Shown here in pieces: positions 1 through 64,000 of a stretch of 64,000 bases of DNA. The stretch comes from Candidatus Brocadia pituitae (GTDB lineage Bacteria; Planctomycetota; Brocadiia; Brocadiales; Brocadiaceae): contig AP021856.1 in assembly GCA_017347445.1 (NCBI GenBank), positions 2,860,613 through 2,924,612 on the forward strand. The letters are read 5' to 3'. Within the stretch, counting starts at the first letter, position 1, and every line of letters begins with the position of its first letter. The notes below the pieces were generated by a model. It was not told where the DNA came from. It did no database searches and worked only from the letters and a program-made list of their open reading frames with translations. Position numbers and translations under genes: made by a program.

Positions 1-402
1 CACGGATGCTTATAATATCTTCAGTGGCATCGTGAACAGTGTGGGGCTTATCAGTTACAGTGCGACGAATCTTACCTTCACTTTTACCGGTCTTGATCCT
101 GACCTGAACTATGAATTTGTCCTCTTCGGGAACCGCAATGATGCTCCCTATAACAACCGAAGCACGACAACCACCATATCTGACGTTACCGCTTTCACCA
201 ACGCAAGCACACCCGGGACGGCTTTTTCAGGAGCAACTGATCCTGCGGTAACCATAGTGAATGGCGATAATACCGCCAACGGGCACGTTGCACGTTTCAC
301 CAACATCCACCCAGGTGCGGATGGAGATATACTGATTACTGTCTCGTCTCCAACCGGCAAGTTCTATGCTAATGCACTGATGCTGAGGGCAACGCAGTCA
401 TC
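1..402 (+). repeat. Direct repeat copy 1 inside the surface-protein gene
   Basis: This stretch matches 922-1323 at a constant offset of 921 bases with only scattered substitutions, and no indel was seen. It encodes one complete module of the surface protein. The copy is cut by the window start, so more copies may lie upstream. Confidence 0.9.
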
Positions 403-1771
403 AGACACAACGACGCCAGAGGTGAGCGCTACGAATCCTGTCAATAATGCCACCGGGGTGCCGGTAAATAGCGTGGTAAAGGCAACATTTAATGAGGCGA
501 TGGACGCAGACAGCATAACACCGTCTACCTTTCTGGTAAGTGATGGGATCACCAATATAGGTGGTACGGTAAGCTATAGTGGTGTGACGGCCACGTTTAC
601 CCCGTCGGGTCCGCTAGCGCAATCCACTAAGTATACGGCAACGATAACTACGGGTGCAAAAGATGCAGCGGGTAATCCACTGACAGCCAATTACCAATGG
701 AGTTTTACTACGGGTGCCTCTGGAACTGATCTATTTACTGCATACAATGACCTTGCATGGTCTGCGGGGCAGGTGAATAACAAGATCACGCTCTACACAA
801 CAGGGCAAGGCGGGCTGCTGAAGGATTACCTTACCGGTGCAAATACCCCGGTTACCCTGACCATTGCTGGCGGATATGTAGCTTCTGGCACTCTGACTCA
901 AGGCAGTAACGCAAATACCGGCACGGATGCTTATAATATCTTCAATGGCATCGTGAACAGTGTGGGGCTTATCAGTTACAGTGCGACGAATCTTACCTTC
1001 ACTTTTACCGGTCTTGATCCTGACTTAAACTATGAATTTGTACTCTTCGGGAACCGCAATAATGCTTCCTATAACAACCGAAGTACGAAAACCGCCATAT
1101 CTGATGTTAGGGCTTTCACAAACGTAAGCACACCCGGGACGGCTTTTTCAGGAGCCACTGATCCTGCGGTAACGATAGTGAATGGCGATAATACCGCCAA
1201 CGGGTACGTTGCACGTTTCACCAATATCATACCTGGTGCAGATGGCGATATGCTGATTACCGTCTCGTCTCCATCCGGCGGGTTCTATGCTAATGCATTG
1301 ATGCTGAGGGCAACGCAGTCATCGGAAACAACGGCAACGACAGTGAGTACAACGGATGTGGCAAGCAATAGTAACAATGGCGTTCTTGTCGATGATTCTG
1401 TCCGGACAACGGGTAAAATCGATGATATCCATAAGACCCCGGAAACAGGTATTACCCTAAAATCCTTTCGTGCAAAAGCCGGTCGTGACGGCAGGATAAC
1501 CTTGCATTGGGAAACTCCCTCTGAGACTGACACGGCAGGCTTTAACCTCTATCGTTCCCGACACAAGAGCGGGAGATACACAAAGGTCAACAATGTGCTC
1601 ATTAATAGCAGGGATATAAATCAATCCGGCGAAAGATACACTTTTACAGATGAACCTGATTCCGGCAGATCACACTATTACAAGCTGGAACATGTTAACG
1701 CCTATGGTGACAATGCCTTGTATTACCCTATCAAAGCGAGGATGAAGTCTCCCAGGAAAAGCGTGCCTTGA
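2..1771 (+). CDS. Repetitive secreted/surface protein, 5' end outside window
   Basis: The reading frame is open from the first bases of the window, so the true start lies upstream; the GTG at 32 is internal to a repeat and is not a credible start. The visible 590 residues hold two copies of a roughly 130-residue module (containing SYSATNLTFTFTGLDPDLNY), separated by a bacterial Ig-like domain of the Big_5 type (PVNNATGVPVNSVVKATF, FNEAMD), and a C-terminal fibronectin-type segment (ITLHWETPSETDTAGFNLYR). Such proteins are normally exported and act in adhesion or as cell-surface or matrix components; no catalytic motif is visible. There is no clear C-terminal anchor or sorting signal. The function is inferred only from domain type. 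Confidence 0.75.
   Translation, partial: TDAYNIFSGIVNSVGLISYSATNLTFTFTGLDPDLNYEFVLFGNRNDAPYNNRSTTTTISDVTAFTNASTPGTAFSGATDPAVTIVNGDNTANGHVARFTNIHPGADGDILITVSSPTGKFYANALMLRATQSSDTTTPEVSATNPVNNATGVPVNSVVKATFNEAMDADSITPSTFLVSDGITNIGGTVSYSGVTATFTPSGPLAQSTKYTATITTGAKDAAGNPLTANYQWSFTTGASGTDLFTAYNDLAWSAGQVNNKITLYTTGQGGLLKDYLTGANTPVTLTIAGGYVASGTLTQGSNANTGTDAYNIFNGIVNSVGLISYSATNLTFTFTGLDPDLNYEFVLFGNRNNASYNNRSTKTAISDVRAFTNVSTPGTAFSGATDPAVTIVNGDNTANGYVARFTNIIPGADGDMLITVSSPSGGFYANALMLRATQSSETTATTVSTTDVASNSNNGVLVDDSVRTTGKIDDIHKTPETGITLKSFRAKAGRDGRITLHWETPSETDTAGFNLYRSRHKSGRYTKVNNVLINSRDINQSGERYTFTDEPDSGRSHYYKLEHVNAYGDNALYYPIKARMKSPRKSVP
922..1323 (+). repeat. Direct repeat copy 2 inside the surface-protein gene
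   Basis: Second copy of the module at 1-402, offset 921. High DNA identity, not just protein similarity, suggests recent duplication or gene conversion between modules. Confidence 0.9.
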
Positions 1772-2310
1772 AGTATGGAATACCTGAGTGGTTAAAAATA
1801 CCATCTCTGCAAGCCCAAGTTCTCGTGGAGAAGTTTGTACCTATACGCATACCATGGAGCAATCCGTATGCGTAGAAAGATAGCGTATTTCCCGTGAGGG
1901 GTATGACGGAGTTACGAGGTACAGACGACCTTTTGGGGTGTATGAGAATGGCGTGTTAGTTCGTGCCAACTGCCCTTTCTCAGTGAAGCACTGACAATGT
2001 CCTTGTTGGAGATGATGCAAGAGGTTAGGCGAAAACATCTCTGGATAATGCGTTTGAACATACATCACGAAGGGAAAAGGGGTAATCCATATGACCGAGA
2101 GAGGACTTACGTCTTGGGAAGAAATTCCCTAACAGCGAGGTATAAGGGAAATCAGAAATCCAAGCTGTATGAGATGGTAACAAACGACTGGCTCTCACAG
2201 GTCTGTCTTTGAAGTCGTCAGTATTGCTCATAATAGTTTCTGGTGTGAAGGAGAAATGAAGGGGCATAACCGTAGTGGGGTTGATGAAAGAGGGAGATTG
2301 AATACGTTCA
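1772..2310. other. 539-base gene-free stretch with RNA-like hairpins
   Basis: No convincing gene is seen. The stretch has hairpin potential (CGCATAC at 1854 pairing with GTATGCG at about 1872; GGGAAgaaaTTCCC near 2117) and ends exactly where a truncated Fic gene begins. It could be a remnant of a mobile structured element such as the 5' part of a group II intron, but I could not identify the 5' consensus or a maturase, so this is only a suggestion. Positions 1738-1850 are open in a second frame with protein-like content (RALKYGIPEWLKI) that I do not recognise. Confidence 0.3.
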
Positions 2311-3060
2311 ATGGGAAAAGAGACTCACAACATACTGCTTTCAGGCGTGCGAGGAAAAGATAAACATCCGGGTAAAATAAGAACCAGTCAGAATTGGATT
2401 GGTGGATCAAGTTTACAGGATGCCTTTTTTATTCCACCTCATCAAAATGAGCTTCCCGAATTGTTAAGTGACCTCGAAAAATTCTGGCATAATCAGGAGT
2501 TGAACATTCCTCATCTGATTAATATCGCAATGAGCCATTATCAATTTGAAACAATCCATCCCTTTTTGGATGGTAATGGGAGAATCGGGAGACTGCTTAT
2601 TATCCTGCAACTCGTCGAGCGGGGAATTTTGCGCAAGCCCACATTATATCTTTCTGATTTTTTCGAACAGAACAAAGGCGCTTATTATGATTCACTGACA
2701 CTGGTTCGATCATCGAATGACATTGAACAATGGATCAGATTTTTTTTGTCTGGAATTATAGAAATCGCAAAAAATGGAACGCTGACATTTGAAAGGATTA
2801 TTACCCTCCGCCGGGATTATGAAGCGAAGATTTTAACCCTTGGAAGACGGGCAAAAGTAGCTCTGGAGCTGTTAAAACTCTTATTTTCCAGGCCAATAGT
2901 AAATGCGAATCAAATCGCTGAAAAGCTCGCAATAACCTTCCCTTCTGCCAATGCACTCGTAAAAGATTTTCAACGATTAGGCATTTTTCGCGAAATTACC
3001 GGATTTGCCCGCAACCGGTTATTTGCCTTGTCGGAATATCTGAATTTATTTCAAAGATAG
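2311..3060 (+). CDS. Fic-domain protein, N-terminally truncated
   Basis: Fic proteins transfer AMP or related groups from nucleotides to protein hydroxyl side chains. The catalytic motif is complete ([12 protein letters not shown], about residues 88-99), and the C-terminus has a winged-helix-like segment ([19 protein letters not shown]). The usual N-terminal Fic_N region of about 100 residues, which commonly carries the inhibitory helix, is missing: homology begins at [10 protein letters not shown], about eight residues after the ATG. A stop codon at 2299 closes the frame upstream, so no longer start exists. Either this is a decayed gene cut at about 2315 by the sequence upstream, or a short unregulated Fic enzyme. 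The gene lies 30 bases before the restriction-modification gene. Confidence 0.8.
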
Positions 3061-3089
3061 CAAATTAAGTTGAACACAATAAGAAAAAG

Positions 3090-6062
3090 ATGCCTGCTCC
3101 TCAGGAAATCCTTGAATTGACCGAACGATTCGACAACAATCGCGAGGCATATCGTTCTGGCGCGTACAACGAAACCCAGCTTCGGCGCGAGTTCATCGAT
3201 CCATTTTTTAAAATGCTTGGCTGGGACGTGAATAATGAGAAGGGTTACTCGGAGGCGTATAAAGACGTTATCCACGAGGATTCCATAAAGGTTGGCGGTA
3301 TGACGAAGGCCCCGGATTACTGCTTCCGCATCGGAGGCGTCCGCAAATTCTTCGTGGAAACAAAGAAGCCCTCCGTCAACCTTAAAGATGATGCCGACCC
3401 TGCATTTCAACTGCGCCGCTACACATGGTCAGCAAAACTCCCACTCAGTATTCTCACCGACTTTGAGGAGTTCGTCGTTTACGATTGCAGGATAAAACCC
3501 GATAAGTCAGACAAGTCTTCCACTGCCCGTATCCTCTATCTCAACCACACCGAGTATGCACAGCGCTGGGATGAGATCGCCTCCGTCTTCTCACGTGAAG
3601 CGGTACTCAAAGGCGCCTTTGATAAATACGCCGAATCGGGCAAGGCCAAAAAAGGCACCGCATCGGTTGATGATGCCTTTCTGCATGAGATCGAATCCTG
3701 GCGCGACACGCTTGCCCGCAACTTGGCACTACGGAATCCTGATTTGACCCAGCACGACCTGAACTTTGCCGTCCAGCGCATCATCGACCGCATTATCTTC
3801 CTGCGTATCTGTGAGGATCGAGGCATCGAAAAATACGGTCGCCTCATGGCCTTGCAGAACGGCGACCACGTGTACGCACGCCTCTGCGAAATGTTCCATC
3901 GCGCTGATGAACGCTACAACTCTGGCTTGTTTCACTTCCAAAAGGAAAAGGGCCGTGCTGAATCGCCAGACACCCTCACCCTGGTCTTGACCATTGACGA
4001 CAGTGCGCTCAAGGATATCATCAAAAACCTGTACTATCCCGACAGCCCCTATGAATTCTCTGTCCTTTCGGCTGACATCCTGGGTCAGGTCTACGAGCAA
4101 TTTTTAGGCAAGGTAATCCGCCTAACGGCTGGCCATCGTGCTGTGGTAGAGGACAAGCCTGAGGTCAAGAAGGCAGGCGGGGTTTACTACACACCGACCT
4201 ATATCGTTGACTACATCGTAAAGAATACCGTTGGTTGCCTTGTTACCCCCCTTATTCCCCCCGTAAACGGGGGGAAAAATATTTCCCTCCCCGTTTACGG
4301 AGAGGGCCAGGGTGGGGTGGTTGCTCCCCTTTATGGGAAAACACGAGGGGATGATAAACTCCAGCGCAACATTATCCCCAAACAGGTATCCAAACTGAGA
4401 ATCCTCGACCCTGCCTGCGGCTCAGGCTCTTTTCTCCTGGGCGCCTATGAATACCTGCTTGACTGGCACCGCGACTGGTACGTGGCCAATGGCCCAGAGA
4501 AATGGTCAACCGGCCGATCACCGGCATTATACCAATCTGGAAAATCCGAAATCCGAAGTCCAAAATCCGAAACAGATAGTTGGCGGCTGACCACTGCCGA
4601 ACGCAAGCGCATTCTCTTGAACAACATCTACGGCGTAGACATCGACCCGCAGGCTGTGGAAGTAACCAAGCTGTCACTGCTTTTGAAGGTGCTGGAAGGC
4701 GAGTCAGAGCAGACGATTGTAAGACAGCTCAAACTCTTCCACGAACGCGCCCTGCCTGATCTTGGTAATAACATCAAGTGTGGCAACTCGCTCATCGGCA
4801 CGGATTTTTATAACACACCCCTTATATCCCCTCTTTTTAGAGGGGAAAAGATGGACTCCCCTCTAACAAGAGGGGCCGGGGGTGTGTCAGACGAGGAACG
4901 ATACCGCATCAACCCATTCGACTGGGACAAAGAATTCCCGGAGATCATGCAAGCAGGCGGGTTTGACGTAGTGATTGGGAATCCGCCGTATGTGAGACAA
5001 GAAGGCTTAGGAGACCTGAAAGAATATCTCCAACGTAAATACACGGTATATCATGGGATGGCAGACCTCTATGCGTATTTTATTGAGAAAGGTGTTTCGC
5101 TGCTCAGAGATAAAGGGCGTTTCGGCTACATCGTTGCAAACAAGTGGATGCGGGCGAATTATGGTGAGCCGCTCAGAAAGTGGTTAAAGCGACAAGGTAT
5201 TGCGCAAATTGTCGATTTTGGGGACTTACCCGTATTCCAGCAAGCTACAACGTATCCCTGCATTCTCGTCATCGGAAAAGATACATCTCCATCTGCTACT
5301 CCTGATGGTTCAGGCTTGCAGCCTGAACCAGGTATTTTGATTCAATCGAAGAGGACTGCACCATTAAGATCGGCAAAGAAGCCTATTACCACACTTTCCG
5401 TGACTCAGGTAAAGACACTTGAATTTGAAAGTCTGGAAGACTATGTAAAAGGAAACCGCCATGCTGTAAAACTTGCCACCCTTGACGACACGGGCTGGTC
5501 GCTTGCAGATGAACGAAGCGCTGAGCTGCTCAACAAGCTGAAAAAGGCCGGAATTCCTTTAAAAGAATATGTAAAGGGTAAAATCTACTATGGTATTAAG
5601 ACAGGACTCAATGAGGCATTTGTAATCGATGCAGAAACAAGGAATCGGCTCATTTCTGAAGACCCTAAAAGCAAAGAGATTATAAAGCCATTCCTGATAG
5701 GGCGAGACGTAAAGAGGTATTGTATAGAAGATGAAGGACGCTACCTGATTCTTATTCCGAAGGGCTGGACTGGACAAAAGTCTTCCAGTTTTGGAGATGC
5801 ATGGAAATGGTTTAAACAAAATTACCCATCAATAGCGAATCATTTGTTGCCATTCAAAGAAAAGGCCGAAAAGCGTTATGATAAAGGTGAATACTGGTGG
5901 GAACTAAGGGCGTGTGAATACTATGCGGAATTTGAAAAACCAAAGATAATTATTCCAACAATTGTGCAAAACGCCTCATATACATTAGATATTTTAGGTT
6001 TTTATTCGAATGACAAAACATCTATTATTGGTACAGATGATTATACTTGCTTGGAATATTGA
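3090..6062 (+). CDS. Type IIG-like restriction-modification enzyme (Eco57I/N6 adenine methylase class), frameshifted near the end
   Basis: A fused nuclease-methyltransferase-specificity protein that would methylate adenine and cleave foreign DNA. The N-terminus (residues 1-150) resembles the endonuclease domain of type I/IIG enzymes (PDYCFRIGGVRKFFVETKKP). The SAM-binding motif LDPACGSGSFL is near residue 437 and the catalytic NPPY near residue 631; a TaqI-like specificity region follows. The frame ends at 6062 after DDYTCLEY, but the expected continuation (LGILNSRVADF) is present in the next frame and runs to 6394. Adding one T in the gattata stretch at about 6039-6043 would restore DDLYLLGILNS. 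The coding region also carries four repeat-derived insertions that keep the frame open (4243-4350, 4542-4573, 4813-4887, 5306-5330). It may be inactive or a sequencing error. Confidence 0.85.
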   Translation: MPAPQEILELTERFDNNREAYRSGAYNETQLRREFIDPFFKMLGWDVNNEKGYSEAYKDVIHEDSIKVGGMTKAPDYCFRIGGVRKFFVETKKPSVNLKDDADPAFQLRRYTWSAKLPLSILTDFEEFVVYDCRIKPDKSDKSSTARILYLNHTEYAQRWDEIASVFSREAVLKGAFDKYAESGKAKKGTASVDDAFLHEIESWRDTLARNLALRNPDLTQHDLNFAVQRIIDRIIFLRICEDRGIEKYGRLMALQNGDHVYARLCEMFHRADERYNSGLFHFQKEKGRAESPDTLTLVLTIDDSALKDIIKNLYYPDSPYEFSVLSADILGQVYEQFLGKVIRLTAGHRAVVEDKPEVKKAGGVYYTPTYIVDYIVKNTVGCLVTPLIPPVNGGKNISLPVYGEGQGGVVAPLYGKTRGDDKLQRNIIPKQVSKLRILDPACGSGSFLLGAYEYLLDWHRDWYVANGPEKWSTGRSPALYQSGKSEIRSPKSETDSWRLTTAERKRILLNNIYGVDIDPQAVEVTKLSLLLKVLEGESEQTIVRQLKLFHERALPDLGNNIKCGNSLIGTDFYNTPLISPLFRGEKMDSPLTRGAGGVSDEERYRINPFDWDKEFPEIMQAGGFDVVIGNPPYVRQEGLGDLKEYLQRKYTVYHGMADLYAYFIEKGVSLLRDKGRFGYIVANKWMRANYGEPLRKWLKRQGIAQIVDFGDLPVFQQATTYPCILVIGKDTSPSATPDGSGLQPEPGILIQSKRTAPLRSAKKPITTLSVTQVKTLEFESLEDYVKGNRHAVKLATLDDTGWSLADERSAELLNKLKKAGIPLKEYVKGKIYYGIKTGLNEAFVIDAETRNRLISEDPKSKEIIKPFLIGRDVKRYCIEDEGRYLILIPKGWTGQKSSSFGDAWKWFKQNYPSIANHLLPFKEKAEKRYDKGEYWWELRACEYYAEFEKPKIIIPTIVQNASYTLDILGFYSNDKTSIIGTDDYTCLEY
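4243..4350. repeat. REP-like palindromic insertion inside the restriction-modification gene (copy A)
   Basis: Contains the perfect hairpin CCCCCCGTaaACGGGGGG (4256-4273) preceded by ACCCCCCTTATT, then a second unit CCCCGTTTACGGAGAGGG followed by CAGGGTGGGG. It is translated in frame as a low-complexity Pro/Gly-rich stretch between the YIVKNTVG segment and the SAM motif, where related enzymes have only a short linker. Confidence 0.75.
4542..4573. repeat. Heptanucleotide repeat AAATCCG inside the restriction-modification gene
   Basis: Units AAATCCG, AAATCCG, AAGTCCA, AAATCCG, AAAC run in tandem with a 7-base period. They are read as GKSEIRSPKSET within the linker after the SAM motif. A 7-base period shifts the reading frame each unit, yet no stop appears. 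Confidence 0.8.
4813..4887. repeat. REP-like double-hairpin insertion inside the restriction-modification gene (copy C)
   Basis: Outer arms ACACACCCC (4813-4821) and GGGGTGTGT (4879-4887) enclose two hairpins, CCCCTCTttttAGAGGGG (4828-4845) and CCCCTCTaacaAGAGGGG (4858-4875). The first unit is almost the same as the right end of the DUF559 cassettes. It is read in frame as NTPLISPLFRGEKMDSPLTR. Confidence 0.9.
5306..5330. repeat. Perfect palindrome inside the restriction-modification gene
   Basis: TGGTTCAGGCT, loop TGC, AGCCTGAACCA: 11-base perfect arms. Related imperfect palindromes (GGTTCAGGTTTGAAACTTGA and following bases) occur at 7296-7318 and 9041-9063, at the left ends of the DUF559 repeats. 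Confidence 0.85.
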
Positions 6063-6394
6063 ATTCAAGAGTGGCCGACTTCGTCATGCATTCGATTTCC
6101 TCTACCAAACAGGGTGGTTATTTTGAATATAAACCCATGTATTTTTCACAAATTCCCATTCATACAATTGACTCATCCAACCCATCGGATAAATCGTGCC
6201 ACTATAGCATGGTTGCTCTTATCAGACAGATGCTCGAACTGCACAAGCAATTATCATCGGCAAAGACAGAACATGACAAGACCGTCATCCGGCGTCAAAT
6301 TGACGCCACCGACCGCCAGATTGACCAGTTGGTGTATGAATTGTATGGGTTGACGGAGGCGGAAATCAAAATCGTTGAGGATGGTTCAACATAA
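6047..6394 (+). pseudogene. C-terminal part of the type IIG enzyme, out of frame
   Basis: The frame reads LLGILNSRVADFVMHSISST, GGYFEYKPMYFSQIPIH and a coiled-coil tail ending at 6394. These are typical of the last TaqI-like specificity segment of Eco57I-class enzymes, which normally follows the region where the 3090 gene stops. The TTG at 6047 has no ribosome binding site, so this is best read as the same gene after a one-base deletion rather than as an independent protein. Restored, the enzyme would be about 1,100 residues. Confidence 0.8.
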
Positions 6395-6417
6395 AATGCT
6401 TTTTAAATGAACGCTCA

Positions 6418-6484
6418 TATGCAACTTGATCTGTCACACAACGTACATTTTCTAAGTATATCCCGCTTTTAGGAGGGTATACAG
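6418..6484. repeat. Dispersed repeat upstream of a small ORF, copy 1
   Basis: Shares TGTCACACAACGT, the TTTTCT core and TATACAG with 8413-8477, about 70% alike. In both copies a short palindrome follows within about 15 bases (TAACTTATtATAAGTTA at 6494-6510 here), and a small ORF starts downstream. It could be a promoter-operator module or a mobile repeat. Confidence 0.6.
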
Positions 6485-6493
6485 GTTTATATA

Positions 6494-6510
6494 TAACTTA
6501 TTATAAGTTA
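6494..6510. promoter_or_regulatory. Palindrome just before a small ORF (possible operator)
   Basis: TAACTTAT, one base, ATAAGTTA: perfect 8-base arms ending 5 bases before the ATG at 6516. Its position suits a repressor site, but no regulator is identified. Confidence 0.35.
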
Positions 6511-6515
6511 AAAAT

Positions 6516-6680
6516 ATGTCATTCATTGTGGTTGATAAAAGCTGGTTGCAGTCTTTAAACGATATAAACGCTTTAAAAGACATTGCCTTTAAGCATCGTA
6601 TAGTTGTTACTGACATATTGATGTATGAAATTTCAACAACATCTGATAAGTCGAAGAAAATATCATGTTTTAACAATTAG
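6516..6680 (+). CDS. Small hypothetical protein, 54 aa, probably a truncated gene
   Basis: ATG at 6516 to TAG at 6680. The product starts MSFIVVDKSWLQSLND and contains HRIVVTDILMYEIS, which resembles the beginning of a PIN-like nuclease domain (conserved early Asp followed by a Glu in a helix). The rest of such a domain is missing because the frame stops directly before a terminator hairpin. I read it as the 5' end of a lost gene; a small stand-alone protein is the alternative. Confidence 0.4.
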   Translation: MSFIVVDKSWLQSLNDINALKDIAFKHRIVVTDILMYEISTTSDKSKKISCFNN

Positions 6681-6702
6681 GCTGCCTTTGGCAGCGTCTT
6701 TT
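6681..6702 (+). terminator. Rho-independent terminator
   Basis: GCTGCCtttGGCAGC hairpin (6681-6695) followed by GTCTTTT, starting at the base after the TAG of the 54-aa ORF. Confidence 0.7.
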
Positions 6703-6703
6703 A

Positions 6704-6802
6704 GCTCCCCCCATTGTAGGGCGACCAGACTGGTCGCTCTACATGGGCCGGGGAGTGGTGTTTCTTCCTGCCCCACAAAAAAGAGGTGCCGGGGTGTGTT
6801 TA
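6704..6802. repeat. Nested palindromic repeat (REP-like)
   Basis: Inner arms TGTAGGGCGACC (6715-6726) and GGTCGCTCTACA (6732-6743) lie within outer arms CTCCCC and GGGGAG. The segment ends with GTGCCGGGGTGTGTTT, the same edge sequence as the DUF559 repeat family. Confidence 0.65.
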
Positions 6803-6839
6803 TTCATAGTATAACTGAAAAAGGTTGACTTCCCTAAAC

Positions 6840-7178
6840 ATGGACTTAACACAACTTGCTGAAAAAATTATTTGTGATGTTAAGAAAATTCCTTGTCCAA
6901 ACGACAAAAGGGTGGATGTGTGGACAGCAATAACCCTGCAAATCTCATCAAAAGACAGTTGCGACTGGGCATACGTAAGCATAATAGAGGAGGTGATAAA
7001 TAAATACGTGTCGAAGCTAAAAGGAAATACCTTGCGAACTCTCTGGAAAGAAACAGAGACAGGGATGCAATATCAGGATGACGATGAGGGATTTCCGTCC
7101 GGCTCCCTTCGGTATGATCTGGAGATGGAATTACTGGACTTGATTACCCGAAGAATGTGGGAAGAAGGTAAGCCATGA
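6840..7178 (+). CDS. Hypothetical protein, 112 aa
   Basis: ATG at 6840 (a TTG 15 bases upstream is possible). The product starts MDLTQLAEKIICDVKKIPC and is acidic, mostly helical in appearance, without a signal peptide or membrane segment. I recognise no family. It sits between a palindromic repeat and the first DUF559 cassette. Normal amino-acid composition and a compact helical pattern suggest a real gene. Confidence 0.5.
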   Translation: MDLTQLAEKIICDVKKIPCPNDKRVDVWTAITLQISSKDSCDWAYVSIIEEVINKYVSKLKGNTLRTLWKETETGMQYQDDDEGFPSGSLRYDLEMELLDLITRRMWEEGKP

Positions 7179-7424
7179 GATAAGCATTCTGTAAACGAGT
7201 GACGTTATATAAATTTTGGCAGTTCTGCAAAGGGGCGTGTTTTGATTTTGTTTCATAATTACAATTCAATCCATGGGGGTTGCACTCCACGAGCGGGTTC
7301 ACGTTTGAAGCTTGAACCCACCAATTTGATTCACCCGTAGGTTTGAATTTTTTGGCGTTATTAGCTGACAAACTATGGGATTCTGGTTATATACCTGAAC
7401 TCGCGAATTAATGGAACATCGTGT

Positions 7425-7459
7425 TTTCCCCTCTAAAAAGAGGGGATTAAGGGGTGTGT
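7425..7459. repeat. Left terminal inverted repeat of DUF559 cassette 1
   Basis: CCCCTCTaaaaAGAGGGG followed by ATTAAGGGGTGTGT; exact reverse complement of 7836-7870 over 35 bases. Its AGGGG lies 10-15 bases before the ATG at 7465 and may serve as ribosome binding site. Confidence 0.9.
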
Positions 7460-7464
7460 TTCCC

Positions 7465-7848
7465 ATGAAGATAAATTACCATCCAAAACTCAGGGAACTT
7501 GCACGGAAATTGAGAAAGAAGAGTACGAAATCAGAAATAAAGCTCTGGCAATACTTAAAGAGTAAAAAAATGATGGGGTATGATTTTCATCGGCAAAAAC
7601 CAATTGATAAGTTTATAGTAGATTTCTTCTGTAATAAATTAAAACTTGCTATTGAGTTGGATGGTTATACCCATACCTTTGAAAAAATTGCAGAGAAAGA
7701 CGCCGTAAAACAAGGGAAATTAAAGGAATTGGAGATAACGGTATTGAGATTTTGCGATGAAGATGTGATGAAAAATACGGATGGAGTTTTACAAGTGATT
7801 CGAAGGTTTATTGAAAATTATGAAAAACAGAACTTACACACCCCTTAA
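7465..7848 (+). CDS. DUF559 (Vsr/PD-(D/E)XK-like) nuclease, copy 1
   Basis: DUF559 proteins (PF04480) have the restriction-endonuclease fold related to Vsr and are thought to cut or nick DNA; their role is not established. The 127-residue product shows a helical start (LARKLRKKSTKSEIKLW) and the probable active-site region DFFCNKLKLAIELDGYTH, with Asp and Glu-x-Asp acidic residues. I chose ATG 7465 because an in-frame ATG at 7411 would add 18 residues encoded by the inverted repeat. The last codons (LHTP, stop) come from the right inverted repeat. Copy 2 differs at about 8 residues. It stands alone, with no methylase partner beside it. Confidence 0.85.
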   Translation: MKINYHPKLRELARKLRKKSTKSEIKLWQYLKSKKMMGYDFHRQKPIDKFIVDFFCNKLKLAIELDGYTHTFEKIAEKDAVKQGKLKELEITVLRFCDEDVMKNTDGVLQVIRRFIENYEKQNLHTP

Positions 7849-7870
7849 TCCCCTCTTTTTAGAGGGGAAA
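7836..7870. repeat. Right terminal inverted repeat of DUF559 cassette 1
   Basis: ACACACCCCTTAAT followed by CCCCTCTttttAGAGGGG and AAA; reverse complement of 7425-7459. The nuclease stop codon TAA (7846-7848) is part of it. Confidence 0.9.
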
Positions 7871-8026
7871 GCCGGGAGTAGCAGCAGATTACGATAGTGA
7901 ATGACCATTGGCCGGCATTGAGATTCTTGATGCCGTAAAACGTTTTGGTATCCAAGACACTCTTCTGTAAGCTGTAATCGAATGAAAGTGGATTGACGAG
8001 AGGATTTTGGTGGAAGAACTGAGGCA

Positions 8027-8287
8027 TTACACGTCAATATGGAATATTTTCAAAAATGCTGAAAGAAAGGCCGCAAACGTTAAATAGATAAAAAATCCTA
8101 TGAAAATTTTGTATAGAACTCTTTTCGTTTTGTTGTGGTCAAAGGGCCATGTTCGTATGGCTATATAGCAGCCTTTTTTTGCAATACCTTTGCAGGCATT
8201 GAACAGAAAGACGCCAATTAGAAACCAGGCAATGAGTTCGAACATGAAAAGGATTATAGCTGGATACAAAATAAAGTTCAACGGCAA
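8027..8287 (-). CDS. Small membrane protein, 86 aa
   Basis: Minus-strand frame with two hydrophobic segments (FELIAWFLIGVFLFNAC and IFIGFFIYLTFAAFLSAFL) separated by a basic loop. It starts at TTG 8287 or at ATG 8245. No family is recognised and no clear ribosome binding site is visible. It lies between the two DUF559 cassettes; the good hydrophobic pattern is the main support for it being real. Confidence 0.45.
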   Translation of the reverse strand: MPLNFILYPAIILFMFELIAWFLIGVFLFNACKGIAKKGCYIAIRTWPFDHNKTKRVLYKIFIGFFIYLTFAAFLSAFLKIFHIDV

Positions 8288-8303
8288 ACCAAAAATACCG
8301 TTA

Positions 8304-8372
8304 GTTTGAATTCCTGAGGTTATTAGCTGACAAACAACGAAATTCAGGTTACAACCCTGAATCTGCTGTGAG
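8304..8372. repeat. Solo copy of the DUF559 left-flank repeat
   Basis: GTTTGAATT followed by GTTATTAGCTGACAAAC and a palindromic ATTCAGGTTacaACCCTGAAT matches 7341-7393 and 9086-9138 at roughly 75-80%, but no terminal repeat or nuclease gene follows. It shows that the flank exists on its own. Confidence 0.65.
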
Positions 8373-8412
8373 ATTCAACAGGCAAAATCAGTGCGGAAAC
8401 AGCCGCCATCTT

Positions 8413-8506
8413 TGCATAATTTAATTCCGTCACACAACGTGCTTTTTCTCGTGTATCTCGTTTGGCAGGATATACAGACCCGTTCTTTTTTGTATCAATG
8501 ATACAA
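8413..8506. repeat. Dispersed repeat copy 2 with adjoining palindrome
   Basis: Matches 6418-6484 (CGTCACACAACGT, TTTTTCT, TATACAG), followed by the palindrome TTGTATCaatGATACAA (8490-8506). A 54-aa ORF starts at 8562. Confidence 0.6.
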
Positions 8507-8561
8507 CTAATTATTAAATCTACTCGTTGACTCATAATAATTTTCCAGGTACACTATTGCG

Positions 8562-8726
8562 ATGGAAATTCTCATATTTATCGTTTCGCTCGCCCTTGCG
8601 ATTTTTTATCATTATCGCTTTCGTTCTTATTTCAGGCAAAAATCTGCATGCCGACAGATAATCCAGAACAGTAAAAATAAGAATACCATTATATTGGATG
8701 AAACTGATTCGGATACGCAGGCCTAA
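8562..8726 (+). CDS. Small single-pass membrane protein, 54 aa
   Basis: ATG 8562 to TAA 8726. The product begins MEILIFIVSLALAIFYHYRF, a good N-terminal membrane segment, followed by a basic and then acidic tail. No family is recognised and only a weak upstream AGG is present. It is comparable in size with other orphan genes in this island. Confidence 0.45.
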   Translation: MEILIFIVSLALAIFYHYRFRSYFRQKSACRQIIQNSKNKNTIILDETDSDTQA

Positions 8727-8760
8727 ACCAAAGAGATATTCTTTTGTTACAATTTAGAGT

Positions 8761-8976
8761 ATGGAAGCCATTCTTTTTCTTATCGCCTTTTTTTGCGCCT
8801 TGCGTTCACACTTTGCATGCAAACGAGCTTTTGGCCCATGTTCCCTGGTAAAACCGAAACCACCGACTAAGCCCGATATACCCTTTTCTGCAAAACATCT
8901 ATACAAAGAACCTCCGGTGATAGGACTTATTGCCTTTGTGATATTTATCATTCTTTGTCATTTATTTGCCTCCTGA
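8761..8976 (+). CDS. Small two-pass membrane protein, 71 aa
   Basis: ATG 8761 to TGA 8976. Hydrophobic segments lie at residues 2-14 (EAILFLIAFFCAL) and 52-69 (PVIGLIAFVIFIILCHLF), with a Pro/Lys-rich loop between them. No known family. It follows the 54-aa membrane ORF by 34 bases, so the two may be co-transcribed. Confidence 0.45.
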   Translation: MEAILFLIAFFCALRSHFACKRAFGPCSLVKPKPPTKPDIPFSAKHLYKEPPVIGLIAFVIFIILCHLFAS

Positions 8977-9036
8977 GCAATTTTCGCATATCCATTCCAG
9001 GAAATCTCCGTATTCAAAGACTTGCACCGGTCCCCA

Positions 9037-9616
9037 AGCGGGTTCAGGTTTGAAACTTGAACCCAACAGTTTGTTTCATCCGTCGGTTTGAATTTTTTGG
9101 CGTTATTAGCTGACAAACTATGGGATTCTGGTTATATACCTGAACTCGCGAATTAATGGAACATCGTGTTTTCCCCTCTAAAAAGAGGGGATTAAGGGGT
9201 GTGTTTCCCATGAAGATAAATTACCATCCAAAACTCAAAGAACTTGCACGGAAATTGAGAAAGAAGAGTACGAAATCAGAGATAAAACTCTGGCAATACT
9301 TAAAGAGTAAAAAAATGATGGGGTATGATTTTCATCGGCAAAAACCAATTGATAAGTTTATAGCAGATTTCTTCTGTAATAAATTAAAACTTGCCATTGA
9401 GTTGGATGGTTATACCCATACCTTTGAAGAAATTGCAGAGAAAGACGCCGTAAAACAAGGGAAATTAAAGGAACTGGGGATAACGGTATTGAAATTATGC
9501 GATGAAGATGTAATGAAAAATACGGAAGGGGTTTTACAAGTGATTCGAAGGTTTATTGAAAATTATGAAAACCAGAACTTACACACCCCTTAATCCCCTC
9601 TTTTTAGCGGGGAAAG
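9037..9616 (+). mobile_element. DUF559 cassette copy 2
   Basis: Second copy of the block at 7292-7871. Terminal repeats are 9170-9204 and 9581-9615; the right hairpin has one changed base (AGCGGGG). Sequence on both outer sides differs from copy 1, so the boundaries at about 9037 and 9616 are the edges of the repeated unit. Confidence 0.7.
9210..9593 (+). CDS. DUF559 (Vsr/PD-(D/E)XK-like) nuclease, copy 2
   Basis: 127 residues, about 94% identical to the product at 7465-7848, with the same acidic motif region (DFFCNKLKLAIELDGYTH) intact. All differences are substitutions such as R10K and E to G; none creates a stop, and many DNA changes are silent, which suggests both copies have been kept functional. 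Start chosen at ATG 9210 for the same reason as in copy 1; the stop lies within the right inverted repeat. Confidence 0.85.
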   Translation: MKINYHPKLKELARKLRKKSTKSEIKLWQYLKSKKMMGYDFHRQKPIDKFIADFFCNKLKLAIELDGYTHTFEEIAEKDAVKQGKLKELGITVLKLCDEDVMKNTEGVLQVIRRFIENYENQNLHTP

Positions 9617-9726
9617 TGTGCATAAGGATTGGTTAAGCAAATCGAACCCATCATTTCTTATTTATCATAGACTGCTGAGGTGTCTTGTAGCTGTAAAATT
9701 AAAGATCGGTAGGTTCAAGCCGGGAT

Positions 9727-10500
9727 ATGAAAGAAGAAATAATAACCAGATTAAACAATGTTGAAAACGAAGAATGTGTAAAAATACTGTACGCTTGTGA
9801 ATCGGGAAGCCGGGCTTGGGGTTTTCCTTCAACCAATAGTGACTTTGATGTGCGCTTTTTATACCTCCATCCCAAAAATTGGTACTTGTCCATTGACCTG
9901 GAACAGAAACGGGATGTTATTGAACGACCGATCAATGACCAGATAGATTTGAGTGGTTGGGATTTACGCAAGGCTTTGTGGCTGTTTCGTAAATCCAATC
10001 CACCGCTTTTGGAATGGTTAGGTTCACCAATTGTTTACCGGGAAAAGTATTCAATTGCCACACAGATGAGACAATTGGCTGAGACTTATTATTCGCCAAA
10101 AGCCTGCATGTATCATTACTTACAAATGGCGCGTGGCAACTATCGTGAATATCTGAAAGGGGAGCAAGTTTGGATGAAAAAGTATTTTTACGTTCTCCGC
10201 CCCATATTGGCTATCAATTGGCTTGAAAGAGGGTTGGGTGTTGTGCCAACAGATTTTAGGATAATGGTCAATCAACTCTTTAATTCGGGGGAATTGAGAC
10301 AGGAGATCGAAAAACTAATAAAATCTAAAGAGCAGGGTGAAGAATTCGATTATGGGCCTCGTATTCCGGTAATAAGTAATTTTATAGACAGAGAAATTGA
10401 ACGGCTTGAAGGCAAACAATTTACAGATGACACAGACCAATGCTCAGCAGACCAGTTGAACGGTTTATTTAGATCTGCCTTGGATGAGGTATGGTCATAA
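9727..10500 (+). CDS. RlaP/YcgL-type nucleotidyltransferase
   Basis: Belongs to the predicted nucleotidyltransferase family PF10127 (COG3541), whose RlaP members are associated with RNA ligases and RNA end repair. The diagnostic motif is CESGSRAWGFPSTNSDFDVR at residues 25-44, a GS followed by DxD that binds nucleotide and metal, as in polymerase-beta-type transferases. Length 257 residues is normal for the family. Start at ATG 9727. No RNA ligase lies beside it. Its position next to the nuclease cassettes suggests an RNA repair or defence role, but that is inference. Confidence 0.85.
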   Translation: MKEEIITRLNNVENEECVKILYACESGSRAWGFPSTNSDFDVRFLYLHPKNWYLSIDLEQKRDVIERPINDQIDLSGWDLRKALWLFRKSNPPLLEWLGSPIVYREKYSIATQMRQLAETYYSPKACMYHYLQMARGNYREYLKGEQVWMKKYFYVLRPILAINWLERGLGVVPTDFRIMVNQLFNSGELRQEIEKLIKSKEQGEEFDYGPRIPVISNFIDREIERLEGKQFTDDTDQCSADQLNGLFRSALDEVWS

Positions 10501-11031
10501 AAGCTGGCAGGCATGTTGGGTTGCGTTCCTCTTTCTTAAGCGGGATCAAGTGTGTATGTATAGAATTAGAGGAGTATAAAACACGGCAAATACGGTAACA
10601 CCGCTCTACTGAAAAGGGTTGTACTAAACACAGGCAAATGATTTTCCTGCCTTAGAACAGCGAGTGCAACGGGGCGGTACAATCCACCCCCTTGAACCCC
10701 CGCCGGCGGGGGACAATTTGCGTTCAAGCTTATTGACAAGCAGTTGATAGGTTTATGGCTTCTGCGCCGGATAAGGTGGGCGATGCCCGCAAGTGGTGCA
10801 CACCTTCAGGGTTGTTTGGATGGCTTGGGCTGTAGTGTGTTTGCGCCTTATATCGGTGTGGAGGCTTTTATAGACATGGCAGTGCGTGTCCCCCGCTGGC
10901 GGGGGATTAAGGGGGTGGAGCGGCACGAGTGAAAATTATTGCAAGTTTACCCCGTGTATTTGCAAAATAAAGTTCAATAGCAAACCCAAGCCCCCTTGTT
11001 TCGCAATTCTTCGTTATTGGAATACCGGATT
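10501..11031. other. Intergenic region with two facing REP-like units
   Basis: No gene is supported. It contains units at 10684-10712 (CCACCCCCTTGAA followed by hairpin CCCCCGCCGGCGGGGG) and 10890-10918 (hairpin CCCCCGCTGGCGGGGG followed by ATTAAGGGGGTGG), in inverted orientation 177 bases apart. Confidence 0.6.
10684..10918. repeat. REP-like pair, BIME-style arrangement
   Basis: The first unit ends with a perfect 16-base palindrome (10697-10712); the second begins with a near-perfect one (10890-10905) and runs into ATTAAGGGGGTGG. The edge sequence matches the DUF559 repeat edge ATTAAGGGGTGTG although the hairpin stems differ in sequence. Confidence 0.75.
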
Positions 11032-13581
11032 ATGGCGAAAAATCCTTACAGATATGTCACATATCCCCCAAAGGTAATGGTTGATATCTCAAAGAAGGAT
11101 ATTGCCCATATACAAGTATCTTTTACCCAAAAAGGCTACTATTTGCATGGAAGATTTGGGTATAGGTATGGTTGGATAGACATGGCTTTAAAATGGAATA
11201 ATGATGAAATAACGATAAACACCTCGTCGGTATATTCACCGTACAAAAGCTTAGTCAGATGGATAGAAAATATTAACCAGGGCAAATTGCCCTGTCAGAT
11301 CGATATTGATGATGAATCTGATATTTTCAAGTTGAAAGCTTATCCGGTGGATAACAAGGAATTGTTTTATCTGATTATCGAAAATACCTGTGATAAGGAT
11401 AGTAAAATATATCTGGAAGGTCTTTTTAACACAGGGGAATTTATAGCAGAATTTAGTTATCAGTTCCGTCACTTTCTTACGACAGAATATGATAATGAGT
11501 ATTGGACTGATGATGACGAAGACGATTTAAGCAAATTAATCGCCGGGGGAACTACCGGGGGCTTTAAAATTGTAGCAAAGTGTACCTGCCCATGCTGCGG
11601 ATACAAAACATTAGCAGAATCAGGTAATTATGACCTCTGCCCCATATGTTACTGGGAAGATGATCCGTCCCAATATGAAGACCCAGACCTCGAAGGTGGC
11701 CCAAATTCACCTTCACTAAGGCAGGCACAGTTAAACTTTATCCTTTACGGCGCCTCTGACCAGGAATGTTTGGGTTCTGTTCGGCCACCAGGCCTGTGGG
11801 ATGTTCGTGATTCAACCTGGTTACCTCTTCACCAGATTCAGGAAAATATACTTACCCTGCAAAGGGAATTCGAAAAAAACAGAGATTTGCCGCTAAATCT
11901 TTTCAAGGCAACATCATTTCTTTTTTTTAAGGAGAAAATAGACAGATGCAGAAATGAAAAAAAGGATATAAGGCGTTGCAACAAAAAATCTCAGGAAAAT
12001 TATTACAATGCCTGGTCGGACGCTCTAGACAAAATTACAGATGAAAAAATACGGTATTGGGTTCACAAGGCAGAAAGTATCAGTGATGTGGAATTTATAG
12101 TGAAAGCACAAGATAGTTTTTGGAAATGGCTTGAGCATGTTAAGGGATGCAGCCATTTGCATCTTGAATTAATAGCAGATAGTAACGGGTTTGCGCCACT
12201 GTATAATTGCAGATACTGCGGCGCATATGTTGGTTGTACGTGTTTCTTTAGAAATTCATGGCCAACAAACCAATATATCAGCGTTCGGCCTTCTGCGATA
12301 TCAGATTTTATTCCCTATCGTGTTTTTAAGGAGGCCTTCATTAAACCTAATGTTTGCTACAGATGCAGAAAAGATGAAGATATGGCTGCGCCGCGCGCTT
12401 ACGGGAGAAATAAAATTGAAAAGGTTTATTGGAGAGAATTATTTGCTGAAGAAAGTAAAGTCTGGGCATTTCTCAGAGGCAAAGAATTTCAGACAGGGGA
12501 TGAAATTATAAATTATTCTAAAAGTATTCAACCAGTTTCTTTACTTTTTTTTGCCATTTTAAATAACGACAAAGACGAAGTTATCAAAAGAATTCTCGAT
12601 AGGGCGTTGTATGTAAAAAACCGACTGAGAAAAATTGGCCTGAGCGCTTCGGTAAAAGAGATACTTGGATATGCTGTTCATAAGGCTTGTTACCTTTACA
12701 ACAATCAATACAAACGTGATGAAAAAAAAGATAAACTCATAGACCTTAAAGAAAAGCTACAGACCTTTTACCTTCCAGGGTTTCATAGCAATAAGGCAAT
12801 GGTCAAAGAGCTAGATTTATTGAAAAATCCTGAGAAAATTAGGGGAACATCGCTTGTATTTAAAATTGACGTTCTTCGGGAGTTTCTCATTGAAGAAGTT
12901 TCTGTTAACGATAAGGAGGTGAAAAAACTTGCAATTTTGCAAGTGAAGGAGTTTGGATTTGACCCTCCAGGCGAATTCCAGCGAGTTCTTGATGCCGCAA
13001 GGATAAAAGATATTTATCTGTTCCTGAAAACAATACAGAAACTATGGCAAAAAGATAAGGCATTTCTCATCTCAAAGAAAGAAGATTTATCAAACATAAT
13101 TACGGATAATAGTATGGAATGGGCGATAGTGGAATATGAAATGTTCTGTGAAGGAAATTACTCTGGCTTTGGATTTAGGCTCGAATGTAATAGAGACTTG
13201 CTTACATGGTTTAAAGCGAATGTTTGCATTCCAAGATTTATAGACATGTTACACAAAGGCAATATAATCACCAATATTGTGGGGATGCGATTTATAGAAT
13301 GGGAAAAATATTTAAGACTTGATGAATATCTTAATGATAAAATGGTTACACTTATTCGTGAACCAAATAATCAACATGATGAAAATGCAATAGCTGCAGA
13401 AACAGAAAGTTTTGGCAGGCTTGGTTATATAAAACGTTCAGTTGCAAAGATACTAGCGCCCATCATGGATAATGAGGTAAAATTACAAGCAGAAATCTTT
13501 GCTCGTCATTATACGAATGAAACCGATACAACAATTTTTCTCAAAATTAAAACTCAGACAGAAAGAGATTTTCCCAGATGA
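11032..13581 (+). CDS. Large CPCC-zinc and HIRAN domain protein
   Basis: A protein of 849 residues from ATG 11032 (an in-frame ATG lies at 10996). The N-terminal 180 residues are beta-rich and unrecognised. A Cys-rich CPCC domain (PF14206) starts near residue 183 (CTCPCCGYKTLAESGNYDLC, then CYWEDDP), a zinc-binding module found mostly in small stand-alone proteins. A second Cys-rich segment follows near residue 390 (YNCRYCGAYVGCTC). The C-terminus (about 745-835) is a HIRAN domain (LIREPNNQHDENAIAA, RLGYIKRSVA), which in other proteins recognises DNA ends or stalled forks. A role in DNA damage or defence is inferred. The stop overlaps the next ATG (ATGA). Confidence 0.75.
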   Translation: MAKNPYRYVTYPPKVMVDISKKDIAHIQVSFTQKGYYLHGRFGYRYGWIDMALKWNNDEITINTSSVYSPYKSLVRWIENINQGKLPCQIDIDDESDIFKLKAYPVDNKELFYLIIENTCDKDSKIYLEGLFNTGEFIAEFSYQFRHFLTTEYDNEYWTDDDEDDLSKLIAGGTTGGFKIVAKCTCPCCGYKTLAESGNYDLCPICYWEDDPSQYEDPDLEGGPNSPSLRQAQLNFILYGASDQECLGSVRPPGLWDVRDSTWLPLHQIQENILTLQREFEKNRDLPLNLFKATSFLFFKEKIDRCRNEKKDIRRCNKKSQENYYNAWSDALDKITDEKIRYWVHKAESISDVEFIVKAQDSFWKWLEHVKGCSHLHLELIADSNGFAPLYNCRYCGAYVGCTCFFRNSWPTNQYISVRPSAISDFIPYRVFKEAFIKPNVCYRCRKDEDMAAPRAYGRNKIEKVYWRELFAEESKVWAFLRGKEFQTGDEIINYSKSIQPVSLLFFAILNNDKDEVIKRILDRALYVKNRLRKIGLSASVKEILGYAVHKACYLYNNQYKRDEKKDKLIDLKEKLQTFYLPGFHSNKAMVKELDLLKNPEKIRGTSLVFKIDVLREFLIEEVSVNDKEVKKLAILQVKEFGFDPPGEFQRVLDAARIKDIYLFLKTIQKLWQKDKAFLISKKEDLSNIITDNSMEWAIVEYEMFCEGNYSGFGFRLECNRDLLTWFKANVCIPRFIDMLHKGNIITNIVGMRFIEWEKYLRLDEYLNDKMVTLIREPNNQHDENAIAAETESFGRLGYIKRSVAKILAPIMDNEVKLQAEIFARHYTNETDTTIFLKIKTQTERDFPR

Positions 13582-13838
13582 AGGCCGTTGTTAAAAGAAG
13601 ACGTAGGAAGGGTATGAAGTTTGTCGATGTATCCACCCCCAAAATAGGACCAAGGGATGTGCTTGTTAAAGTTAAGGTTACCTCGATCTGCGGTACAGAT
13701 GTGCATATCTACGACTGGACACGCTTGGCACAACACCGCTTCACACCGCCACGTATTATCGGGCATGAATTTGTTGATTATTGTTCAGACCCAGCAACTA
13801 CCGGCTGGCCACCAGTAAAAAGATGGGAGCGCACATAA
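13578..13838 (+). pseudogene. L-threonine 3-dehydrogenase / zinc alcohol dehydrogenase, N-terminal fragment
   Basis: The first 65 residues match the start of Tdh-like medium-chain dehydrogenases: VLVKVKVTSICGTDVHIYDW holds the catalytic-zinc Cys and RIIGHEF the His-Glu pair. Homology stops at about 13772 and the last 20 residues are unrelated; a full enzyme has about 340 residues. The NAD-binding domain is missing, so the fragment cannot be active. The ATG overlaps the stop of the HIRAN gene, but the breakpoint probably marks the edge of the accessory island. Confidence 0.8.
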
Positions 13839-13841
13839 CCG

Positions 13842-15137
13842 TTAATTTTTCTTTGTGCTAAGCAAGCTATACTGGCCATCCTTAAAACCGTATGTCCCGA
13901 TAATGCGTGGGGTTTCGGGGTTTTTAAAGGACACGGCAAATTTAATGCGGGGATAGCCAAGCGTTGCCGGTGTAGGTTCCGCCTCCGCATAGGTTAGATG
14001 CGCCTTGTGCTCGAAACTCAGGATATTCCATTGAAGCCCCTTTTGTTCGGGAAACTCCGTCTCCGCTAACCGGGCGATATTTTCTTTCAGAAATTTCTCT
14101 CTTTGTGCCGGACTACCAGCCTCATCGATCACGGCTGTTTCCTGCTTTTGCTGCATGGTATCCTGATGCGCCTCACCCGTTTGTTTTGTTTTCCCAGTGT
14201 CCGTCTGTGAACCCACAACCGCCGATTGTTTATCAGACTCCGTGGTCACTGCCGTCGATTCCTGTTTTGGCATGATTTCAGCCTGCGTATCGTTTGTTTG
14301 TGGCATTTCCTGAATACCCGCGGCCGGTGTTTTTTCCCCTTCCTCTGTACCCACCCCTACACCTGCTTTCATTGTTGTACCAATACCTTGTATCGTAGCG
14401 CCCATTGCCCCTCCAGGCATGGACGCCATGGTCTGGCCAGCATCGACTTCCCATTGTCCCTCTTCCTTAACAAGAACGGTCTGCATCCTGATATCTGGCT
14501 CAGTTGCTTCAGGGTATGGTTGTATGATAGTTTCAATGGATGTCTTGTTGCCTTCCATCCTTACCTCTCCAAAGGTTACCTTGCGGTTGACGGTGGCATC
14601 GGTATCTTTTTTCTGCAATGTGTTCCGGCTCTCTTTTGTTGTATACAATCCTGCCGCTTGAATGTCACTTGCATTCATCGCATCCCAGAACCCCCTGGCG
14701 ACAGCCAGCAGGTCTTCGGTATGCCCTGCGTCCATAATATGAGATGCTGGTGTCGTGGTGGGTTTACTATCGGCAACAGGTACGTTAGATATAATGGGTG
14801 GCTCCGTAAGCAACGGGGTAGCATTCGGCCTAGTTATGGGTGTATTAAGCCTTGTAATCCGCTCATTCAAATCTCTTATCGTTGTCTCTAATCCATCAAT
14901 CTTTTTTTGAATGATCGCATTGGACGTCTTTGTTGCCTCTATTTCGTTGTGAAGTACATTTGCATCAGTTACTACAAGGTTAATTTTACCGGATAAATCG
15001 TCAATCCTCTTCTCCAGCAACCCGCTCTTCACCCGATGTTCATTATGTGCCTGCTTATTAAAAGAGGTAGAACAACCAAAGAGAAACAGCATCGGGAAAC
15101 AAACGCATCTTAAAAAGTATTTCTTTCTCTCCGCCAT
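13842..15137 (-). CDS. Lipoprotein with coiled coil and low-complexity linker
   Basis: 431 residues. A lipobox (CFPMLFLFGC, Cys at residue 22) predicts lipid anchoring. A coiled-coil stretch with heptads follows (residues 35-95), then a probable SnoaL/NTF2-like domain (ARGFWDAMNASDIQAAGLYT), a Gln/Thr/Glu-rich linker (275-340) and a C-terminal beta-rich domain. No enzyme motif is visible. The gene has its own promoter at 15257-15284 and is convergent with the tdh fragment. Probable periplasmic structural or scaffolding role, inferred. Confidence 0.75.
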   Translation of the reverse strand: MAERKKYFLRCVCFPMLFLFGCSTSFNKQAHNEHRVKSGLLEKRIDDLSGKINLVVTDANVLHNEIEATKTSNAIIQKKIDGLETTIRDLNERITRLNTPITRPNATPLLTEPPIISNVPVADSKPTTTPASHIMDAGHTEDLLAVARGFWDAMNASDIQAAGLYTTKESRNTLQKKDTDATVNRKVTFGEVRMEGNKTSIETIIQPYPEATEPDIRMQTVLVKEEGQWEVDAGQTMASMPGGAMGATIQGIGTTMKAGVGVGTEEGEKTPAAGIQEMPQTNDTQAEIMPKQESTAVTTESDKQSAVVGSQTDTGKTKQTGEAHQDTMQQKQETAVIDEAGSPAQREKFLKENIARLAETEFPEQKGLQWNILSFEHKAHLTYAEAEPTPATLGYPRIKFAVSFKNPETPRIIGTYGFKDGQYSLLSTKKN

Positions 15138-15243
15138 AAGGTACCTCCCTTTCTGCTATACTACATGCAGTTTTTTAAAGAGTTTCTATAATTTTTGTCC
15201 AGAAAAAAGTTAAAATATACTCCTAAAATAAAAGATACTTCGA

Positions 15244-15284
15244 TTATTATGCAAGCATAATAACACTTTGCGTATCCAAGTCAA
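15244..15284 (-). promoter_or_regulatory. σ70-like promoter with inverted repeat over the -10 box
   Basis: On the minus strand, TTGACT (15284-15279), a 16-base spacer and TATTAT (15262-15257) point at the lipoprotein gene starting at 15137. A perfect inverted repeat TTATTATGC-aa-GCATAATAA (15244-15263) covers the -10 box, a typical place for a repressor. Confidence 0.55.
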
Positions 15285-15361
15285 TAGTTTTGTCTGTAAT
15301 ATTACAGAAGGAGTGGGATGTTTTCCTTTATTTAAGCCTTCTGCGGCTTTTATTTTATCGG

Positions 15362-15387
15362 TAGTAACAATTCATGAATTGCTACTA
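15362..15387. repeat. Palindrome centred on CAATTCATGAATTG
   Basis: TAGTAACAATTCAT / ATGAATTGCTACTA: 13 of 14 bases pair. It lies in the 660-base gap between the lipoprotein gene and tatA; function unknown. Confidence 0.6.
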
Positions 15388-15430
15388 TAAATTGAAATTC
15401 CTTGTGGAATGATGCTTGAACTGCCAACAA

Positions 15431-15461
15431 AAAAAACCACTCGCAATGCGAATGGTTTTTT
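15431..15461. terminator. Bidirectional terminator-like hairpin
   Basis: AAAAAACCACTCGCA and TGCGAATGGTTTTTT form a stem with one mismatch bounded by A-run and T-run. It could end transcription arriving from tatA on the minus strand. Confidence 0.6.
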
Positions 15462-15680
15462 CAATATTGTGCGATAAGGTTGAAACGGATAATTATCTGT
15501 CGTCCAAAAGCTGAATGCTGGCAGCCAGTAGCTGAGCATTTTAAGATTTACTTATACCGCCCTACCCTTCTCCCCTTGCAGCCCATCTTCCCGTGATTCG
15601 CACGTTTGCTGCGCCATGTTAATCTTTGTCTTCTCTTGTCTCTCATGACTATTTCCTTCTTTAAAAAACAAAAAATAAAA

Positions 15681-15704
15681 CACGGACAAACCTGTTTGTC
15701 CGTG
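15681..15704. repeat. Perfect palindrome CACGGACAAAC/GTTTGTCCGTG
   Basis: 11-base perfect arms with a two-base centre, downstream of tatA on its strand. Resembles dispersed intergenic repeats. Confidence 0.7.
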
Positions 15705-15744
15705 CCATCCGTTACTGTTGAAATTTCTTATCATTTCATCAATA

Positions 15745-15768
15745 AGGGGCACGGTACACCGTGCCCCT
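15745..15768. repeat. Perfect palindrome AGGGGCACGGT/ACCGTGCCCCT
   Basis: 11-base perfect arms with two-base centre, 31 bases beyond the tatA stop. It may act as an attenuator for tatA transcripts, and it belongs to the GC-rich dispersed palindrome class. Confidence 0.7.
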
Positions 15769-15798
15769 ACTGTAAAATACAGATAAATTTTTAGCCGT

Positions 15799-16023
15799 TT
15801 ATTTACTTTCCTGTTTGGTGATGTCCTTCTCTGTCTCTATCTTTTTCTGCGCAGATTTACTGCTTGCTTCTTCGACATCCTCTTCAACTCCTTTGACGCC
15901 TTTCTTAAACTCGACGATGCCACGGCCCAAGGATTTCATTACCTCAGGGAGTCTTTTGCCAAAAATTAAAAGTGCCACAATCAGGATGATAAGCCATTCC
16001 CAACCACCTGGCATACTAAACAT
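15799..16023 (-). CDS. tatA: Twin-arginine translocase subunit TatA/TatE
   Basis: Small pore-forming subunit of the Tat system, which exports folded, often cofactor-containing proteins. The 74-residue product has the N-terminal membrane helix (LIILIVALLIFG), the conserved FGKRLPEVMKSLGRG hinge and amphipathic helix, and a charged tail. I start at ATG 16023 because AAGGAGG lies 7 bases upstream; an ATG at 16029 would leave only one base. tatC is not in the window. Confidence 0.93.
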   Translation of the reverse strand: MFSMPGGWEWLIILIVALLIFGKRLPEVMKSLGRGIVEFKKGVKGVEEDVEEASSKSAQKKIETEKDITKQESK

Positions 16024-16180
16024 ATTCATGCCTCCTTATATAAAATTCTGCAAACGTCATAATTATATCATTATGACACTGAAAATCAATGAATTTGTTT
16101 TGTAAAAAAATACGTGTTTACCGGGAGGAGTGGTTGAGATGCGTTATAATGCAGTTCTTTGGCGTACGGCAAACTCACAA

Positions 16181-17185
16181 TTAATTGTTGCTGTTTCTGC
16201 GAGGTCTTACTTCTCTCAGCATGGTTACGAGCCTGGAGATGTCTTCAGGCAGGTCTGCCTGAAATTCCATTTTCTTGTTCTCTATGGGATGAAAAAATTC
16301 GATCCGGTGCGCGTGAAGCGCCTGTCTCTCGATGATGGGAACTTCACCGGTTTCCCTTTCCTTTTCCAGCAAGTCTGACAGATAACATGACTCATGGTTG
16401 CTGTACATAAAGTCGGCAACGACCGGATGTCCAATCGACCGCATGTGTACGCGGATTTGGTGTGTCCGTCCCGTTTTTGGCATTATTTTTACGAGGGTAT
16501 AGCCGCGAAAACGTTCAATCACCTCATAGACAGAGACTGCCTCTTTGCCGGTATCACGCCTAACCGCCATCCTTTGCCGGTCATTCTTGTGTCTTCCAAT
16601 GGGTAAATAAATCTCATCAGAATCAAACCTGAGTTCGCCTTCCACTACGGCAAGGTATTCCTTTTTAACGTATCTTTTTTCAAATTGCATGGCAATATGC
16701 GAGTGGACGGCGTCACTTTTGATAACTAACATAATTCCGCTCGTATCTCTGTCCAGCCGGTGCACGATACCTGCCTTTAACGGCCCGTTGACCTGGGAAA
16801 GGTTCTGACAATGGAATGCCACTGCATTTACGAGCGTCCCGGATGGATGACCGCCTGCCGGATGCACAACCATGTCGTACGGTTTATTGATAAGCATTAA
16901 ATAATCATCTTCATAAACGATACGCAAGGGGATATCTTCAGGGACGATCTTGCTTTCTTCAAGCACCGGGACATGGACGGAAATAAAATCTCCCCGTTGG
17001 ATATCATAACTGCTCTTGACTGTGCGGCCATTGACCAGCACGACGCCTTCTTTTATCAACTTTTGAATAAATGTCCTTGAATAATCGGGGAGACGTGCAG
17101 CAAGGTACCGATCTATCCTTTTGTCATCAAACACCTTCTTTATATCAAAAGTTACTTCTTTTGTTTGAGAAACATCCGGTTGCAT
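16181..17185 (-). CDS. rluD: RluD-type 23S rRNA pseudouridine synthase
   Basis: Converts uridines of large-subunit rRNA to pseudouridine. An N-terminal S4 RNA-binding domain (RLPDYSRTFIQKLIKEGVVL) precedes the catalytic domain with the signature HRLDRDTSG, including the catalytic Asp. Length 334 residues is usual for the RluA/C/D group. RluD is the likeliest member because of the S4 domain and general similarity, but RluC-type specificity cannot be excluded. It starts one base after the stop of the upstream TPR gene, so both are probably one transcript. Confidence 0.88.
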   Translation of the reverse strand: MQPDVSQTKEVTFDIKKVFDDKRIDRYLAARLPDYSRTFIQKLIKEGVVLVNGRTVKSSYDIQRGDFISVHVPVLEESKIVPEDIPLRIVYEDDYLMLINKPYDMVVHPAGGHPSGTLVNAVAFHCQNLSQVNGPLKAGIVHRLDRDTSGIMLVIKSDAVHSHIAMQFEKRYVKKEYLAVVEGELRFDSDEIYLPIGRHKNDRQRMAVRRDTGKEAVSVYEVIERFRGYTLVKIMPKTGRTHQIRVHMRSIGHPVVADFMYSNHESCYLSDLLEKERETGEVPIIERQALHAHRIEFFHPIENKKMEFQADLPEDISRLVTMLREVRPRRNSNN

Positions 17186-17186
17186 C

Positions 17187-17837
17187 TTATCGAATCACCG
17201 TCAAACGGTACTGTGACATGGTTGCCCAATTGCTGTTCGGAGAGAGTTCAATAGTTTTGGTATACGAACGGATGGCATCGTTCGTCTGACCCAGTTTTTC
17301 ATAACAGCGCCCTGCATCCCAATTCCCCTGCGCCACGAGAAAATTGCGACTATTCGCCGAAATATCCTCAAACTGCTTAACCGCCTCCTGGTAGAGTCCT
17401 TTTTCTTCGTAGGCATATCCCAGAGACTGCTTTACAACAGGGGCAAGAGAATGGCCGCTATATCGCGCCAGGAAATCATGATACGCACGGATGGCCTCGT
17501 CATAATTCTTCAGACGATAATAAACGTTTCCTAACTGAAAAATTACCCACGGTGTGGCGTTGGAGGAAGATATGTTGTCTCTCAGGTATTTGTATGCATC
17601 CGCCGTTGCATTTAATGCGGCAGTTTTATCCTTTTCAGTTTTTGCCTGTTGTGTTGCCGTTGCCAGATCATCATTGATCTTCCAGAGATTTTGCCAGGCA
17701 AACTCATTCTTTTTTGCCTTTTGGGTAACGAGAAAAGCAGATCCCCCGCCGGCTGCAATTGCAATACCAACACCTATCACGATATAAACCTTGTATTTAA
17801 TCAGTGTTTTTAATACGTTGAGAGCGGCTTCTTTCAT
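17187..17837 (-). CDS. Membrane-anchored TPR protein (YfgM-like)
   Basis: 216 residues with an N-terminal membrane helix (YIVIGVGIAIAAGGGSAFLV) and about four tetratricopeptide repeats (LGNVYYRLKNYDEAIRAYHD, then LGYAYEEKGLYQEAVKQFED, then AGRCYEKLGQTNDAIRSY). The layout resembles YfgM-type proteins, which work with the secretion machinery and chaperones on the periplasmic side. Specific function is inferred from architecture only. Confidence 0.75.
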   Translation of the reverse strand: MKEAALNVLKTLIKYKVYIVIGVGIAIAAGGGSAFLVTQKAKKNEFAWQNLWKINDDLATATQQAKTEKDKTAALNATADAYKYLRDNISSSNATPWVIFQLGNVYYRLKNYDEAIRAYHDFLARYSGHSLAPVVKQSLGYAYEEKGLYQEAVKQFEDISANSRNFLVAQGNWDAGRCYEKLGQTNDAIRSYTKTIELSPNSNWATMSQYRLTVIR

Positions 17838-17947
17838 GTATGTTCATCCTTTTTTAACGTTATTGATGTATATGTATAGGAATTTCAAAGTTATTGCAGA
17901 GCGAAGAGATTCTTCGTTCTCCATGGAAAAGCGGTACGCCGAATATC

Positions 17948-18004
17948 GAACAAGGAATGTTGAATGATGAAGTATTTTTCTTCGCTATTCGATATTCCTT
18001 GTTC
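17948..18004. repeat. Long imperfect hairpin (GAACAAGGAAT family)
   Basis: Arms GAACAAGGAAT (17948-17958) and ATTCCTTGTTC (17994-18004) are perfect; inside, GAATGATGAAG pairs with CTTCGCTATTC with two mismatches. It lies between the PHP gene and the TPR gene, both on the minus strand, and could act as terminator or as a dispersed repeat. Confidence 0.7.
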
Positions 18005-18106
18005 TGCGTTTCTATGTTCTCTTTCAATAAGCCGCCGGAGGCCTAATTAATCCGGCCAATTCATGTCCAGCCGTAACCTTATAATGGAGGATTGAGAATA
18101 GGGTAT

Positions 18107-18748
18107 TTACAAGCCGACCAAAGATGCCGCCTCGTAAAACATTTCCTGAATATCCTTTTCTTCCAGGCCTGCCCCGCGTGCAATGCATTCAGCACGGCTT
18201 CTGTCTAATAAATCATCAGGCGTATGGGAATCAGAGCCAAAGACAAGTTTTGTCCCGGCCTTTTTTGCCATTTTAGCGACATGGCCATTTGCATAAGCAT
18301 GTCCTTTTCTCCCTGAGATCTCCAGGCGTACCCCATTATTTTTAGCAAGCCGTGCATCCTCCTCCGTGATAAGGCCGGGGTGCACCAGGATATCGGCACC
18401 GGCCTCGATTGCCGCCCGATTTGTCCCCGGAAGCACCGGTTCCGTAATGGTTTCACCATGCACCAGCACCATACATGCGCCCAGATCCCTTGCCCGTTTC
18501 ACCATGTTTTTTATATGTTCAGGGCGGACGTGGGTTAATTCTGCCCCCACGAAGACCTTGATCTTTGAAACTGCAGCTATTTCCCTGCAAGCCTTTGCAA
18601 CATTCGGTATCACCATATCGATGTTGGAGTAATCAACATGGTCTGTTATTACCAATCCGCGGAAACCCTTTGCCTCGCACCGCCGGATTAATTCTGCCGG
18701 CAAGAGTACACCATCGGAAAATAACGTATGCGTGTGCAAGTCGATCAT
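18107..18748 (-). CDS. PHP-domain phosphoesterase
   Basis: 213 residues with the metal-binding motifs of the PHP superfamily: DLHTHTLFSDG at the N-terminus, ITDHVDYSN, VGAELTHV, VLVHGET, HPGLI and GSDSHTPDD near the end. The family includes histidinol phosphatases and other phosphoesterases; substrate cannot be read from sequence. No histidine genes are nearby. Confidence 0.85.
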   Translation of the reverse strand: MIDLHTHTLFSDGVLLPAELIRRCEAKGFRGLVITDHVDYSNIDMVIPNVAKACREIAAVSKIKVFVGAELTHVRPEHIKNMVKRARDLGACMVLVHGETITEPVLPGTNRAAIEAGADILVHPGLITEEDARLAKNNGVRLEISGRKGHAYANGHVAKMAKKAGTKLVFGSDSHTPDDLLDRSRAECIARGAGLEEKDIQEMFYEAASLVGL

Positions 18749-18778
18749 AAATAGAATTAGCCGGGGAAAAAATTTTAA

Positions 18779-18852
<74 letters not shown>

Positions 18853-19320
18853 ATTTGTTCAATATATTATAGTTTCAACAAAGCACAAGAAGACACTCGC
18901 AAACGAAGGGTCTCACTTTTGAAATTTACAAATCTCAAATTATAGCCTTAAAATGGAAAAAATCAACTTCATTCCATACCATTTTTACAGAATAGCGCAA
19001 CTTTTCAAATTACCATGTCTAAGCCTGATTGAGTATAGAAACCAGGTGCAAACTTCTCTGTAAGGATTTAAGGCTCACAGAGGTGGTATTTGCAACCACT
19101 CAGGCATTTCATACTTCAAGGTCACCAACCTAATTATTACATTGACAGGCACGGCCGCTTAATGCTAAATTTGCTGTTATTATTTGTGGTCTTCCTCGCA
19201 GGGAAATGAAAAAAACACGGAGTTTTTTTGATCATTACCCCATAAATCTCAGAGATAATTGTGGGTAAAGCACATCATTATTGAAGATTGATTATGCAGG
19301 CAAATTCGGGAAGGATAGGA
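18853..19320. other. 468-base intergenic region upstream of pepA
   Basis: No gene is supported. It contains a hairpin GTGGTatttgcaACCAC (19083-19099) and a possible promoter at 19142-19170. Otherwise AT-rich sequence without recognised function. Confidence 0.5.
19142..19170 (+). promoter_or_regulatory. Possible promoter of pepA
   Basis: Perfect -35 box TTGACA (19142-19147), 17-base spacer, weak -10 CTAAAT (19165-19170). A leader of about 145 bases would precede the pepA start. Confidence 0.35.
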
Positions 19321-20841
19321 ATGAAGGTTAACGCAAAAATTGGAGCCGTTGAAAAAGAATCTGCAGAGATATTGGTTTTTTACCTGTACGAAGATGTGAG
19401 AATCATGGGTGAATCGCTTGCTTGTTGTAATAAAGCACTGTACCATGGTATCTCTGAATTGATAAAGAAAAAGGAGTTTGTTGCCAAACTTAACAAGACT
19501 ATGGTTCTGCCTACCTATGGAAAAATTCCGGCAAAACGCATTCTCCTGGTAGGTTTGGGAAAAAAACAAGACGTGACCATTGACAAAATAAGACAGGCGG
19601 CTGGCGCTACAGCAAGTGCCGTGCGTGATTTGGGTATCAATGAAGGCACTGCCGTGATGGACTCCATAGATATTTCTGCATCATTGAGCGAGTGGTGTCA
19701 GGCTTATGTGGAAGGTGTCAGGCTTGCACTGTACAAATTCCAAAAATATAAACATGTCCCGCCTGAAGAACTGCAGGAACTCAAGATATTCACCCTTCTT
19801 TTTACTCAGAAAAACGATTTAACGACGGTTCGTAATGCCGTTACCTGTGGAGAAATTATTGCTGATGCCGTCTCTTTTACCCGCGATCTCATTAACACGC
19901 CCTCACGGGATAAAACCCCTGCTATTATAGCTGATCATGCGGTAAAAATGGCAAAGGAACAGGGCATGCAATGTAAAGTGATGTCTTTGCCGGAGCTGAA
20001 AAAGCTCGGCATGGGAGGTTTATTAGGCGTTGCGCAAGGAAGCGTTCAACCGCCGAAGTTTATTATTCTCGACTATAATGCCCGCACCAAAAACCAGGAC
20101 ACCCTCGTATTTATCGGGAAAGGAATTACCTTTGATTCCGGGGGAATCTGCCTCAAACAGGCCAAGGATATGGATCTCATGAAGAGCGATATGTCTGGTG
20201 CTGCCGCCGTGATGGGAGCCATGATGGCGGTATCGAAAATGAATGTCCCTTTGCATATTATTGGTCTGATGCCGTGCACTGAAAATATGCCCAGCGGTTC
20301 AGCTTTAAAACCGGGTGATATCATCCAATTCTCTTCCGGCAAGACCGCGGAAATTGCGAATACTGATGCGGAAGGTCGCCTGATCTTAGCTGATGCGCTG
20401 GCGTACGCAGAAAACTATCATCCCCAGGCGGTAATCGACCTTGCGACCCTGACGGGGTCTTGCGTGGTGGCTTTGGGTACCGTTGTCACCGGTATGATGG
20501 GAAATAATGAGGCGTTGAAAAAACGAGTTCAGGCAGCCGGTGAAAAATCATGGGAAAGGGTTTGGGAACTTCCCTTATGGGAAGAATATCAGGAACAAAT
20601 TAAGAGCGATATTGCAGATATAAAAAATGTGGGCGGCCCTCATGGAGGAGCTATTACCGCCGCCTGTTTTTTGAGCAAGTTTGCAGAGAAATATCCCTGG
20701 GTGCATCTGGACATTGCCGGCACCTCATGGTGTGAGAAAAATGGCGCATATACCCAAAAAGGAGCCTCTGGTGTTGGAGTTCGTTTGCTGGTACAATTAG
20801 CCAGGAATTGGACGAAATTTCTCAGGGGAAATTCTCTGTAG
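19321..20841 (+). CDS. pepA: Leucyl aminopeptidase (M17 family)
   Basis: Cytosolic di-metal peptidase removing N-terminal residues from peptides. The M17 signature NTDAEGRL is present, as are the metal-binding GKGITFDSGGI segment with KSDMSG and the conserved HGGAITAACFL region. With ATG 19321 the product has 506 residues, the family's usual length; AAGGA lies about 10 bases upstream. An in-frame TTG at 19288 and ATG at 19294 are less likely. uvrA follows after 31 bases on the same strand. Confidence 0.93.
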   Translation: MKVNAKIGAVEKESAEILVFYLYEDVRIMGESLACCNKALYHGISELIKKKEFVAKLNKTMVLPTYGKIPAKRILLVGLGKKQDVTIDKIRQAAGATASAVRDLGINEGTAVMDSIDISASLSEWCQAYVEGVRLALYKFQKYKHVPPEELQELKIFTLLFTQKNDLTTVRNAVTCGEIIADAVSFTRDLINTPSRDKTPAIIADHAVKMAKEQGMQCKVMSLPELKKLGMGGLLGVAQGSVQPPKFIILDYNARTKNQDTLVFIGKGITFDSGGICLKQAKDMDLMKSDMSGAAAVMGAMMAVSKMNVPLHIIGLMPCTENMPSGSALKPGDIIQFSSGKTAEIANTDAEGRLILADALAYAENYHPQAVIDLATLTGSCVVALGTVVTGMMGNNEALKKRVQAAGEKSWERVWELPLWEEYQEQIKSDIADIKNVGGPHGGAITAACFLSKFAEKYPWVHLDIAGTSWCEKNGAYTQKGASGVGVRLLVQLARNWTKFLRGNSL

Positions 20842-20872
20842 GCAGCGCGGCAAAAGCATCATTGAAGGAACA

Positions 20873-23683
20873 ATGACCACGGAACAGAGTAATTATAATA
20901 ATGACATTGTTGTCAGAGGCGCCAGAGAGCATAATCTGAAAGGGATCAATGTCAATATACCACGCGACCGGATCACGGTTATCACGGGCATTAGTGGTTC
21001 AGGGAAATCTTCCCTTGCGTTTGATACCATTTATGCAGAGGGGCAACGGCGTTATATTGAAAGCCTTTCTACCTATGCACGACAGTTTTTAGATCAAATC
21101 CAGAAACCAGATGTAGAACTCATTGAAGGACTTCCACCCACCATTGCTATAGAACAGCGCACCTGTCCTCCCAGTTCGCGCTCTACGGTGGCAACCGTTA
21201 CGGAAATCTACGACTACTTACGGTTATTATATGCAAGGGTCGGCATACCCTATTGTTATCAGTGTAAGTGCGTTATTTCCCGTCAAACAATTGACCAGAT
21301 GATACACCGGATCATGGAAATCCCTCAGGGCACGAGAATCATGCTTCTTGCGCCTGTCGTTAAAGGGAAAAAGGGAGAACACCGTGAGGTATTCCAATCA
21401 ATACTGCAAAAGGGATTTGTACGTGCCCGTGTCGACGGTGACATTGTCGACCTTACAAAGATGCCGAAATTGGCCCGGTATAAAACCCATGAAATTGACG
21501 TAGTTGTCGATCGCCTGGTAATAAAGGACGACATCCAGACACGTCTGTACAACTCCGTGGAAATATGCCTGAAAATGGGAGAGGGGGTCATGCTGGTGAA
21601 CCAGGAACGCATAAAATCAGGAACCGATTTGCTTCTCAGTGAACGATATGCCTGCCCTACATGCGGAAGCGGTTATGAAGAGCTGACACCACGTATGTTT
21701 TCTTTTAACAGTCCTTATGGTGCTTGTTCCATCTGCAACGGACTGGGAAATAGCCTGGATTTTGACCCGGATCTCATTGTGCCCGACAAACACAGGAGCA
21801 TTAAAAACGGTGCCATTGATGCATGGAGACAATGGGGATCGCTCACCCAGAATCATTATGATGATCAAATCAAGATGTTCTCAAAAACCTTCTCCGTCCC
21901 TTTACACAAGCCATTTATAAAACTGCCCAAAGAGGCGGCCGAAGCACTGATCTTCGGGACGAAAGATTTTGAAGGGGTGATTCCCAACCTCAGACGCATC
22001 TATGCAAAAACAGCGAGCGAAAGCATTTTAAAACGCCTTTCCGGCTATATGAGTTACCGGGCATGCACTGTCTGTAACGGAGCAAGGCTGCGGGCGGAGT
22101 CTCTTTCGGTAAAAATAGGGCATAAATCAATTCACGAGGTCATGAATCTTACGATAGAAGAGTCACTTGCATTTTTTAGCGGGCTGAGACCGGAAGGACA
22201 ACAGGCGGTTATTGCCAGACCGATTCTGAAAGAAATTCAAAACAAGCTTCGCTTCATGATAGATGTTGGATTACACTATCTGACACTGGGGCGCAGCAGT
22301 GATTCCCTGTCAGGCGGCGAAACCCAGAGGACAAGGCTTGCCACGCAGATTGGCTCAGGGCTCGTCGGTGTTTGTTACGTCCTGGACGAACCCACCATAG
22401 GGCTGCATTCACGAGATAGTGACCGGCTTTTGCGGGCGTTAAAAAATCTTCGTGACCAGGGCAATACGGTCATCCTCGTAGAGCATGACGAGCATACCAT
22501 TCGCCATGCGGATTATATCATAGATCTTGGTCCTGGGGCTGGTGAACGAGGTGGCAGCATTGTCACGTGCGGCACCCTGACGGAGGTCTCCGATAATCCT
22601 GATTCATTAACCGGGCAATATCTGAATGAAACATTGAAAATCGATCTTCCCCAGGAGAGACGCAAAAGCAAGGTGAAGCATTCTCTTGAAATAAAGGGAG
22701 CCCGCGCTCACAACTTAAAATCTATTACCGTAAAAATCCCGTTGGGAACTTTTTGTTGTGTCACGGGGGTGTCCGGTTCCGGCAAGAGCACGCTCGTCAA
22801 TGATATCCTGTATCGTGCTCTTACGAGGTTGTTGTATGATAACAGCGAGGTGCCGGGAGATCATGATGCCATTCTTGGCACGGAACATATTGACAAAGTT
22901 ATAGAAATCGATCAGTCACCCATTGGGCATACGCCACGCTCGAACCCTGCAACGTATACGAAGACATTTGATATGATTCGCGCTCTTTTTGCACGGACAC
23001 AGGAGGCGAAGGTTCGCGGTTACACTGCCGGAAGATACAGCTTTAATATCAGCGGTGGCCGGTGTGAGGGCTGTAAGGGACAAGGAATCAAAAAAGTAGA
23101 GATGCATTTTTTGCCCGATATGTATGTGCTGTGCGAAGAGTGCAAGGGAAAGCGGTATAACAAAGTAACCCTGGAAGTCACTTACAAGGACAAAAGTATT
23201 TCTGATGTACTGGATATGCGTGTTGAAGATGCCCACCAGTTTTTTAAAAATGTTTCCAAGATCGAACGGATACTGCGCACACTGAATGATGTTGGACTGG
23301 GCTATATTAAATTGGGACAGTCAAGCACCACATTGTCTGGCGGAGAATCGCAGAGGATAAAACTTGCAACCGAACTTTCCCGTCAGGAAACCGGAAAGAC
23401 GCTTTACATTCTTGATGAACCCACGACCGGTCTCCATTTTGCGGATATTCAGCAGCTTTTGAAAATCTTGCATAGATTAGTCGATCTGGGAAACACGGTG
23501 CTGGTGATTGAACACAACCTGGAGGTCATTAAGACAGCAGATTACGTCATTGATTTAGGGCCAGAAGGAGGAGCAAAGGGGGGCGAAGTTGTAGAGGCGG
23601 GCACCCCGGAACAGGTTGCGAGCAATGAACGATCCTACACGGGAAAGTTTTTAAGAAAAGTCCTCCGGCGAGTTGCAGGATAA
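20873..23683 (+). CDS. uvrA: Excinuclease ABC subunit A
   Basis: DNA damage-recognition ATPase of nucleotide excision repair, acting with UvrB. 936 residues, normal length. Two ABC ATPase modules are seen: Walker A GISGSGKSSLAF and GVSGSGKSTLVN, ABC signatures SDSLSGGETQRTRLA and STTLSGGESQRIKLA, and Walker B VLDEPTIGLH and ILDEPTTGLH. Zinc motifs are CPTCG with CSICNGLG, and CEGCKGQG with CEECKG. AAGGA stands six bases before the ATG. UvrB and UvrC are not in the window. Confidence 0.97.
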   Translation: MTTEQSNYNNDIVVRGAREHNLKGINVNIPRDRITVITGISGSGKSSLAFDTIYAEGQRRYIESLSTYARQFLDQIQKPDVELIEGLPPTIAIEQRTCPPSSRSTVATVTEIYDYLRLLYARVGIPYCYQCKCVISRQTIDQMIHRIMEIPQGTRIMLLAPVVKGKKGEHREVFQSILQKGFVRARVDGDIVDLTKMPKLARYKTHEIDVVVDRLVIKDDIQTRLYNSVEICLKMGEGVMLVNQERIKSGTDLLLSERYACPTCGSGYEELTPRMFSFNSPYGACSICNGLGNSLDFDPDLIVPDKHRSIKNGAIDAWRQWGSLTQNHYDDQIKMFSKTFSVPLHKPFIKLPKEAAEALIFGTKDFEGVIPNLRRIYAKTASESILKRLSGYMSYRACTVCNGARLRAESLSVKIGHKSIHEVMNLTIEESLAFFSGLRPEGQQAVIARPILKEIQNKLRFMIDVGLHYLTLGRSSDSLSGGETQRTRLATQIGSGLVGVCYVLDEPTIGLHSRDSDRLLRALKNLRDQGNTVILVEHDEHTIRHADYIIDLGPGAGERGGSIVTCGTLTEVSDNPDSLTGQYLNETLKIDLPQERRKSKVKHSLEIKGARAHNLKSITVKIPLGTFCCVTGVSGSGKSTLVNDILYRALTRLLYDNSEVPGDHDAILGTEHIDKVIEIDQSPIGHTPRSNPATYTKTFDMIRALFARTQEAKVRGYTAGRYSFNISGGRCEGCKGQGIKKVEMHFLPDMYVLCEECKGKRYNKVTLEVTYKDKSISDVLDMRVEDAHQFFKNVSKIERILRTLNDVGLGYIKLGQSSTTLSGGESQRIKLATELSRQETGKTLYILDEPTTGLHFADIQQLLKILHRLVDLGNTVLVIEHNLEVIKTADYVIDLGPEGGAKGGEVVEAGTPEQVASNERSYTGKFLRKVLRRVAG

Positions 23684-23774
23684 TGAGAGATTTAATCGGT
23701 ATGCCGCGGCAATGCCTTGCAGGATATCTGAAGTATATTCGTTCAGGGGCAGGGCATCACAAAGATAAGCAGGC

Positions 23775-23803
23775 TTGACATTCAAGGGATAAAAGAATAT
23801 ATT
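23775..23803 (+). promoter_or_regulatory. Strong σ70-type promoter of nifU-nifS
   Basis: TTGACA (23775-23780), spacer of exactly 17 bases, TATATT (23798-23803). It is the best promoter match in the window and lies 128 bases before the nifU start. Confidence 0.75.
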
Positions 23804-23834
23804 TTATTTTTAAAACGTTAACCCTTGAAAAGCA

Positions 23835-23903
23835 AGCAGCACTCATTGCTGCTATTCTTTGAAAAGTGAGAGCCGGAGAAAAGCAACAAGTGCAGAGGCT
23901 CTC
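23835..23903 (+). promoter_or_regulatory. Two stem-loops in the nifU leader
   Basis: AGCAGCA/TGCTGCT (23835-23853) and GAGAGCC/GGCTCTC (23868-23903, 22-base loop) would form in the transcript from the promoter at 23775. They may stabilise or control the mRNA; no known riboswitch is recognised. Confidence 0.4.
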
Positions 23904-23930
23904 TTGTATTTATGGAGAAAGGAATACCGT

Positions 23931-24785
23931 GTGTGGAATTATTCTGAGAAGGTGAAAGATCATTTTTTTCATCCAAGAAATGTGGGTGAAATTCAAAATC
24001 CGGACGCCGTGGGTGAAGTCGGCAGCTTAGCCTGCGGAGACGCGCTAAAATTAATGCTAAAGCTGGATACATCGGGACGCATTGTGGACGTGAAATTTAA
24101 GACATTTGGATGTGGAAGCGCTATTGCCTCTGCGAGTGCTTTGACGGAGATGTTGAAGGGAAAGACGCTGGATGAGGCAGAAAAAATTACAGACAATGAT
24201 ATCGCCGAATATCTCGATGGTTTGCCGGAACAAAAGATGCATTGTTCCGTGATGGGCCGTGAGGCCCTGGAAGCCGCTATTGCCAATTACCAGGGAGTTA
24301 AAATAGAGAAACCCGTTGATGACGGAACGATTGTTTGCAAGTGTTTTGGTGTAACGGACAATAAGATTGCACATGAAGTGAGGGAGCATAAATTAACGAC
24401 CATCGAGCAAGTAACAAATTTCTGTAAGGCGGGAGGCGGATGTGGCTCATGTCATCCTCAAATCCAGGCAATCATAGACGAGGTATGGCAAAAAGAAAAA
24501 GAGAAGGCCATGTCTGAAATGGCGAGGAAACCCGTTAAAAAACTGACCAATATTCAAAAGGTAAAGTTAATACAGGAAACCATCGAACGGGATATTCGTC
24601 CCACACTTCAATCAGATGGAGGTGATATTGAGCTGATTGATATAGACGGCGACCGTGTTATGGTCTCTTTCCGTGGAAGTTGTGTGGAATGTCCCAGTTC
24701 AAAAGTGACCTTAAAATCTACGGTGGAAGCGAAATTGCGGGAGTTTGTAACAGATACGCTTATTGTTGAGGAGGTAGCTTCATGA
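23931..24785 (+). CDS. nifU: Modular NifU-type Fe-S cluster scaffold
   Basis: Scaffold on which iron-sulfur clusters are assembled from sulfide supplied by NifS. It has three parts: IscU-like N-terminus with the three Cys (LACGDAL, FGCGSA, HCSVMG); a central BFD-like [2Fe-2S] domain with CKCFG and CGSCHPQ; and a C-terminal Nfu domain with CVECPSS. The GTG at 23931 is chosen because AGAAAGGA lies just upstream and family members start WNYSEKVKDHF; the frame is open further upstream to 23859. The ATGA overlap with nifS indicates translational coupling. No nitrogenase genes are near, so general Fe-S assembly is the likely role. Confidence 0.92.
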   Translation: MWNYSEKVKDHFFHPRNVGEIQNPDAVGEVGSLACGDALKLMLKLDTSGRIVDVKFKTFGCGSAIASASALTEMLKGKTLDEAEKITDNDIAEYLDGLPEQKMHCSVMGREALEAAIANYQGVKIEKPVDDGTIVCKCFGVTDNKIAHEVREHKLTTIEQVTNFCKAGGGCGSCHPQIQAIIDEVWQKEKEKAMSEMARKPVKKLTNIQKVKLIQETIERDIRPTLQSDGGDIELIDIDGDRVMVSFRGSCVECPSSKVTLKSTVEAKLREFVTDTLIVEEVAS

Positions 24786-25981
24786 AGGTAGTTTACACTG
24801 ATAACAATGCTACGACGAGAGTAGCTCCTGAGGTTGTAGATGCGATGTTGCCGTATTTTACCGAGTACTATGGGAATCCTTCAAGTATGCACACCTTTGG
24901 AGGACAGGTAGCGAGAAAAATGGATGTTGCACGACAGCAGGTGGCAGAGCTCATTGGCGCAGATCCTGCGGAGATAGTGTTTACGAGTTGTGGCACGGAA
25001 AGTGATAATGCAGCGATTTGGGGCATACTTCGGGCAAATCCACGCAAGAGACACATTGTGATCACGAGGGTAGAGCATCCTGCTGTTTATAATTTGGGTA
25101 AATATCTGGCTCAGAATGGTTATCACGTAACGGAATTGGGCGTGGATAGTCATGGGATGCTTGATTTGAATGAATTATCCGACGCAGTACGGGAAGATAC
25201 TGCGATCGTGTCAATTATGTATGCCAATAATGAAACAGGGGTGATTTTCCCTATCGAGGAGATTGGCCAGATTGTGAAGAGTAAGGGTTCTATCCTCCAT
25301 ACCGATGCGGTTCAAGCCGTGGGTAAGATACCACTCAATCTTTCGAAAAGCACGATAGACCTGTTAACCATATCAGGGCACAAATTACACGCCCCCAAGG
25401 GGGTAGGCGCTCTCTTTATTAAAAAGGGGATTACGTTTACACCTTTTATTGTGGGGGGGCATCAGGAAAAGAATCGCCGGGGAGGAACAGAAAATGTCCC
25501 TTCGATTATTGGTCTCGGCAAGGCTTGTGAACTGGCAAAGAATTATATGGGCAAGGAATTGACCGTGGTAAAACAATTAAGGGATACGCTGGAAGAAGAA
25601 ATCCTTAAGAAAGCGCCGGATGTCAGGGTAAATGGACACAAAACACAGCGCCTTCCAAATACGACGAATTTGAGCTTTGAATTCGTGGAAGGTGAGGCTA
25701 TTTTATTATTGCTGAATGAAAAAGGAATCTGTGCCTCGTCAGGTTCTGCCTGTACTTCCGGCTCCCTGGAACCATCTCATGTATTAAGAGCTATGGGTGT
25801 CCCTTTTACCGCAGTCCATGGCTCTGTTAGGCTCAGTTTGAGTCGATATAATACAATAGAAGATGTTCATTATATCATCGAGCATCTTCCGCCCATTATC
25901 AGACGATTACGAGAAATATCTCCTTACGGCAGGGAAATGAAAGCAAAAGCACAAACCACCAGGGTATCGGCTGGAATATAG
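24782..25981 (+). CDS. nifS: Cysteine desulfurase NifS
   Basis: PLP enzyme taking sulfur from cysteine to form a persulfide used by NifU. The PLP lysine lies in SGHKLHAPKGVG, and the active-site Cys loop is ICASSGSACTSGS. The N-terminus DNNATTRVAPEV and HTDAVQAVGKIP are typical. Length 399 is normal. Start overlaps the nifU stop by four bases. Confidence 0.95.
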   Translation: MKVVYTDNNATTRVAPEVVDAMLPYFTEYYGNPSSMHTFGGQVARKMDVARQQVAELIGADPAEIVFTSCGTESDNAAIWGILRANPRKRHIVITRVEHPAVYNLGKYLAQNGYHVTELGVDSHGMLDLNELSDAVREDTAIVSIMYANNETGVIFPIEEIGQIVKSKGSILHTDAVQAVGKIPLNLSKSTIDLLTISGHKLHAPKGVGALFIKKGITFTPFIVGGHQEKNRRGGTENVPSIIGLGKACELAKNYMGKELTVVKQLRDTLEEEILKKAPDVRVNGHKTQRLPNTTNLSFEFVEGEAILLLLNEKGICASSGSACTSGSLEPSHVLRAMGVPFTAVHGSVRLSLSRYNTIEDVHYIIEHLPPIIRRLREISPYGREMKAKAQTTRVSAGI

Positions 25982-25995
25982 CACCGCGGAGAAAG

Positions 25996-26048
25996 GGAGA
26001 AGATCTCCCCTTCTCCTAAAAATAAGGGCGATCAGATGATCGCCCTTA
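25996..26048. terminator. Double hairpin between convergent nifS and degP-like genes
   Basis: TAAGGGCGATCA-ga-TGATCGCCCTTA (26023-26034 and 26037-26048) has perfect 12-base arms. A second smaller hairpin, GGGAGAAG pairing with CTTCTCC, lies at 25996-26016. It probably ends both transcripts. Confidence 0.7.
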
Positions 26049-26082
26049 AGAGATATAACCTTACGTGGTAAGCCGGAAGAGA

Positions 26083-27654
26083 TTATTTTTCCTTTGTTTT
26101 AATAATAACATAGCGTGAAAACTCCCCTCGTTTTATCAGCATCAGAACACCTTTTTCCTTGTCTGCTTCGCTCAAGGACTTTTTAAATTCTGCAACATTG
26201 CCAATTTTTTTCCGGTTTACTTCCTTAATGAGGTCGCCTTCCCGTATCTCCGACAGAGCTGCCGGACTACCGGGCTGTACCTCCGCAACGATTACTCCGC
26301 TATCCTCTTCGACACCGAGGCTTTTGGCAAGTTCTTTGGTTAGATTTTGCACAGTCATCCCGAGGTCTTTCCCGGATGGAGCAACGCCGCCAGGCCCGCC
26401 TGCGAACAAATCAGATGGCTGTTCACCAATCTTAACGGTCAAATCTTTCTCTTTGCCATCCCGCAGAACCTTAACCTTAACCTTCTTGTTAACCTCTGTT
26501 TGGGCAACAGTATTACGGAGGTGATTTACGTCCCGGATAGATTTCCCATCGTATTCAATGACAATATCGCCTCTTTCGAAGCCTGCTTCTTTTGCCGGAG
26601 AACCATCCTGTATGTCACTTACCAGAACGCCTTCCGTAACCGTAACGTTAAATGATTTTGCCAGAGCAGGATCGATGTCCTGGATCACAACCCCAAGCCA
26701 ACCTCGGGTAACTTTACCCTTTTCCACAAGGTCTTTCATGATAATTTTTACCATATTGATAGGAATAGCGAATCCAATTCCCTGATAACCACCACTTCTG
26801 GTAAAGATAGCGGTATTAATCCCAACAATTTCGCCTTTAATATTAACGAGAGGGCCGCCGCTGTTGCCCGGATTAATAGCCGCATCTGTCTGAATCATGT
26901 CTTCATACGCTGCAACGCCTACGTTTGCCCTCCCTGTAGCGCTAATAACACCGATGGAAACCGTTTGAGACAGACCAAAGGGGTTGCCAATGGCAATGGC
27001 CCATTGGCCAGCCCGGATCGTGTCAGAATCGCCTAATTTGGCGGAAGGCAGGTTTTTCCCATCTATTTTAATAACAGCAACGTCTGTTTGAGGATCAGTG
27101 CCTACTACCTTTCCGTCAAATTCCCGTTTGTCTCCTAAGTTAATCTTGAGCTCATCGGCATCTTCCACTACATGGTTATTCGTTATAATGTAACCTTTTT
27201 CGCTATCAATAATTACTCCGGAACCAAGCCCCTGTATTTTGTAGTCACCTTCGGGAAATCGTGGCCTGAAATATCTGTCAAAAAAATCGTCGCCAAAAAA
27301 GTCCCTGAATTGCTGGAATTGATCGCCTTCCTGTTCCTGTTCCCGGTCTGGGCCTGGACCGGGTCTTGGTTGAGAATGAAACCTGTCATTTGGCATTTGC
27401 CTTTGTTTTTGCTTGCTCTGTTTAAAGGTTTTTACCGAGGTAATGGAAACAACGGCAGGTTTAACCTGGTTAACCACATTTTCAAATACATGCTCAAAAT
27501 GGAGTGCGGTACTTAATTCTTCCGCAGTGGTTTCGCTTGCCTGCTTGTTTGCAGCAAAGGTTTTTGTGATTTGAGTCCAGCACATGCTCATTCCAATGCA
27601 GACACTCAAAATGAAAAGATGGCGCACACCATATCTTTTTAAACGATAAATCAT
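26083..27654 (-). CDS. DegP/HtrA-type periplasmic serine protease
   Basis: Do-family protease for quality control of periplasmic proteins. An N-terminal hydrophobic signal segment (LFILSVCIGMSMC) precedes a Gln/Pro-rich stretch. The catalytic triad is His in ITNNHVVEDA, Asp in QTDVAVIKI and Ser in NPGNSGGPLV. Two PDZ domains follow (starting near GWLGVVIQDIDP and LGMTVQNL). Start at ATG 27654, with AAGGAG eight bases upstream; a GTG at 27660 is too close to it. 523 residues. It is monocistronic by position. Confidence 0.92.
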   Translation of the reverse strand: MIYRLKRYGVRHLFILSVCIGMSMCWTQITKTFAANKQASETTAEELSTALHFEHVFENVVNQVKPAVVSITSVKTFKQSKQKQRQMPNDRFHSQPRPGPGPDREQEQEGDQFQQFRDFFGDDFFDRYFRPRFPEGDYKIQGLGSGVIIDSEKGYIITNNHVVEDADELKINLGDKREFDGKVVGTDPQTDVAVIKIDGKNLPSAKLGDSDTIRAGQWAIAIGNPFGLSQTVSIGVISATGRANVGVAAYEDMIQTDAAINPGNSGGPLVNIKGEIVGINTAIFTRSGGYQGIGFAIPINMVKIIMKDLVEKGKVTRGWLGVVIQDIDPALAKSFNVTVTEGVLVSDIQDGSPAKEAGFERGDIVIEYDGKSIRDVNHLRNTVAQTEVNKKVKVKVLRDGKEKDLTVKIGEQPSDLFAGGPGGVAPSGKDLGMTVQNLTKELAKSLGVEEDSGVIVAEVQPGSPAALSEIREGDLIKEVNRKKIGNVAEFKKSLSEADKEKGVLMLIKRGEFSRYVIIKTKEK

Positions 27655-27968
27655 AAACACGGCTCCTTAAAAAAAGTGAGATTTTTAATGGCTAACGCGA
27701 TTCTATGTTAGATATAACATTTTGTCAAATCAAAAGTTGGGTAAGACTTCCATAAAGCTTGCATTCTCCCTTATGCATTGATAAAATAATAAAGTTTACA
27801 TGAAGTACGTTGTGTAACGCATTGCAGCCAGAATAGCCCTCACTGGGATTCTCCGGAAAAGGGGAAGGAAGCAGTGAGTGTTTCTGGTTTCATGTGAAAT
27901 ATATTTTCCCATAGAAACAGGAATCAAAACGTATTTTGTTCCAAAAAACATCACGAAGAGGGGAATTT
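27655..27968. other. Intergenic region between divergent degP-like and PLD-like genes
   Basis: About 310 bases, AT-rich, expected to hold both promoters. No unambiguous -35/-10 pair, gene or repeat was seen. Confidence 0.4.
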
Positions 27969-29417
27969 ATGCATTTGAAGAAAATATGTTGGATGGCGAT
28001 TATTGCAGCGTGGATTTCATTTATATATCTGCAGGAGAGTGCTTTTTCTTCGGATGTGTATTTTGCGAACAGTGAGATTAAAAACCAGATACTAAGCGCT
28101 ATCGAAGGGTGCCGTGACTCTATAGATATTGCGGTTTCTGATATCGCTTCTCATGATTTTCTCAACGCCCTTATTAAGGCACAGGAACGGGGAGTAACGG
28201 TCAGAATGGTTGTTGGTAAAAAGCTTACTTTTTTGAAACAAATGTTGCCTGGCACCGACAAGGATAAGAAGTTTTTTGTTAAGATCTTGTCTCGCAAAGG
28301 AAGACGACATGGCAATTTTGCAATTTTTGATTCTCAATTGCTGGCGACAGGATCATATCCCTGGAGAAAGAATGTTGGTAATAATAATCGCTACGATCTG
28401 ATTTTTACCGATGAAACAAAATTGGTGGTTAAGTATCAAAGGGAATTTGACCGCTTATTTCAGGAGGAAAGAACCGCAGACGGACAAATAAATACGGTTG
28501 TTGAGGAAAAAAAGAGCGGGAAATCTACAGATACTGGCACATCGGATATTATTTCAAAGCGCGTGGACATGGCAAATCAGATGGCAGCACCGAATGATGT
28601 GGTTCTTATACCAGAGGCTGCTGATGGGTCTATTCTCATGAGCTTTGAAGACTTTGATAAGATCTTTGGCATGGTAAGCGACTTATCTGAGGAGCAGAAA
28701 GAGCGTTTATGGAGTCGATGTCAGGGTAAAAGGGTTACGTGGAATGGAGAGGTGGCATATATTGGATGGGGGCTTGTTACCGGCTGGATGATGAGCATAA
28801 AATACGGAGATACAAGTGTTGAGATAAAGATGAATCCAACCCATAAGGACCATTTTTCTCAGGTAGAATTTGGTAATACCGTGACCTATACCGGAAAGCT
28901 TGATTCGCGGGTAACGAGGGTATTTCCGTATAAACTTGAGGATGGCGATGTGCTTCATGTAGAAAACACTCTCCCGCGGCCGGTGCGTGGTAGTGAACCC
29001 GTCGAGGATCCTTTTGTCGTACCTGTCTCGCAGGGGCCAAAGAAAATATTCCTTGTAGATTCGTTTGAGGATCTGAACAGTATATTTGGCAAGGAGAGTA
29101 AGGTGTCAGAAGCGCAGAAGGAAATTGCATGGGGAAAATACAAGGGGAAATATGTCAGCTGGACGGGGCAGATTACGTACAAAAATATAAACGTTGCTTC
29201 GGGTTTACGCATGGGAATATCCCAAAAGGGAAAAGGAGATGTGGAGGTAAGGTTCAGTCTGGCAAAGAAAGACAAGGTATTAAACTTCCATGATGGTGAA
29301 ACAATCTTTTATACGGGAAAATTGGTGGAACGGTGCGGAGATAATACCCCGTTTATTCTGGAAGACGGAGACATTATGACGATGAAGGTGTTGAACCTGG
29401 GAATCGGTGGCATGTGA
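27969..29417 (+). CDS. Secreted phospholipase-D-like protein with two OB-like repeats, altered catalytic motif
   Basis: 482 residues from ATG 27969 (GAGGGGAA upstream). An N-terminal signal segment is followed by a PLDc-like domain (VYFANSEIKNQILSAIEGCR). The HKD motif reads HGNFAIFD: the His and Asp are present but Lys is replaced by Asn, and the later GS-x-N reads GSYPW. Enzyme activity is therefore doubtful. The C-terminal half holds two related modules of about 120 residues (VTWNGEVAYIGWG and VSWTGQITYKNIN), resembling OB-fold repeats. It is followed by a TPR gene after 49 bases. Function unknown; binding of a ligand or nucleic acid is possible. Confidence 0.7.
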   Translation: MHLKKICWMAIIAAWISFIYLQESAFSSDVYFANSEIKNQILSAIEGCRDSIDIAVSDIASHDFLNALIKAQERGVTVRMVVGKKLTFLKQMLPGTDKDKKFFVKILSRKGRRHGNFAIFDSQLLATGSYPWRKNVGNNNRYDLIFTDETKLVVKYQREFDRLFQEERTADGQINTVVEEKKSGKSTDTGTSDIISKRVDMANQMAAPNDVVLIPEAADGSILMSFEDFDKIFGMVSDLSEEQKERLWSRCQGKRVTWNGEVAYIGWGLVTGWMMSIKYGDTSVEIKMNPTHKDHFSQVEFGNTVTYTGKLDSRVTRVFPYKLEDGDVLHVENTLPRPVRGSEPVEDPFVVPVSQGPKKIFLVDSFEDLNSIFGKESKVSEAQKEIAWGKYKGKYVSWTGQITYKNINVASGLRMGISQKGKGDVEVRFSLAKKDKVLNFHDGETIFYTGKLVERCGDNTPFILEDGDIMTMKVLNLGIGGM

Positions 29418-29466
29418 TATCGTGCGGGATTTCGTTGTATTTCGTGCAGGGCGAAGGGAGATAGCC

Positions 29467-31299
29467 ATGATAAAAAAAATGATGATAGTACCCGTTCTGG
29501 TATTCATGCTGTTTACTAACGGGAAAGACATGGTATGTGCCGCGGAAAGTTATGAAGCGTTTATGGCAGAGGGGGATGCCTACGTCAGAAAACAGATGTA
29601 TCAGGAAGCCCTTGGAGCCTATGAAGATGCAATACGGCTGAAACCGGATGGTTTCGTGGCTTGGTGCAGTAAAGGGGTTGTACTCGACTATTTTGGTAAA
29701 TATCCGGAAGCAGTCAAATCGTTTGAAGAAGCGATTAAGCACAAACCGGATTATTATGAGGCTTGGTATATGAAAGGAAGGTCTCTGGATCATGCAGGTA
29801 AGTATGAAGAAGCAATAAGAGCCGTTAATAAGGCATTGGAAATAAAACCCGACGACCTGATGGTGCTTTACAACAAGGGAAACGTGCAGGACCATATCGG
29901 TGATATTGAGGGTGCGGTTGAGACCTATAATAGGATTCTCAAGATACGTCCTGATGAGCATGAAGCATGGAATAATAAGGGGCTGGCTTTAGTTAAAATC
30001 CCTGAGAGGAGAAAAGATGCCCTGGAGGCCTATGATAAGGCAATTGCAATTCAACCGAACTATTATGAAGCCTGGATAAACAAAGGAAACTGTTATGTAA
30101 GATTGCGTAAATATAAGGAGGCCGTTGACGCTTATGATAAGGCCATCGAGATAAAACCTGCCGAACACGCAGCGTGGGCAGATAAGGGTTTTACTCTTGC
30201 CGACCTTGGTAATTATGAAGGAGCAGTAGATGCATTCAATAAAGCGATCGAACTAAAGCATGATTCTTATGCCGCCTGGAATGGAAAGGGGCTTGCCCTT
30301 GATGCATTAGGCAGGTATGAGGAGGCGCTCGCTGCATATGAAAAGACTATAGGTATTCAACCGGATTCCTATGGGGCATGGACCAATAAAGGATTGGCAT
30401 TGTCCCGACTCGGGAAATATGCGGAAGCCGTTACCGCATATGACAGGGCGTTAAAGATCCAACCTGACTCGTATGAAACCATGACGAACAAGGGCTGTGA
30501 GTTATTTAAACTGGGGAAACCGGAAGAGGCAATAAGGGTTTTTGACGCTGCTATAAAACTCAGACCTGATTATCCTCAGGTATGGAATAAAAAGGGATAC
30601 ACCCTGGTACAAATGGGGAAATATACGGAAGCTGTGGAGGCTTTCGATAAGGTATGCCAAATCATTACTGATGAAGAAGCAGCAAGTATACCGAGACAGG
30701 GCAAGATCAAAAATGAAGCGCTGGTTGAAAAGGGGTATGCCCTCGCACAACTTCAAAAGTATGAAGAAGCAATTAAGGCACTTGATAAGGCATTAAACAT
30801 TATTTCTGATGCCTTCGATGTGTGGATATACAAGGGGATTGTTCTCAAACAATTAAAGAAATATTCAGAGTCGTTACATGCCTTTGATAAGGCAGTGACG
30901 CTGAGCGGCAATGTTCATGAAGCATGGAATTATAAGGGATACGTGTTTGAAGAAATGGGGAAAAAGCCGGAAGCACTCGAAGCATATACCAAGGCTATCC
31001 AGATCCAACCGGACTTTTTTGTGGCATTAAATAATAAAGGGCTTTTGCTGGATACGATGGGTAATCATCGGACAGCAATAGAGGAATACGACAGGGCATT
31101 AAAAGTAAAACCGGATTTTGATGCGGCATGGTTTAATAAGGCGTGCGCTTACGCCTTGCTTTCAAATAAGGAAGGCGCCTTGCTTTCACTTAAAAAAGCC
31201 GTTGAGTTGAATCCTCAATACAAAGGCTTGGCCAGGACGAGTCCTGATTTTGCCATCCTGGCAGGAGACCCTGTATTTGAGAAGCTTATAGGAGAATAG
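29467..31299 (+). CDS. Secreted protein built of tetratricopeptide repeats
   Basis: 610 residues from ATG 29467, with GGGAG a few bases upstream. A signal peptide (MIKKMMIVPVLVFMLF) is followed by about 16 TPR units of 34 residues with the usual W-NKG-L--LGKYEEA pattern. TPR arrays bind other proteins, so a scaffold or assembly role in the periplasm is likely, but no partner can be named. It is probably co-transcribed with the PLD-like gene upstream. Confidence 0.85.
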   Translation: MIKKMMIVPVLVFMLFTNGKDMVCAAESYEAFMAEGDAYVRKQMYQEALGAYEDAIRLKPDGFVAWCSKGVVLDYFGKYPEAVKSFEEAIKHKPDYYEAWYMKGRSLDHAGKYEEAIRAVNKALEIKPDDLMVLYNKGNVQDHIGDIEGAVETYNRILKIRPDEHEAWNNKGLALVKIPERRKDALEAYDKAIAIQPNYYEAWINKGNCYVRLRKYKEAVDAYDKAIEIKPAEHAAWADKGFTLADLGNYEGAVDAFNKAIELKHDSYAAWNGKGLALDALGRYEEALAAYEKTIGIQPDSYGAWTNKGLALSRLGKYAEAVTAYDRALKIQPDSYETMTNKGCELFKLGKPEEAIRVFDAAIKLRPDYPQVWNKKGYTLVQMGKYTEAVEAFDKVCQIITDEEAASIPRQGKIKNEALVEKGYALAQLQKYEEAIKALDKALNIISDAFDVWIYKGIVLKQLKKYSESLHAFDKAVTLSGNVHEAWNYKGYVFEEMGKKPEALEAYTKAIQIQPDFFVALNNKGLLLDTMGNHRTAIEEYDRALKVKPDFDAAWFNKACAYALLSNKEGALLSLKKAVELNPQYKGLARTSPDFAILAGDPVFEKLIGE

Positions 31300-31338
31300 A
31301 TATTCGCATAAAAAACAGGTAAAAGCTGAAGAGCACAC

Positions 31339-32823
31339 CTATGGATCGGTGGAAAGTTTATTCTGTACTCCTGTTTTCTCATCGTGCCTGTGGAAGGTAA
31401 GGGTTACCATTTTTTTGGTGCTGGCAGTGACCTTTACCTTGTTGTCAATACAGACTCCCATGGCGCAAACAGGCTGATTATTCATGACAATGATGGGGAT
31501 AGCATCGCGTTCCTGTGCTGGTACTTTTTTATCAACAAAGATATCTTTCAGTTTTTTGTGTCCTTGCGTACCGAGCGGAGAGATTCTGTCTCCCGCTTTG
31601 CGCATTCTTATAGAAAGAGGCAGGGTAATACGGTGCAAATCAAGGATTTCCTCGTCCCTTGTTTTATGCTTTTTATAGGTTTCCAGAGAAAAGTTCTGCA
31701 TATCTGAGATTTTCGCTACCAAGTGCCCCAAAGGATGAACAGGCGTTGTTCCCGGTATCTGGAGATGGGTTTCTAAAAAGGGCATGCTTTGTAAAGGGAG
31801 AGGGTTCTTTTGAAAATGAAGCATACCGTGCTCATACCATAAGGAAAGTTTTGCAGGCAGTTGGAAATGACGTCCCTTCCCTTTCCTGAGTATTTCATCC
31901 AATATCTTTGTATAATGGTCATAGGTGATCTCATTTAATGGAACCTGCAAGATGTTCAAAATTTCTCTCAATACAAAATATTGCAGGATTCTGGGATGTT
32001 GGGTTAAACAATGGCTGTCAATGATATATGAATCATGCTTTTTTTCAGCGGCCGAGGATGCCAATATCTTTTTTGCTTCCGTAACGAAAAACTCATTATG
32101 GAGATTGAGAATCTGGCATAACTGCAGCAGGAGGTTTTTTATATTGGGATTGTATTGGTTTTCCAAGAAAGGGAGTAATTCGAGCCGTATCTTATTGCGG
32201 AGGTATATGGGTTCGTCATTGGAAGCGTCTTTTCTGTAATTGCATTGGTTCTTCTCAAGGTAGTCGATAATTTCTTTTCTCCAGATGAAGAGAAGGGGGC
32301 GTACCACCAATACCGGGGAGCCTGAGGCCAAGGGGCGCTTAAGGGGTATTCCGCCAAGTCCCAGCGTTCCCGTTCCCCGGATTATTCGATGCAAGAGAGT
32401 TTCCGTGTTATCATCTGCCGTATGTCCAAGCACTACGGCAGATGCACTATATTTTTTCGCTGACTCCATAAAAAAAGTATATCGTTCTCTCCGGGCTGTT
32501 TCTTCTATTGAACGCTTCGTTTCGGTGGCAATTTTTTGTATGTTGACGCTTTTCAGGATAAAGGGCAGGGAAAGGTCGTTCGATAATTCTTGGACAAATT
32601 GTGCGTCCTCTTCCGAAGACTTTCCCCGTAGCTGGTGATTAAGATGCGCTAAAGATAAACTCAGATACAGATTTTTGGCAGAATTGATGGCATGGAGAAT
32701 CTTAACAAGGGCAACAGAATCGGGTCCTCCAGATACCCCGATAATGATTGAATCATGCGGTTTCATAAGGTGGTATTTCTTTACCGTATTAAAAATCCTG
32801 AAAGAAAGTTTATCCAGGCGCAT
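31339..32823 (-). CDS. tilS: tRNA(Ile)-lysidine synthetase
   Basis: Modifies the CAU anticodon of tRNA-Ile to lysidine so that it reads AUA. The ATP-binding PP-loop SGGPDSVAL lies near the N-terminus, with VLGHTADDNTET, RPLLFIWRKEI and the C-terminal TilS domain (RMRKAGDRISPLG). ATG 32823 gives 494 residues; the frame is open further upstream but that part lacks family similarity. Divergent from the DUF192 gene. Confidence 0.93.
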   Translation of the reverse strand: MRLDKLSFRIFNTVKKYHLMKPHDSIIIGVSGGPDSVALVKILHAINSAKNLYLSLSLAHLNHQLRGKSSEEDAQFVQELSNDLSLPFILKSVNIQKIATETKRSIEETARRERYTFFMESAKKYSASAVVLGHTADDNTETLLHRIIRGTGTLGLGGIPLKRPLASGSPVLVVRPLLFIWRKEIIDYLEKNQCNYRKDASNDEPIYLRNKIRLELLPFLENQYNPNIKNLLLQLCQILNLHNEFFVTEAKKILASSAAEKKHDSYIIDSHCLTQHPRILQYFVLREILNILQVPLNEITYDHYTKILDEILRKGKGRHFQLPAKLSLWYEHGMLHFQKNPLPLQSMPFLETHLQIPGTTPVHPLGHLVAKISDMQNFSLETYKKHKTRDEEILDLHRITLPLSIRMRKAGDRISPLGTQGHKKLKDIFVDKKVPAQERDAIPIIVMNNQPVCAMGVCIDNKVKVTASTKKMVTLTFHRHDEKTGVQNKLSTDP

Positions 32824-32872
32824 AATCAGAACTATATCTGGTTGGTTGAAGTAAGTCAAGTTGAGAAATAGG

Positions 32873-32900
32873 TTGACTTTAATTTTGAGGTTCGTAAAAT
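32873..32900 (+). promoter_or_regulatory. Probable promoter of the DUF192 gene
   Basis: TTGACT (32873-32878), 16-base spacer, TAAAAT (32895-32900), 40 bases before the ATG at 32940. Confidence 0.55.
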
Positions 32901-32939
32901 AGGTTTTTGGTATTTTTTTTATAAATGACAATAGGGATT

Positions 32940-33428
32940 ATGAACAGAAGACATGGATATGTTTCACTCGTGGTATTTTTCATTTGTACGGCAGCGCTCT
33001 GTGCAGGCATCAGGGAGATGTTGTGTGAGGGACGAAAAAAAAACCAGCTCGTGCCTATAGAGGTAGCTGGCTTTGAGCTGGAAATAGAGTTGGCAACTAC
33101 CCCTGAAGAGCACATGCTAGGCTTGATGTATCGCTATACCCTTGGTGACAACGAAGGGATGCTCTTTTGCTTCCCACACGAGAAACATTTGTCCTTCTGG
33201 ATGAAAGACACCCATGTTCCCCTTTCTATCGCCTTTATTAAGGCAGATGGCCGGATTATGCAAATAGAATCCATGAAGCCGTATAGTTTGGACACTCACG
33301 TTTCAAGGGAAAAAGTCAAGTATGCACTTGAGATGAAAGATGGCTGGTTTCAGGAACACAAGGTAACCGTGGGTGATAGGGTAACGTTACCGCCAGATGG
33401 CAAGAACATGACGGGAAAGGAACGGTAA
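32940..33428 (+). CDS. DUF192 family secreted protein
   Basis: 162 residues. A signal-like N-terminus (YVSLVVFFICTAALCAG) precedes a DUF192 domain (PF02643): FELEIELATTPEEHMLGLMY, GMLFCFPHEKHLSFWMKDT and PLSIAFIKADGRI are its hallmark segments. The biochemical role of the family is unknown. A TPR lipoprotein gene follows after 24 bases on the same strand, so they are likely one transcript. Confidence 0.88.
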   Translation: MNRRHGYVSLVVFFICTAALCAGIREMLCEGRKKNQLVPIEVAGFELEIELATTPEEHMLGLMYRYTLGDNEGMLFCFPHEKHLSFWMKDTHVPLSIAFIKADGRIMQIESMKPYSLDTHVSREKVKYALEMKDGWFQEHKVTVGDRVTLPPDGKNMTGKER

Positions 33429-33452
33429 TTCTTTATAAAGGGAGCACATTGA

Positions 33453-34193
33453 GTGAGTTCAAAGCGAACAAGCACACGATGCATCAGCATCATCTTTTAT
33501 CTCTGCATTATTGCGTGCAGTCTGCAGGGATGCAAAAGAGAAGCGCCCCAGACGAATGGAGGGAACGCGTCGCTGTCAACTGGAATAAAAAAGGGGCACA
33601 AGGAAGCCGGTTTTTCACTTTATGAGAACGGAGAAAATCAGGAAGCAATTGAAGAATTGAAACAAGCCCTGGCGGATTCTCCTGACGATGTTGAGGTATA
33701 TTGTAAACTTGCATCTGCATACTCTGATGAGGAGATGACGGATGATGCCATCAGCATGTATAAAAAAGCAGTCGAGTTAGAACCACATCATATCGGGGCA
33801 CACTATGATCTGGGACTTATCCTGATAGACAACGGCATGTGTGATGAAGGAATAGCGGAGTTGAGAGAGGTTTGGGAATTGAATCCCCGCTATGAGGATG
33901 TTTCGTTTACCCTTGGGGATGCATACTATGATTGTAAAAAAGTGGATGACGCAATAGCAATATGGGAATCGCTGCTGAAGGAAGATCCGGACGACAAGAT
34001 ACTTCACTATAATCTTGGGATTGCTTACCGTGATAAGAAGCAATTGGACCGTGCACTATCCGAGGCAGAAAAAGCTCTTGCAGGTGATATGAGAAATGCG
34101 GATGCAAAAAGACTCTTTCGGCAGCTGACCGCGAAGAAAGGGAATAAAGGCTCCGATAAAAGCAAGAAGAAGATAGAGAAGAAAAACCACTAA
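33453..34193 (+). CDS. TPR lipoprotein
   Basis: 246 residues, start GTG 33453 (a TTG lies three bases before). Lipobox-like CSLQGC gives a lipidated Cys near residue 27. Five TPR units follow (AGFSLYENGENQEAIEELKQ, then LASAYSDEEMTDDAISMYKK, and others), then a Lys-rich tail. Probable envelope scaffold. It lies between DUF192 and formylglycine-generating-enzyme-like genes on the same strand. Confidence 0.8.
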   Translation: MSSKRTSTRCISIIFYLCIIACSLQGCKREAPQTNGGNASLSTGIKKGHKEAGFSLYENGENQEAIEELKQALADSPDDVEVYCKLASAYSDEEMTDDAISMYKKAVELEPHHIGAHYDLGLILIDNGMCDEGIAELREVWELNPRYEDVSFTLGDAYYDCKKVDDAIAIWESLLKEDPDDKILHYNLGIAYRDKKQLDRALSEAEKALAGDMRNADAKRLFRQLTAKKGNKGSDKSKKKIEKKNH

Positions 34194-34227
34194 TTTTTAC
34201 CTTTTCTTTGCAATAGGTGCTAAAGCT

Positions 34228-34866
34228 ATGACTAGGTTGGCCAATATCATGAATGAAAAAGACGGCTCGGAAATGGTTCTTGTGCCGCAGGGTGAGTTTA
34301 TTATGGGTGAGGAAAGAAAGGTTGTTTTTGTTGAAGCTTTTTATATTGACCGATTTCCTGTTACCAATTTTCAATACAAAAAATTTATCGGGGAAACAGG
34401 GTCACAGGAGCCGCTATTTTGGAACAATGAACGATTTAATAAACCAGCGCAGCCCGTGGTTGGTATTAGCTGGAAGGATGCTGTTTCTTATGCAAAATGG
34501 GCAGGAAAACGGCTTCCCCGTGAGATGGAATGGGAAAAAGCTGCTCGCGGTACAGACGGCAGAGAATATCCATGGGGAAATATACAGCCGGACAGCATAA
34601 AAGCTGTTTATAATCAGGACACAAATACCGGTGCCCCGGCGCCGGTTGGTAACCGAAAGGAAGGTGCGAGTCCGTATGGTTGTTTTGACATGGCTGGCAA
34701 TGTTTGGGAATGGTGTGAAGATTGGTATGAAGAGGGAAAATTCCGGGTAGTGAGAGGTGGTTCATGGTTAAACCACCATTATATTCTGAGGAGCGCTTAT
34801 CGAAGTTGCAGTTATCCCGAAGGAAAAGATAACAATGTTGGATTTCGCTGTGTCAAAGATGCTTAA
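34228..34866 (+). CDS. Formylglycine-generating enzyme (SUMF1/FGE-sulfatase) domain protein
   Basis: 212 residues covering the whole FGE-sulfatase fold (PF03781): MVLVPQGEFIMGEE, ISWKDAVSYAKWAGKRLPRE, YGCFDMAGNVWEWCEDWY and VVRGGSWLNHHYILRSAYRS. True FGE enzymes oxidise a sulfatase Cys; many bacterial members have other or unknown roles, and no sulfatase is in this window. There is no signal peptide. ATG 34228 or ATG 34249 can start it. Confidence 0.85.
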   Translation: MTRLANIMNEKDGSEMVLVPQGEFIMGEERKVVFVEAFYIDRFPVTNFQYKKFIGETGSQEPLFWNNERFNKPAQPVVGISWKDAVSYAKWAGKRLPREMEWEKAARGTDGREYPWGNIQPDSIKAVYNQDTNTGAPAPVGNRKEGASPYGCFDMAGNVWEWCEDWYEEGKFRVVRGGSWLNHHYILRSAYRSCSYPEGKDNNVGFRCVKDA

Positions 34867-34869
34867 CGG

Positions 34870-35307
34870 CTACCTTTTCTTAATACCCAATGACTTGAGT
34901 GATAAATGGATATCATATTTCCCGTCAAACTTGAATCCTTCATCGAAGACCTTCTTAAAATCGTAAATATTTTTAAAGTCATCTGGTGAGTCCGTTTCTG
35001 TTTTCCCCATGAGTCCGTTTTCCACGAGGTTAAAGACGACGTTTCCAAAATCTGCATCTTGTTTTATACCCCAGAGTTCGAATACCGTTAACGACATAAA
35101 ACCGAATTGTTTTAAAGCATACTTTCTGATGCCCTCCATAAGTTGTTTCCCTGTTACATGTCGGTCAGCATCTGTTGTTTGATGTTGGTTTTTGCCAAGC
35201 ATGTTTGTGGTATAGTCAAGGGCCTCAAATACAAACTGGTAAGCTTGCAAAGAATAGCGAGGGTCTTTTTTTATAATCTCTTTTATCTTGTTCCATGCCT
35301 TTGTCAT
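34870..35307 (-). CDS. Minf_1886 family protein
   Basis: 145 residues. The segments DPRYSLQAYQFVFEALDYTT, RHVTGKQLMEGIRKYALKQF and GFMSLTVFELWGI are those of the Minf_1886 family, conserved in planctomycetes, verrucomicrobia and relatives; its function is unknown. I choose ATG 35307 because GGGG lies at good distance upstream; a TTG at 35328 would add seven residues. Convergent with the formylglycine-type gene, and directly downstream of metG. Confidence 0.8.
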   Translation of the reverse strand: MTKAWNKIKEIIKKDPRYSLQAYQFVFEALDYTTNMLGKNQHQTTDADRHVTGKQLMEGIRKYALKQFGFMSLTVFELWGIKQDADFGNVVFNLVENGLMGKTETDSPDDFKNIYDFKKVFDEGFKFDGKYDIHLSLKSLGIKKR

Positions 35308-35339
35308 ATCGGTTACCCCAAACTTCAATAGAAAAAAGG

Positions 35340-36872
35340 TTAAGCAGATTCGATTCTCGGAAATAAGGATTTCCCCTTTCGTATAACGATTCCTGCCTGG
35401 AAATTATCTTGAAACTCCAAACAAGGGATTTGATTGTTGTCTATGATGCCAAGTTGCCGTTGAATTTCTGCAGCAGTTGCTGGCATGAACGGATAGATGA
35501 AGACAGAAATGTCTTTCATTGCCTGCGCCAGAGTGCCAATAACGGTGACAAGCTGCGGTCTTGTTTCACTTGTTTTCGCCAGCAACCAGGGTTTTTTGTC
35601 TTCTATGAATTTATTGGCGTTGCCAATAAATTCCCAAATAATCTCAAGCGCCCGGCTAAACTGGAGTTCGTTCATTTCGCGGTCTATTTTTTCAAGGGTA
35701 ATTTGCGATACCCTGCTGAGTTCATCATCTGCATCTGCGCGGGAAACTGCAGGAATAATTCCCTGAAAATATTTCTCGATCATGGATAACGTGCGTTGTA
35801 AAAGATTGCCAAGGTCGTTACCGAGGTCAGAGTTTATTCTCTGAATGAGGGCACTATAGGAGAAATTTCCATCTAATCCAAAAGGGACTTCTCTCAGTAA
35901 AAAATATCGGTACGCATCGGTGCCATAAGACCGGATAATGCTGTGCGGGTCTATTGCATTTCCCAAAGACTTCGATATCTTTTGGCCTTCAATGGTCCAC
36001 CAGCCATGCGCAAAGATTTTCAACGGCAGATCTATTTTTAACGACATGAGTATTGCCGGCCAGATGACCCCGTGGAACCATACGATTTCTTTTCCAATGA
36101 TATGGACGCTTGCAGGCCAATATTTTTGAAATGCTGGTAAGTTATCATTATAACCTAACGCCGTGATATAATTTAGAAGTGCATCAATCCAGACGTATAT
36201 CGTATGCGTTGGGTCGGAAGGAACGGGAATGCCCCATTCTACGGCAGAACGGCTAATGCTGACATCTTCTATCTGAGATTTGATTCTGTGCAGTAATTCG
36301 TTCCTTCTCGACTCCGGCTCAATAAAAGAAGGGTGTTTGTCATAATATTCAAGAAGGCGTTTCTGATATTTTGACAACCGGAAAAAATAGTTTTTTTCTT
36401 TTACTCTTTCAACAGATCGGTTGCATTCAGGACATTTTTTTTCTTTCAGCTGTGATTCGATCCAGAAACTCTCACAGGGGATGCAATACCATCCTTCATA
36501 TTCTCCCAGGTAGATATCGCCGTTCTCCAGGATTTGCTGAAAGATTTTTTTTACGCGATGACAATGCCGTTCCTCAGTAGTCCGTATGAAATCGTCATGT
36601 GAGATGTTAAGGGCGCTCCACAAGGCCTTGAATTTTTCTACCACATCATCGACAAATTCCTGTGGAGATTTATTGCAGGCTTGTGCTGCTTTTTGGATTT
36701 TTTGCCCGTGCTCGTCTGTCCCGGTCAGGAAAAATACGTTGAAGTCACGGGTTCTTTTATACCGGGCAAGTGCGTCAGCGGCAATAGTAGTGTAAGAATG
36801 ACCGATATGCGGTATGTCATTAACATAATAAATAGGTGTGGTGAGGTAAAAGGTGTGTTTAGTCAAGACCAC
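35340..36872 (-). CDS. metG: Methionyl-tRNA synthetase
   Basis: Charges tRNA-Met. The class I HIGH motif is HIGHS (PIYYVNDIPHIGHS), the KMSKS motif is KISKS, and a zinc knuckle (CIPCESFW with CPECNRSV) is present. 510 residues, without the C-terminal tRNA-binding extension seen in some forms. The GTG start at 36872 overlaps the 3' end of the PSP1 gene by 14 bases; a TTG at 36866 is an alternative. Both genes are probably one operon. Confidence 0.94.
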   Translation of the reverse strand: MVLTKHTFYLTTPIYYVNDIPHIGHSYTTIAADALARYKRTRDFNVFFLTGTDEHGQKIQKAAQACNKSPQEFVDDVVEKFKALWSALNISHDDFIRTTEERHCHRVKKIFQQILENGDIYLGEYEGWYCIPCESFWIESQLKEKKCPECNRSVERVKEKNYFFRLSKYQKRLLEYYDKHPSFIEPESRRNELLHRIKSQIEDVSISRSAVEWGIPVPSDPTHTIYVWIDALLNYITALGYNDNLPAFQKYWPASVHIIGKEIVWFHGVIWPAILMSLKIDLPLKIFAHGWWTIEGQKISKSLGNAIDPHSIIRSYGTDAYRYFLLREVPFGLDGNFSYSALIQRINSDLGNDLGNLLQRTLSMIEKYFQGIIPAVSRADADDELSRVSQITLEKIDREMNELQFSRALEIIWEFIGNANKFIEDKKPWLLAKTSETRPQLVTVIGTLAQAMKDISVFIYPFMPATAAEIQRQLGIIDNNQIPCLEFQDNFQAGIVIRKGKSLFPRIESA

Positions 36873-37728
36873 AATCCTTTTCGCAGGGGTGAGCGCAAGC
36901 TGATTCTTTTTGTTGCACGGGTTCCCTTACGGTATCGATAATATCGGCTACAGATGTGTTAATCTTGCTTCCGTTCTCCAGTTCAATAGTAACTTGTTGT
37001 TGTAATACACTATAATTAATAACTTCACCAATTCCTTGTGCAGTTTTAACAACGGAACCTTTTTTTGGCAACGTGTATTTTAATTCTTCATAGACTTTGT
37101 CTTCATAACGTAAACAACACATGAGCCGGCCACATCGGCCCGATATTTTAGAAGGATCTAGCGTTGCCTTCTGGTTTTTTGCCATTTTCATCGTAACAGG
37201 TTCGAGGTTTTTGAGGAATGACCTGCAACACAACTCCCGCCCACAGTGCTCGTAATCAGCCAACAGTCTTGCTTCGTCACGGACCCCGATCTGTTTCATT
37301 TCGATACGCGCCTGATATTCTTTTGCCAAATCTTTAACAAGCTCACGGAAATCTACACGACCGTTAGCAAGGTAATAAAAGATAATCTTTTTTGTCCCAA
37401 AGAGGTGCTCCACACTCGCCAATTTCATGAGAAGCTTGTGGTCTTTTATTTTTTTTTGACAAAACTTGAATTCAACAGGAATTAATTCGTCCTGGATTTT
37501 TTTCTGTTTTTCCTTATCATCAGGGGTGGCCTTTCGTAAAATTTCCCCAAAATTTTCTGTTGGGGTATCATCCTGAATTTCCTTGACCTTCATGATCACC
37601 TCGCCAAACTCTACACCCCGGTGAGAGCGAATTATAACCGGATCACCTTTTTTGAGAAAATTGAAGGATGCGAAGAAATCAGATGTGTTTTTCAGAACAC
37701 CGTATCGAATCGTTAGAATATGTCGCAT
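36859..37728 (-). CDS. ricT: PSP1 domain protein (RicT/YaaT-like)
   Basis: 289 residues. The PSP1 C-terminal domain carries the conserved Cys set (EHCGRELCCRSFL and GRCGRLMCCLRYED). In Bacillus the RicT protein forms a [4Fe-4S] complex that influences RNA processing and development; the role in this lineage is unknown. Its position directly upstream of metG is a common arrangement in many bacteria. Start ATG 37728. Confidence 0.85.
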   Translation of the reverse strand: MRHILTIRYGVLKNTSDFFASFNFLKKGDPVIIRSHRGVEFGEVIMKVKEIQDDTPTENFGEILRKATPDDKEKQKKIQDELIPVEFKFCQKKIKDHKLLMKLASVEHLFGTKKIIFYYLANGRVDFRELVKDLAKEYQARIEMKQIGVRDEARLLADYEHCGRELCCRSFLKNLEPVTMKMAKNQKATLDPSKISGRCGRLMCCLRYEDKVYEELKYTLPKKGSVVKTAQGIGEVINYSVLQQQVTIELENGSKINTSVADIIDTVREPVQQKESACAHPCEKDCGLD

Positions 37729-38040
37729 GAAGATGCATAGTTAAAGAGATGTATACCGATGACCCATGATGAAACAATAATAACAACTCTATCACGCCTT
37801 GTCAAGATTTACGGTCTTTTAATGATTCTTTGGAACGGTTTTCATGGATTACACTTGCACTCAATGATGAGAGTATGATAATATCGACCTGAAAAAGAGA
37901 ATAAGCCACGTCTCGATATTTCATTACAAAAGTTGTTTTGGCAGTCGTGGCAAAAAATCGTGCAAAGCACTTTTTAATACCTCGATTTTCTGGTTTCCCT
38001 TCCGGCGTGTTCTGGCGGGATAACCATAACGTGCTTTAGA
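37729..38040. other. 312-base intergenic region between divergent genes
   Basis: No gene, tRNA or repeat is seen. A TTGCAC near 37856 and TATGAT/ATAATA about 15-20 bases later hint at a plus-strand promoter, but the spacing is poor. Confidence 0.35.
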
Positions 38041-38589
38041 ATGCAAAATATGAAAGAGAAAAAAAGAAGAGTATTCATAGGTGTGGTAACGTTTATAGTT
38101 CCTTTTTTCCTGGAAAATACATTAGGCGCGCAAGATGTGGACAATAAGTTGAATATGCTGGAGATCGTTGTTTCAAATCTTGTAGCGCGAGTGGAGTCCC
38201 TGGAAAAACGGTTGAATGCATTAGAAAAAAATATTTCTCCGGGAATTTCAAAAGCACCAAAGAAGGAGGTTTGGGGCAAAGAGCCTGCAAAACCTGCTCT
38301 TAAGGATGGGTTTGAAGATATTGGAAAGGGGTTTTTTGCAAGAAACGTGCGTTTTAACCCATTTAGCGATAACGTACTCTTTACCGGTGAGATAGCAAAT
38401 AGATCTGAAAAAAATTATCGCTTTGCAAAATTTACCCTTGAAATTTACAATGATCAGGATGTCCTCGTGAAAAAAGAGGAATTTACCATACCGGATCTTC
38501 CAAAAGAGAGTATAAAAGCCTTTGAATCCATGCTCATAGGAGTTGAAGCGGGTCTTATCGGAAGATATGTAATTCAACCGGCGAATTAA
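38041..38589 (+). CDS. Secreted coiled-coil protein with FxLYD-like domain
   Basis: 182 residues. A signal segment (FIGVVTFIVPFFLENTLGA) is followed by a short heptad coiled coil (VSNLVARVESLEKRLNALEK) and a beta-rich domain (NVLFTGEIANRSEKNYRFAK) resembling FxLYD domains of exported proteins. No catalytic motif. It is convergent with the small membrane protein at 38617-38886. Confidence 0.7.
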   Translation: MQNMKEKKRRVFIGVVTFIVPFFLENTLGAQDVDNKLNMLEIVVSNLVARVESLEKRLNALEKNISPGISKAPKKEVWGKEPAKPALKDGFEDIGKGFFARNVRFNPFSDNVLFTGEIANRSEKNYRFAKFTLEIYNDQDVLVKKEEFTIPDLPKESIKAFESMLIGVEAGLIGRYVIQPAN

Positions 38590-38616
38590 AGAAGATCGGT
38601 TTGGTTGACAGTTGAA

Positions 38617-38886
38617 TTACGGCAGGAGAAATATTTTCATCAACCGGTAAAGTAGATAAGAAAAAAAACTAAATACAAAGAAAAGAAGAATAATTTCCAG
38701 AAAGACCACCTTATCCCTCGTCTTCATCTTTTCCTGAAGTTTTTTTATGTCCTGCGGACTAAACCAGATTCCTTCCCATGGATATAATCCTGCGCTCTTC
38801 TGCTCTTCAAACTCCCTGAAAAACGCCTCTCTTGTTTTTTCTTTTACCTCCCTGATCTTCAGGGCAAGGATATCATCTTTTTTCAT
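38617..38886 (-). CDS. Small membrane protein at the end of the polysaccharide locus
   Basis: 89 residues from ATG 38886: helical, charged N-terminus (LKIREVKEKTREAFFREFEE), then one C-terminal hydrophobic segment (FLEIILLFFVFSFFSYLLY). It lies 42 bases downstream of the 77-aa ORF with similar topology. No family is recognised. Its placement suggests a link to the Wzz-containing locus. Confidence 0.6.
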   Translation of the reverse strand: MKKDDILALKIREVKEKTREAFFREFEEQKSAGLYPWEGIWFSPQDIKKLQEKMKTRDKVVFLEIILLFFVFSFFSYLLYRLMKIFLLP

Positions 38887-38928
38887 GTTGGTTATTGAAA
38901 AGGTGGTGCAAAATAATGACACGGCTTT

Positions 38929-39162
38929 TTAAAGGTGCAGCAAGAAAACGAAGAGTAAAAAATTAAAGACCAAAATGGAGACTCCCAAAAAAATACCGAG
39001 AAGAATACCTCCGGTATACTGTAAAGGGCGGGACATTTTTTTTAAGAAAAGAAAAGGCATTGGTGGAATAAGCCCTTCTCTTGTAGCTTGAGCCTGGATC
39101 AGATTCAGAAATCTCTTTTTTTCCATTTTTTTGAGGAGGGTTATAATCTCTTCATCTATCAT
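38929..39162 (-). CDS. Small membrane protein downstream of wzz
   Basis: 77 residues with a charged N-terminal helix (IITLLKKMEKKRFLNLIQAQ) and a long hydrophobic segment (GGILLGIFLGVSILVFNFLL). It starts six bases after the Wzz stop, so it is almost certainly in the same transcript. Function unknown. Confidence 0.65.
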   Translation of the reverse strand: MIDEEIITLLKKMEKKRFLNLIQAQATREGLIPPMPFLFLKKMSRPLQYTGGILLGIFLGVSILVFNFLLFVFLLHL

Positions 39163-39168
39163 CCTGTC

Positions 39169-40542
39169 TCACTCCTGGATTGATTTCATGACCTTCCATA
39201 ACCGGTAAATTCTGCGCTCGCGGGTATCTTCCAAATAATTTACAAAGAAGCAATAGAATACTCCACCAGTAAGACCGGCCAAACAAGCTACGAACATATT
39301 CAGCCACAAAATGGGAAAGGATGCTTTCTTCGGGGGCGTTGCTTCCTCCACCAGGACGGCCACCTGAGGTGACCTTCTTGCCTGAGCCTTGACCTCTTCC
39401 AGATTTATCTTCAGGGTATCAACGAGCCTTTTATTTCTGTCCACTTCTGACGAGAGGGCATCGAGATGGCTCATGAGTTTAGGGATTTCTTGCATCCTTT
39501 CCTCTATGCCGGAGAGAACCTTTCTGGTGCAAGTCATATTTGCTTCTATTCCCTCTTTTTCTATTGCGAGACTGATAAGCTGTCTTCTCAAATTTTCATA
39601 AAAGGTATCGGGGCCCTTTACCTGGCTCTTTATGATCATCTCAATTTCTTTGTCGATATTTTTTTTAATCTCATCGTAATTCCCTTTTAAGGTCATATAC
39701 TCAGGGTGTGATTCTTTTATCTCCATCCGGAGGCTTGCCATTTTGGCCTCCATATCTACCAGTTGTTCTCTTAACTTTTCTAGCAGCGGACTGGTAATAA
39801 CCAGTTCAGAAATTTTGAAGGCACGGAACTCGTCTTTCAGCCTCCTTTTTGCGGACAGCATTTTATTCTTATTTTCATGATACTCAATGTAGGCATTCTC
39901 CAACTGAGATTCAAAAGTGGTCTTCAGAGAGATAAGTTGTTTGATTTCTTCATCAAGGTTTGCCGTCCGGTTTTTTTGCTGAAAGGCCTTCAGTATCCCC
40001 TTTGCCCTTGAAAGGCACTTTCTATTCTTTTGTATCTCTTCCTCTATTGTCGTCTGCCTTTCTGATTGGGAGGCAAGAGAGTATTCTCCCATAAGTTGTC
40101 TGAAATATTTTACGTAGGTGTTGGCAATATCAGCCGCCAGACCTGGGTTGTTATCCCGCGCGTAGACCTCCAGCATATACTCATCGTTTAAGACAAAATC
40201 GATATCCCGTCTCAATAAGTTATCAACCGTTTTGTGAGGAAAGTCTTTCTGGACAAGGCCAGCGATTGTCTTGCTTTTCAGAATACCAATGTAAGGTCCA
40301 TGGGTGTCTTCTTTGGCATCGGGGACAATTGGGGCCCTGGCCATTTCCCCGCCTGGCGGGGCAAAAAAGGTTGTAGTGTCGGGCGCTTTTGGAACGAAAA
40401 ATACAGCCTTTGCTTCATAGACAGGGGAAAGGATCTTTGACAGCACCCCTGCGGTTATCATGGAGGAAAGAGTTATAACCAGTACGATCACCTTTTTGTT
40501 ATATAAGATAAACCAGTACTCTAGTAAGGTCTTTTCTGCCAT
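39169..40542 (-). CDS. Wzz-type polysaccharide chain-length/co-polymerase protein
   Basis: 457 residues with the typical layout: N-terminal membrane helix after a short cytoplasmic start (YNKKVIVLVITLSSMITAGV), a long periplasmic coiled-coil region (residues 150-380), and a second membrane helix after a Pro-rich motif (PPKKASFPILWLNMFVACL). No cytoplasmic tyrosine-kinase domain is attached. It would set the length of the exported polymer made by the neighbouring O-antigen-polymerase-like protein. Confidence 0.88.
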   Translation of the reverse strand: MAEKTLLEYWFILYNKKVIVLVITLSSMITAGVLSKILSPVYEAKAVFFVPKAPDTTTFFAPPGGEMARAPIVPDAKEDTHGPYIGILKSKTIAGLVQKDFPHKTVDNLLRRDIDFVLNDEYMLEVYARDNNPGLAADIANTYVKYFRQLMGEYSLASQSERQTTIEEEIQKNRKCLSRAKGILKAFQQKNRTANLDEEIKQLISLKTTFESQLENAYIEYHENKNKMLSAKRRLKDEFRAFKISELVITSPLLEKLREQLVDMEAKMASLRMEIKESHPEYMTLKGNYDEIKKNIDKEIEMIIKSQVKGPDTFYENLRRQLISLAIEKEGIEANMTCTRKVLSGIEERMQEIPKLMSHLDALSSEVDRNKRLVDTLKINLEEVKAQARRSPQVAVLVEEATPPKKASFPILWLNMFVACLAGLTGGVFYCFFVNYLEDTRERRIYRLWKVMKSIQE

Positions 40543-40553
40543 GAGTTCTTGTT

Positions 40554-42275
40554 TTATGTGGGTGTGTTAGAGGGTTGTTCTATAAGAAGGTTATTTAAGA
40601 CCAGATAATCCACCTTTGTTTTCAGGAAACAGGCCACGGCATCCTTCGGGGAACACACGATCGGTTCCTGGACATTAAAGGAGGTGTTTAATAATACCGG
40701 CACTCCGGTGCGATTTTCAAATTCCTTAATGAGATTCCAGTACAGGGGGTTTGCCTCTTTCTTTACGGTTTGAGGTCTTGCCGTTCCGTCTACATGGGTT
40801 ACCGCGGGGATGTCCTTTTGTCGGTTTGGATTTACTTTAAAAGCAAAGAGCATGAAGGGCGATGGGATAGGGTTTCCAAAATAATCATAGCTCTTCTCTT
40901 CCAAAACAGATGGTGCAAAAGGTCTGAATGGTTCCCGGTGTTTTACCTTGAGGTTGATAATATCCCTCATCTCCGCTCTTCGGGGATCAGCCAGAAGACT
41001 CCGGTTTCCTAATGCCCTGGGTCCCCATTCCATACGGCCCTGAAACCAGCACACGAGTTTACCCTCCGATAAGACGGCGGCAATTGTACTGCATAACTCT
41101 TCTTTTGTCAATAATTCCCTATACGAAAGACCAAACTCATTGAGGGCACCAACACATTCCTGATGAGAATAGGACGGACCCAGATAGGCATCCCTCATTT
41201 GATACTTTCTTGGTTCCCGGTTGTACCGATGGTAAGCGTAAAGAGCGGCGCCAACCGATGTCCCCGCATCCCCGGCCGCCGGCTGGACAAATATCCGGCG
41301 AAAGGGGGTGTTATCATACAGTTTCCCATTTGCCACGCAGTTTAATGCAACTCCGCCGGCCAGACAAAGCGTATCAGTACGTGTTTCACGATGCAGATGG
41401 TTTGCCATGTGGAAGAGCACTTCTTCCAGCACTACCTGAGCACTTTTGGCAATATCCATATGGTTATTTGTGACTTCTTCATCTGGCAAACGGTTCTTTC
41501 CTAAAACCTTTATCGTTTCCGGTAAGAACATCCCCTGTCTGGCAAGATGATAATCAAGAAACCGTTTCTTCATCCGGAAAGTTCCGTCTTTGCAAAAGTC
41601 GAACACCTCATTTCTAAAAAAATCGGCATACACTGGTTTGCCGTAAGGCGTCATTCCCATGACTTTATATTCATCAGACTGTATCTTAAAGCCGAGAAAC
41701 CCGGTTATTGCTGCATAGAACTGACCAAGAGAATGGGGGATTTTTATTGCAGCGATTCGTTTCATCTCCGTCCCCTCACAGGTCCAAAAAACGGTGGTAT
41801 TGTCCTCTCCTGCCCCGTCTACCGTTAATGCGGCTGCCTTTTCGAAGGGTGATACATAAAAGGCGCTCACGGCATGACAGAGATGGTGGTCAAGGTAATG
41901 AATCTTGCCGGTTAGCGAACCGAAGTGCTGCTTGATAAGCCGTTTCATGACAAAGAGCTCGTACCACTCATTTCCCATCTGTCCCATACCACGACTTGCT
42001 TTGGCCTGGAAAGCCTTTCTTGAAAAAGAAACGGATTTTAAGGCATTCATGACCCTCGTTCCCAATACCCAGGGTCTCCATGATAAAGCCACAACGTCCA
42101 CATCTTTTATGGATGCGCCTGATTCTTCCAGGCAGTATCTGATAGCGCCGGCTGGGAAACCAACATGGTGTTTGCGCCTGCTGAATCTCTCCTCTTCCGC
42201 TGCGGCCACCACCATACCATCCACAACGATGGCAGCCGAAGCGTCATGCATATTGTTTATGCCGAGAACGATCAC
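40554..42275 (-). CDS. NodU/CmcH-type carbamoyltransferase
   Basis: 573 residues; transfers a carbamoyl group from carbamoyl phosphate to hydroxyls of sugars or metabolites. The N-terminal part has the ASKHA-like fold (LGINNMHDASAAIVVDGMVV, HHLCHAVSAFYVSPF, LTVDGAGEDNTT); the C-terminal part has the conserved MEWGPRALGNRSLLADPR. GTG 42275 begins it, with AAGGA four bases and GGAGGTG 15 bases upstream. The likely substrate is a sugar of the local polysaccharide, inferred from context. It ends 12 bases before wzz. Confidence 0.9.
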   Translation of the reverse strand: MIVLGINNMHDASAAIVVDGMVVAAAEEERFSRRKHHVGFPAGAIRYCLEESGASIKDVDVVALSWRPWVLGTRVMNALKSVSFSRKAFQAKASRGMGQMGNEWYELFVMKRLIKQHFGSLTGKIHYLDHHLCHAVSAFYVSPFEKAAALTVDGAGEDNTTVFWTCEGTEMKRIAAIKIPHSLGQFYAAITGFLGFKIQSDEYKVMGMTPYGKPVYADFFRNEVFDFCKDGTFRMKKRFLDYHLARQGMFLPETIKVLGKNRLPDEEVTNNHMDIAKSAQVVLEEVLFHMANHLHRETRTDTLCLAGGVALNCVANGKLYDNTPFRRIFVQPAAGDAGTSVGAALYAYHRYNREPRKYQMRDAYLGPSYSHQECVGALNEFGLSYRELLTKEELCSTIAAVLSEGKLVCWFQGRMEWGPRALGNRSLLADPRRAEMRDIINLKVKHREPFRPFAPSVLEEKSYDYFGNPIPSPFMLFAFKVNPNRQKDIPAVTHVDGTARPQTVKKEANPLYWNLIKEFENRTGVPVLLNTSFNVQEPIVCSPKDAVACFLKTKVDYLVLNNLLIEQPSNTPT

Positions 42276-42326
42276 CGATCCTTTTTTTCACCTCCATGTT
42301 TTTCTTCCCTTGTGAATCTATTGTCC

Positions 42327-42360
42327 TTCCAGCGGCCATCGTTTAGGAAGGCCGCTGGAA
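42327..42360 (-). terminator. Hairpin between EF-hand and carbamoyltransferase genes
   Basis: TTCCAGCGGCC (42327-42337) and GGCCGCTGGAA (42350-42360), perfect 11-base arms. There is no U-rich tail on the minus strand, so it may be an attenuator or RNA-stability hairpin and not a strict terminator. Confidence 0.5.
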
Positions 42361-42374
42361 ATCAAGGCGTTGCA

Positions 42375-42926
42375 TTATAAATCTTCTTCTTCTGTAGTTT
42401 CTTCTATGTTGTTTGCTGTCTTCTTTTTTATTTCATCTACGGTAATGTACCCGTCTTTATTGGCGTCGAGCTTGAGAAAGAGTTTCGCAGCCCTTTCATC
42501 AGCCTTTTTGTGAACAAAGGCAATGGCTTCTTCCTTTGAAAGTTTTCCGTCTTTATCGGCGTCTACATCGTCAAAGCTAATCTTTAGCTTGTTTTTCCCT
42601 TTCAGCTCTTCCTTTGATAAGCATTTATCCCCGTTGGTATCTAATCTCTTTGCTTTTTCAGCAATCTTTTCCTTCGCCCTTTTTGTTATGCAAGAAACAA
42701 GTTCGTCCCTGGAGATTTTTCCATCCCCGTTTGTATCAAGAGAGGCAAGCTTTGGCGGTAATACCGGGACTTCAGCCTGATGTTGTGCCGGGGCCGCGGC
42801 TGGTGCAGAAGTTTCCGGTGCGGTTGTGGCTTCTGCCGGTGGTATTGCCGTTTGTTCCTCAGCATAAGACAGGGTTACAAAAAAGGGCAAAAGCAATGTT
42901 GCAGTTAATAATCCTTTTATTTTCAT
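42375..42926 (-). CDS. Secreted EF-hand calcium-binding protein
   Basis: 183 residues. Signal peptide (LLTATLLLPFFVTLSYAEE), an Ala/Pro/Thr-rich spacer, then four EF-hand loops: DTNGDGKISRDE, DTNGDKCLSKEE, DADKDGKLSKEE and DANKDGYITVDE, all with acidic residues at positions 1, 3, 5 and 12 or close to it. AGGAGG lies at good distance before the ATG. A calcium-dependent matrix or sensor role is likely given the polysaccharide genes on either side. Confidence 0.9.
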   Translation of the reverse strand: MKIKGLLTATLLLPFFVTLSYAEEQTAIPPAEATTAPETSAPAAAPAQHQAEVPVLPPKLASLDTNGDGKISRDELVSCITKRAKEKIAEKAKRLDTNGDKCLSKEELKGKNKLKISFDDVDADKDGKLSKEEAIAFVHKKADERAAKLFLKLDANKDGYITVDEIKKKTANNIEETTEEEDL

Positions 42927-43022
42927 AAATTTCCTCCTTTTTTTGTTTTAAAATATACGTGAAAAATAAAACCTAATGCTTGCAGGATTTAGGTAGAATA
43001 TCTCCCTCCTTTCGCTGGATAG

Positions 43023-45038
43023 TTACTCATTGGCTAGTGTTTGTGGCAAAGTTATTTCCATCAGAAAAACAGCATAGGGCTGTAAAGTTATGGTTTCCTG
43101 GTACGAACCGTCGGTTATATGTATCTGTTTCGTTTGTGTCGAACCCTCCAGGGAGATATTTGGATCATTGTTTATCTTGTCAATGCACGTCGAAACCGTG
43201 ATTGTCTGACCTGACAGATTCGTATGCTCACCGGAGAAATAGAGGTTGTTATAGGTATTCTGATACACATTATTGCAATCGATAATGTCCTGTTCAAATA
43301 CGTTAAGTTCCGATGGAGAACTCCCTAAACCCATAATGTGTGAAAAGGTCGACTCGAGTGAAGTATTAATACAGACTTTAAAGACAGATTCTCTGTCTAT
43401 GGTAAAACAGTTACCGAGTTCACTAGCGATAATATCAATTTGTTTTTCTGTATATCCTTTATCTTTTAAGTAGTAATGCGCTTCCAGGAAAGCCTTTTCA
43501 TGGGATTCATTTTTTGCCTGGAGAACCAATGTGTCTACAATCCCATTCTTACCGCAGGGAACATCTGATTGTACCGGTTCTGTTTTTTTATTAAATCTGC
43601 AAGCATTGGAAGAATCTTTGTCTATGAGACAGGTTGCCATTGTTGCATTTCCTGAGAAAGGAATGTTTCTGAGATGTAAGCGCATCTTCCGTGGCAGTCC
43701 CCTATATTTTAATGCATAGGGGTAAGCCTTTGGAGAAAAGGCATTCTTCAGCATCGCTCTTTGAGGAATAAAGTTAGAGATCAGGATTCTGATTCTACGA
43801 TGGTCTTGTGTTTGAGATGCAATGGCAGCAAGAAAACCATCGTTACTTGAGATAACTGCTTTCAGTCTGTTCGAAATTTCATTTTCTGGTTTACCTTGTA
43901 AGATAGCAAACGCTTTGAATGCATTATAGACTGGTTTGATAACGCCATCATTGCTTATGGCGCCGGTGCTACCGGAAAATAATGGGCTATGCTCAAAATC
44001 GACGAAATTAAAGAATGCCTGCTTGTCAATCCCGGTATCGAGCATATTATACAGGGCATACACCGTATATGCACTATTTCGTTCCGTAACATAGTCATCC
44101 AAATCATTAAGACTTGCGTCATGATTCCACTCATCAACAATCAGAGGGGTATTTTCATCATACCCATACTGTCTAAGCCATTTCCTGATATTGCCAGCCA
44201 TTTCCTGGTATTCTGATTTCGTCCCCCAAAAATTATTCCATCCAACGTATGTGTGCCAGGTGATAAAATCGATGGGAAGGCTGTTTGTCGCAGCGTATTT
44301 TATAAACTCCTCGATCACCCCTTTATCCCAAACCGAAGCAGCCGGCCCTCCTATCTTGACATGAGGGTCTGCCTCACGGGCTCCTTTGGCGCTGTATTTG
44401 TATAAGGTAAAGTAGTCTTCCTGACTTCCAAGCCAGAAATCAGTATTAGAGTACAGATACCCCTGATCCGGTTCGTTCCATACTTCATACCACAAATCAA
44501 GACCCAATTTATGTTTATAATAACTCACAATTCCTTTAACGTGTTCTGCCCAGGCATCATAATCCATCGGCGGTGTTACTCCCCAATTTGGACCGCATGC
44601 ATATTCCCCACCTTCATTTTTTATACATCTTTTGCTCAGCCATTTTGGCATACCATAGATGGTTAAGATAAGATTTATCCCGGTTTTCTTGTTCGACAGC
44701 ATTCCGTTGTCAAAATCGTTGAGATAATTCATATATTCTTTAAAGTCATGCGACAAATCGGAAACATGGTATTTCAGGTTTAGTCCTGTTCGATAGATAC
44801 TCCCAATATTTTCGATTTCATCCGTATATTTTTTTCTGAAATATAATTTATAAAAATCATTTCCCAATTGAGAAAGATCCACTCCCACTGCTGCAATACC
44901 CGGCATTTGGCCAAGATTCTGTGAAACATCCACGGTTATTTCCGTATTGCCTGATGCCGCTCCTGTTTTTGTAGAAAGAGCAATTGTCCATACTATCAAA
45001 AGAATTGCTAATCCTGTTAAATAGAATATCTTTTTCAT
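43023..45038 (-). CDS. Secreted GH39-like glycoside hydrolase
   Basis: 671 residues from ATG 45038, beginning with a signal segment (IFYLTGLAILLIVWTIALS). The catalytic (β/α)8 barrel shows the acid/base Glu in WYEVWNEPDQGY and the nucleophile Glu in IVDEWNHD, as in family GH39 and related clan A enzymes. A C-terminal region with conserved Cys (SSNACRFNKKTEP, VPCGKNG) is shared with the paralogue at 46702-48933. Likely trims or remodels the exported polymer. The frame is open to 45224, but that would overlap the upstream gene and lose the signal peptide position. Confidence 0.8.
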   Translation of the reverse strand: MKKIFYLTGLAILLIVWTIALSTKTGAASGNTEITVDVSQNLGQMPGIAAVGVDLSQLGNDFYKLYFRKKYTDEIENIGSIYRTGLNLKYHVSDLSHDFKEYMNYLNDFDNGMLSNKKTGINLILTIYGMPKWLSKRCIKNEGGEYACGPNWGVTPPMDYDAWAEHVKGIVSYYKHKLGLDLWYEVWNEPDQGYLYSNTDFWLGSQEDYFTLYKYSAKGAREADPHVKIGGPAASVWDKGVIEEFIKYAATNSLPIDFITWHTYVGWNNFWGTKSEYQEMAGNIRKWLRQYGYDENTPLIVDEWNHDASLNDLDDYVTERNSAYTVYALYNMLDTGIDKQAFFNFVDFEHSPLFSGSTGAISNDGVIKPVYNAFKAFAILQGKPENEISNRLKAVISSNDGFLAAIASQTQDHRRIRILISNFIPQRAMLKNAFSPKAYPYALKYRGLPRKMRLHLRNIPFSGNATMATCLIDKDSSNACRFNKKTEPVQSDVPCGKNGIVDTLVLQAKNESHEKAFLEAHYYLKDKGYTEKQIDIIASELGNCFTIDRESVFKVCINTSLESTFSHIMGLGSSPSELNVFEQDIIDCNNVYQNTYNNLYFSGEHTNLSGQTITVSTCIDKINNDPNISLEGSTQTKQIHITDGSYQETITLQPYAVFLMEITLPQTLANE

Positions 45039-45213
45039 GTCTGTTATAGCTCCATCACGGTTACAGGGCAGTGCCTTTTTTATGACTTCATGATTCTGCT
45101 CATTCTGGAACAGGTAACGTATCATAGGCCGTAACCGGATTAACCACCGCCCTGTCTTTTTCTTTGCAAGGCGGACAAAGAGGGAGTAAAAAACCTGTTG
45201 AAATGAGAAGTAT

Positions 45214-46698
45214 TTATGAGGCAATACAATAATCGGGTCTCTGGATTTTCTTTCTGACGATTACTACATAAACGTTGACGATACCTATATATACCCAGGT
45301 AAATCTTTCATAAAAAAACGGGTGAAATTGTATGGTCGCGAGATATGCAATGAAACCAGAGAATACTCCCCGGCTTATCCACATATCCTCAATTGACTTA
45401 GCAATCAGATTGACTTTGATAAGATTGTAAAAGGTATATCCTAATAATACAATATAAAAAAATAAACCCGATATCCCCACAGCACCTGCTGCTTCAATAA
45501 AGGCATTATGAGGTGCCCAGTGTAAGTAATGCGAGGTATATGTGAAGACATCGTCAACTCCGACACCAATAAAAGGATGTTTGTGTATAAACCCCTGAAT
45601 CCCTTCCCTGGCCAACTGTAACCTGATTCTGTATTCTCCCCAATGACAATCTGCTAAGATTGCCCTGAAAATATCATCCAGAAAACCTGTAAGGTAAATG
45701 GTAATGCCCGATATCAACGTACAAAAAAAACCATGGATAATGAATTTTGGCCATCTCGCAGAGAGCGAAAAGATCAATCCGATGAAGAGGGAAAGAAACC
45801 CGTCTTTGGAAAATGTCAGCAAGAGTGCAGTTATCATGAGCAAGAAAGAAGAAATAAGCATAAACCTTTTTTTCAATGCGAAAGGCCCGTTATAAATGAA
45901 GTAATTAAAGACGATAAGCATTGCAGTAGTAAGAAAAAAGGTAAAGGGCTTGTATGTGCCAAAAAAGGCTGGGATTCTCAGAAAAGGTCCCTGAGAGGTT
46001 ATTTCAAACATCAGCGAAAGATTTTTTTTGTCAACAGGGCCGATACATAGCAGTCCCGTTGTTTTAAAGAGCATCTCTTGTCCGATCCCGATGAGGGAAG
46101 AAATACAGGTGAGAACTACAATGCTTTTTAAAGCAAAAACAAATAGCTCCCTGCTATGAATGAAGTTCAAGAGCAGGAACAAAATGAGAATGAATTTTAT
46201 CAACGTAGGGGCATATATGACAAAGGGAACAATTCCGGCATTCATAAATGAAACAAGCGCTGAGGCAACAAAGGCTATATTGAGGATGTCCAGAAGTGAT
46301 ATACAAAGCCTTTTGTCTTTCACGACAGATTGAGAAAACAGGGTAAATAAAAAGACCATCATTACGAGCTCAGTCAGGTCTATTTTAACAAGGGTAGTCA
46401 AACTGGTAATATGCATACCACAAAAAAAAAGCATGATAAATACCTTTTCCGTATGACGCTTCGTCAGGAGAATGAACTTGTTAATAAAAGGCAAGAAAAG
46501 AAAAAAGAAAAAAAACAGGGAGGAGACTTCATACGGGTAGAGTTTAAAGATGCTGGTACCCTCTATTGAAATATCAAGCATTTTTGCAAGGATATTTGCG
46601 AATAGAGGGTCCAACACTAAAAATGCGCCTGCAAATCCCCCACATAATAGTGGGAAAAAGAGGATGCTGCGGGAAAGGAGACGTACGGAAACTCTCAT
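45214..46698 (-). CDS. O-antigen ligase/polymerase-like membrane protein
   Basis: 494 residues with about 10-12 hydrophobic helices. The signature of the Wzy_C/WaaL family (PF04932) is visible in HPFIGVGVDDVFTYTSHYLH and HNAFIEAAGAVGISG, a large loop with His residues. It would polymerise or ligate lipid-linked oligosaccharides. It lies between the two GH39-like genes on the same strand and ends 175 bases before the next start. Confidence 0.82.
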   Translation of the reverse strand: MRVSVRLLSRSILFFPLLCGGFAGAFLVLDPLFANILAKMLDISIEGTSIFKLYPYEVSSLFFFFFLFLPFINKFILLTKRHTEKVFIMLFFCGMHITSLTTLVKIDLTELVMMVFLFTLFSQSVVKDKRLCISLLDILNIAFVASALVSFMNAGIVPFVIYAPTLIKFILILFLLLNFIHSRELFVFALKSIVVLTCISSLIGIGQEMLFKTTGLLCIGPVDKKNLSLMFEITSQGPFLRIPAFFGTYKPFTFFLTTAMLIVFNYFIYNGPFALKKRFMLISSFLLMITALLLTFSKDGFLSLFIGLIFSLSARWPKFIIHGFFCTLISGITIYLTGFLDDIFRAILADCHWGEYRIRLQLAREGIQGFIHKHPFIGVGVDDVFTYTSHYLHWAPHNAFIEAAGAVGISGLFFYIVLLGYTFYNLIKVNLIAKSIEDMWISRGVFSGFIAYLATIQFHPFFYERFTWVYIGIVNVYVVIVRKKIQRPDYCIAS

Positions 46699-46701
46699 TT
46701 T

Positions 46702-48933
46702 CTATTTTTTGCCGAGAATAATCAGACGCACAGAATTGGGTTCCATACTTATGTTTAGCGTCGCCATATCTTTTGTTACACTGACGGCGGTTGTTTCCTT
46801 CGAGCCATCAAGAGATATTTCTTTCCATTCGTTGATTTTGTCAATCTGCTTCCGGAGGTAATCTTCTCTAACGGTTTTCAATTTTTTCAATCCCTGCATG
46901 AGATCATTTTTTTTGAACCCTTTATTGGTCAGCTGATTGAGCACCTGTTTCAAATTCTTTTGTTTTTTCGCGAGACTGATTTTTTCTCTGACAAATGCTA
47001 AATCTTTTTCTCCGTATCCTTTCGAACGAAGAAAATCTTCCAATTTTTTTTGGGCATAGGTATTTGCATCGGCATTTGCCTTCCACACCGCTTTGTCGAC
47101 CTTTCCTTCAATGCCGCACAGCGTATCTGTGGAAGAAGGCTCGGTTTTTTTGTTCAGTTTGCAGGCATTGCTATTATTGCTGTCAATGGTGTATACGGTT
47201 GCCTGGGCAGATGGTGAAAATGAAAGATCTTCAAAGGTAATCTTCAGTGATTTACTGAAAGAAGTTCTTTTTAGCATATCCGAAAGTTCCGAAGCAATTT
47301 TCTTTGTTTGAGGGTATTTTGCATTTGATGAAATTTCACCAAGATATGCGAAAATTTTCTCCAGGGATGGTTTTTTTTGTAATTGAGAATAGATATTGGC
47401 AAGGAATTCAACTACTTCTGTTTTTTGGCCATCTTTTACCCGGGCAATAAACTTCTCTTTACAGGAAAGCAAGGTGTCTTTTTTCTTGCTTTTCTTTCCT
47501 TCCTGGATGCATTCCTTCAGCCATTTGATTTCTTCAGGGGAAAACCCTGATTTTTCCAGGAGCAGTTTTGTTACAGGAGCACGCAATCTTGCTTGTTTTG
47601 GTACGAAATTGCTCAAGAGCAGATAGATCCCATCGTCTTTCAGGGTCGGTATCGCCACGACGTCATCGGAAGATGATTCTGCCTTCAGTAATTCAGGAGT
47701 CATGCCGCCCGATGGTTTTGTGGCCATCGTGAGTGCTTTAAACGAATTGTAGACCGGTTTGATTATTCCATGCTTGGTAAACAGGGGCCAATCACCAATA
47801 AATTCAGCATTTCTCCTCTCTCTCCTCCGGCTGTCTTCATGGGCATTAACCTGGATATCAAAGTCGTGTCCATGCCAGTCAGCACCACCCTCCCACATAT
47901 GGAAAAGCGCAGTTATCGCTTCAGAAGCGGTTTCTTCCGTGTCAAGATAATCGTCAGGATAAGGCCAGCCAGCCCAATAAGCCCAATCAGAGATGTATAT
48001 CCTGACATGCCCAAGGTTCTTTTCCTTTAACCACTGAGAAACCATGGCGCAGTCACTGACAAACTGTTTTGAATTGTGGGTAAAAGAATGCCAATTAATA
48101 AAATCCAGCGGGACATTGTTTTTAGAAACGTATTCGATGAAACTCTGAAGAAGTGGCGTTCCCTTCGGGTTTTTCCAGCCGCCTTCCTTTTTTGCCAACT
48201 CACGGATAGCAGGGGTAATACCTTCAAAGTCAGCACCTTCCTTTTTGGCATTTACACTCCAGGGACCAAGTCCGCCAACCTTAATCTCACTGCTCACGCC
48301 TTTTGCGGCCATTGCGGCTGCTTCATAATATTGAAAGAGGCTCTCCTCAGAGCCCATCCAGAGCCAGTTCGGTTCATGACCTACATAAAACCCCAATTTT
48401 TTAACACCGAGTTCATTTCGTAAAAAACTGAGCGCAAAACCTACCACCTCCCCCCAGCGTTGGTAATCTCGCGGGGGTGATAATTGCTCGATTGTCCACC
48501 AGCTTTCATGGGTAAATGCCGGCCTGCTGTCTCCCTGTCGTAAGGAAAGCCATGCAGGTATCGTGAAGGGGTCGAAACCTACGATTAGTTCTGCATCCGC
48601 CTCTTTTGCCTTTTGGACGATAAGATAGGGTATGCCTGATGGGTGGAAGAACTCGTTCTTGAATTTGTGCTTGTAATCCTCAAGACTCCTGGTCTTCGGG
48701 AGGAAGAGGTCGAAGGTAAATTGTATCGCCTTTGGATGGTTGTCCTGAAAAAAACGTTCTATATTATACCGGTTGTTTGCTTTTACGATCCAGATGCTGC
48801 TGCTGAAGAGGTCGGGAACCGGGCCTAATCCTTGTTTTGCATCCACTTTCATTTCAATGGTCTCTGGCAGGGTGTACGCCGGTTTCGTAAGTAAGACGGC
48901 CAGAATGATTAAAAGGGACAAAAGCATCTTCAT
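46702..48933 (-). CDS. Secreted GH39-like protein with altered active site
   Basis: 743 residues with signal peptide (MLLSLLIILAVLLTKPAY) and AGGAGG before the ATG. The barrel is related to that of the 43023 gene, but the acid/base segment reads GFYVGHEPNW (Glu kept, Asn replaced by His) and the nucleophile position reads YISDWAYW, with Asp in place of Glu. The C-terminal region has the same Cys motif (SNACKLNKKTEP, LCGIEGKVD) and an added helical part. It may bind sugar rather than cut it. Its start overlaps the GT2 stop by four bases. Confidence 0.7.
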   Translation of the reverse strand: MKMLLSLLIILAVLLTKPAYTLPETIEMKVDAKQGLGPVPDLFSSSIWIVKANNRYNIERFFQDNHPKAIQFTFDLFLPKTRSLEDYKHKFKNEFFHPSGIPYLIVQKAKEADAELIVGFDPFTIPAWLSLRQGDSRPAFTHESWWTIEQLSPPRDYQRWGEVVGFALSFLRNELGVKKLGFYVGHEPNWLWMGSEESLFQYYEAAAMAAKGVSSEIKVGGLGPWSVNAKKEGADFEGITPAIRELAKKEGGWKNPKGTPLLQSFIEYVSKNNVPLDFINWHSFTHNSKQFVSDCAMVSQWLKEKNLGHVRIYISDWAYWAGWPYPDDYLDTEETASEAITALFHMWEGGADWHGHDFDIQVNAHEDSRRRERRNAEFIGDWPLFTKHGIIKPVYNSFKALTMATKPSGGMTPELLKAESSSDDVVAIPTLKDDGIYLLLSNFVPKQARLRAPVTKLLLEKSGFSPEEIKWLKECIQEGKKSKKKDTLLSCKEKFIARVKDGQKTEVVEFLANIYSQLQKKPSLEKIFAYLGEISSNAKYPQTKKIASELSDMLKRTSFSKSLKITFEDLSFSPSAQATVYTIDSNNSNACKLNKKTEPSSTDTLCGIEGKVDKAVWKANADANTYAQKKLEDFLRSKGYGEKDLAFVREKISLAKKQKNLKQVLNQLTNKGFKKNDLMQGLKKLKTVREDYLRKQIDKINEWKEISLDGSKETTAVSVTKDMATLNISMEPNSVRLIILGKK

Positions 48934-49733
48934 TGTTTCCTCCTTCTCAAAAGATCACGATGTTTTCGGTAAAACTTTGTATACGATTTAAAATGAGAAA
49001 AAAGCAATTGCATGCCTATGATACTCAGGAGTTTCTTTCGCGTAATTCCGCTGACATAATGTTTAATAGTATAAGAGGGATAGTAGATCACCCTGTAACC
49101 GGCCTTTTTGATCCGCGCACAATAATCAGCATCTTCAAAACCATAGAACATGTTTTCGTCCAGAAGGCCTATCGTAGCAAAGATGTCCCTTCTGATAAGC
49201 TGAAAGGCGCCAATCACATAGTCGGCCTCCACCGGCGCATCCTGATCGTGAAATAATAAATGATGCGCCTTCATGAGCCTGCTGTTTCTTACGAAACCAA
49301 GAAAAGCCAGTCTTCTCAACACGATATCCCGGATAAGGGGAAATGTCCTCGATGCGGGATACGGTTGATTATCAAATGTTATCTGCTGTACCCCCAGCAA
49401 GGCAACGTCAGGGGATTTATCCATATATTTTATAACGTCAACAAAGTTTTTTGAAACGAATTCGGTGTCGGCATCGAGAAGAAGCACATAACGTCCTGCA
49501 GAACGTTTAATAGATTGATTCCGTGCAGGTGCCACTCCGGCATTTCTGGCATTTTCTATTAAACAGACATTCTGAAAATCTTTTTTTATCATATCGGCAG
49601 TTCCATCCTGAGATGCATTATCAACAACGATAATCTCGAAAGATACATCCTGTATTTTCTCACAGATTGAAACGAGACAATGCCTGAGGAAGTCTCTGTT
49701 ATTATAGGTACAGATATTAATTGATAGGTCCAT
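48930..49733 (-). CDS. GT2 family glycosyltransferase
   Basis: 267 residues: GT-A fold with SINICTYNNRDFLRHCLVS at the N-terminus, IVVDNASQDGTADM, the DxD motif in LLLDADTEF, and FYGFEDADYCARIKKAG typical of rhamnosyl- or similar transferases. It adds sugars to a nascent lipid-linked chain at the inner face of the membrane. First gene of the minus-strand polysaccharide cluster, with ATG 49733. Confidence 0.9.
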   Translation of the reverse strand: MDLSINICTYNNRDFLRHCLVSICEKIQDVSFEIIVVDNASQDGTADMIKKDFQNVCLIENARNAGVAPARNQSIKRSAGRYVLLLDADTEFVSKNFVDVIKYMDKSPDVALLGVQQITFDNQPYPASRTFPLIRDIVLRRLAFLGFVRNSRLMKAHHLLFHDQDAPVEADYVIGAFQLIRRDIFATIGLLDENMFYGFEDADYCARIKKAGYRVIYYPSYTIKHYVSGITRKKLLSIIGMQLLFSHFKSYTKFYRKHRDLLRRRKQ

Positions 49734-49784
49734 AGTGCCTTACAAATAATATTTTGACATCTTTAGCAAAGATCATGACCAAGG

Positions 49785-49803
49785 TTAACCCTGACAGGGT
49801 TAA
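49785..49803. repeat. Palindrome TTAACCCTGaCAGGGTTAA
   Basis: Perfect 9-base arms with one central base, 52 bases upstream of the GT2 gene. It resembles dispersed repeats and could also be an operator. Confidence 0.6.
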
Positions 49804-49956
49804 CTCGCGAATTTGTGCTATCGATTTTACCTGTTCCTATAAAATTCTCAAGATGTTTTCGTCAGTTACAGAAAATATCTTGTATTCTTCAGGTATTTTT
49901 GTTCTACTGATCAATTTCAGAAAAGGCTATTTCCTTTTGTCTGGGCCGGAACTCAG

Positions 49957-51676
49957 CAGGCTGTCCGAGAATGCGGCATTCCGATTTTCTTCATTTAGCC
50001 AAAAAAAATAGGGTAAATCGGTTGCGATGGTGAAATTGAGTGATATAATAAAGCATAATGAACTCTTCACAGCAAAACCACACGAAGCAGTTAAAGCTTT
50101 TCATTGAGCCGATCCTTTCACCAATCAAACCGACCGTACCATTCTTTCCCTTACCAGGAGATACCCAACCAAGGAGAATCAATCATATGGCTAAATTTAA
50201 CCCGTTCCATGAATTTCAGAAACCCCTGATAGGATTTACCCCTGAAGCGTTTTTAGATTATGTCGAAACGGTAATACCGAAAGACCATCTGTGCAGAGTA
50301 GTCAAAGAGGTAGTATTCTCGTTAGATACAGAAGCGATAGAGGCGAAATATTCTTTTTTAGGCCAACGCACCTATCATCCGAAGTTACTCTTGAGTGTGC
50401 TGTTTTATAGGTATGCAACCGGAGTACGGAGTAGTAGAAAGTTAGAGGAGAGATGTCTGAGTGATCACGTTTATAGTTATCTGATGCAATGTTACACACT
50501 GGATCATCGGACAATAAACGATTTTCGGAAGAATAATCTCAAAGCGATAGAGAAGTATTTTGTGGATATCGTGAGGATATTCAGTACGTTGGGGTATACC
50601 AGCGTAGGAAAGATATACCTGGATGGGACAAAGATCAAGGGCAATGCCTCAGCAAAACGGCCGAAAGACCGCGAAGGGTTTGGGAAATGGCTCTCAGAGA
50701 TAGAGGAGGAGATAGCGACAGTATTAAAGGAAGCGGAAACCACTGACAACGAGGAAGACGAGACCTGCAGAATTGATCCGGAACAAGAGGCATTACGGAA
50801 GAAGTTATCCGAGCGTACGTACCTGAAGAGGAAAATAGAAGAGGCTCTGGAGGTAATGAAGGAGGAAGGAAAAGAGAAGATCAATCTCACCGACCGGGGT
50901 GCCAATCACATGAAATCTGGGGGAAGTAAAGACATTCGTCCTGGATACAATTGCCAGGCGGCGGTAACCGAATCAGGGATTATCGTAGCAGGGGAAGCAG
51001 TAACAGAGCCGAATAACCGGAGAATATCAAAAAGAAGAGAACCGATATCATTACACCAATTTTACCTACGAAACAGCAAGTGATAGTTATGTATGTCCGG
51101 AAGGGGAGCGGTTAATGTACTGGAAGACCAGAACAAAGAAGACGGAGAGCCGTCAGTGGAATCATAAAGTTTACCGGGGGACGGAGTGTGGAGCATGCCA
51201 GAAGCGATCGCTATGCACAAAGGCAAAGGTGAGAGAATTATTAATAGATATTCGTGAGCCTCTTTTCAAAAGATGAGAGAAAAGCTGATATCGGATGAGG
51301 GGAGGCGAAAATATTTTATGCGTCAGTCTATCATCGAACCCGTTTTTGGGCATTTGAAATTTAATGTGGGGTATCGCAACTTTCTCTTACGTGGACTGGA
51401 AAAAGTCTGTGCGGAGTTTAAACTGATGTGTATTGGATGGAATTTAAAAAAGATGCTGAAAATGGGAATAAGGCTCGCCACGGTATAAGGTAAACTAGGA
51501 AAACAAGCTCTCCTTGGGCTGCTTTACGTACTTTCTCTGATTCCTGAAATACAAAATTACACCTTGGATGGAAACTTTTTAACCTTTTCCTGACTTGTTT
51601 ATCGATCTCATTTAATTTACACACAATTTCCTTTGTCTTTTATTCTTATTTACTGGCCACATTCTCGGACAGCCTG
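49957..51676 (+). mobile_element. IS1182-family insertion sequence, decayed
   Basis: Terminal inverted repeats CAGGCTGTCCGAGAATG (49957-49973) and its complement CATTCTCGGACAGCCTG (51660-51676) match over 17 bases and mostly over 22. The 1,720-base element holds one transposase gene with at least two lesions. No target duplication was recognised at the ends. It separates the polysaccharide cluster from the following secreted-protein genes. Confidence 0.85.
50187..51488 (+). pseudogene. IS1182-family transposase, frameshifted with internal deletion
   Basis: ATG 50187 has AAGGAGA upstream. The N-terminal half is intact (PKLLLSVLFYRYATGVRSSR, then TSVGKIYLDGTKIKGNASAK) to about residue 280; the part with the second catalytic Asp is missing at about 51025, where the frame changes to YTNFTYETASDSYVCPEGE. 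A second frameshift (one missing A) lies near 51271, after which MREKLISDEGRRKYFMRQSI leads to the conserved IIEPVFGHLKFN with the catalytic Glu. The protein cannot be active. Confidence 0.88.
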
Positions 51677-51838
51677 TCAAGGTGTGACTCATCGGTGTCC
51701 TCTTTGTTTGGCAAGCGACCTCTTTACTACTATATTTCACCACGAAAAATACTTATATGTTGTATTATTAATCTCATTAGACGAAGCTTACAAAGTTTTG
51801 TTGAGGGAAGTCAATAACCAATAAAAATATTAAAGTAG

Positions 51839-51865
51839 TTGACACTGGTCTTTTTATGCTATAGT
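51839..51865 (+). promoter_or_regulatory. Possible promoter of the fibronectin-type lipoprotein-like gene
   Basis: TTGACA (51839-51844), 15-base spacer, TATAGT (51860-51865), 39 bases before the ATG at 51904. Boxes are good, the spacer is short. Confidence 0.5.
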
Positions 51866-51903
51866 TAAGAAAATAGATTTTTCATAGGGAAGGAAGGCAA
51901 AAG

Positions 51904-52545
51904 ATGAAAAACATATCTTTTGGCATGAAATGTTGTTTTTTAACTATTTATACCATTTTCGGTTTATGTTCCAACTTGCCATTTTTATCCATACCGGTAC
52001 TAGCACAGAATTTGCCACCCCCCAAAGTGGAAACAGGTGAAGCTACGGACGTAACATCAAGCTCTGCAACTCTAAACGGGGAGGTCTCAGGGCGGGCTCC
52101 ATCGGCATGGTTTGAATATGGTACAACCAGTGACATGTATGACGGAATGACACTAGCAAGTTGGGATGGGCTGGGGACAGACACAGTAAGCAGTAATATA
52201 AGCGAGCTATCGGCTGCAACAACTTATTACTATAGAATAGCTGCGTATGATAGCGATCCTGAATTTACCACCGATAACGCATATGGAAGTGAAAAGTCCT
52301 TTACTACGTTAGCAGCGATACCTACAGTAACGCCTACCCCTGAATGCGAGATTGAGTCCATCGATACATCTCCAAAGACGCTGAAACTCAAGAGAGAAAA
52401 AAGCGGTGATGTAACGGTAACGGTTACATGCGCTGATAGTTCACCAATTGTAAGTGAAATGGTGACGGCTAAGATTAAGTTAGGAAAAAAGTGTATATAC
52501 AGATACCAATGGTCAGGCTGTATTTACGGTTGCCGCAAAGAATAA
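51904..52545 (+). CDS. Secreted fibronectin type III protein, C-terminus out of frame
   Basis: Signal segment, then one fibronectin type III domain (VTSSSATLNGEVSGRAPSAW, ATTYYYRIAAYD), a Pro/Thr linker and an Ig-like domain (SIDTSPKTLKLKREKSGDV). The frame leaves the family pattern after KIKLGKK and stops at 52545. The expected end (VYTDTNGQAVFTVAAKN, FKANSLKELVIVKVRK) is encoded in the next frame to TAG 52618. The switch sits at an A6 run (52485-52490): one A fewer would restore the frame. So it is a decayed gene, a slippage site or a sequence error. Confidence 0.75.
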   Translation: MKNISFGMKCCFLTIYTIFGLCSNLPFLSIPVLAQNLPPPKVETGEATDVTSSSATLNGEVSGRAPSAWFEYGTTSDMYDGMTLASWDGLGTDTVSSNISELSAATTYYYRIAAYDSDPEFTTDNAYGSEKSFTTLAAIPTVTPTPECEIESIDTSPKTLKLKREKSGDVTVTVTCADSSPIVSEMVTAKIKLGKKCIYRYQWSGCIYGCRKE

Positions 52546-52618
52546 AACGGGAAATTCAAAAGTAACGTTTAAGGCAAATAGTTTGAAAGAATTAGTAATT
52601 GTGAAAGTTAGAAAATAG
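52546..52618 (+). pseudogene. Displaced C-terminal end of the fibronectin-type protein
   Basis: Continuation of the preceding gene in the +1 frame; its last residues (NKTGNSKVTF, LKELVIVKVRK) complete an Ig-like domain edge strand. It has no start of its own. Confidence 0.65.
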
Positions 52619-52843
52619 CAATCAAGGCATACTACAAAACACGGAAGAGAATGATTGGAAGAAGGTCTTTCCCGTGATATTAAAGAAACTTGTATTTATT
52701 AACGGGAAATTTGTGTGCCTCAGGGAGCAGTAAGGGATTCTGAAAAGATAGGAAGATTTAATTAAATTGCAATAACAGTGTTCTTCGATAACTTTATATA
52801 CCTTCTTTTTTATTTGCAGGCATTTTTGTAAGGCGGGCAGTTA

Positions 52844-53659
52844 ATGTTTAAGCGTGATTGGTTATTGTTCGCGATGGTATTTAGTTACATTATTTTGGCG
52901 AATACAGTTGGAGTATGTGGGGAATACACTGGGGTATTATATAACCCCGAGAGTGGTAGAGACGAACCTGTATATAAAATGATGGACGAAGCGTTTAAAT
53001 TCATGACAGAGGAAGAGAAAAAAGAGCTAAAAGAGCAAGAAAAAACTAAGCGTGACGAAAAGGCGGAAGAGAAAATAAAAAAGGGCGCTGAATTTCCGGT
53101 GCCCATGGGGAATGGAGATGGTGCATGGTTTAAGGGTGGAAGCGAAGTTAATGATGCAGGAAAGACATATCAATGCATATTAGATAACACATCCTCTCCA
53201 AGCAATAGACCACCAAATGTAACATATTGGCGGCCGAAACCATATAACAGTAGCATATATCTATGGGCGTCAGGTGTTGCTTATAAAGCCCCTGCATTCC
53301 TTGGTTATAATAGAGTGGTGTTATATACATATATGTTTGCACACCCCAACAATTCAGTGTTTATAGATCAGGCAGGCGAAGGTCTTCCTAATAGTTGGGT
53401 ATATACTACCGCTCTTGGAAGACTAAAAACTTCGGATGGCGGGTTAGAATTCCTTGGTACTCATTATGGTACTGGAGGAATGGGAGGTGCAAAAGTTTAT
53501 GATTGGGCGGTTACTATTGGGAGTGAGGCTAATTTTAATCCTGGCAGTGGTACACAAACTTATAGATGCATACTTTCACATACTGCTTCAAGCGGAAACC
53601 AACCACCGAATTCAACCTATTGGACGCAGATAACCTATAATGGGAGTGGAACGAGATGA
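52844..53659 (+). CDS. Secreted protein with chitin-binding-like repeats, N-terminal part
   Basis: 271 residues. Signal segment (DWLLFAMVFSYIILANTVGV), a highly charged helical stretch (TEEEKKELKEQEKTKRDEKA), then repeats like those of CBM5/12 and phage tail-type carbohydrate-binding modules: YQCILDNTSSPSNRPPNVTY and YRCILSHTASSGNQPPNSTY. It stops at TGA 53657-53659 directly after NGSGTR. The same frame stays open after the TGA up to 54343 and carries a further repeat of the same type, so one longer protein was interrupted. Confidence 0.7.
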   Translation: MFKRDWLLFAMVFSYIILANTVGVCGEYTGVLYNPESGRDEPVYKMMDEAFKFMTEEEKKELKEQEKTKRDEKAEEKIKKGAEFPVPMGNGDGAWFKGGSEVNDAGKTYQCILDNTSSPSNRPPNVTYWRPKPYNSSIYLWASGVAYKAPAFLGYNRVVLYTYMFAHPNNSVFIDQAGEGLPNSWVYTTALGRLKTSDGGLEFLGTHYGTGGMGGAKVYDWAVTIGSEANFNPGSGTQTYRCILSHTASSGNQPPNSTYWTQITYNGSGTR

Positions 53660-54343
53660 ATAGAATATACAAATTATCAAGAAGACTCACCAGGGCCAAA
53701 CCAAAGCGATCCATATAATCGTTGGCAATGGACTAAATCATTGAGTGATTCTTTTTGGGCACCGTATATAACAACCTTTAGCGATCCAGGGGGGGTCACT
53801 AGAAAAGCTATATATTACGCAAACGAATCGTTGCTTGCGCAGAGCGGAGAGCCACAGACACGACGTAATGCAGTATATTTATGGAATTTCAACTTAAGTC
53901 GGTGGGATAACATTTACATCCATGATTATCGCAGAAATAAGCCATATCTTGGTGGTACATGGGGGACAATTATAGAGTACGATGACGTATCATGGGTATT
54001 TGGTACGGATGGATTAAAGTATCGCTGTAAAAAAGACCATACAAGTTCTGCTACCACTCGACCAACCAGTGGAGCAAATTGGTCTACATATTGGGTGCAG
54101 GACAATAATTCTACAGGCTGGTTAGTAACCAATTGGTTAAGTGGCAGAATTTATTACCAGAAGAAATATATAAAAGAATTGGGATATGCAAACGCTCAAA
54201 CATACTGGACAAATGATAGTGGTAGTGGAAATTCATTGTTAACTGATGTGTATACTACCTGGGATGCACCATCTCCTAACTGGATATTATTTCGTAGGAC
54301 ACCCAACTATACGTATGGAATGGGAAATAGCACTGACGAATAA
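53660..54343 (+). pseudogene. C-terminal part of the chitin-binding-like protein after an in-frame TGA
   Basis: Same frame as 52844-53659, beginning IEYTNYQEDSPGPN. A third repeat (YRCKKDHTSSATTRPTSGAN) and the aromatic-rich rest follow. A TTG at 53741 could start a shorter product, but no ribosome binding site is evident. The TGA most likely replaces TGG (Trp). The whole would be about 499 residues. Confidence 0.7.
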
Positions 54344-54499
54344 GTGATAAAGTATTACAAAATGAAATTATTTTGTCGCGTATTCAGGGAGATTTACGCA
54401 CTGGGTTGCTCATTGCCGCCGCGATCTTTGCCCGCATTCCATAGGTTTTGAACCACAGAATTGCCGACACCTTTCTTACGACGATGAACAGGATCAACA
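54344..54499. other. Short intergenic region
   Basis: 156 bases without gene or clear hairpin. The GT4 gene downstream may share a promoter located here; none is convincing. Confidence 0.3.
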
Positions 54500-55678
54500 T
54501 TGAAGAATAGGCTGCACATCGGTATCAATATGATAACCTCGAACGAAACCTTACGGGGTACGGACAGATATATCACGGAAATACTCCATCAGCTCACCAT
54601 TATGGATTCTACAAATCAGTACTTTATCTTCTACGCACACTGGCAAAAATTCGTGAAACCGTTCACAGCATCTAACTTCCGGTTTATCCAAATGGTTCCG
54701 CCAAAAGGCACCTTATTAAGGGCATTCTGGCAGGCGTTGATATTCCCCAAAGTGGTAAAAAAGTATCAACTCGATGTGCTTCATTATACCAACCCCATAC
54801 CAATTCTGAAGCGGTACTGTCCCCTGGTAGTAACGATCCATGACCTTGCGGAATTTGTTCAACCGGAAAAATATGGGGCACTCAAAAGTTATGCGAAACG
54901 CCTCTTCGTACTCCTTTGTGTAAAGAAAGCTCATTTTATCATAACCGTATCAGATGCTACGAGAAGAACAATTCTCGGTCTGCTTGATTGTCCCCCGGAA
55001 TTCATAGACGTAACACCGGAAGGGATTGCCCTGAATTTATCCGTTGATACCAGCGATGGCGAGCACATTTTCGAAAAATATCATATTCCCAGGAATTATC
55101 TCCTCTCTGTCGGTGTTATTGAAAAAACCAAACAGGTTGAATCGATAGTAAAGGCGTTTTCCCTCCTGGACGATTCCCTGCAAAAGGATTATGCCATTGT
55201 GATTGCCGGCAACAGGGGAAATGCATATGAAGATGTCAGGGACGCTGTACGTGATAGTAAATTAGAAAAAAAGGTGTTTTTCCTGGGATACGTCCAGGAC
55301 AATGATTTGAAATATCTTTACCAAAAGGCAAAGGTGTTTGTTTTTCCATCTCTTATCGAAGGATTTGGCTTGCCTGTTTTGGAAGCAATGGGGCATAGAA
55401 TCCCCGTCATTGCCTCTGATATTCCTGTCATAGCAGAGGTTGCAGGAGACGCGGCCGTTCTTGTCGACCCACATGATATTACCGCACTCAGGGACGCCAT
55501 GAGCAAGGTGCTGCAGGATGGGGAGATGAGAAAAGCCTTGATCGTGAAATGTTCGGAACGGATTAAGGATTTTTCGTGGGAGAATACCGCCAGGAAAACC
55601 CTGGCAATCTACAAAAAAATAGGCAACAACCTTTTGCAACCCAGGAAAGACTTCTGTAAAAACAAAAGACAAGACTAG
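54500..55678 (+). CDS. GT4 family glycosyltransferase
   Basis: 392 residues with the GT-B fold: N-terminal domain starting LHIGINMITSNETLRGTDRY, and C-terminal donor-binding domain with LLSVGVIEKTKQ and the characteristic SLIEGFGLPVLEAM (the E-x7-E region). It transfers sugar from a nucleotide donor, probably for envelope polysaccharide or glycolipid. The start is TTG 54500 with AGGATC upstream; family similarity begins there. Confidence 0.88.
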   Translation: MKNRLHIGINMITSNETLRGTDRYITEILHQLTIMDSTNQYFIFYAHWQKFVKPFTASNFRFIQMVPPKGTLLRAFWQALIFPKVVKKYQLDVLHYTNPIPILKRYCPLVVTIHDLAEFVQPEKYGALKSYAKRLFVLLCVKKAHFIITVSDATRRTILGLLDCPPEFIDVTPEGIALNLSVDTSDGEHIFEKYHIPRNYLLSVGVIEKTKQVESIVKAFSLLDDSLQKDYAIVIAGNRGNAYEDVRDAVRDSKLEKKVFFLGYVQDNDLKYLYQKAKVFVFPSLIEGFGLPVLEAMGHRIPVIASDIPVIAEVAGDAAVLVDPHDITALRDAMSKVLQDGEMRKALIVKCSERIKDFSWENTARKTLAIYKKIGNNLLQPRKDFCKNKRQD

Positions 55679-55724
55679 CTTTTATGGTATTGCTTTTACC
55701 GCCGGATTGTGTAAAAATACGGAC

Positions 55725-56834
55725 ATGCAAAATACGGTCAATCCAAAAAATTTTGATTGGTTGTTGTTCCCCTTAATATGCATAATTCTTACCGTGGGAA
55801 TCTTCTTCGTCTGGAGTGCATCGTCTGAGAAATTTCTGTTTAAACAGCTTGTCTGGGTTTTGATGGGATTTACGCTTTTTTTTACCCTTCTCTACTTTGA
55901 CTATCTCTCGTTTGCCAACTATGCTTATATCATCTATGCAGGCGTCCTCTTTCTGTTACTCCTTCTGCTGGCATTCGGAGGTTCTGTGAAAGGCTCCAGG
56001 AGATGGTTTTCCATCAGTTCTTTTTCGATTCAACCATCGGAATTTATGAAAATCACCCTCGTGCTTATCCTCGCACAATTCTTTCGGTACGCAAAGTACG
56101 ACCTTGGATTCCTTAATATCGGGATTTCCCTGCTTCTGACAGGAATACCCATGGCGCTCATTGTGACGCAGCCGGACCTTGGTACGGCACTCGTTATGGT
56201 ACCGATCTTACTCTCCATCCTATATACAGCGGGTATCCGGCTCTATCAACTTGCGCTTTTCATAGGAGCCGGGATAGCTATATCGCCGGTACTCTGGTTG
56301 TTTTTGTTAAAACCCTATCAGAAATTAAGGATTATTGGATTTCTTTGGCCTGATAAAACTGCTGATTGGGGAGCAGGGTATCACCGGCTTCAGTCTCTTA
56401 TCGCTATTGGTTCTGGTGGTTTATGGGGGGCCGGATGGGGTAATGGCACACAGAACCAGATGCGGTTTCTGCCGGAACGCCATACCGATTTTATCTTCGC
56501 TGTTATTGCGGAGGAGTGGGGGTTTTTGCGCGCTTGTTTTGTTTTGCTCCTTTATATCTTTTTTCTTACCTGCGGTATTGGTATTGCCCGGAATACGCGG
56601 GAACCATGCGGCCGTCTTATCGTTGTGGGACTGGTTACGATGTTTGCGACTCAAATTGTGGTAAATATTTGCATGACGCTGGGAATTGCTCCCATTGTTG
56701 GAATCACACTCCCGTTTATGAGTTATGGCGGTTCTTCCATGCTTACATCATTCATTGCCCTTTCTCTTATCTTTAACGTTAAGATGCGTTCGAAGATAGA
56801 CCTTGCCTCCAGACACTTTCATGAAATACGATGA
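55725..56834 (+). CDS. rodA: Rod-shape-determining peptidoglycan polymerase RodA
   Basis: SEDS-family glycosyltransferase that polymerises glycan strands in the elongation complex. About ten membrane helices and the family segments SRRWFSISSFSIQPSEFMKI, ADWGAGYHRLQS (with GSGGLWGAGWGNG) and LPERHTDFIFAVIAEEWGF. 369 residues from ATG 55725; a GTG at 55707 would add six. mrdA/PBP2 and mreB are not in the window. The DevC-like gene follows after 39 bases. Confidence 0.9.
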   Translation: MQNTVNPKNFDWLLFPLICIILTVGIFFVWSASSEKFLFKQLVWVLMGFTLFFTLLYFDYLSFANYAYIIYAGVLFLLLLLLAFGGSVKGSRRWFSISSFSIQPSEFMKITLVLILAQFFRYAKYDLGFLNIGISLLLTGIPMALIVTQPDLGTALVMVPILLSILYTAGIRLYQLALFIGAGIAISPVLWLFLLKPYQKLRIIGFLWPDKTADWGAGYHRLQSLIAIGSGGLWGAGWGNGTQNQMRFLPERHTDFIFAVIAEEWGFLRACFVLLLYIFFLTCGIGIARNTREPCGRLIVVGLVTMFATQIVVNICMTLGIAPIVGITLPFMSYGGSSMLTSFIALSLIFNVKMRSKIDLASRHFHEIR

Positions 56835-56873
56835 AAAGACTGCGCTGTCGGATTTAAGGAGCGTTGTCCGGCA

Positions 56874-58028
56874 ATGAATTTTATCGCTATAAAAATGCTC
56901 ATGGGAAACCGGGCCAAGTACCTGGGAATTATTGTTGGGTTGACGTTTGCCTCGTTGCTCATCACCCAACAGGCAGCCATCTTTCTGGGCCTTATGACAA
57001 GAACCTTTGGTTTCCTGACAGACACAGGGCTTCCCGATATCTGGGTAATGGATCCAAAGGTACAGTATATTGATGACCTCAAACCGCTGAAAGAGACGGA
57101 ATCGCTTCGCGTCCGGAGCGTGGAGGGTGTGGAATGGGCTGTCCCGTTGTACAAAGGTCTGCTGAAGGCGCGGCTTCCCAATGGCACCTTCCAGGCGTGT
57201 AACGTAGTCGGGCTTGATGACGAAACGTTGATTGGAGGCCCGCCGAAAATGTTGGAGGGGCGACTGGCCAACCTCCGCAGCAGTGACGCCGTTATTGTCG
57301 ATGTCGTTGGCGCCAAGAGCAAGCTTGCACGAACGCTTCCCGATGGAAGCCGCATACCCATGAGAATCGGCGACACCATGGAGTTGAACGATCATCGAGC
57401 TGTCGTGGTTGGGATCTGTCAGGTACAGCGGACGTTTCAATCACAACCGGTCATTTATACCACCTTCTCACGGGCAACAGTCTTTGCGCCGCGCGAACGC
57501 AAGCTCATGTCATTTGTGCTGGTGAAGGCAAAACCTGGCCAGGATATCCATGCGTTGTGCCAGCGTATTCGCAGGACAACCGGTCTGGCTGCCTATACCA
57601 GAGATGAATTTAAAGCGCTCACGGTTCGCTACTACATGAAATACACCGGCATACCCATTAATTTCGGGACCACGGTCATCCTTGGTTTTATTGTGGGAGT
57701 TGCCATCGCGGGACAGACTTTTTATAATTTCACCCTGGACAATATCCGTTATTTTGGAACACTCAAGGCAATGGGTGCATCTGATTTTATGTTATTACGA
57801 ATGATCTTACTTCAGGCAGCAACGGTCGGGGCTATCGGATATGGACTTGGCGTGGGGACAGCTTCTGCTTTAGGTCTCTTAACGGGCAGTACGGAACTCT
57901 CATTCCGGTTGCCGTGGCAACTTCTGCTTTTCAGTGCAGTTGCTGTCATGCTGATCTGCGCTGGTTCTGCAGTGCTGAGTATGTGGAAAGTGATGAGACT
58001 AGAGCCGGCAATTGTCTTTAAGAATTAA
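56874..58028 (+). CDS. ABC transporter permease, DevC/FtsX-MacB type
   Basis: 384 residues: N-terminal membrane helix (YLGIIVGLTFASLLITQQAA), a large extracytoplasmic domain (residues 45-260), and three C-terminal helices (TVILGFIVGVAIAGQTFYNF; AATVGAIGYGLGVGTASALG; LLLFSAVAVMLICAGSAVLS), ending with the usual RLEPAIVFKN. With the next two genes it forms a DevC-DevA-DevB-like exporter that could work with an outer membrane channel of the TolC type. First gene of the exporter. Confidence 0.87.
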   Translation: MNFIAIKMLMGNRAKYLGIIVGLTFASLLITQQAAIFLGLMTRTFGFLTDTGLPDIWVMDPKVQYIDDLKPLKETESLRVRSVEGVEWAVPLYKGLLKARLPNGTFQACNVVGLDDETLIGGPPKMLEGRLANLRSSDAVIVDVVGAKSKLARTLPDGSRIPMRIGDTMELNDHRAVVVGICQVQRTFQSQPVIYTTFSRATVFAPRERKLMSFVLVKAKPGQDIHALCQRIRRTTGLAAYTRDEFKALTVRYYMKYTGIPINFGTTVILGFIVGVAIAGQTFYNFTLDNIRYFGTLKAMGASDFMLLRMILLQAATVGAIGYGLGVGTASALGLLTGSTELSFRLPWQLLLFSAVAVMLICAGSAVLSMWKVMRLEPAIVFKN

Positions 58029-58063
58029 GATTTTGAAAAGATCTTTTTAAAAGATCAATCTCT

Positions 58064-58792
58064 ATGGACAGTGCTAATAGTATTGCAGTACTCTGTAAAG
58101 GTCTGACGAAAAGCTATGGCAGCGGCAACAACCAGGTGCATGCCCTCTGCGGCGTAGATTTAGAAGTCCGGACGGGGGAATTGATGATGTTAGTTGGCCC
58201 TTCGGGCTGTGGTAAGACCACATTAATTTCTGTTATTGCCGGCGTCTTAGAACGCGACGGGGGCGAATGTCTGGTATTTGGTTATGATTTCAAACAGATG
58301 AACCCGCAGGAAAAAACGCGATACCGTGGAAAGAATATTGGATTCGTTTTCCAGATGTTCAATTTGATACCGGCCCTGACGGCGACTGAAAATGTTGCGG
58401 TTCCCCTGATCATTAACGGCGTCAAGCGGCGCGAGGCGCTGGACAAGGCGCGGGAAATCCTTTGCCGTGTGGGGCTGAGTGACCGTACGCATGCAGTTCC
58501 CGCAGAGCTTTCTGGCGGCCAGCAGCAGCGCGTTGCCATTGCACGGGCAATGCTGCATGACCCAAAACTCATTGTGTGCGATGAACCGACGAGCGCACTC
58601 GATCATGAGACCGGTCACAAGGTTATGGAACTGTTGCGCGAGGTGGCCGTTGGTGTCGGCCGTGCATTTATTGTTGTTACCCACGATGCCCGCATTTTCA
58701 AATTTGCTGATCGCATTGCCAAAATGGATGATGGGCATATTATTAGTATAGAGAACATGCGCACCGATCTCTCAAGCAATACCAAATGTTAG
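58064..58792 (+). CDS. ABC transporter ATP-binding protein, DevA/LolD type
   Basis: 242 residues. Walker A is GPSGCGKTTL, signature LSGGQQQRVAIARA, Walker B LIVCDEPTSALD, switch His in VVTHDARI. ATPase partner of the permease gene 35 bases upstream. The stop TAG is immediately followed by AGGAGG of the next gene, so translation is coupled. Confidence 0.93.
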   Translation: MDSANSIAVLCKGLTKSYGSGNNQVHALCGVDLEVRTGELMMLVGPSGCGKTTLISVIAGVLERDGGECLVFGYDFKQMNPQEKTRYRGKNIGFVFQMFNLIPALTATENVAVPLIINGVKRREALDKAREILCRVGLSDRTHAVPAELSGGQQQRVAIARAMLHDPKLIVCDEPTSALDHETGHKVMELLREVAVGVGRAFIVVTHDARIFKFADRIAKMDDGHIISIENMRTDLSSNTKC

Positions 58793-58802
58793 GAGGAAAC
58801 AT

Positions 58803-59792
58803 ATCAGAAAGTATCTGCTTCCTGTTTTATCAGTATTAGGAATAGGGTTTGCCATATTGACTGTCGTTAGTGGAAGCAAGTCTATCCCGCCATCATCACC
58901 GGTTGTGGATCCGGGCGCACCGCCCTTTCAAACATCCGTGGCCGGCGCAGGAATCGTAGAGGCAAACACAGAAAACATCGCCATCGGAACGCTCGTTGCC
59001 GGAGTTGTTTCTGAGTTGTATGTTATGGCAGGCAGCGACGTCAGGGCCGGTGATCCGTTATTTAAGATCGACGACCGCGACCTGCAGGCACAATTAGCAA
59101 TACGGCAAACAGCGTTGAGAGTTGCCAGGGCAAACGTTAAGGTAGAAAATGCACAATTGGATGACCTGAAAAATCAATTGGCAAGGGCTGAAGTCTTATC
59201 ACGCAAACAGGTTATCAGTGTTGACGAATTGGACCGGCATCGTTATGCGGTGCAGACTGCAACGGCAAGACTGACGTATGCCAGGGCAGAGGTTGCTTTT
59301 GCTCAGGCACAGGTGAAGGAAACGGAGATCAATCTTGACCGGGGTATCGTTCGGGCACCTCGCGATGGCAAAGTATTGCAGTTAAAAATTCATGCGGGTG
59401 AGTTTGCCCCGGCTGGCATTACCCAAACACCGCTTATACTCTTTGGCAACACAAAACCCCTGAATGTCCGGGTTGATGTGGATGAAAACGATGCGTGGCG
59501 GGTACATCCGACAGCACCGGCTTTCGCTTTTCTGCGCGGGAACCGTGAGATTAAAACGTCCTTAAAATTTGTGCGTTTTGAGCCGTATGTCGTCCCCAAA
59601 AAATCACTCACCGGCGACAGCACGGAACGCGTTGACACACGCGTGCTACAGGTCCTTTACAGTATCGAAGGTAGCGATTTGCCGATTTTCCCAGGCCAAC
59701 AGATGGACGTGTTCATTGAGACTCCAGATCACCTCACACCTTCAGTCGCACCGGTACAGACCGGGGATGGAAGCCGGAAAATACACTCATGA
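58803..59792 (+). CDS. HlyD/DevB-type membrane fusion protein, probable ATC start
   Basis: Periplasmic adaptor of the exporter. From ATC 58803 the product has 329 residues and begins IRKYLLPVLSVLGIGFAILT, a good N-terminal membrane anchor. A perfect AGGAGG (58791-58796) lies exactly six bases upstream. The first usual start codon in frame is TTG 58857, which would remove the anchor and has no ribosome binding site. Downstream: lipoyl-like halves (GTLVAGVVSELYVMAGSDV; VRAPRDGKVLQLKIHAGEF) flank a coiled coil (LRVARANVKVENAQLDDLKN). An initiator mutated from ATG or a true rare ATC start are both possible. Confidence 0.8.
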   Translation: MRKYLLPVLSVLGIGFAILTVVSGSKSIPPSSPVVDPGAPPFQTSVAGAGIVEANTENIAIGTLVAGVVSELYVMAGSDVRAGDPLFKIDDRDLQAQLAIRQTALRVARANVKVENAQLDDLKNQLARAEVLSRKQVISVDELDRHRYAVQTATARLTYARAEVAFAQAQVKETEINLDRGIVRAPRDGKVLQLKIHAGEFAPAGITQTPLILFGNTKPLNVRVDVDENDAWRVHPTAPAFAFLRGNREIKTSLKFVRFEPYVVPKKSLTGDSTERVDTRVLQVLYSIEGSDLPIFPGQQMDVFIETPDHLTPSVAPVQTGDGSRKIHS

Positions 59793-59968
59793 ATACGGAT
59801 GGAGGCATTGCAGGACATTTCACCTGAAGTACAGATGCTGAAGCAAACCGGATCAAACTTTTTTTGGCGCTTGCCACCAGTTGTATCCCACAGCATGTAA
59901 ACCCCGAATACCTTTCAAAACGAAACAAGACTTGCTTAATAACCGGATACATATTATCATAAATCATC
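59793..59968. other. Short intergenic region
   Basis: 176 bases; no gene or strong hairpin seen. Confidence 0.3.
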
Positions 59969-61816
59969 ATGAAGAATGCTTTAAAATCATTTGTAACAGA
60001 AAATCTATTGCCATTGGTAGAAATGCCTGGACAATACATTGGCGGGGAATGGAATTCCATTGTTAAGGAACATACCGATACCAGGATAAAAGTGGCATTG
60101 GCGTTCCCTGATACCTACAGCATCGGCATGTCTCACCTTGGTATCCAGATTCTTTACGGACTGCTCAATGAAAGGGAGGATATCGTATGCGAAAGGGTTT
60201 TTGCGCCGCTCGATGATATGGAATCCCTGATGAGAGAGCACCAGATTCCCCTCTTTTCCCTGGAAACCTATACGCCTTTGCGGGAATTCGACATCATGGG
60301 TTTTTCGATCCAATACGAACTCTCCTATACGAATATCTTAAACATGCTGGACCTCTCGGGAATTTCCGTTTGGGCATCTGAGCGAAACGAAGCAGACCCT
60401 CTTATTATCGCAGGAGGACCCGCTGCTATTTCTCCTGAGCCACTGGCGGATTTTATTGACATCTTTCTTGTTGGAGACGGCGAGGAGTGTCTGCCACGGT
60501 TCATTGCCTTATGGAAGGACATGAAACGGACAAAGCTCTCCCGCAAGGAAAAGATGGTTTCTATTGCCAGAACCCTGAAAAATGCCTATGTTCCATCGTT
60601 GTTCGATGTTACCTACGGTTGGGATAACACCATACAGCAGATACGGCCAAAGATCGATGACCTGCCGCCCCTTATCCGGTCCGCATCGGTAGAGGATTTA
60701 AACACAACCTATTTCCCAACAAAACCGATTGTACCTTATGTAAAAACGGTTCATGACCGGATCACGATAGAGGTCATGCGTGGTTGTACCCAAGGGTGCC
60801 GGTTTTGCCAGGCCGGCATGAGTAAACGGCCTACGCGGCCTCGCACCATAGAGAACATTGTCAGGCTGGCCGAACTTTGTTATGCAAATACCGGACATAA
60901 TGAGATTTCCCTGGCATCTCTTTCCATTAGTGACTATCCGGCCTTATCAGACTTAATGGAACAGATGAACAGGGCATTTCACCCAAGGCAGGTAAATATT
61001 TCCTTCCCCTCCCTGCGCGTGAATGAACAGCTTATTCTTTTACCTTCCTTGCTGAACGTCGTCCGGAAGTCCGGACTCACCCTTGCACCAGAGGCAGCAA
61101 CTCAGACCCTGCGAAGGATCATTAATAAAGATATTACCGATGAAGACCTGCACAATGGGGTAGGGGAGGCATTTAAACAGGGGTGGAATCTGGTAAAGCT
61201 CTATTTTATGGTTGGACTCCCCACCGAGACAGATGATGATATCGATGCTATTGCAAGGCTCGCCTATAAGATCTCTGAATTGAAAAAGGATATCAGCGGC
61301 ACTTTTGGACAAGTCAACATCAGCATTGCACCCTTTGTGCCAAAGGCACATACCCCGTTCCAATGGCATCCTATGGTTACCCTTCAACGGATAAAAGAGA
61401 TCAGAAACAGGTTGTTTGATCGGATCCGGCGTAAATGCATTCGCATCAAATTTCACAACGCGGAGCGCAGTATTCTGGAAGGTGTCTTCGCAAGGGGAGA
61501 CAGAAGGTTAGGGAAGGTCATCTATCAGGCGTGGCAGGATGGCTGCAAATTCGATGCATGGGAAGAACATTTCCACTTTCAAAAATGGGAAGATGCCTTT
61601 CAAAAAACCGGAGTTGACTGGACTTTTTATGCGCACCGGCAGAGGGATAACGATGAGATCTTCCCGTGGGACCATATCAGTTGTGGTGTGGTTAAGCCAT
61701 TTCTCGTGCAGGAAAGACAGAGGTCTTGCCATGAGGAGGTTACCCCGGATTGCCGTACCGATGTATGCCCGGAGTGCGGAAGCTGTGCACGTTCTCAGAA
61801 TTTTTGTACGGTATAA
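59969..61816 (+). CDS. B12-binding-type radical SAM protein (TIGR03960 family)
   Basis: 615 residues. The N-terminus resembles a cobalamin-binding domain (FPDTYSIGMSHLGIQILYGL), followed by the radical SAM core with the CxxxCxxC [4Fe-4S] motif in EVMRGCTQGCRFCQAG. A C-terminal Cys-rich tail (CRTDVCPECGSCARSQNFC) may hold a further metal centre. Members of this family are often fused to, or next to, a DUF2344 protein, which is not present here. Reaction unknown; RNA or lipid modification is possible. Confidence 0.85.
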   Translation: MKNALKSFVTENLLPLVEMPGQYIGGEWNSIVKEHTDTRIKVALAFPDTYSIGMSHLGIQILYGLLNEREDIVCERVFAPLDDMESLMREHQIPLFSLETYTPLREFDIMGFSIQYELSYTNILNMLDLSGISVWASERNEADPLIIAGGPAAISPEPLADFIDIFLVGDGEECLPRFIALWKDMKRTKLSRKEKMVSIARTLKNAYVPSLFDVTYGWDNTIQQIRPKIDDLPPLIRSASVEDLNTTYFPTKPIVPYVKTVHDRITIEVMRGCTQGCRFCQAGMSKRPTRPRTIENIVRLAELCYANTGHNEISLASLSISDYPALSDLMEQMNRAFHPRQVNISFPSLRVNEQLILLPSLLNVVRKSGLTLAPEAATQTLRRIINKDITDEDLHNGVGEAFKQGWNLVKLYFMVGLPTETDDDIDAIARLAYKISELKKDISGTFGQVNISIAPFVPKAHTPFQWHPMVTLQRIKEIRNRLFDRIRRKCIRIKFHNAERSILEGVFARGDRRLGKVIYQAWQDGCKFDAWEEHFHFQKWEDAFQKTGVDWTFYAHRQRDNDEIFPWDHISCGVVKPFLVQERQRSCHEEVTPDCRTDVCPECGSCARSQNFCTV

Positions 61817-61872
61817 AACTTTACAAAAGAATCAGGAAGTTTGCTTCAATTGACAGGCTGACAAAAATCACT

Positions 61873-62352
61873 ATGATACCAGTATTCATTGGATTAGGTT
61901 CAAATATGGGAAACAGAAATGAGAACCTACAGACTGCTTGCGAACATATTCTTGCTATCCAGGGAATACAACCCCTGAGATGTTCGCGGTTTTACGAAAC
62001 GGCACCGGTAGGTGGCCCGCCGCAGCCGGTGTTTTTAAATGCCGCCTTCGGTATAACAACCACCCTATCTCCCCGTCAATTGCTTGAACGATTGCAATAT
62101 ATAGAAACCCTTATGGGCAGGATCCGTACGGTGAAATGGGGACCCAGGATTATTGATATTGATATTCTGCTCTATGGTGATGAAATCGTTGATGCTGATC
62201 GGCTGACAATACCGCATCCCCTGATGCACACGCGGTTATTTGTTTTAGAGCCATTGGTTGAGATTGCGCCCGATGTAGTTCATCCTGGATCACAAAAAAC
62301 TATTTTTCAATTATATAAAGAACTCCAAACTTCATTATCGGTTACCGCATAA
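61873..62352 (+). CDS. folK: 2-amino-4-hydroxy-6-hydroxymethyldihydropteridine pyrophosphokinase
   Basis: HPPK of folate synthesis: transfers pyrophosphate from ATP to the pterin. 159 residues from ATG 61873; the frame is open upstream to 61750, but the family begins with PVFIGLGSNMGNRNENLQ. The signature VKWGPRIIDIDILLYGD and PHPLMHTRLFVLEPL are present, including catalytic Asp residues. It precedes the LptF/G gene by four bases. Confidence 0.93.
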   Translation: MIPVFIGLGSNMGNRNENLQTACEHILAIQGIQPLRCSRFYETAPVGGPPQPVFLNAAFGITTTLSPRQLLERLQYIETLMGRIRTVKWGPRIIDIDILLYGDEIVDADRLTIPHPLMHTRLFVLEPLVEIAPDVVHPGSQKTIFQLYKELQTSLSVTA

Positions 62353-62356
62353 AGAT

Positions 62357-63430
62357 ATGTTTTCCCGGCTCGACAACTATATCATAAAGGCTTTTATTCC
62401 AACGTTTTTCATGTGCCTTCTGATTATTTCCGGCATTTATATCATTGCCGACCTCCTTCAAAAACTGGGTGAATTTGTGGATATGGGCGGTGATGCCTTT
62501 GGTACGGGGATGCGTTACTATTTGTACCTTTTCCCTGTTATCGTCTTCCAGTTTTTTCCGGCAATCACGCTGATTGCCGTTGGTATTGTCCTGGTAAGAT
62601 TATCCCGGAATCGCGAAATCCTGGCCATGCAGGTTGCCGGGATCTCCTTATACCGGATTTTATCCCCGGTCTTTATTATTACGGTCTTCATGTCCTTTGC
62701 CTCATTTGCGGATCAGGAATGGATTATCCCACGATTTGCGGAAAGGTTAGAAACCTTACAGGAAACGTCATTTCAAGATAATATTTATCGGAATCTCCTG
62801 TTAGAGGACAAGGAAAACGGCACATTCGTTCGCATCTGGAGATACCATAAGAAAACGCAAACCATGGAATCGGTATTTATTCTCGGAAGATATGAAAACA
62901 AAAGAAAGAAATTCACCATCAGCGCCGATGAGGGCAGGTGGACAGGTAATAACACGTGGTTGCTCAGCAAGGTAATAAAGCACGTTTATAACGAACAGGG
63001 GAAATGGGTTGCACCTTTAGAACAAATCGACAGTCTGGAGATTACGTCCACCATAACACCGGCTGTGCTGGGAGAAAAAAAACTTGACCCCAGTTTGCTG
63101 AGTTTTGAACAACTGAAGGAACTGTGCAAAAGCGACTCAAACAATCCAAGGAACCGTGTGTTGTTTCATTCCAGGATTGCTTACACCCTGACACACTTTG
63201 TGTTACTCCTGCTCGGCATACCTCTTGTTGTCGGATTTGAACGACTCAGCAGGAATCTATTTCTCCGTGTGGGGCTGTGTGTTTTCATTTGCGGCATTTT
63301 TTATGCCTTATCATTCGTATGCGCAAGCCTTGGGAATCTAGGGACAATTCATCCCATACTGGCAGCATGGTTACCCCACGTTATATTCGGATCGGTGGGA
63401 TTGCTATTTTTTGATATGATGAGCATGTAG
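62357..63430 (+). CDS. LptF/LptG-type lipopolysaccharide export permease
   Basis: 357 residues of the YjgP/YjgQ family: three N-terminal membrane helices (FIPTFFMCLLIISGIYIIAD, then YYLYLFPVIVFQFFPAITLI), a periplasmic jellyroll domain (about residues 140-270), and three C-terminal helices (TLTHFVLLLLGIPLVVGF). The family moves lipopolysaccharide from the inner membrane to the bridge. LptF and LptG cannot be told apart here. The only second copy would lie elsewhere. Confidence 0.88.
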   Translation: MFSRLDNYIIKAFIPTFFMCLLIISGIYIIADLLQKLGEFVDMGGDAFGTGMRYYLYLFPVIVFQFFPAITLIAVGIVLVRLSRNREILAMQVAGISLYRILSPVFIITVFMSFASFADQEWIIPRFAERLETLQETSFQDNIYRNLLLEDKENGTFVRIWRYHKKTQTMESVFILGRYENKRKKFTISADEGRWTGNNTWLLSKVIKHVYNEQGKWVAPLEQIDSLEITSTITPAVLGEKKLDPSLLSFEQLKELCKSDSNNPRNRVLFHSRIAYTLTHFVLLLLGIPLVVGFERLSRNLFLRVGLCVFICGIFYALSFVCASLGNLGTIHPILAAWLPHVIFGSVGLLFFDMMSM

Positions 63431-63494
63431 CATATGAACAACAGAAACGCAGTATTTTGCCATTCCTGAATCGTTATTTTGCGGGGGCTATCCT

Positions 63495-64000
63495 ATGGCT
63501 ATCCATGGGTACTTTCACGCCTTTTTAGATCTCTTCTATTCCCGGTCTTGTCTCCATTGCAACCGTAATTTAAACAGTTCATACGCACTCTATCTCTGCG
63601 AGGATTGCATAAAAGGAATTTCCTACGTGAGCACTGACCACTGTATTCGGTGCGGCGCTGCTCTGGGGCCTCACAGTATTTCGACGGTGAAAGAAGGATG
63701 TATAAAATGCAAAGGAAGACGTCTCTCTTTCACCACAACAACATCCGTTACCTATTATGAAGGCGCCATGAAAACCTTGATCCATAAGTTTAAGTATTCG
63801 AGACAAAAATTCTTATTTCATACACTGAATGAGATACTGTTGGCACGGGACAAGGTGCAAGCGATTGTTCCAAACATCGATGTCGTGGTGCCCGTACCGC
63901 TGCATTGGACAAAAAAAATGCGCCGGGGTTTCAATCAGTCGGAACTTCTGGCATGGGGTATGCAACATAATTTTTCAAAACCAGTATCGACAAACAATCT
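63495..64000 (+). CDS. comF: ComF-family phosphoribosyltransferase-like protein, 3' end outside window
   Basis: The frame from ATG 63495 stays open to the window end. It shows the N-terminal double zinc motif (CLHCNRNL, CEDC, CIRCGAAL, CIKCKG), a segment typical of ComF (KTLIHKFKYSRQKFL) and the start of the phosphoribosyltransferase-like part (VVVPVPLHWTKKMRRGFNQS). ComF proteins take part in DNA uptake in competent bacteria, but many members sit in non-competent species. About 169 residues visible of a usual 230. Confidence 0.88.
   Translation, partial: MAIHGYFHAFLDLFYSRSCLHCNRNLNSSYALYLCEDCIKGISYVSTDHCIRCGAALGPHSISTVKEGCIKCKGRRLSFTTTTSVTYYEGAMKTLIHKFKYSRQKFLFHTLNEILLARDKVQAIVPNIDVVVPVPLHWTKKMRRGFNQSELLAWGMQHNFSKPVSTNN

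What the first reader, a model, noticed from the sequence alone, without database searches (positions are those of the whole stretch)
7292..9616. DUF559 nuclease genes as repeat-flanked elements, two copies in tandem array
Two 580-base blocks hold only a DUF559 nuclease gene, 35-base terminal inverted repeats that are themselves hairpins, and a conserved left flank. The stop codon, possible ribosome binding site and an alternative start lie in the repeats, so gene and repeat evolve as one unit. No transposase is present. This resembles the RAYT/REP arrangement but with a PD-(D/E)XK-type protein instead of a Y1 transposase; that the nuclease moves or maintains the repeats is inference.
Basis: partly seen in the sequence, partly recalled or inferred. 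Interest (0 to 1): 0.8.

Follow-up and report, generated by a model that had tools for sequence, protein, structure and literature searches.

The report
Nuclease gene cassettes with palindromic ends
A small DNA-cutting enzyme gene (DUF559) travels through bacterial genomes as one unit with a matching pair of hairpin repeats, sits in frame inside essential genes in some bacteria, and leaves gene-less copies of the hairpins behind; this gives a candidate driver for a kind of genome-wide palindromic repeat that had none.

Summary
Observation essentially confirmed: two DUF559 cassettes (7425-7870, 9170-9615), each gene held between 35-bp inverted hairpin repeats (100% and 97% complementary). The 'conserved left flank' is a separate repeat, and the second window copy looks like local duplication. 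Of 74 DUF559 domains (mostly Brocadiaceae) 57 have inverted hairpin ends, against 15 of 1333 control intervals; the same is seen in Cyanobacteriota (24/31) and, more weakly, Bacteroidota (8/26). Eight repeat types map onto eight protein clades with the minimum of 7 changes (shuffled 38). Gene-less inverted doublets of the same repeats are scattered through the genomes; reversed-pattern control zero. In Melainabacteria and Bacteroidota whole cassettes lie in frame inside priA, leuS, metH, ispE and other genes. priA and leuS have relatives with empty linkers or repeat-only remnants; occupancy is scattered on the host trees while the priA nucleases form one clade: a homing-like pattern. The fold matches homing endonuclease I-Bth0305I. 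Best reading: a homing-type selfish cassette whose nuclease maintains a REP-like repeat family, working like RAYT/REP but not a member. Cleavage and movement are inferred, not shown. No paper found links DUF559 to repeats.

The parts
7425..7459 (+). Left end of cassette 1: hairpin CCCCTCT-AAAA-AGAGGGG, spacer ATTA, second G-arm AGGGGTGTGT
   Evidence: Inverted repeat I1, 100%; folds as hairpin
7465..7848 (+). DUF559 nuclease gene 1 (127 aa from ATG 7465; alternative upstream ATG 7411)
   Evidence: PF04480 E 5.7e-31; homologues start at the same MKI; AlphaFold model, PDB matches 3hrl and 3r3p
7836..7870 (-). Right end of cassette 1, inverted copy; holds the gene's stop codon
9170..9204 (+). Left end of cassette 2
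9210..9593 (+). DUF559 nuclease gene 2 (14 codons differ from copy 1 over the 145-codon frame: 6 synonymous, 8 not)
   Evidence: PF04480 E 5.7e-30
9581..9615 (-). Right end of cassette 2 (one mismatch)
7292..7405 (+).
   Evidence: Occurs without the cassette upstream of RlaP in L250 and L252
9037..9150 (+). Second copy of that separate repeat
   Evidence: first 61 bp only 54/61 identical to copy 1 while the next 72 bp are 72/72
4813..4889 (+). Gene-less doublet of the same repeat (tails outward), in frame inside the type IIG restriction-modification gene 3090-6062
   Evidence: sequence, pattern census, folds at -25.9 kcal/mol, z -7.1
4245..4321 (+). Second, divergent palindromic doublet in frame in the same gene (translated PLIPPVNGGKNISLPVYGEGQGGVV)
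   Evidence: sequence and translation
10685..10712 (-). Solitary end of B-like type (CCCCCGCCGGCGGGGG...GGGGGTG)
10890..10917 (+). Solitary end of type B (CCCCCGCTGGCGGGGGATTAAGGGGGTG)

Best explanation
Each block is a self-contained selfish cassette: a DUF559 nuclease (Vsr / I-Bth0305I-like fold) plus two inverted palindromic ends that it most likely recognises. The proposed mechanism is homing-like. The nuclease nicks or cuts DNA at its own type of palindrome, or at an intact target in a cognate gene, and repair copies the cassette, or a gene-less end doublet, into the break. Gene-less doublets spread the same way in trans and form the REP-like repeat family. In frame-open cassettes the ends are read through, so insertion into linkers of essential genes is tolerated. 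Shown: architecture, association, protein-repeat co-segregation, dispersed gene-less copies, in-frame insertions with empty and remnant sites, purifying selection on the gene. Inferred: that the nuclease cleaves these ends or targets, and that cleavage drives copying.
For: Inverted ends at 57/74 DUF559 domains vs 15/1333 control intervals; Cyanobacteriota 24/31, Bacteroidota 8/26 vs 2/914; inverted hairpin ends also in Deinococcus, Sphingomonas, Sphingobium, Qipengyuania, Azospirillum and Pseudanabaena. Eight repeat types = eight DUF559 clades, 7 changes (minimum) vs 38.3 shuffled, 0 of 200 as low, while the genome label needs 53; one genome (G010) holds types A-E. The type A repeat is kept in Bacteroidota at 57% and 51% protein identity, where third positions of identical residues agree at only 40/73 and 32/64. 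End design is conserved: stem C-run equals tail G-run in 66/73 ends, shuffled mean 35, max 49. Solo copies are mostly inverted doublets, up to 29, 47 and 38 per genome for types A, B, C, reversed-pattern control 0. In-frame cassettes in PriA, LeuRS, MetH, IspE, HydE, HisA, HsdR, HsdM and others. Empty, occupied and remnant sites in PriA and LeuRS; occupied hosts scattered (5 changes for 5, 4 for 4, no better than random) while PriA-borne DUF559 form one clade (98*) and the LeuRS ones lie in one lineage together with MetH ones. One DUF559 sits inside an intein in place of its nuclease (L044). Fold: homing endonuclease I-Bth0305I E 1.3e-4. dN/dS 0.09-0.18. A Caulobacter DUF559 protein (VsrA) is required for a DNA-damage response in vivo (PMC12907096).
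Against: No cleavage, binding or movement was observed. No clean nucleotide-level empty site with exact borders or target duplication was found. Matching of solo copy number to presence of the cognate gene is weak (p 0.064, 0.14, 0.011), and genomes G020, G007 and G026 have many repeats but no full-length DUF559 gene found. Clade D always sits in a type III restriction-modification locus, so that clade may be domesticated. Some DUF559 genes (E. coli, Neisseria) have no such ends. Co-segregation alone would also follow from joint inheritance without recognition.
Confidence: 0.6

Rival explanations
1. RAYT-like single-strand mechanism: DUF559 processes the hairpin ends as single-stranded DNA on the lagging strand and the element moves by a cut-and-join route rather than by break repair.
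For: Hairpin ends with an unpaired tagged tail, REPIN-like inverted doublets and a co-evolving nuclease are all as in RAYT/REP.
Against: The fold is a metal-dependent PD-(D/E)XK/Vsr hydrolase, which is not known to rejoin strands (established knowledge of the fold); no catalytic tyrosine HUH domain. The homing-like scatter at fixed priA/leuS sites suits break repair better.
Confidence: 0.2
2. DUF559 is a passenger: the palindromes are moved by another enzyme (for example a RAYT elsewhere in the genome), and DUF559 was trapped between two of them.
For: Repeats persist in genomes without a full-length DUF559; copy number correlates weakly with the gene.
Against: One protein family is flanked by such ends in at least five phyla, with clade-matched repeats in Brocadiaceae; gene under purifying selection. 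A genome-wide search for RAYT was not done.
Confidence: 0.1
3. DUF559 is a host repair or restriction-modification accessory nuclease (Vsr-like) and the hairpins are terminators or mRNA stabilisers of its small operon.
For: Caulobacter VsrA acts with a cytosine methyltransferase (PMC12907096); clade D is always in type III R-M loci, and 14 of 104 neighbours are type III methyltransferases; nearest PDB folds include Vsr.
Against: Does not explain symmetric inverted ends, solo doublets across the genome, or in-frame insertion inside priA, leuS, metH, ispE. Most A, B, C, E cassettes have unrelated neighbours.
Confidence: 0.07
4. Plain segmental duplication with unrelated repeats.
For: In the window itself the two blocks do look like a local duplication or conversion of repeat-plus-cassette: single copy at the same place in G010 and G006, and a breakpoint inside the left repeat.
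Against: Cannot explain the cross-phylum association, clade-matched ends or occupied/empty sites.
Confidence: 0.03

Closest known systems
RAYT / REP and REPIN systems (REPtrons; PMC2817692, PMC3116915, PMC3733652)
   Same: A small nuclease gene flanked by palindromic repeats of the type scattered genome-wide; inverted doublets; several repeat types per genome, each with its own enzyme; repeats can outlive the enzyme.
   Different: DUF559/Vsr-fold nuclease instead of a Y1 HUH tyrosine transposase; end = stem-loop plus a second copy of the G-arm instead of a GTAG tag; the gene-bearing cassette itself sits in frame inside essential genes.
Rickettsia palindromic elements and other CGTC REPs (PMC3733652, PMC10969869)
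   Same: Palindromic elements inserted in frame in housekeeping and repair genes, tolerated in linkers.
   Different: Those are reported to lack a dedicated transposase and carry no gene; here the autonomous, nuclease-bearing form is present at the same sites as the gene-less form. Sequence tag differs.
Homing endonucleases of the EDxHD/Vsr-like class (I-Bth0305I, PDB 3r3p)
   Same: Closest solved fold after DUF559 itself; gene-specific lineages; scattered occupied/empty alleles; one DUF559 serves inside an intein.
   Different: No intron or intein around the cassettes (Rfam 0 hits), terminal inverted palindromes present, and many genomic locations per clade for types B and C.
MITEs / classical IS
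   Same: Terminal inverted repeats and gene-less derivatives.
   Different: No DDE or serine/tyrosine transposase; each end is itself a hairpin; no target-site duplication detected.

Membership tests
RAYT/REP (REPtron) | Y1 tyrosine HUH transposase gene | tested here: not met
   Gene is PF04480 DUF559 with PD-(D/E)XK/Vsr fold
RAYT/REP (REPtron) | Enzyme gene flanked by the repeat family found dispersed in the same genome | tested here: met
   21 places in own genome with up to 3 mismatches, control 0
RAYT/REP (REPtron) | GTAG tag at the foot of the hairpin | tested here: not met
   Tags are G4-5 followed by TGTG, TGGA, TTGT, TGGG, TGGT and similar
RAYT/REP (REPtron) | Enzyme binds and cleaves its own repeat | not testable with these tools
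   Only co-segregation shown
Rickettsia palindromic / CGTC elements | Palindromes in frame inside functional genes | tested here: met
   4813-4889 in the type IIG gene; LeuRS L227
Rickettsia palindromic / CGTC elements | CGTC tag, no associated enzyme | tested here: not met
   Different tag and DUF559 gene present
Homing endonuclease element | Homing endonuclease fold | tested here: met
   3r3p E 1.3e-4, probability 1.00
Homing endonuclease element | Occupied and empty alleles scattered at one site, nuclease lineage specific to the site | tested here: met
   PriA clean: 5 changes, one DUF559 clade; LeuRS scattered, its DUF559 in one lineage that also holds MetH ones
Homing endonuclease element | Cuts the empty allele | not testable with these tools
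   Needs biochemistry
Group I/II intron or intein | Splicing element around the gene | tested here: not met
   No Rfam hit in 9 loci; no intein domain at PriA, LeuRS, MetH. Exception: L044 is a true intein without palindromic ends

The most novel reading that the evidence does not exclude
DUF559 cassettes are a separate, phylum-spanning class of mobile element: homing nucleases with palindromic ends that generate and maintain a large share of the GC-rich hairpin repeats, intergenic and in-frame, seen across bacteria, and that invade essential genes in frame without splicing.
Probability: 0.45. Interest if true: 0.93.

Novelty: new variant of a known kind. Interest (0 to 1): 0.85.

Why it matters
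REP-like palindromes occur in very many bacterial genomes, but for the classes without a RAYT no driving enzyme was known (stated as open for CGTC repeats, including Rickettsia palindromic elements, in PMC3733652). A nuclease that co-segregates with its own repeat type, that is flanked by such ends in several phyla, and that sits in frame even within priA and leuS, makes that question directly testable with one small protein and short DNA oligos. It would also give a biological role for part of a Pfam family still labelled unknown, and would be a clear case of a gene-bearing selfish element that survives inside essential proteins without splicing.

Tried and rejected
Left flank as part of the cassette: rejected, independent repeat. 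Intron or intein explanation for in-gene copies: rejected except L044. Phage or plasmid cargo: DUF559 relatives are in only 38 of 72,556 plasmid and 2 of 50,697 phage records. Clean nucleotide empty site for the window cassette: not obtained; G005, G007 and G008 differ by larger rearrangement or carry only the separate repeat. Empty-site search through plasmid relatives gave no precise border; only that sufB and sufC lie closer together in several other records than in the Sphingomonas record. Copy-number correlation of gene with solo repeats: weak. Paired nearby cassettes in L077: homology runs into the neighbouring gene, so they do not define borders. Repeat types were assigned by hand from the end sequences before the tree was built.

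Full report
What is in the window. Two direct blocks 1745 bp apart hold DUF559 genes inside 35-bp inverted repeats, 100% and 97% complementary. The arm is a hairpin. Pfam PF04480 E-values are 6e-31 and 6e-30. Cassettes 1 and 2 differ at 16 of 446 bp. The window lies in a complete 4.08-Mb genome; relatives point to the Brocadiaceae. It stands without the cassette before the same RlaP gene in two related genomes (L250, L252), and G010 and G006 carry only one cassette there, so the second copy is a local duplication or conversion.

Is the association general? I collected DUF559 loci by protein score only, not by repeats, and scored the best inverted arm within 150 bp of the domain. Of 74 domains, mostly Brocadiaceae, 57 scored 14 or more, against 15 of 1333 same-size intervals of the same loci. 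In Cyanobacteriota it was 24 of 31 and in Bacteroidota 8 of 26, against 2 of 914. Deinococcus, Sphingomonas, Sphingobium, Qipengyuania, Azospirillum and Pseudanabaena copies also have inverted hairpin ends; E. coli and Neisseria copies do not, and Sinorhizobium has no matching pair.

Gene and repeat as one unit. In Brocadiaceae the ends fall into eight types. On a tree of 61 DUF559 domains every type is one clade: 7 changes, the minimum, against 38.3 in shuffles. The genome label needs 53 changes, so the repeat follows the protein and not the host. Type A ends persist in Bacteroidota at 57% and 51% protein identity, where third codon positions of identical residues agree at only 40/73 and 32/64. 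End anatomy is shared: C-run stem, loop, G-run stem, 2-5 nt, then a second G-run; stem C-run and tail G-run have equal length in 66 of 73 ends, shuffled mean 35. The gene is under purifying selection, median dN/dS 0.09-0.18.

Gene-less copies. The own genome holds 21 places with up to 3 mismatches. Inspected solos are mostly inverted doublets, REPIN-like. One doublet lies in frame in the window's type IIG gene at 4813-4889. Across 33 family genomes types A, B and C reach 29, 47 and 38 copies; the reversed pattern gives none. Correlation with presence of the cognate gene is weak (p 0.064, 0.14, 0.011). Some genomes keep repeats without a full-length gene.

Cassettes inside genes. In 46 loci DUF559 lies in a reading frame of 280 aa or more. 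Hosts include PriA, LeuRS, MetH, IspE, HydE, HisA, an M14 peptidase, HsdR, HsdM and type II methyltransferases. In PriA the cassette occupies the linker before the Walker A motif in five genomes. Close relatives have a 40-44 aa empty linker, and two (G121, G144) keep only end remnants. LeuRS shows a 24-aa empty linker, four genomes with about 150 extra residues, and a repeat-only insert in L227. Occupied hosts are scattered on the PriA and LeuRS trees, no more clustered than random. PriA-borne DUF559 form one clade (98*), and LeuRS-borne ones lie in one lineage that also contains the MetH ones. That is the pattern of homing elements, or of repeated loss; the data do not separate gain from loss. 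No intron family was found. One DUF559 sits within an intein (L044).

Protein. The model (pLDDT 79.6) matches the DUF559 structure 3hrl, then the catalytic domain of homing endonuclease I-Bth0305I (E 1.3e-4), with AbaSI and Vsr further down at weak E-values. Invariant residues include R61, Q62, D71, E82, G85, H88 and D97. A Caulobacter DUF559 protein, VsrA, is required for the DNA-damage response of cells lacking a cytosine methyltransferase (PMC12907096).

Mechanism. I commit to a homing-like cassette: the nuclease cuts at its own palindrome type or at a cognate empty site, repair copies the cassette or a doublet in, and frame-open ends make gene insertions tolerable. Cutting and copying are inference. 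Main rivals are a RAYT-like single-strand route, a passenger gene, and a domesticated repair or R-M accessory nuclease, the last plausible for clade D, which is always in a type III R-M locus.

Known or new. RAYT/REP is the closest working analogue but two defining features fail (enzyme, GTAG tag). Rickettsia palindromic and CGTC elements are the closest in-gene analogue but are reported to lack a dedicated enzyme (PMC3733652). Full-text searches found 14 papers naming DUF559; none holds the phrase inverted repeat, and none surfaced in the searches on palindromes; subscription papers and preprints were largely not searchable.

Noticed in passing
window 3090-6062: Type IIG restriction-modification gene carries two palindromic doublets in frame (4245-4321 and 4813-4889), apparently without breaking the frame.
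   Followed up: partly
window 7292-7405, 8319-8361, 9037-9150: A separate ~112-bp repeat with GCGGGTTCAGGTTT/AACCTGAACCCGC ends, dispersed in Brocadiaceae (also L250, L252); a breakpoint inside copy 2 suggests recombination between two such repeats.
   Followed up: partly
L044 1-3258: DUF559 inside an intein of a DNA methylase gene, where a homing endonuclease domain is expected.
   Followed up: partly
L005, L006, L007, L012, L013 around 1440-1660: Solo doublets in the own genome share longer outer flanks (AGGAATTTCAA... and ...GTTGCCAAAGGCAACCTAATTTAA), so they lie within a larger repeat of perhaps 150-170 bp.
   Followed up: no
L003, L051, L053, L054, L089, L091, L094, L096, L099, L101, L103, L104, L106, L107: Clade D DUF559 always sits beside a type III restriction-modification methyltransferase gene.
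   Followed up: partly
L303 600-1050: In Sphingomonas parapaucimobilis a palindrome-flanked DUF559 gene lies between sufB and sufC.
   Followed up: partly
L212 (G144) PriA linker: The linker also holds a stretch resembling CGTC-type repeats, as if this linker collects palindromes of several kinds.
   Followed up: no
L299 980-1200: Sinorhizobium DUF559 has a downstream palindrome that recalls RIME repeats (from memory, not tested).
   Followed up: no
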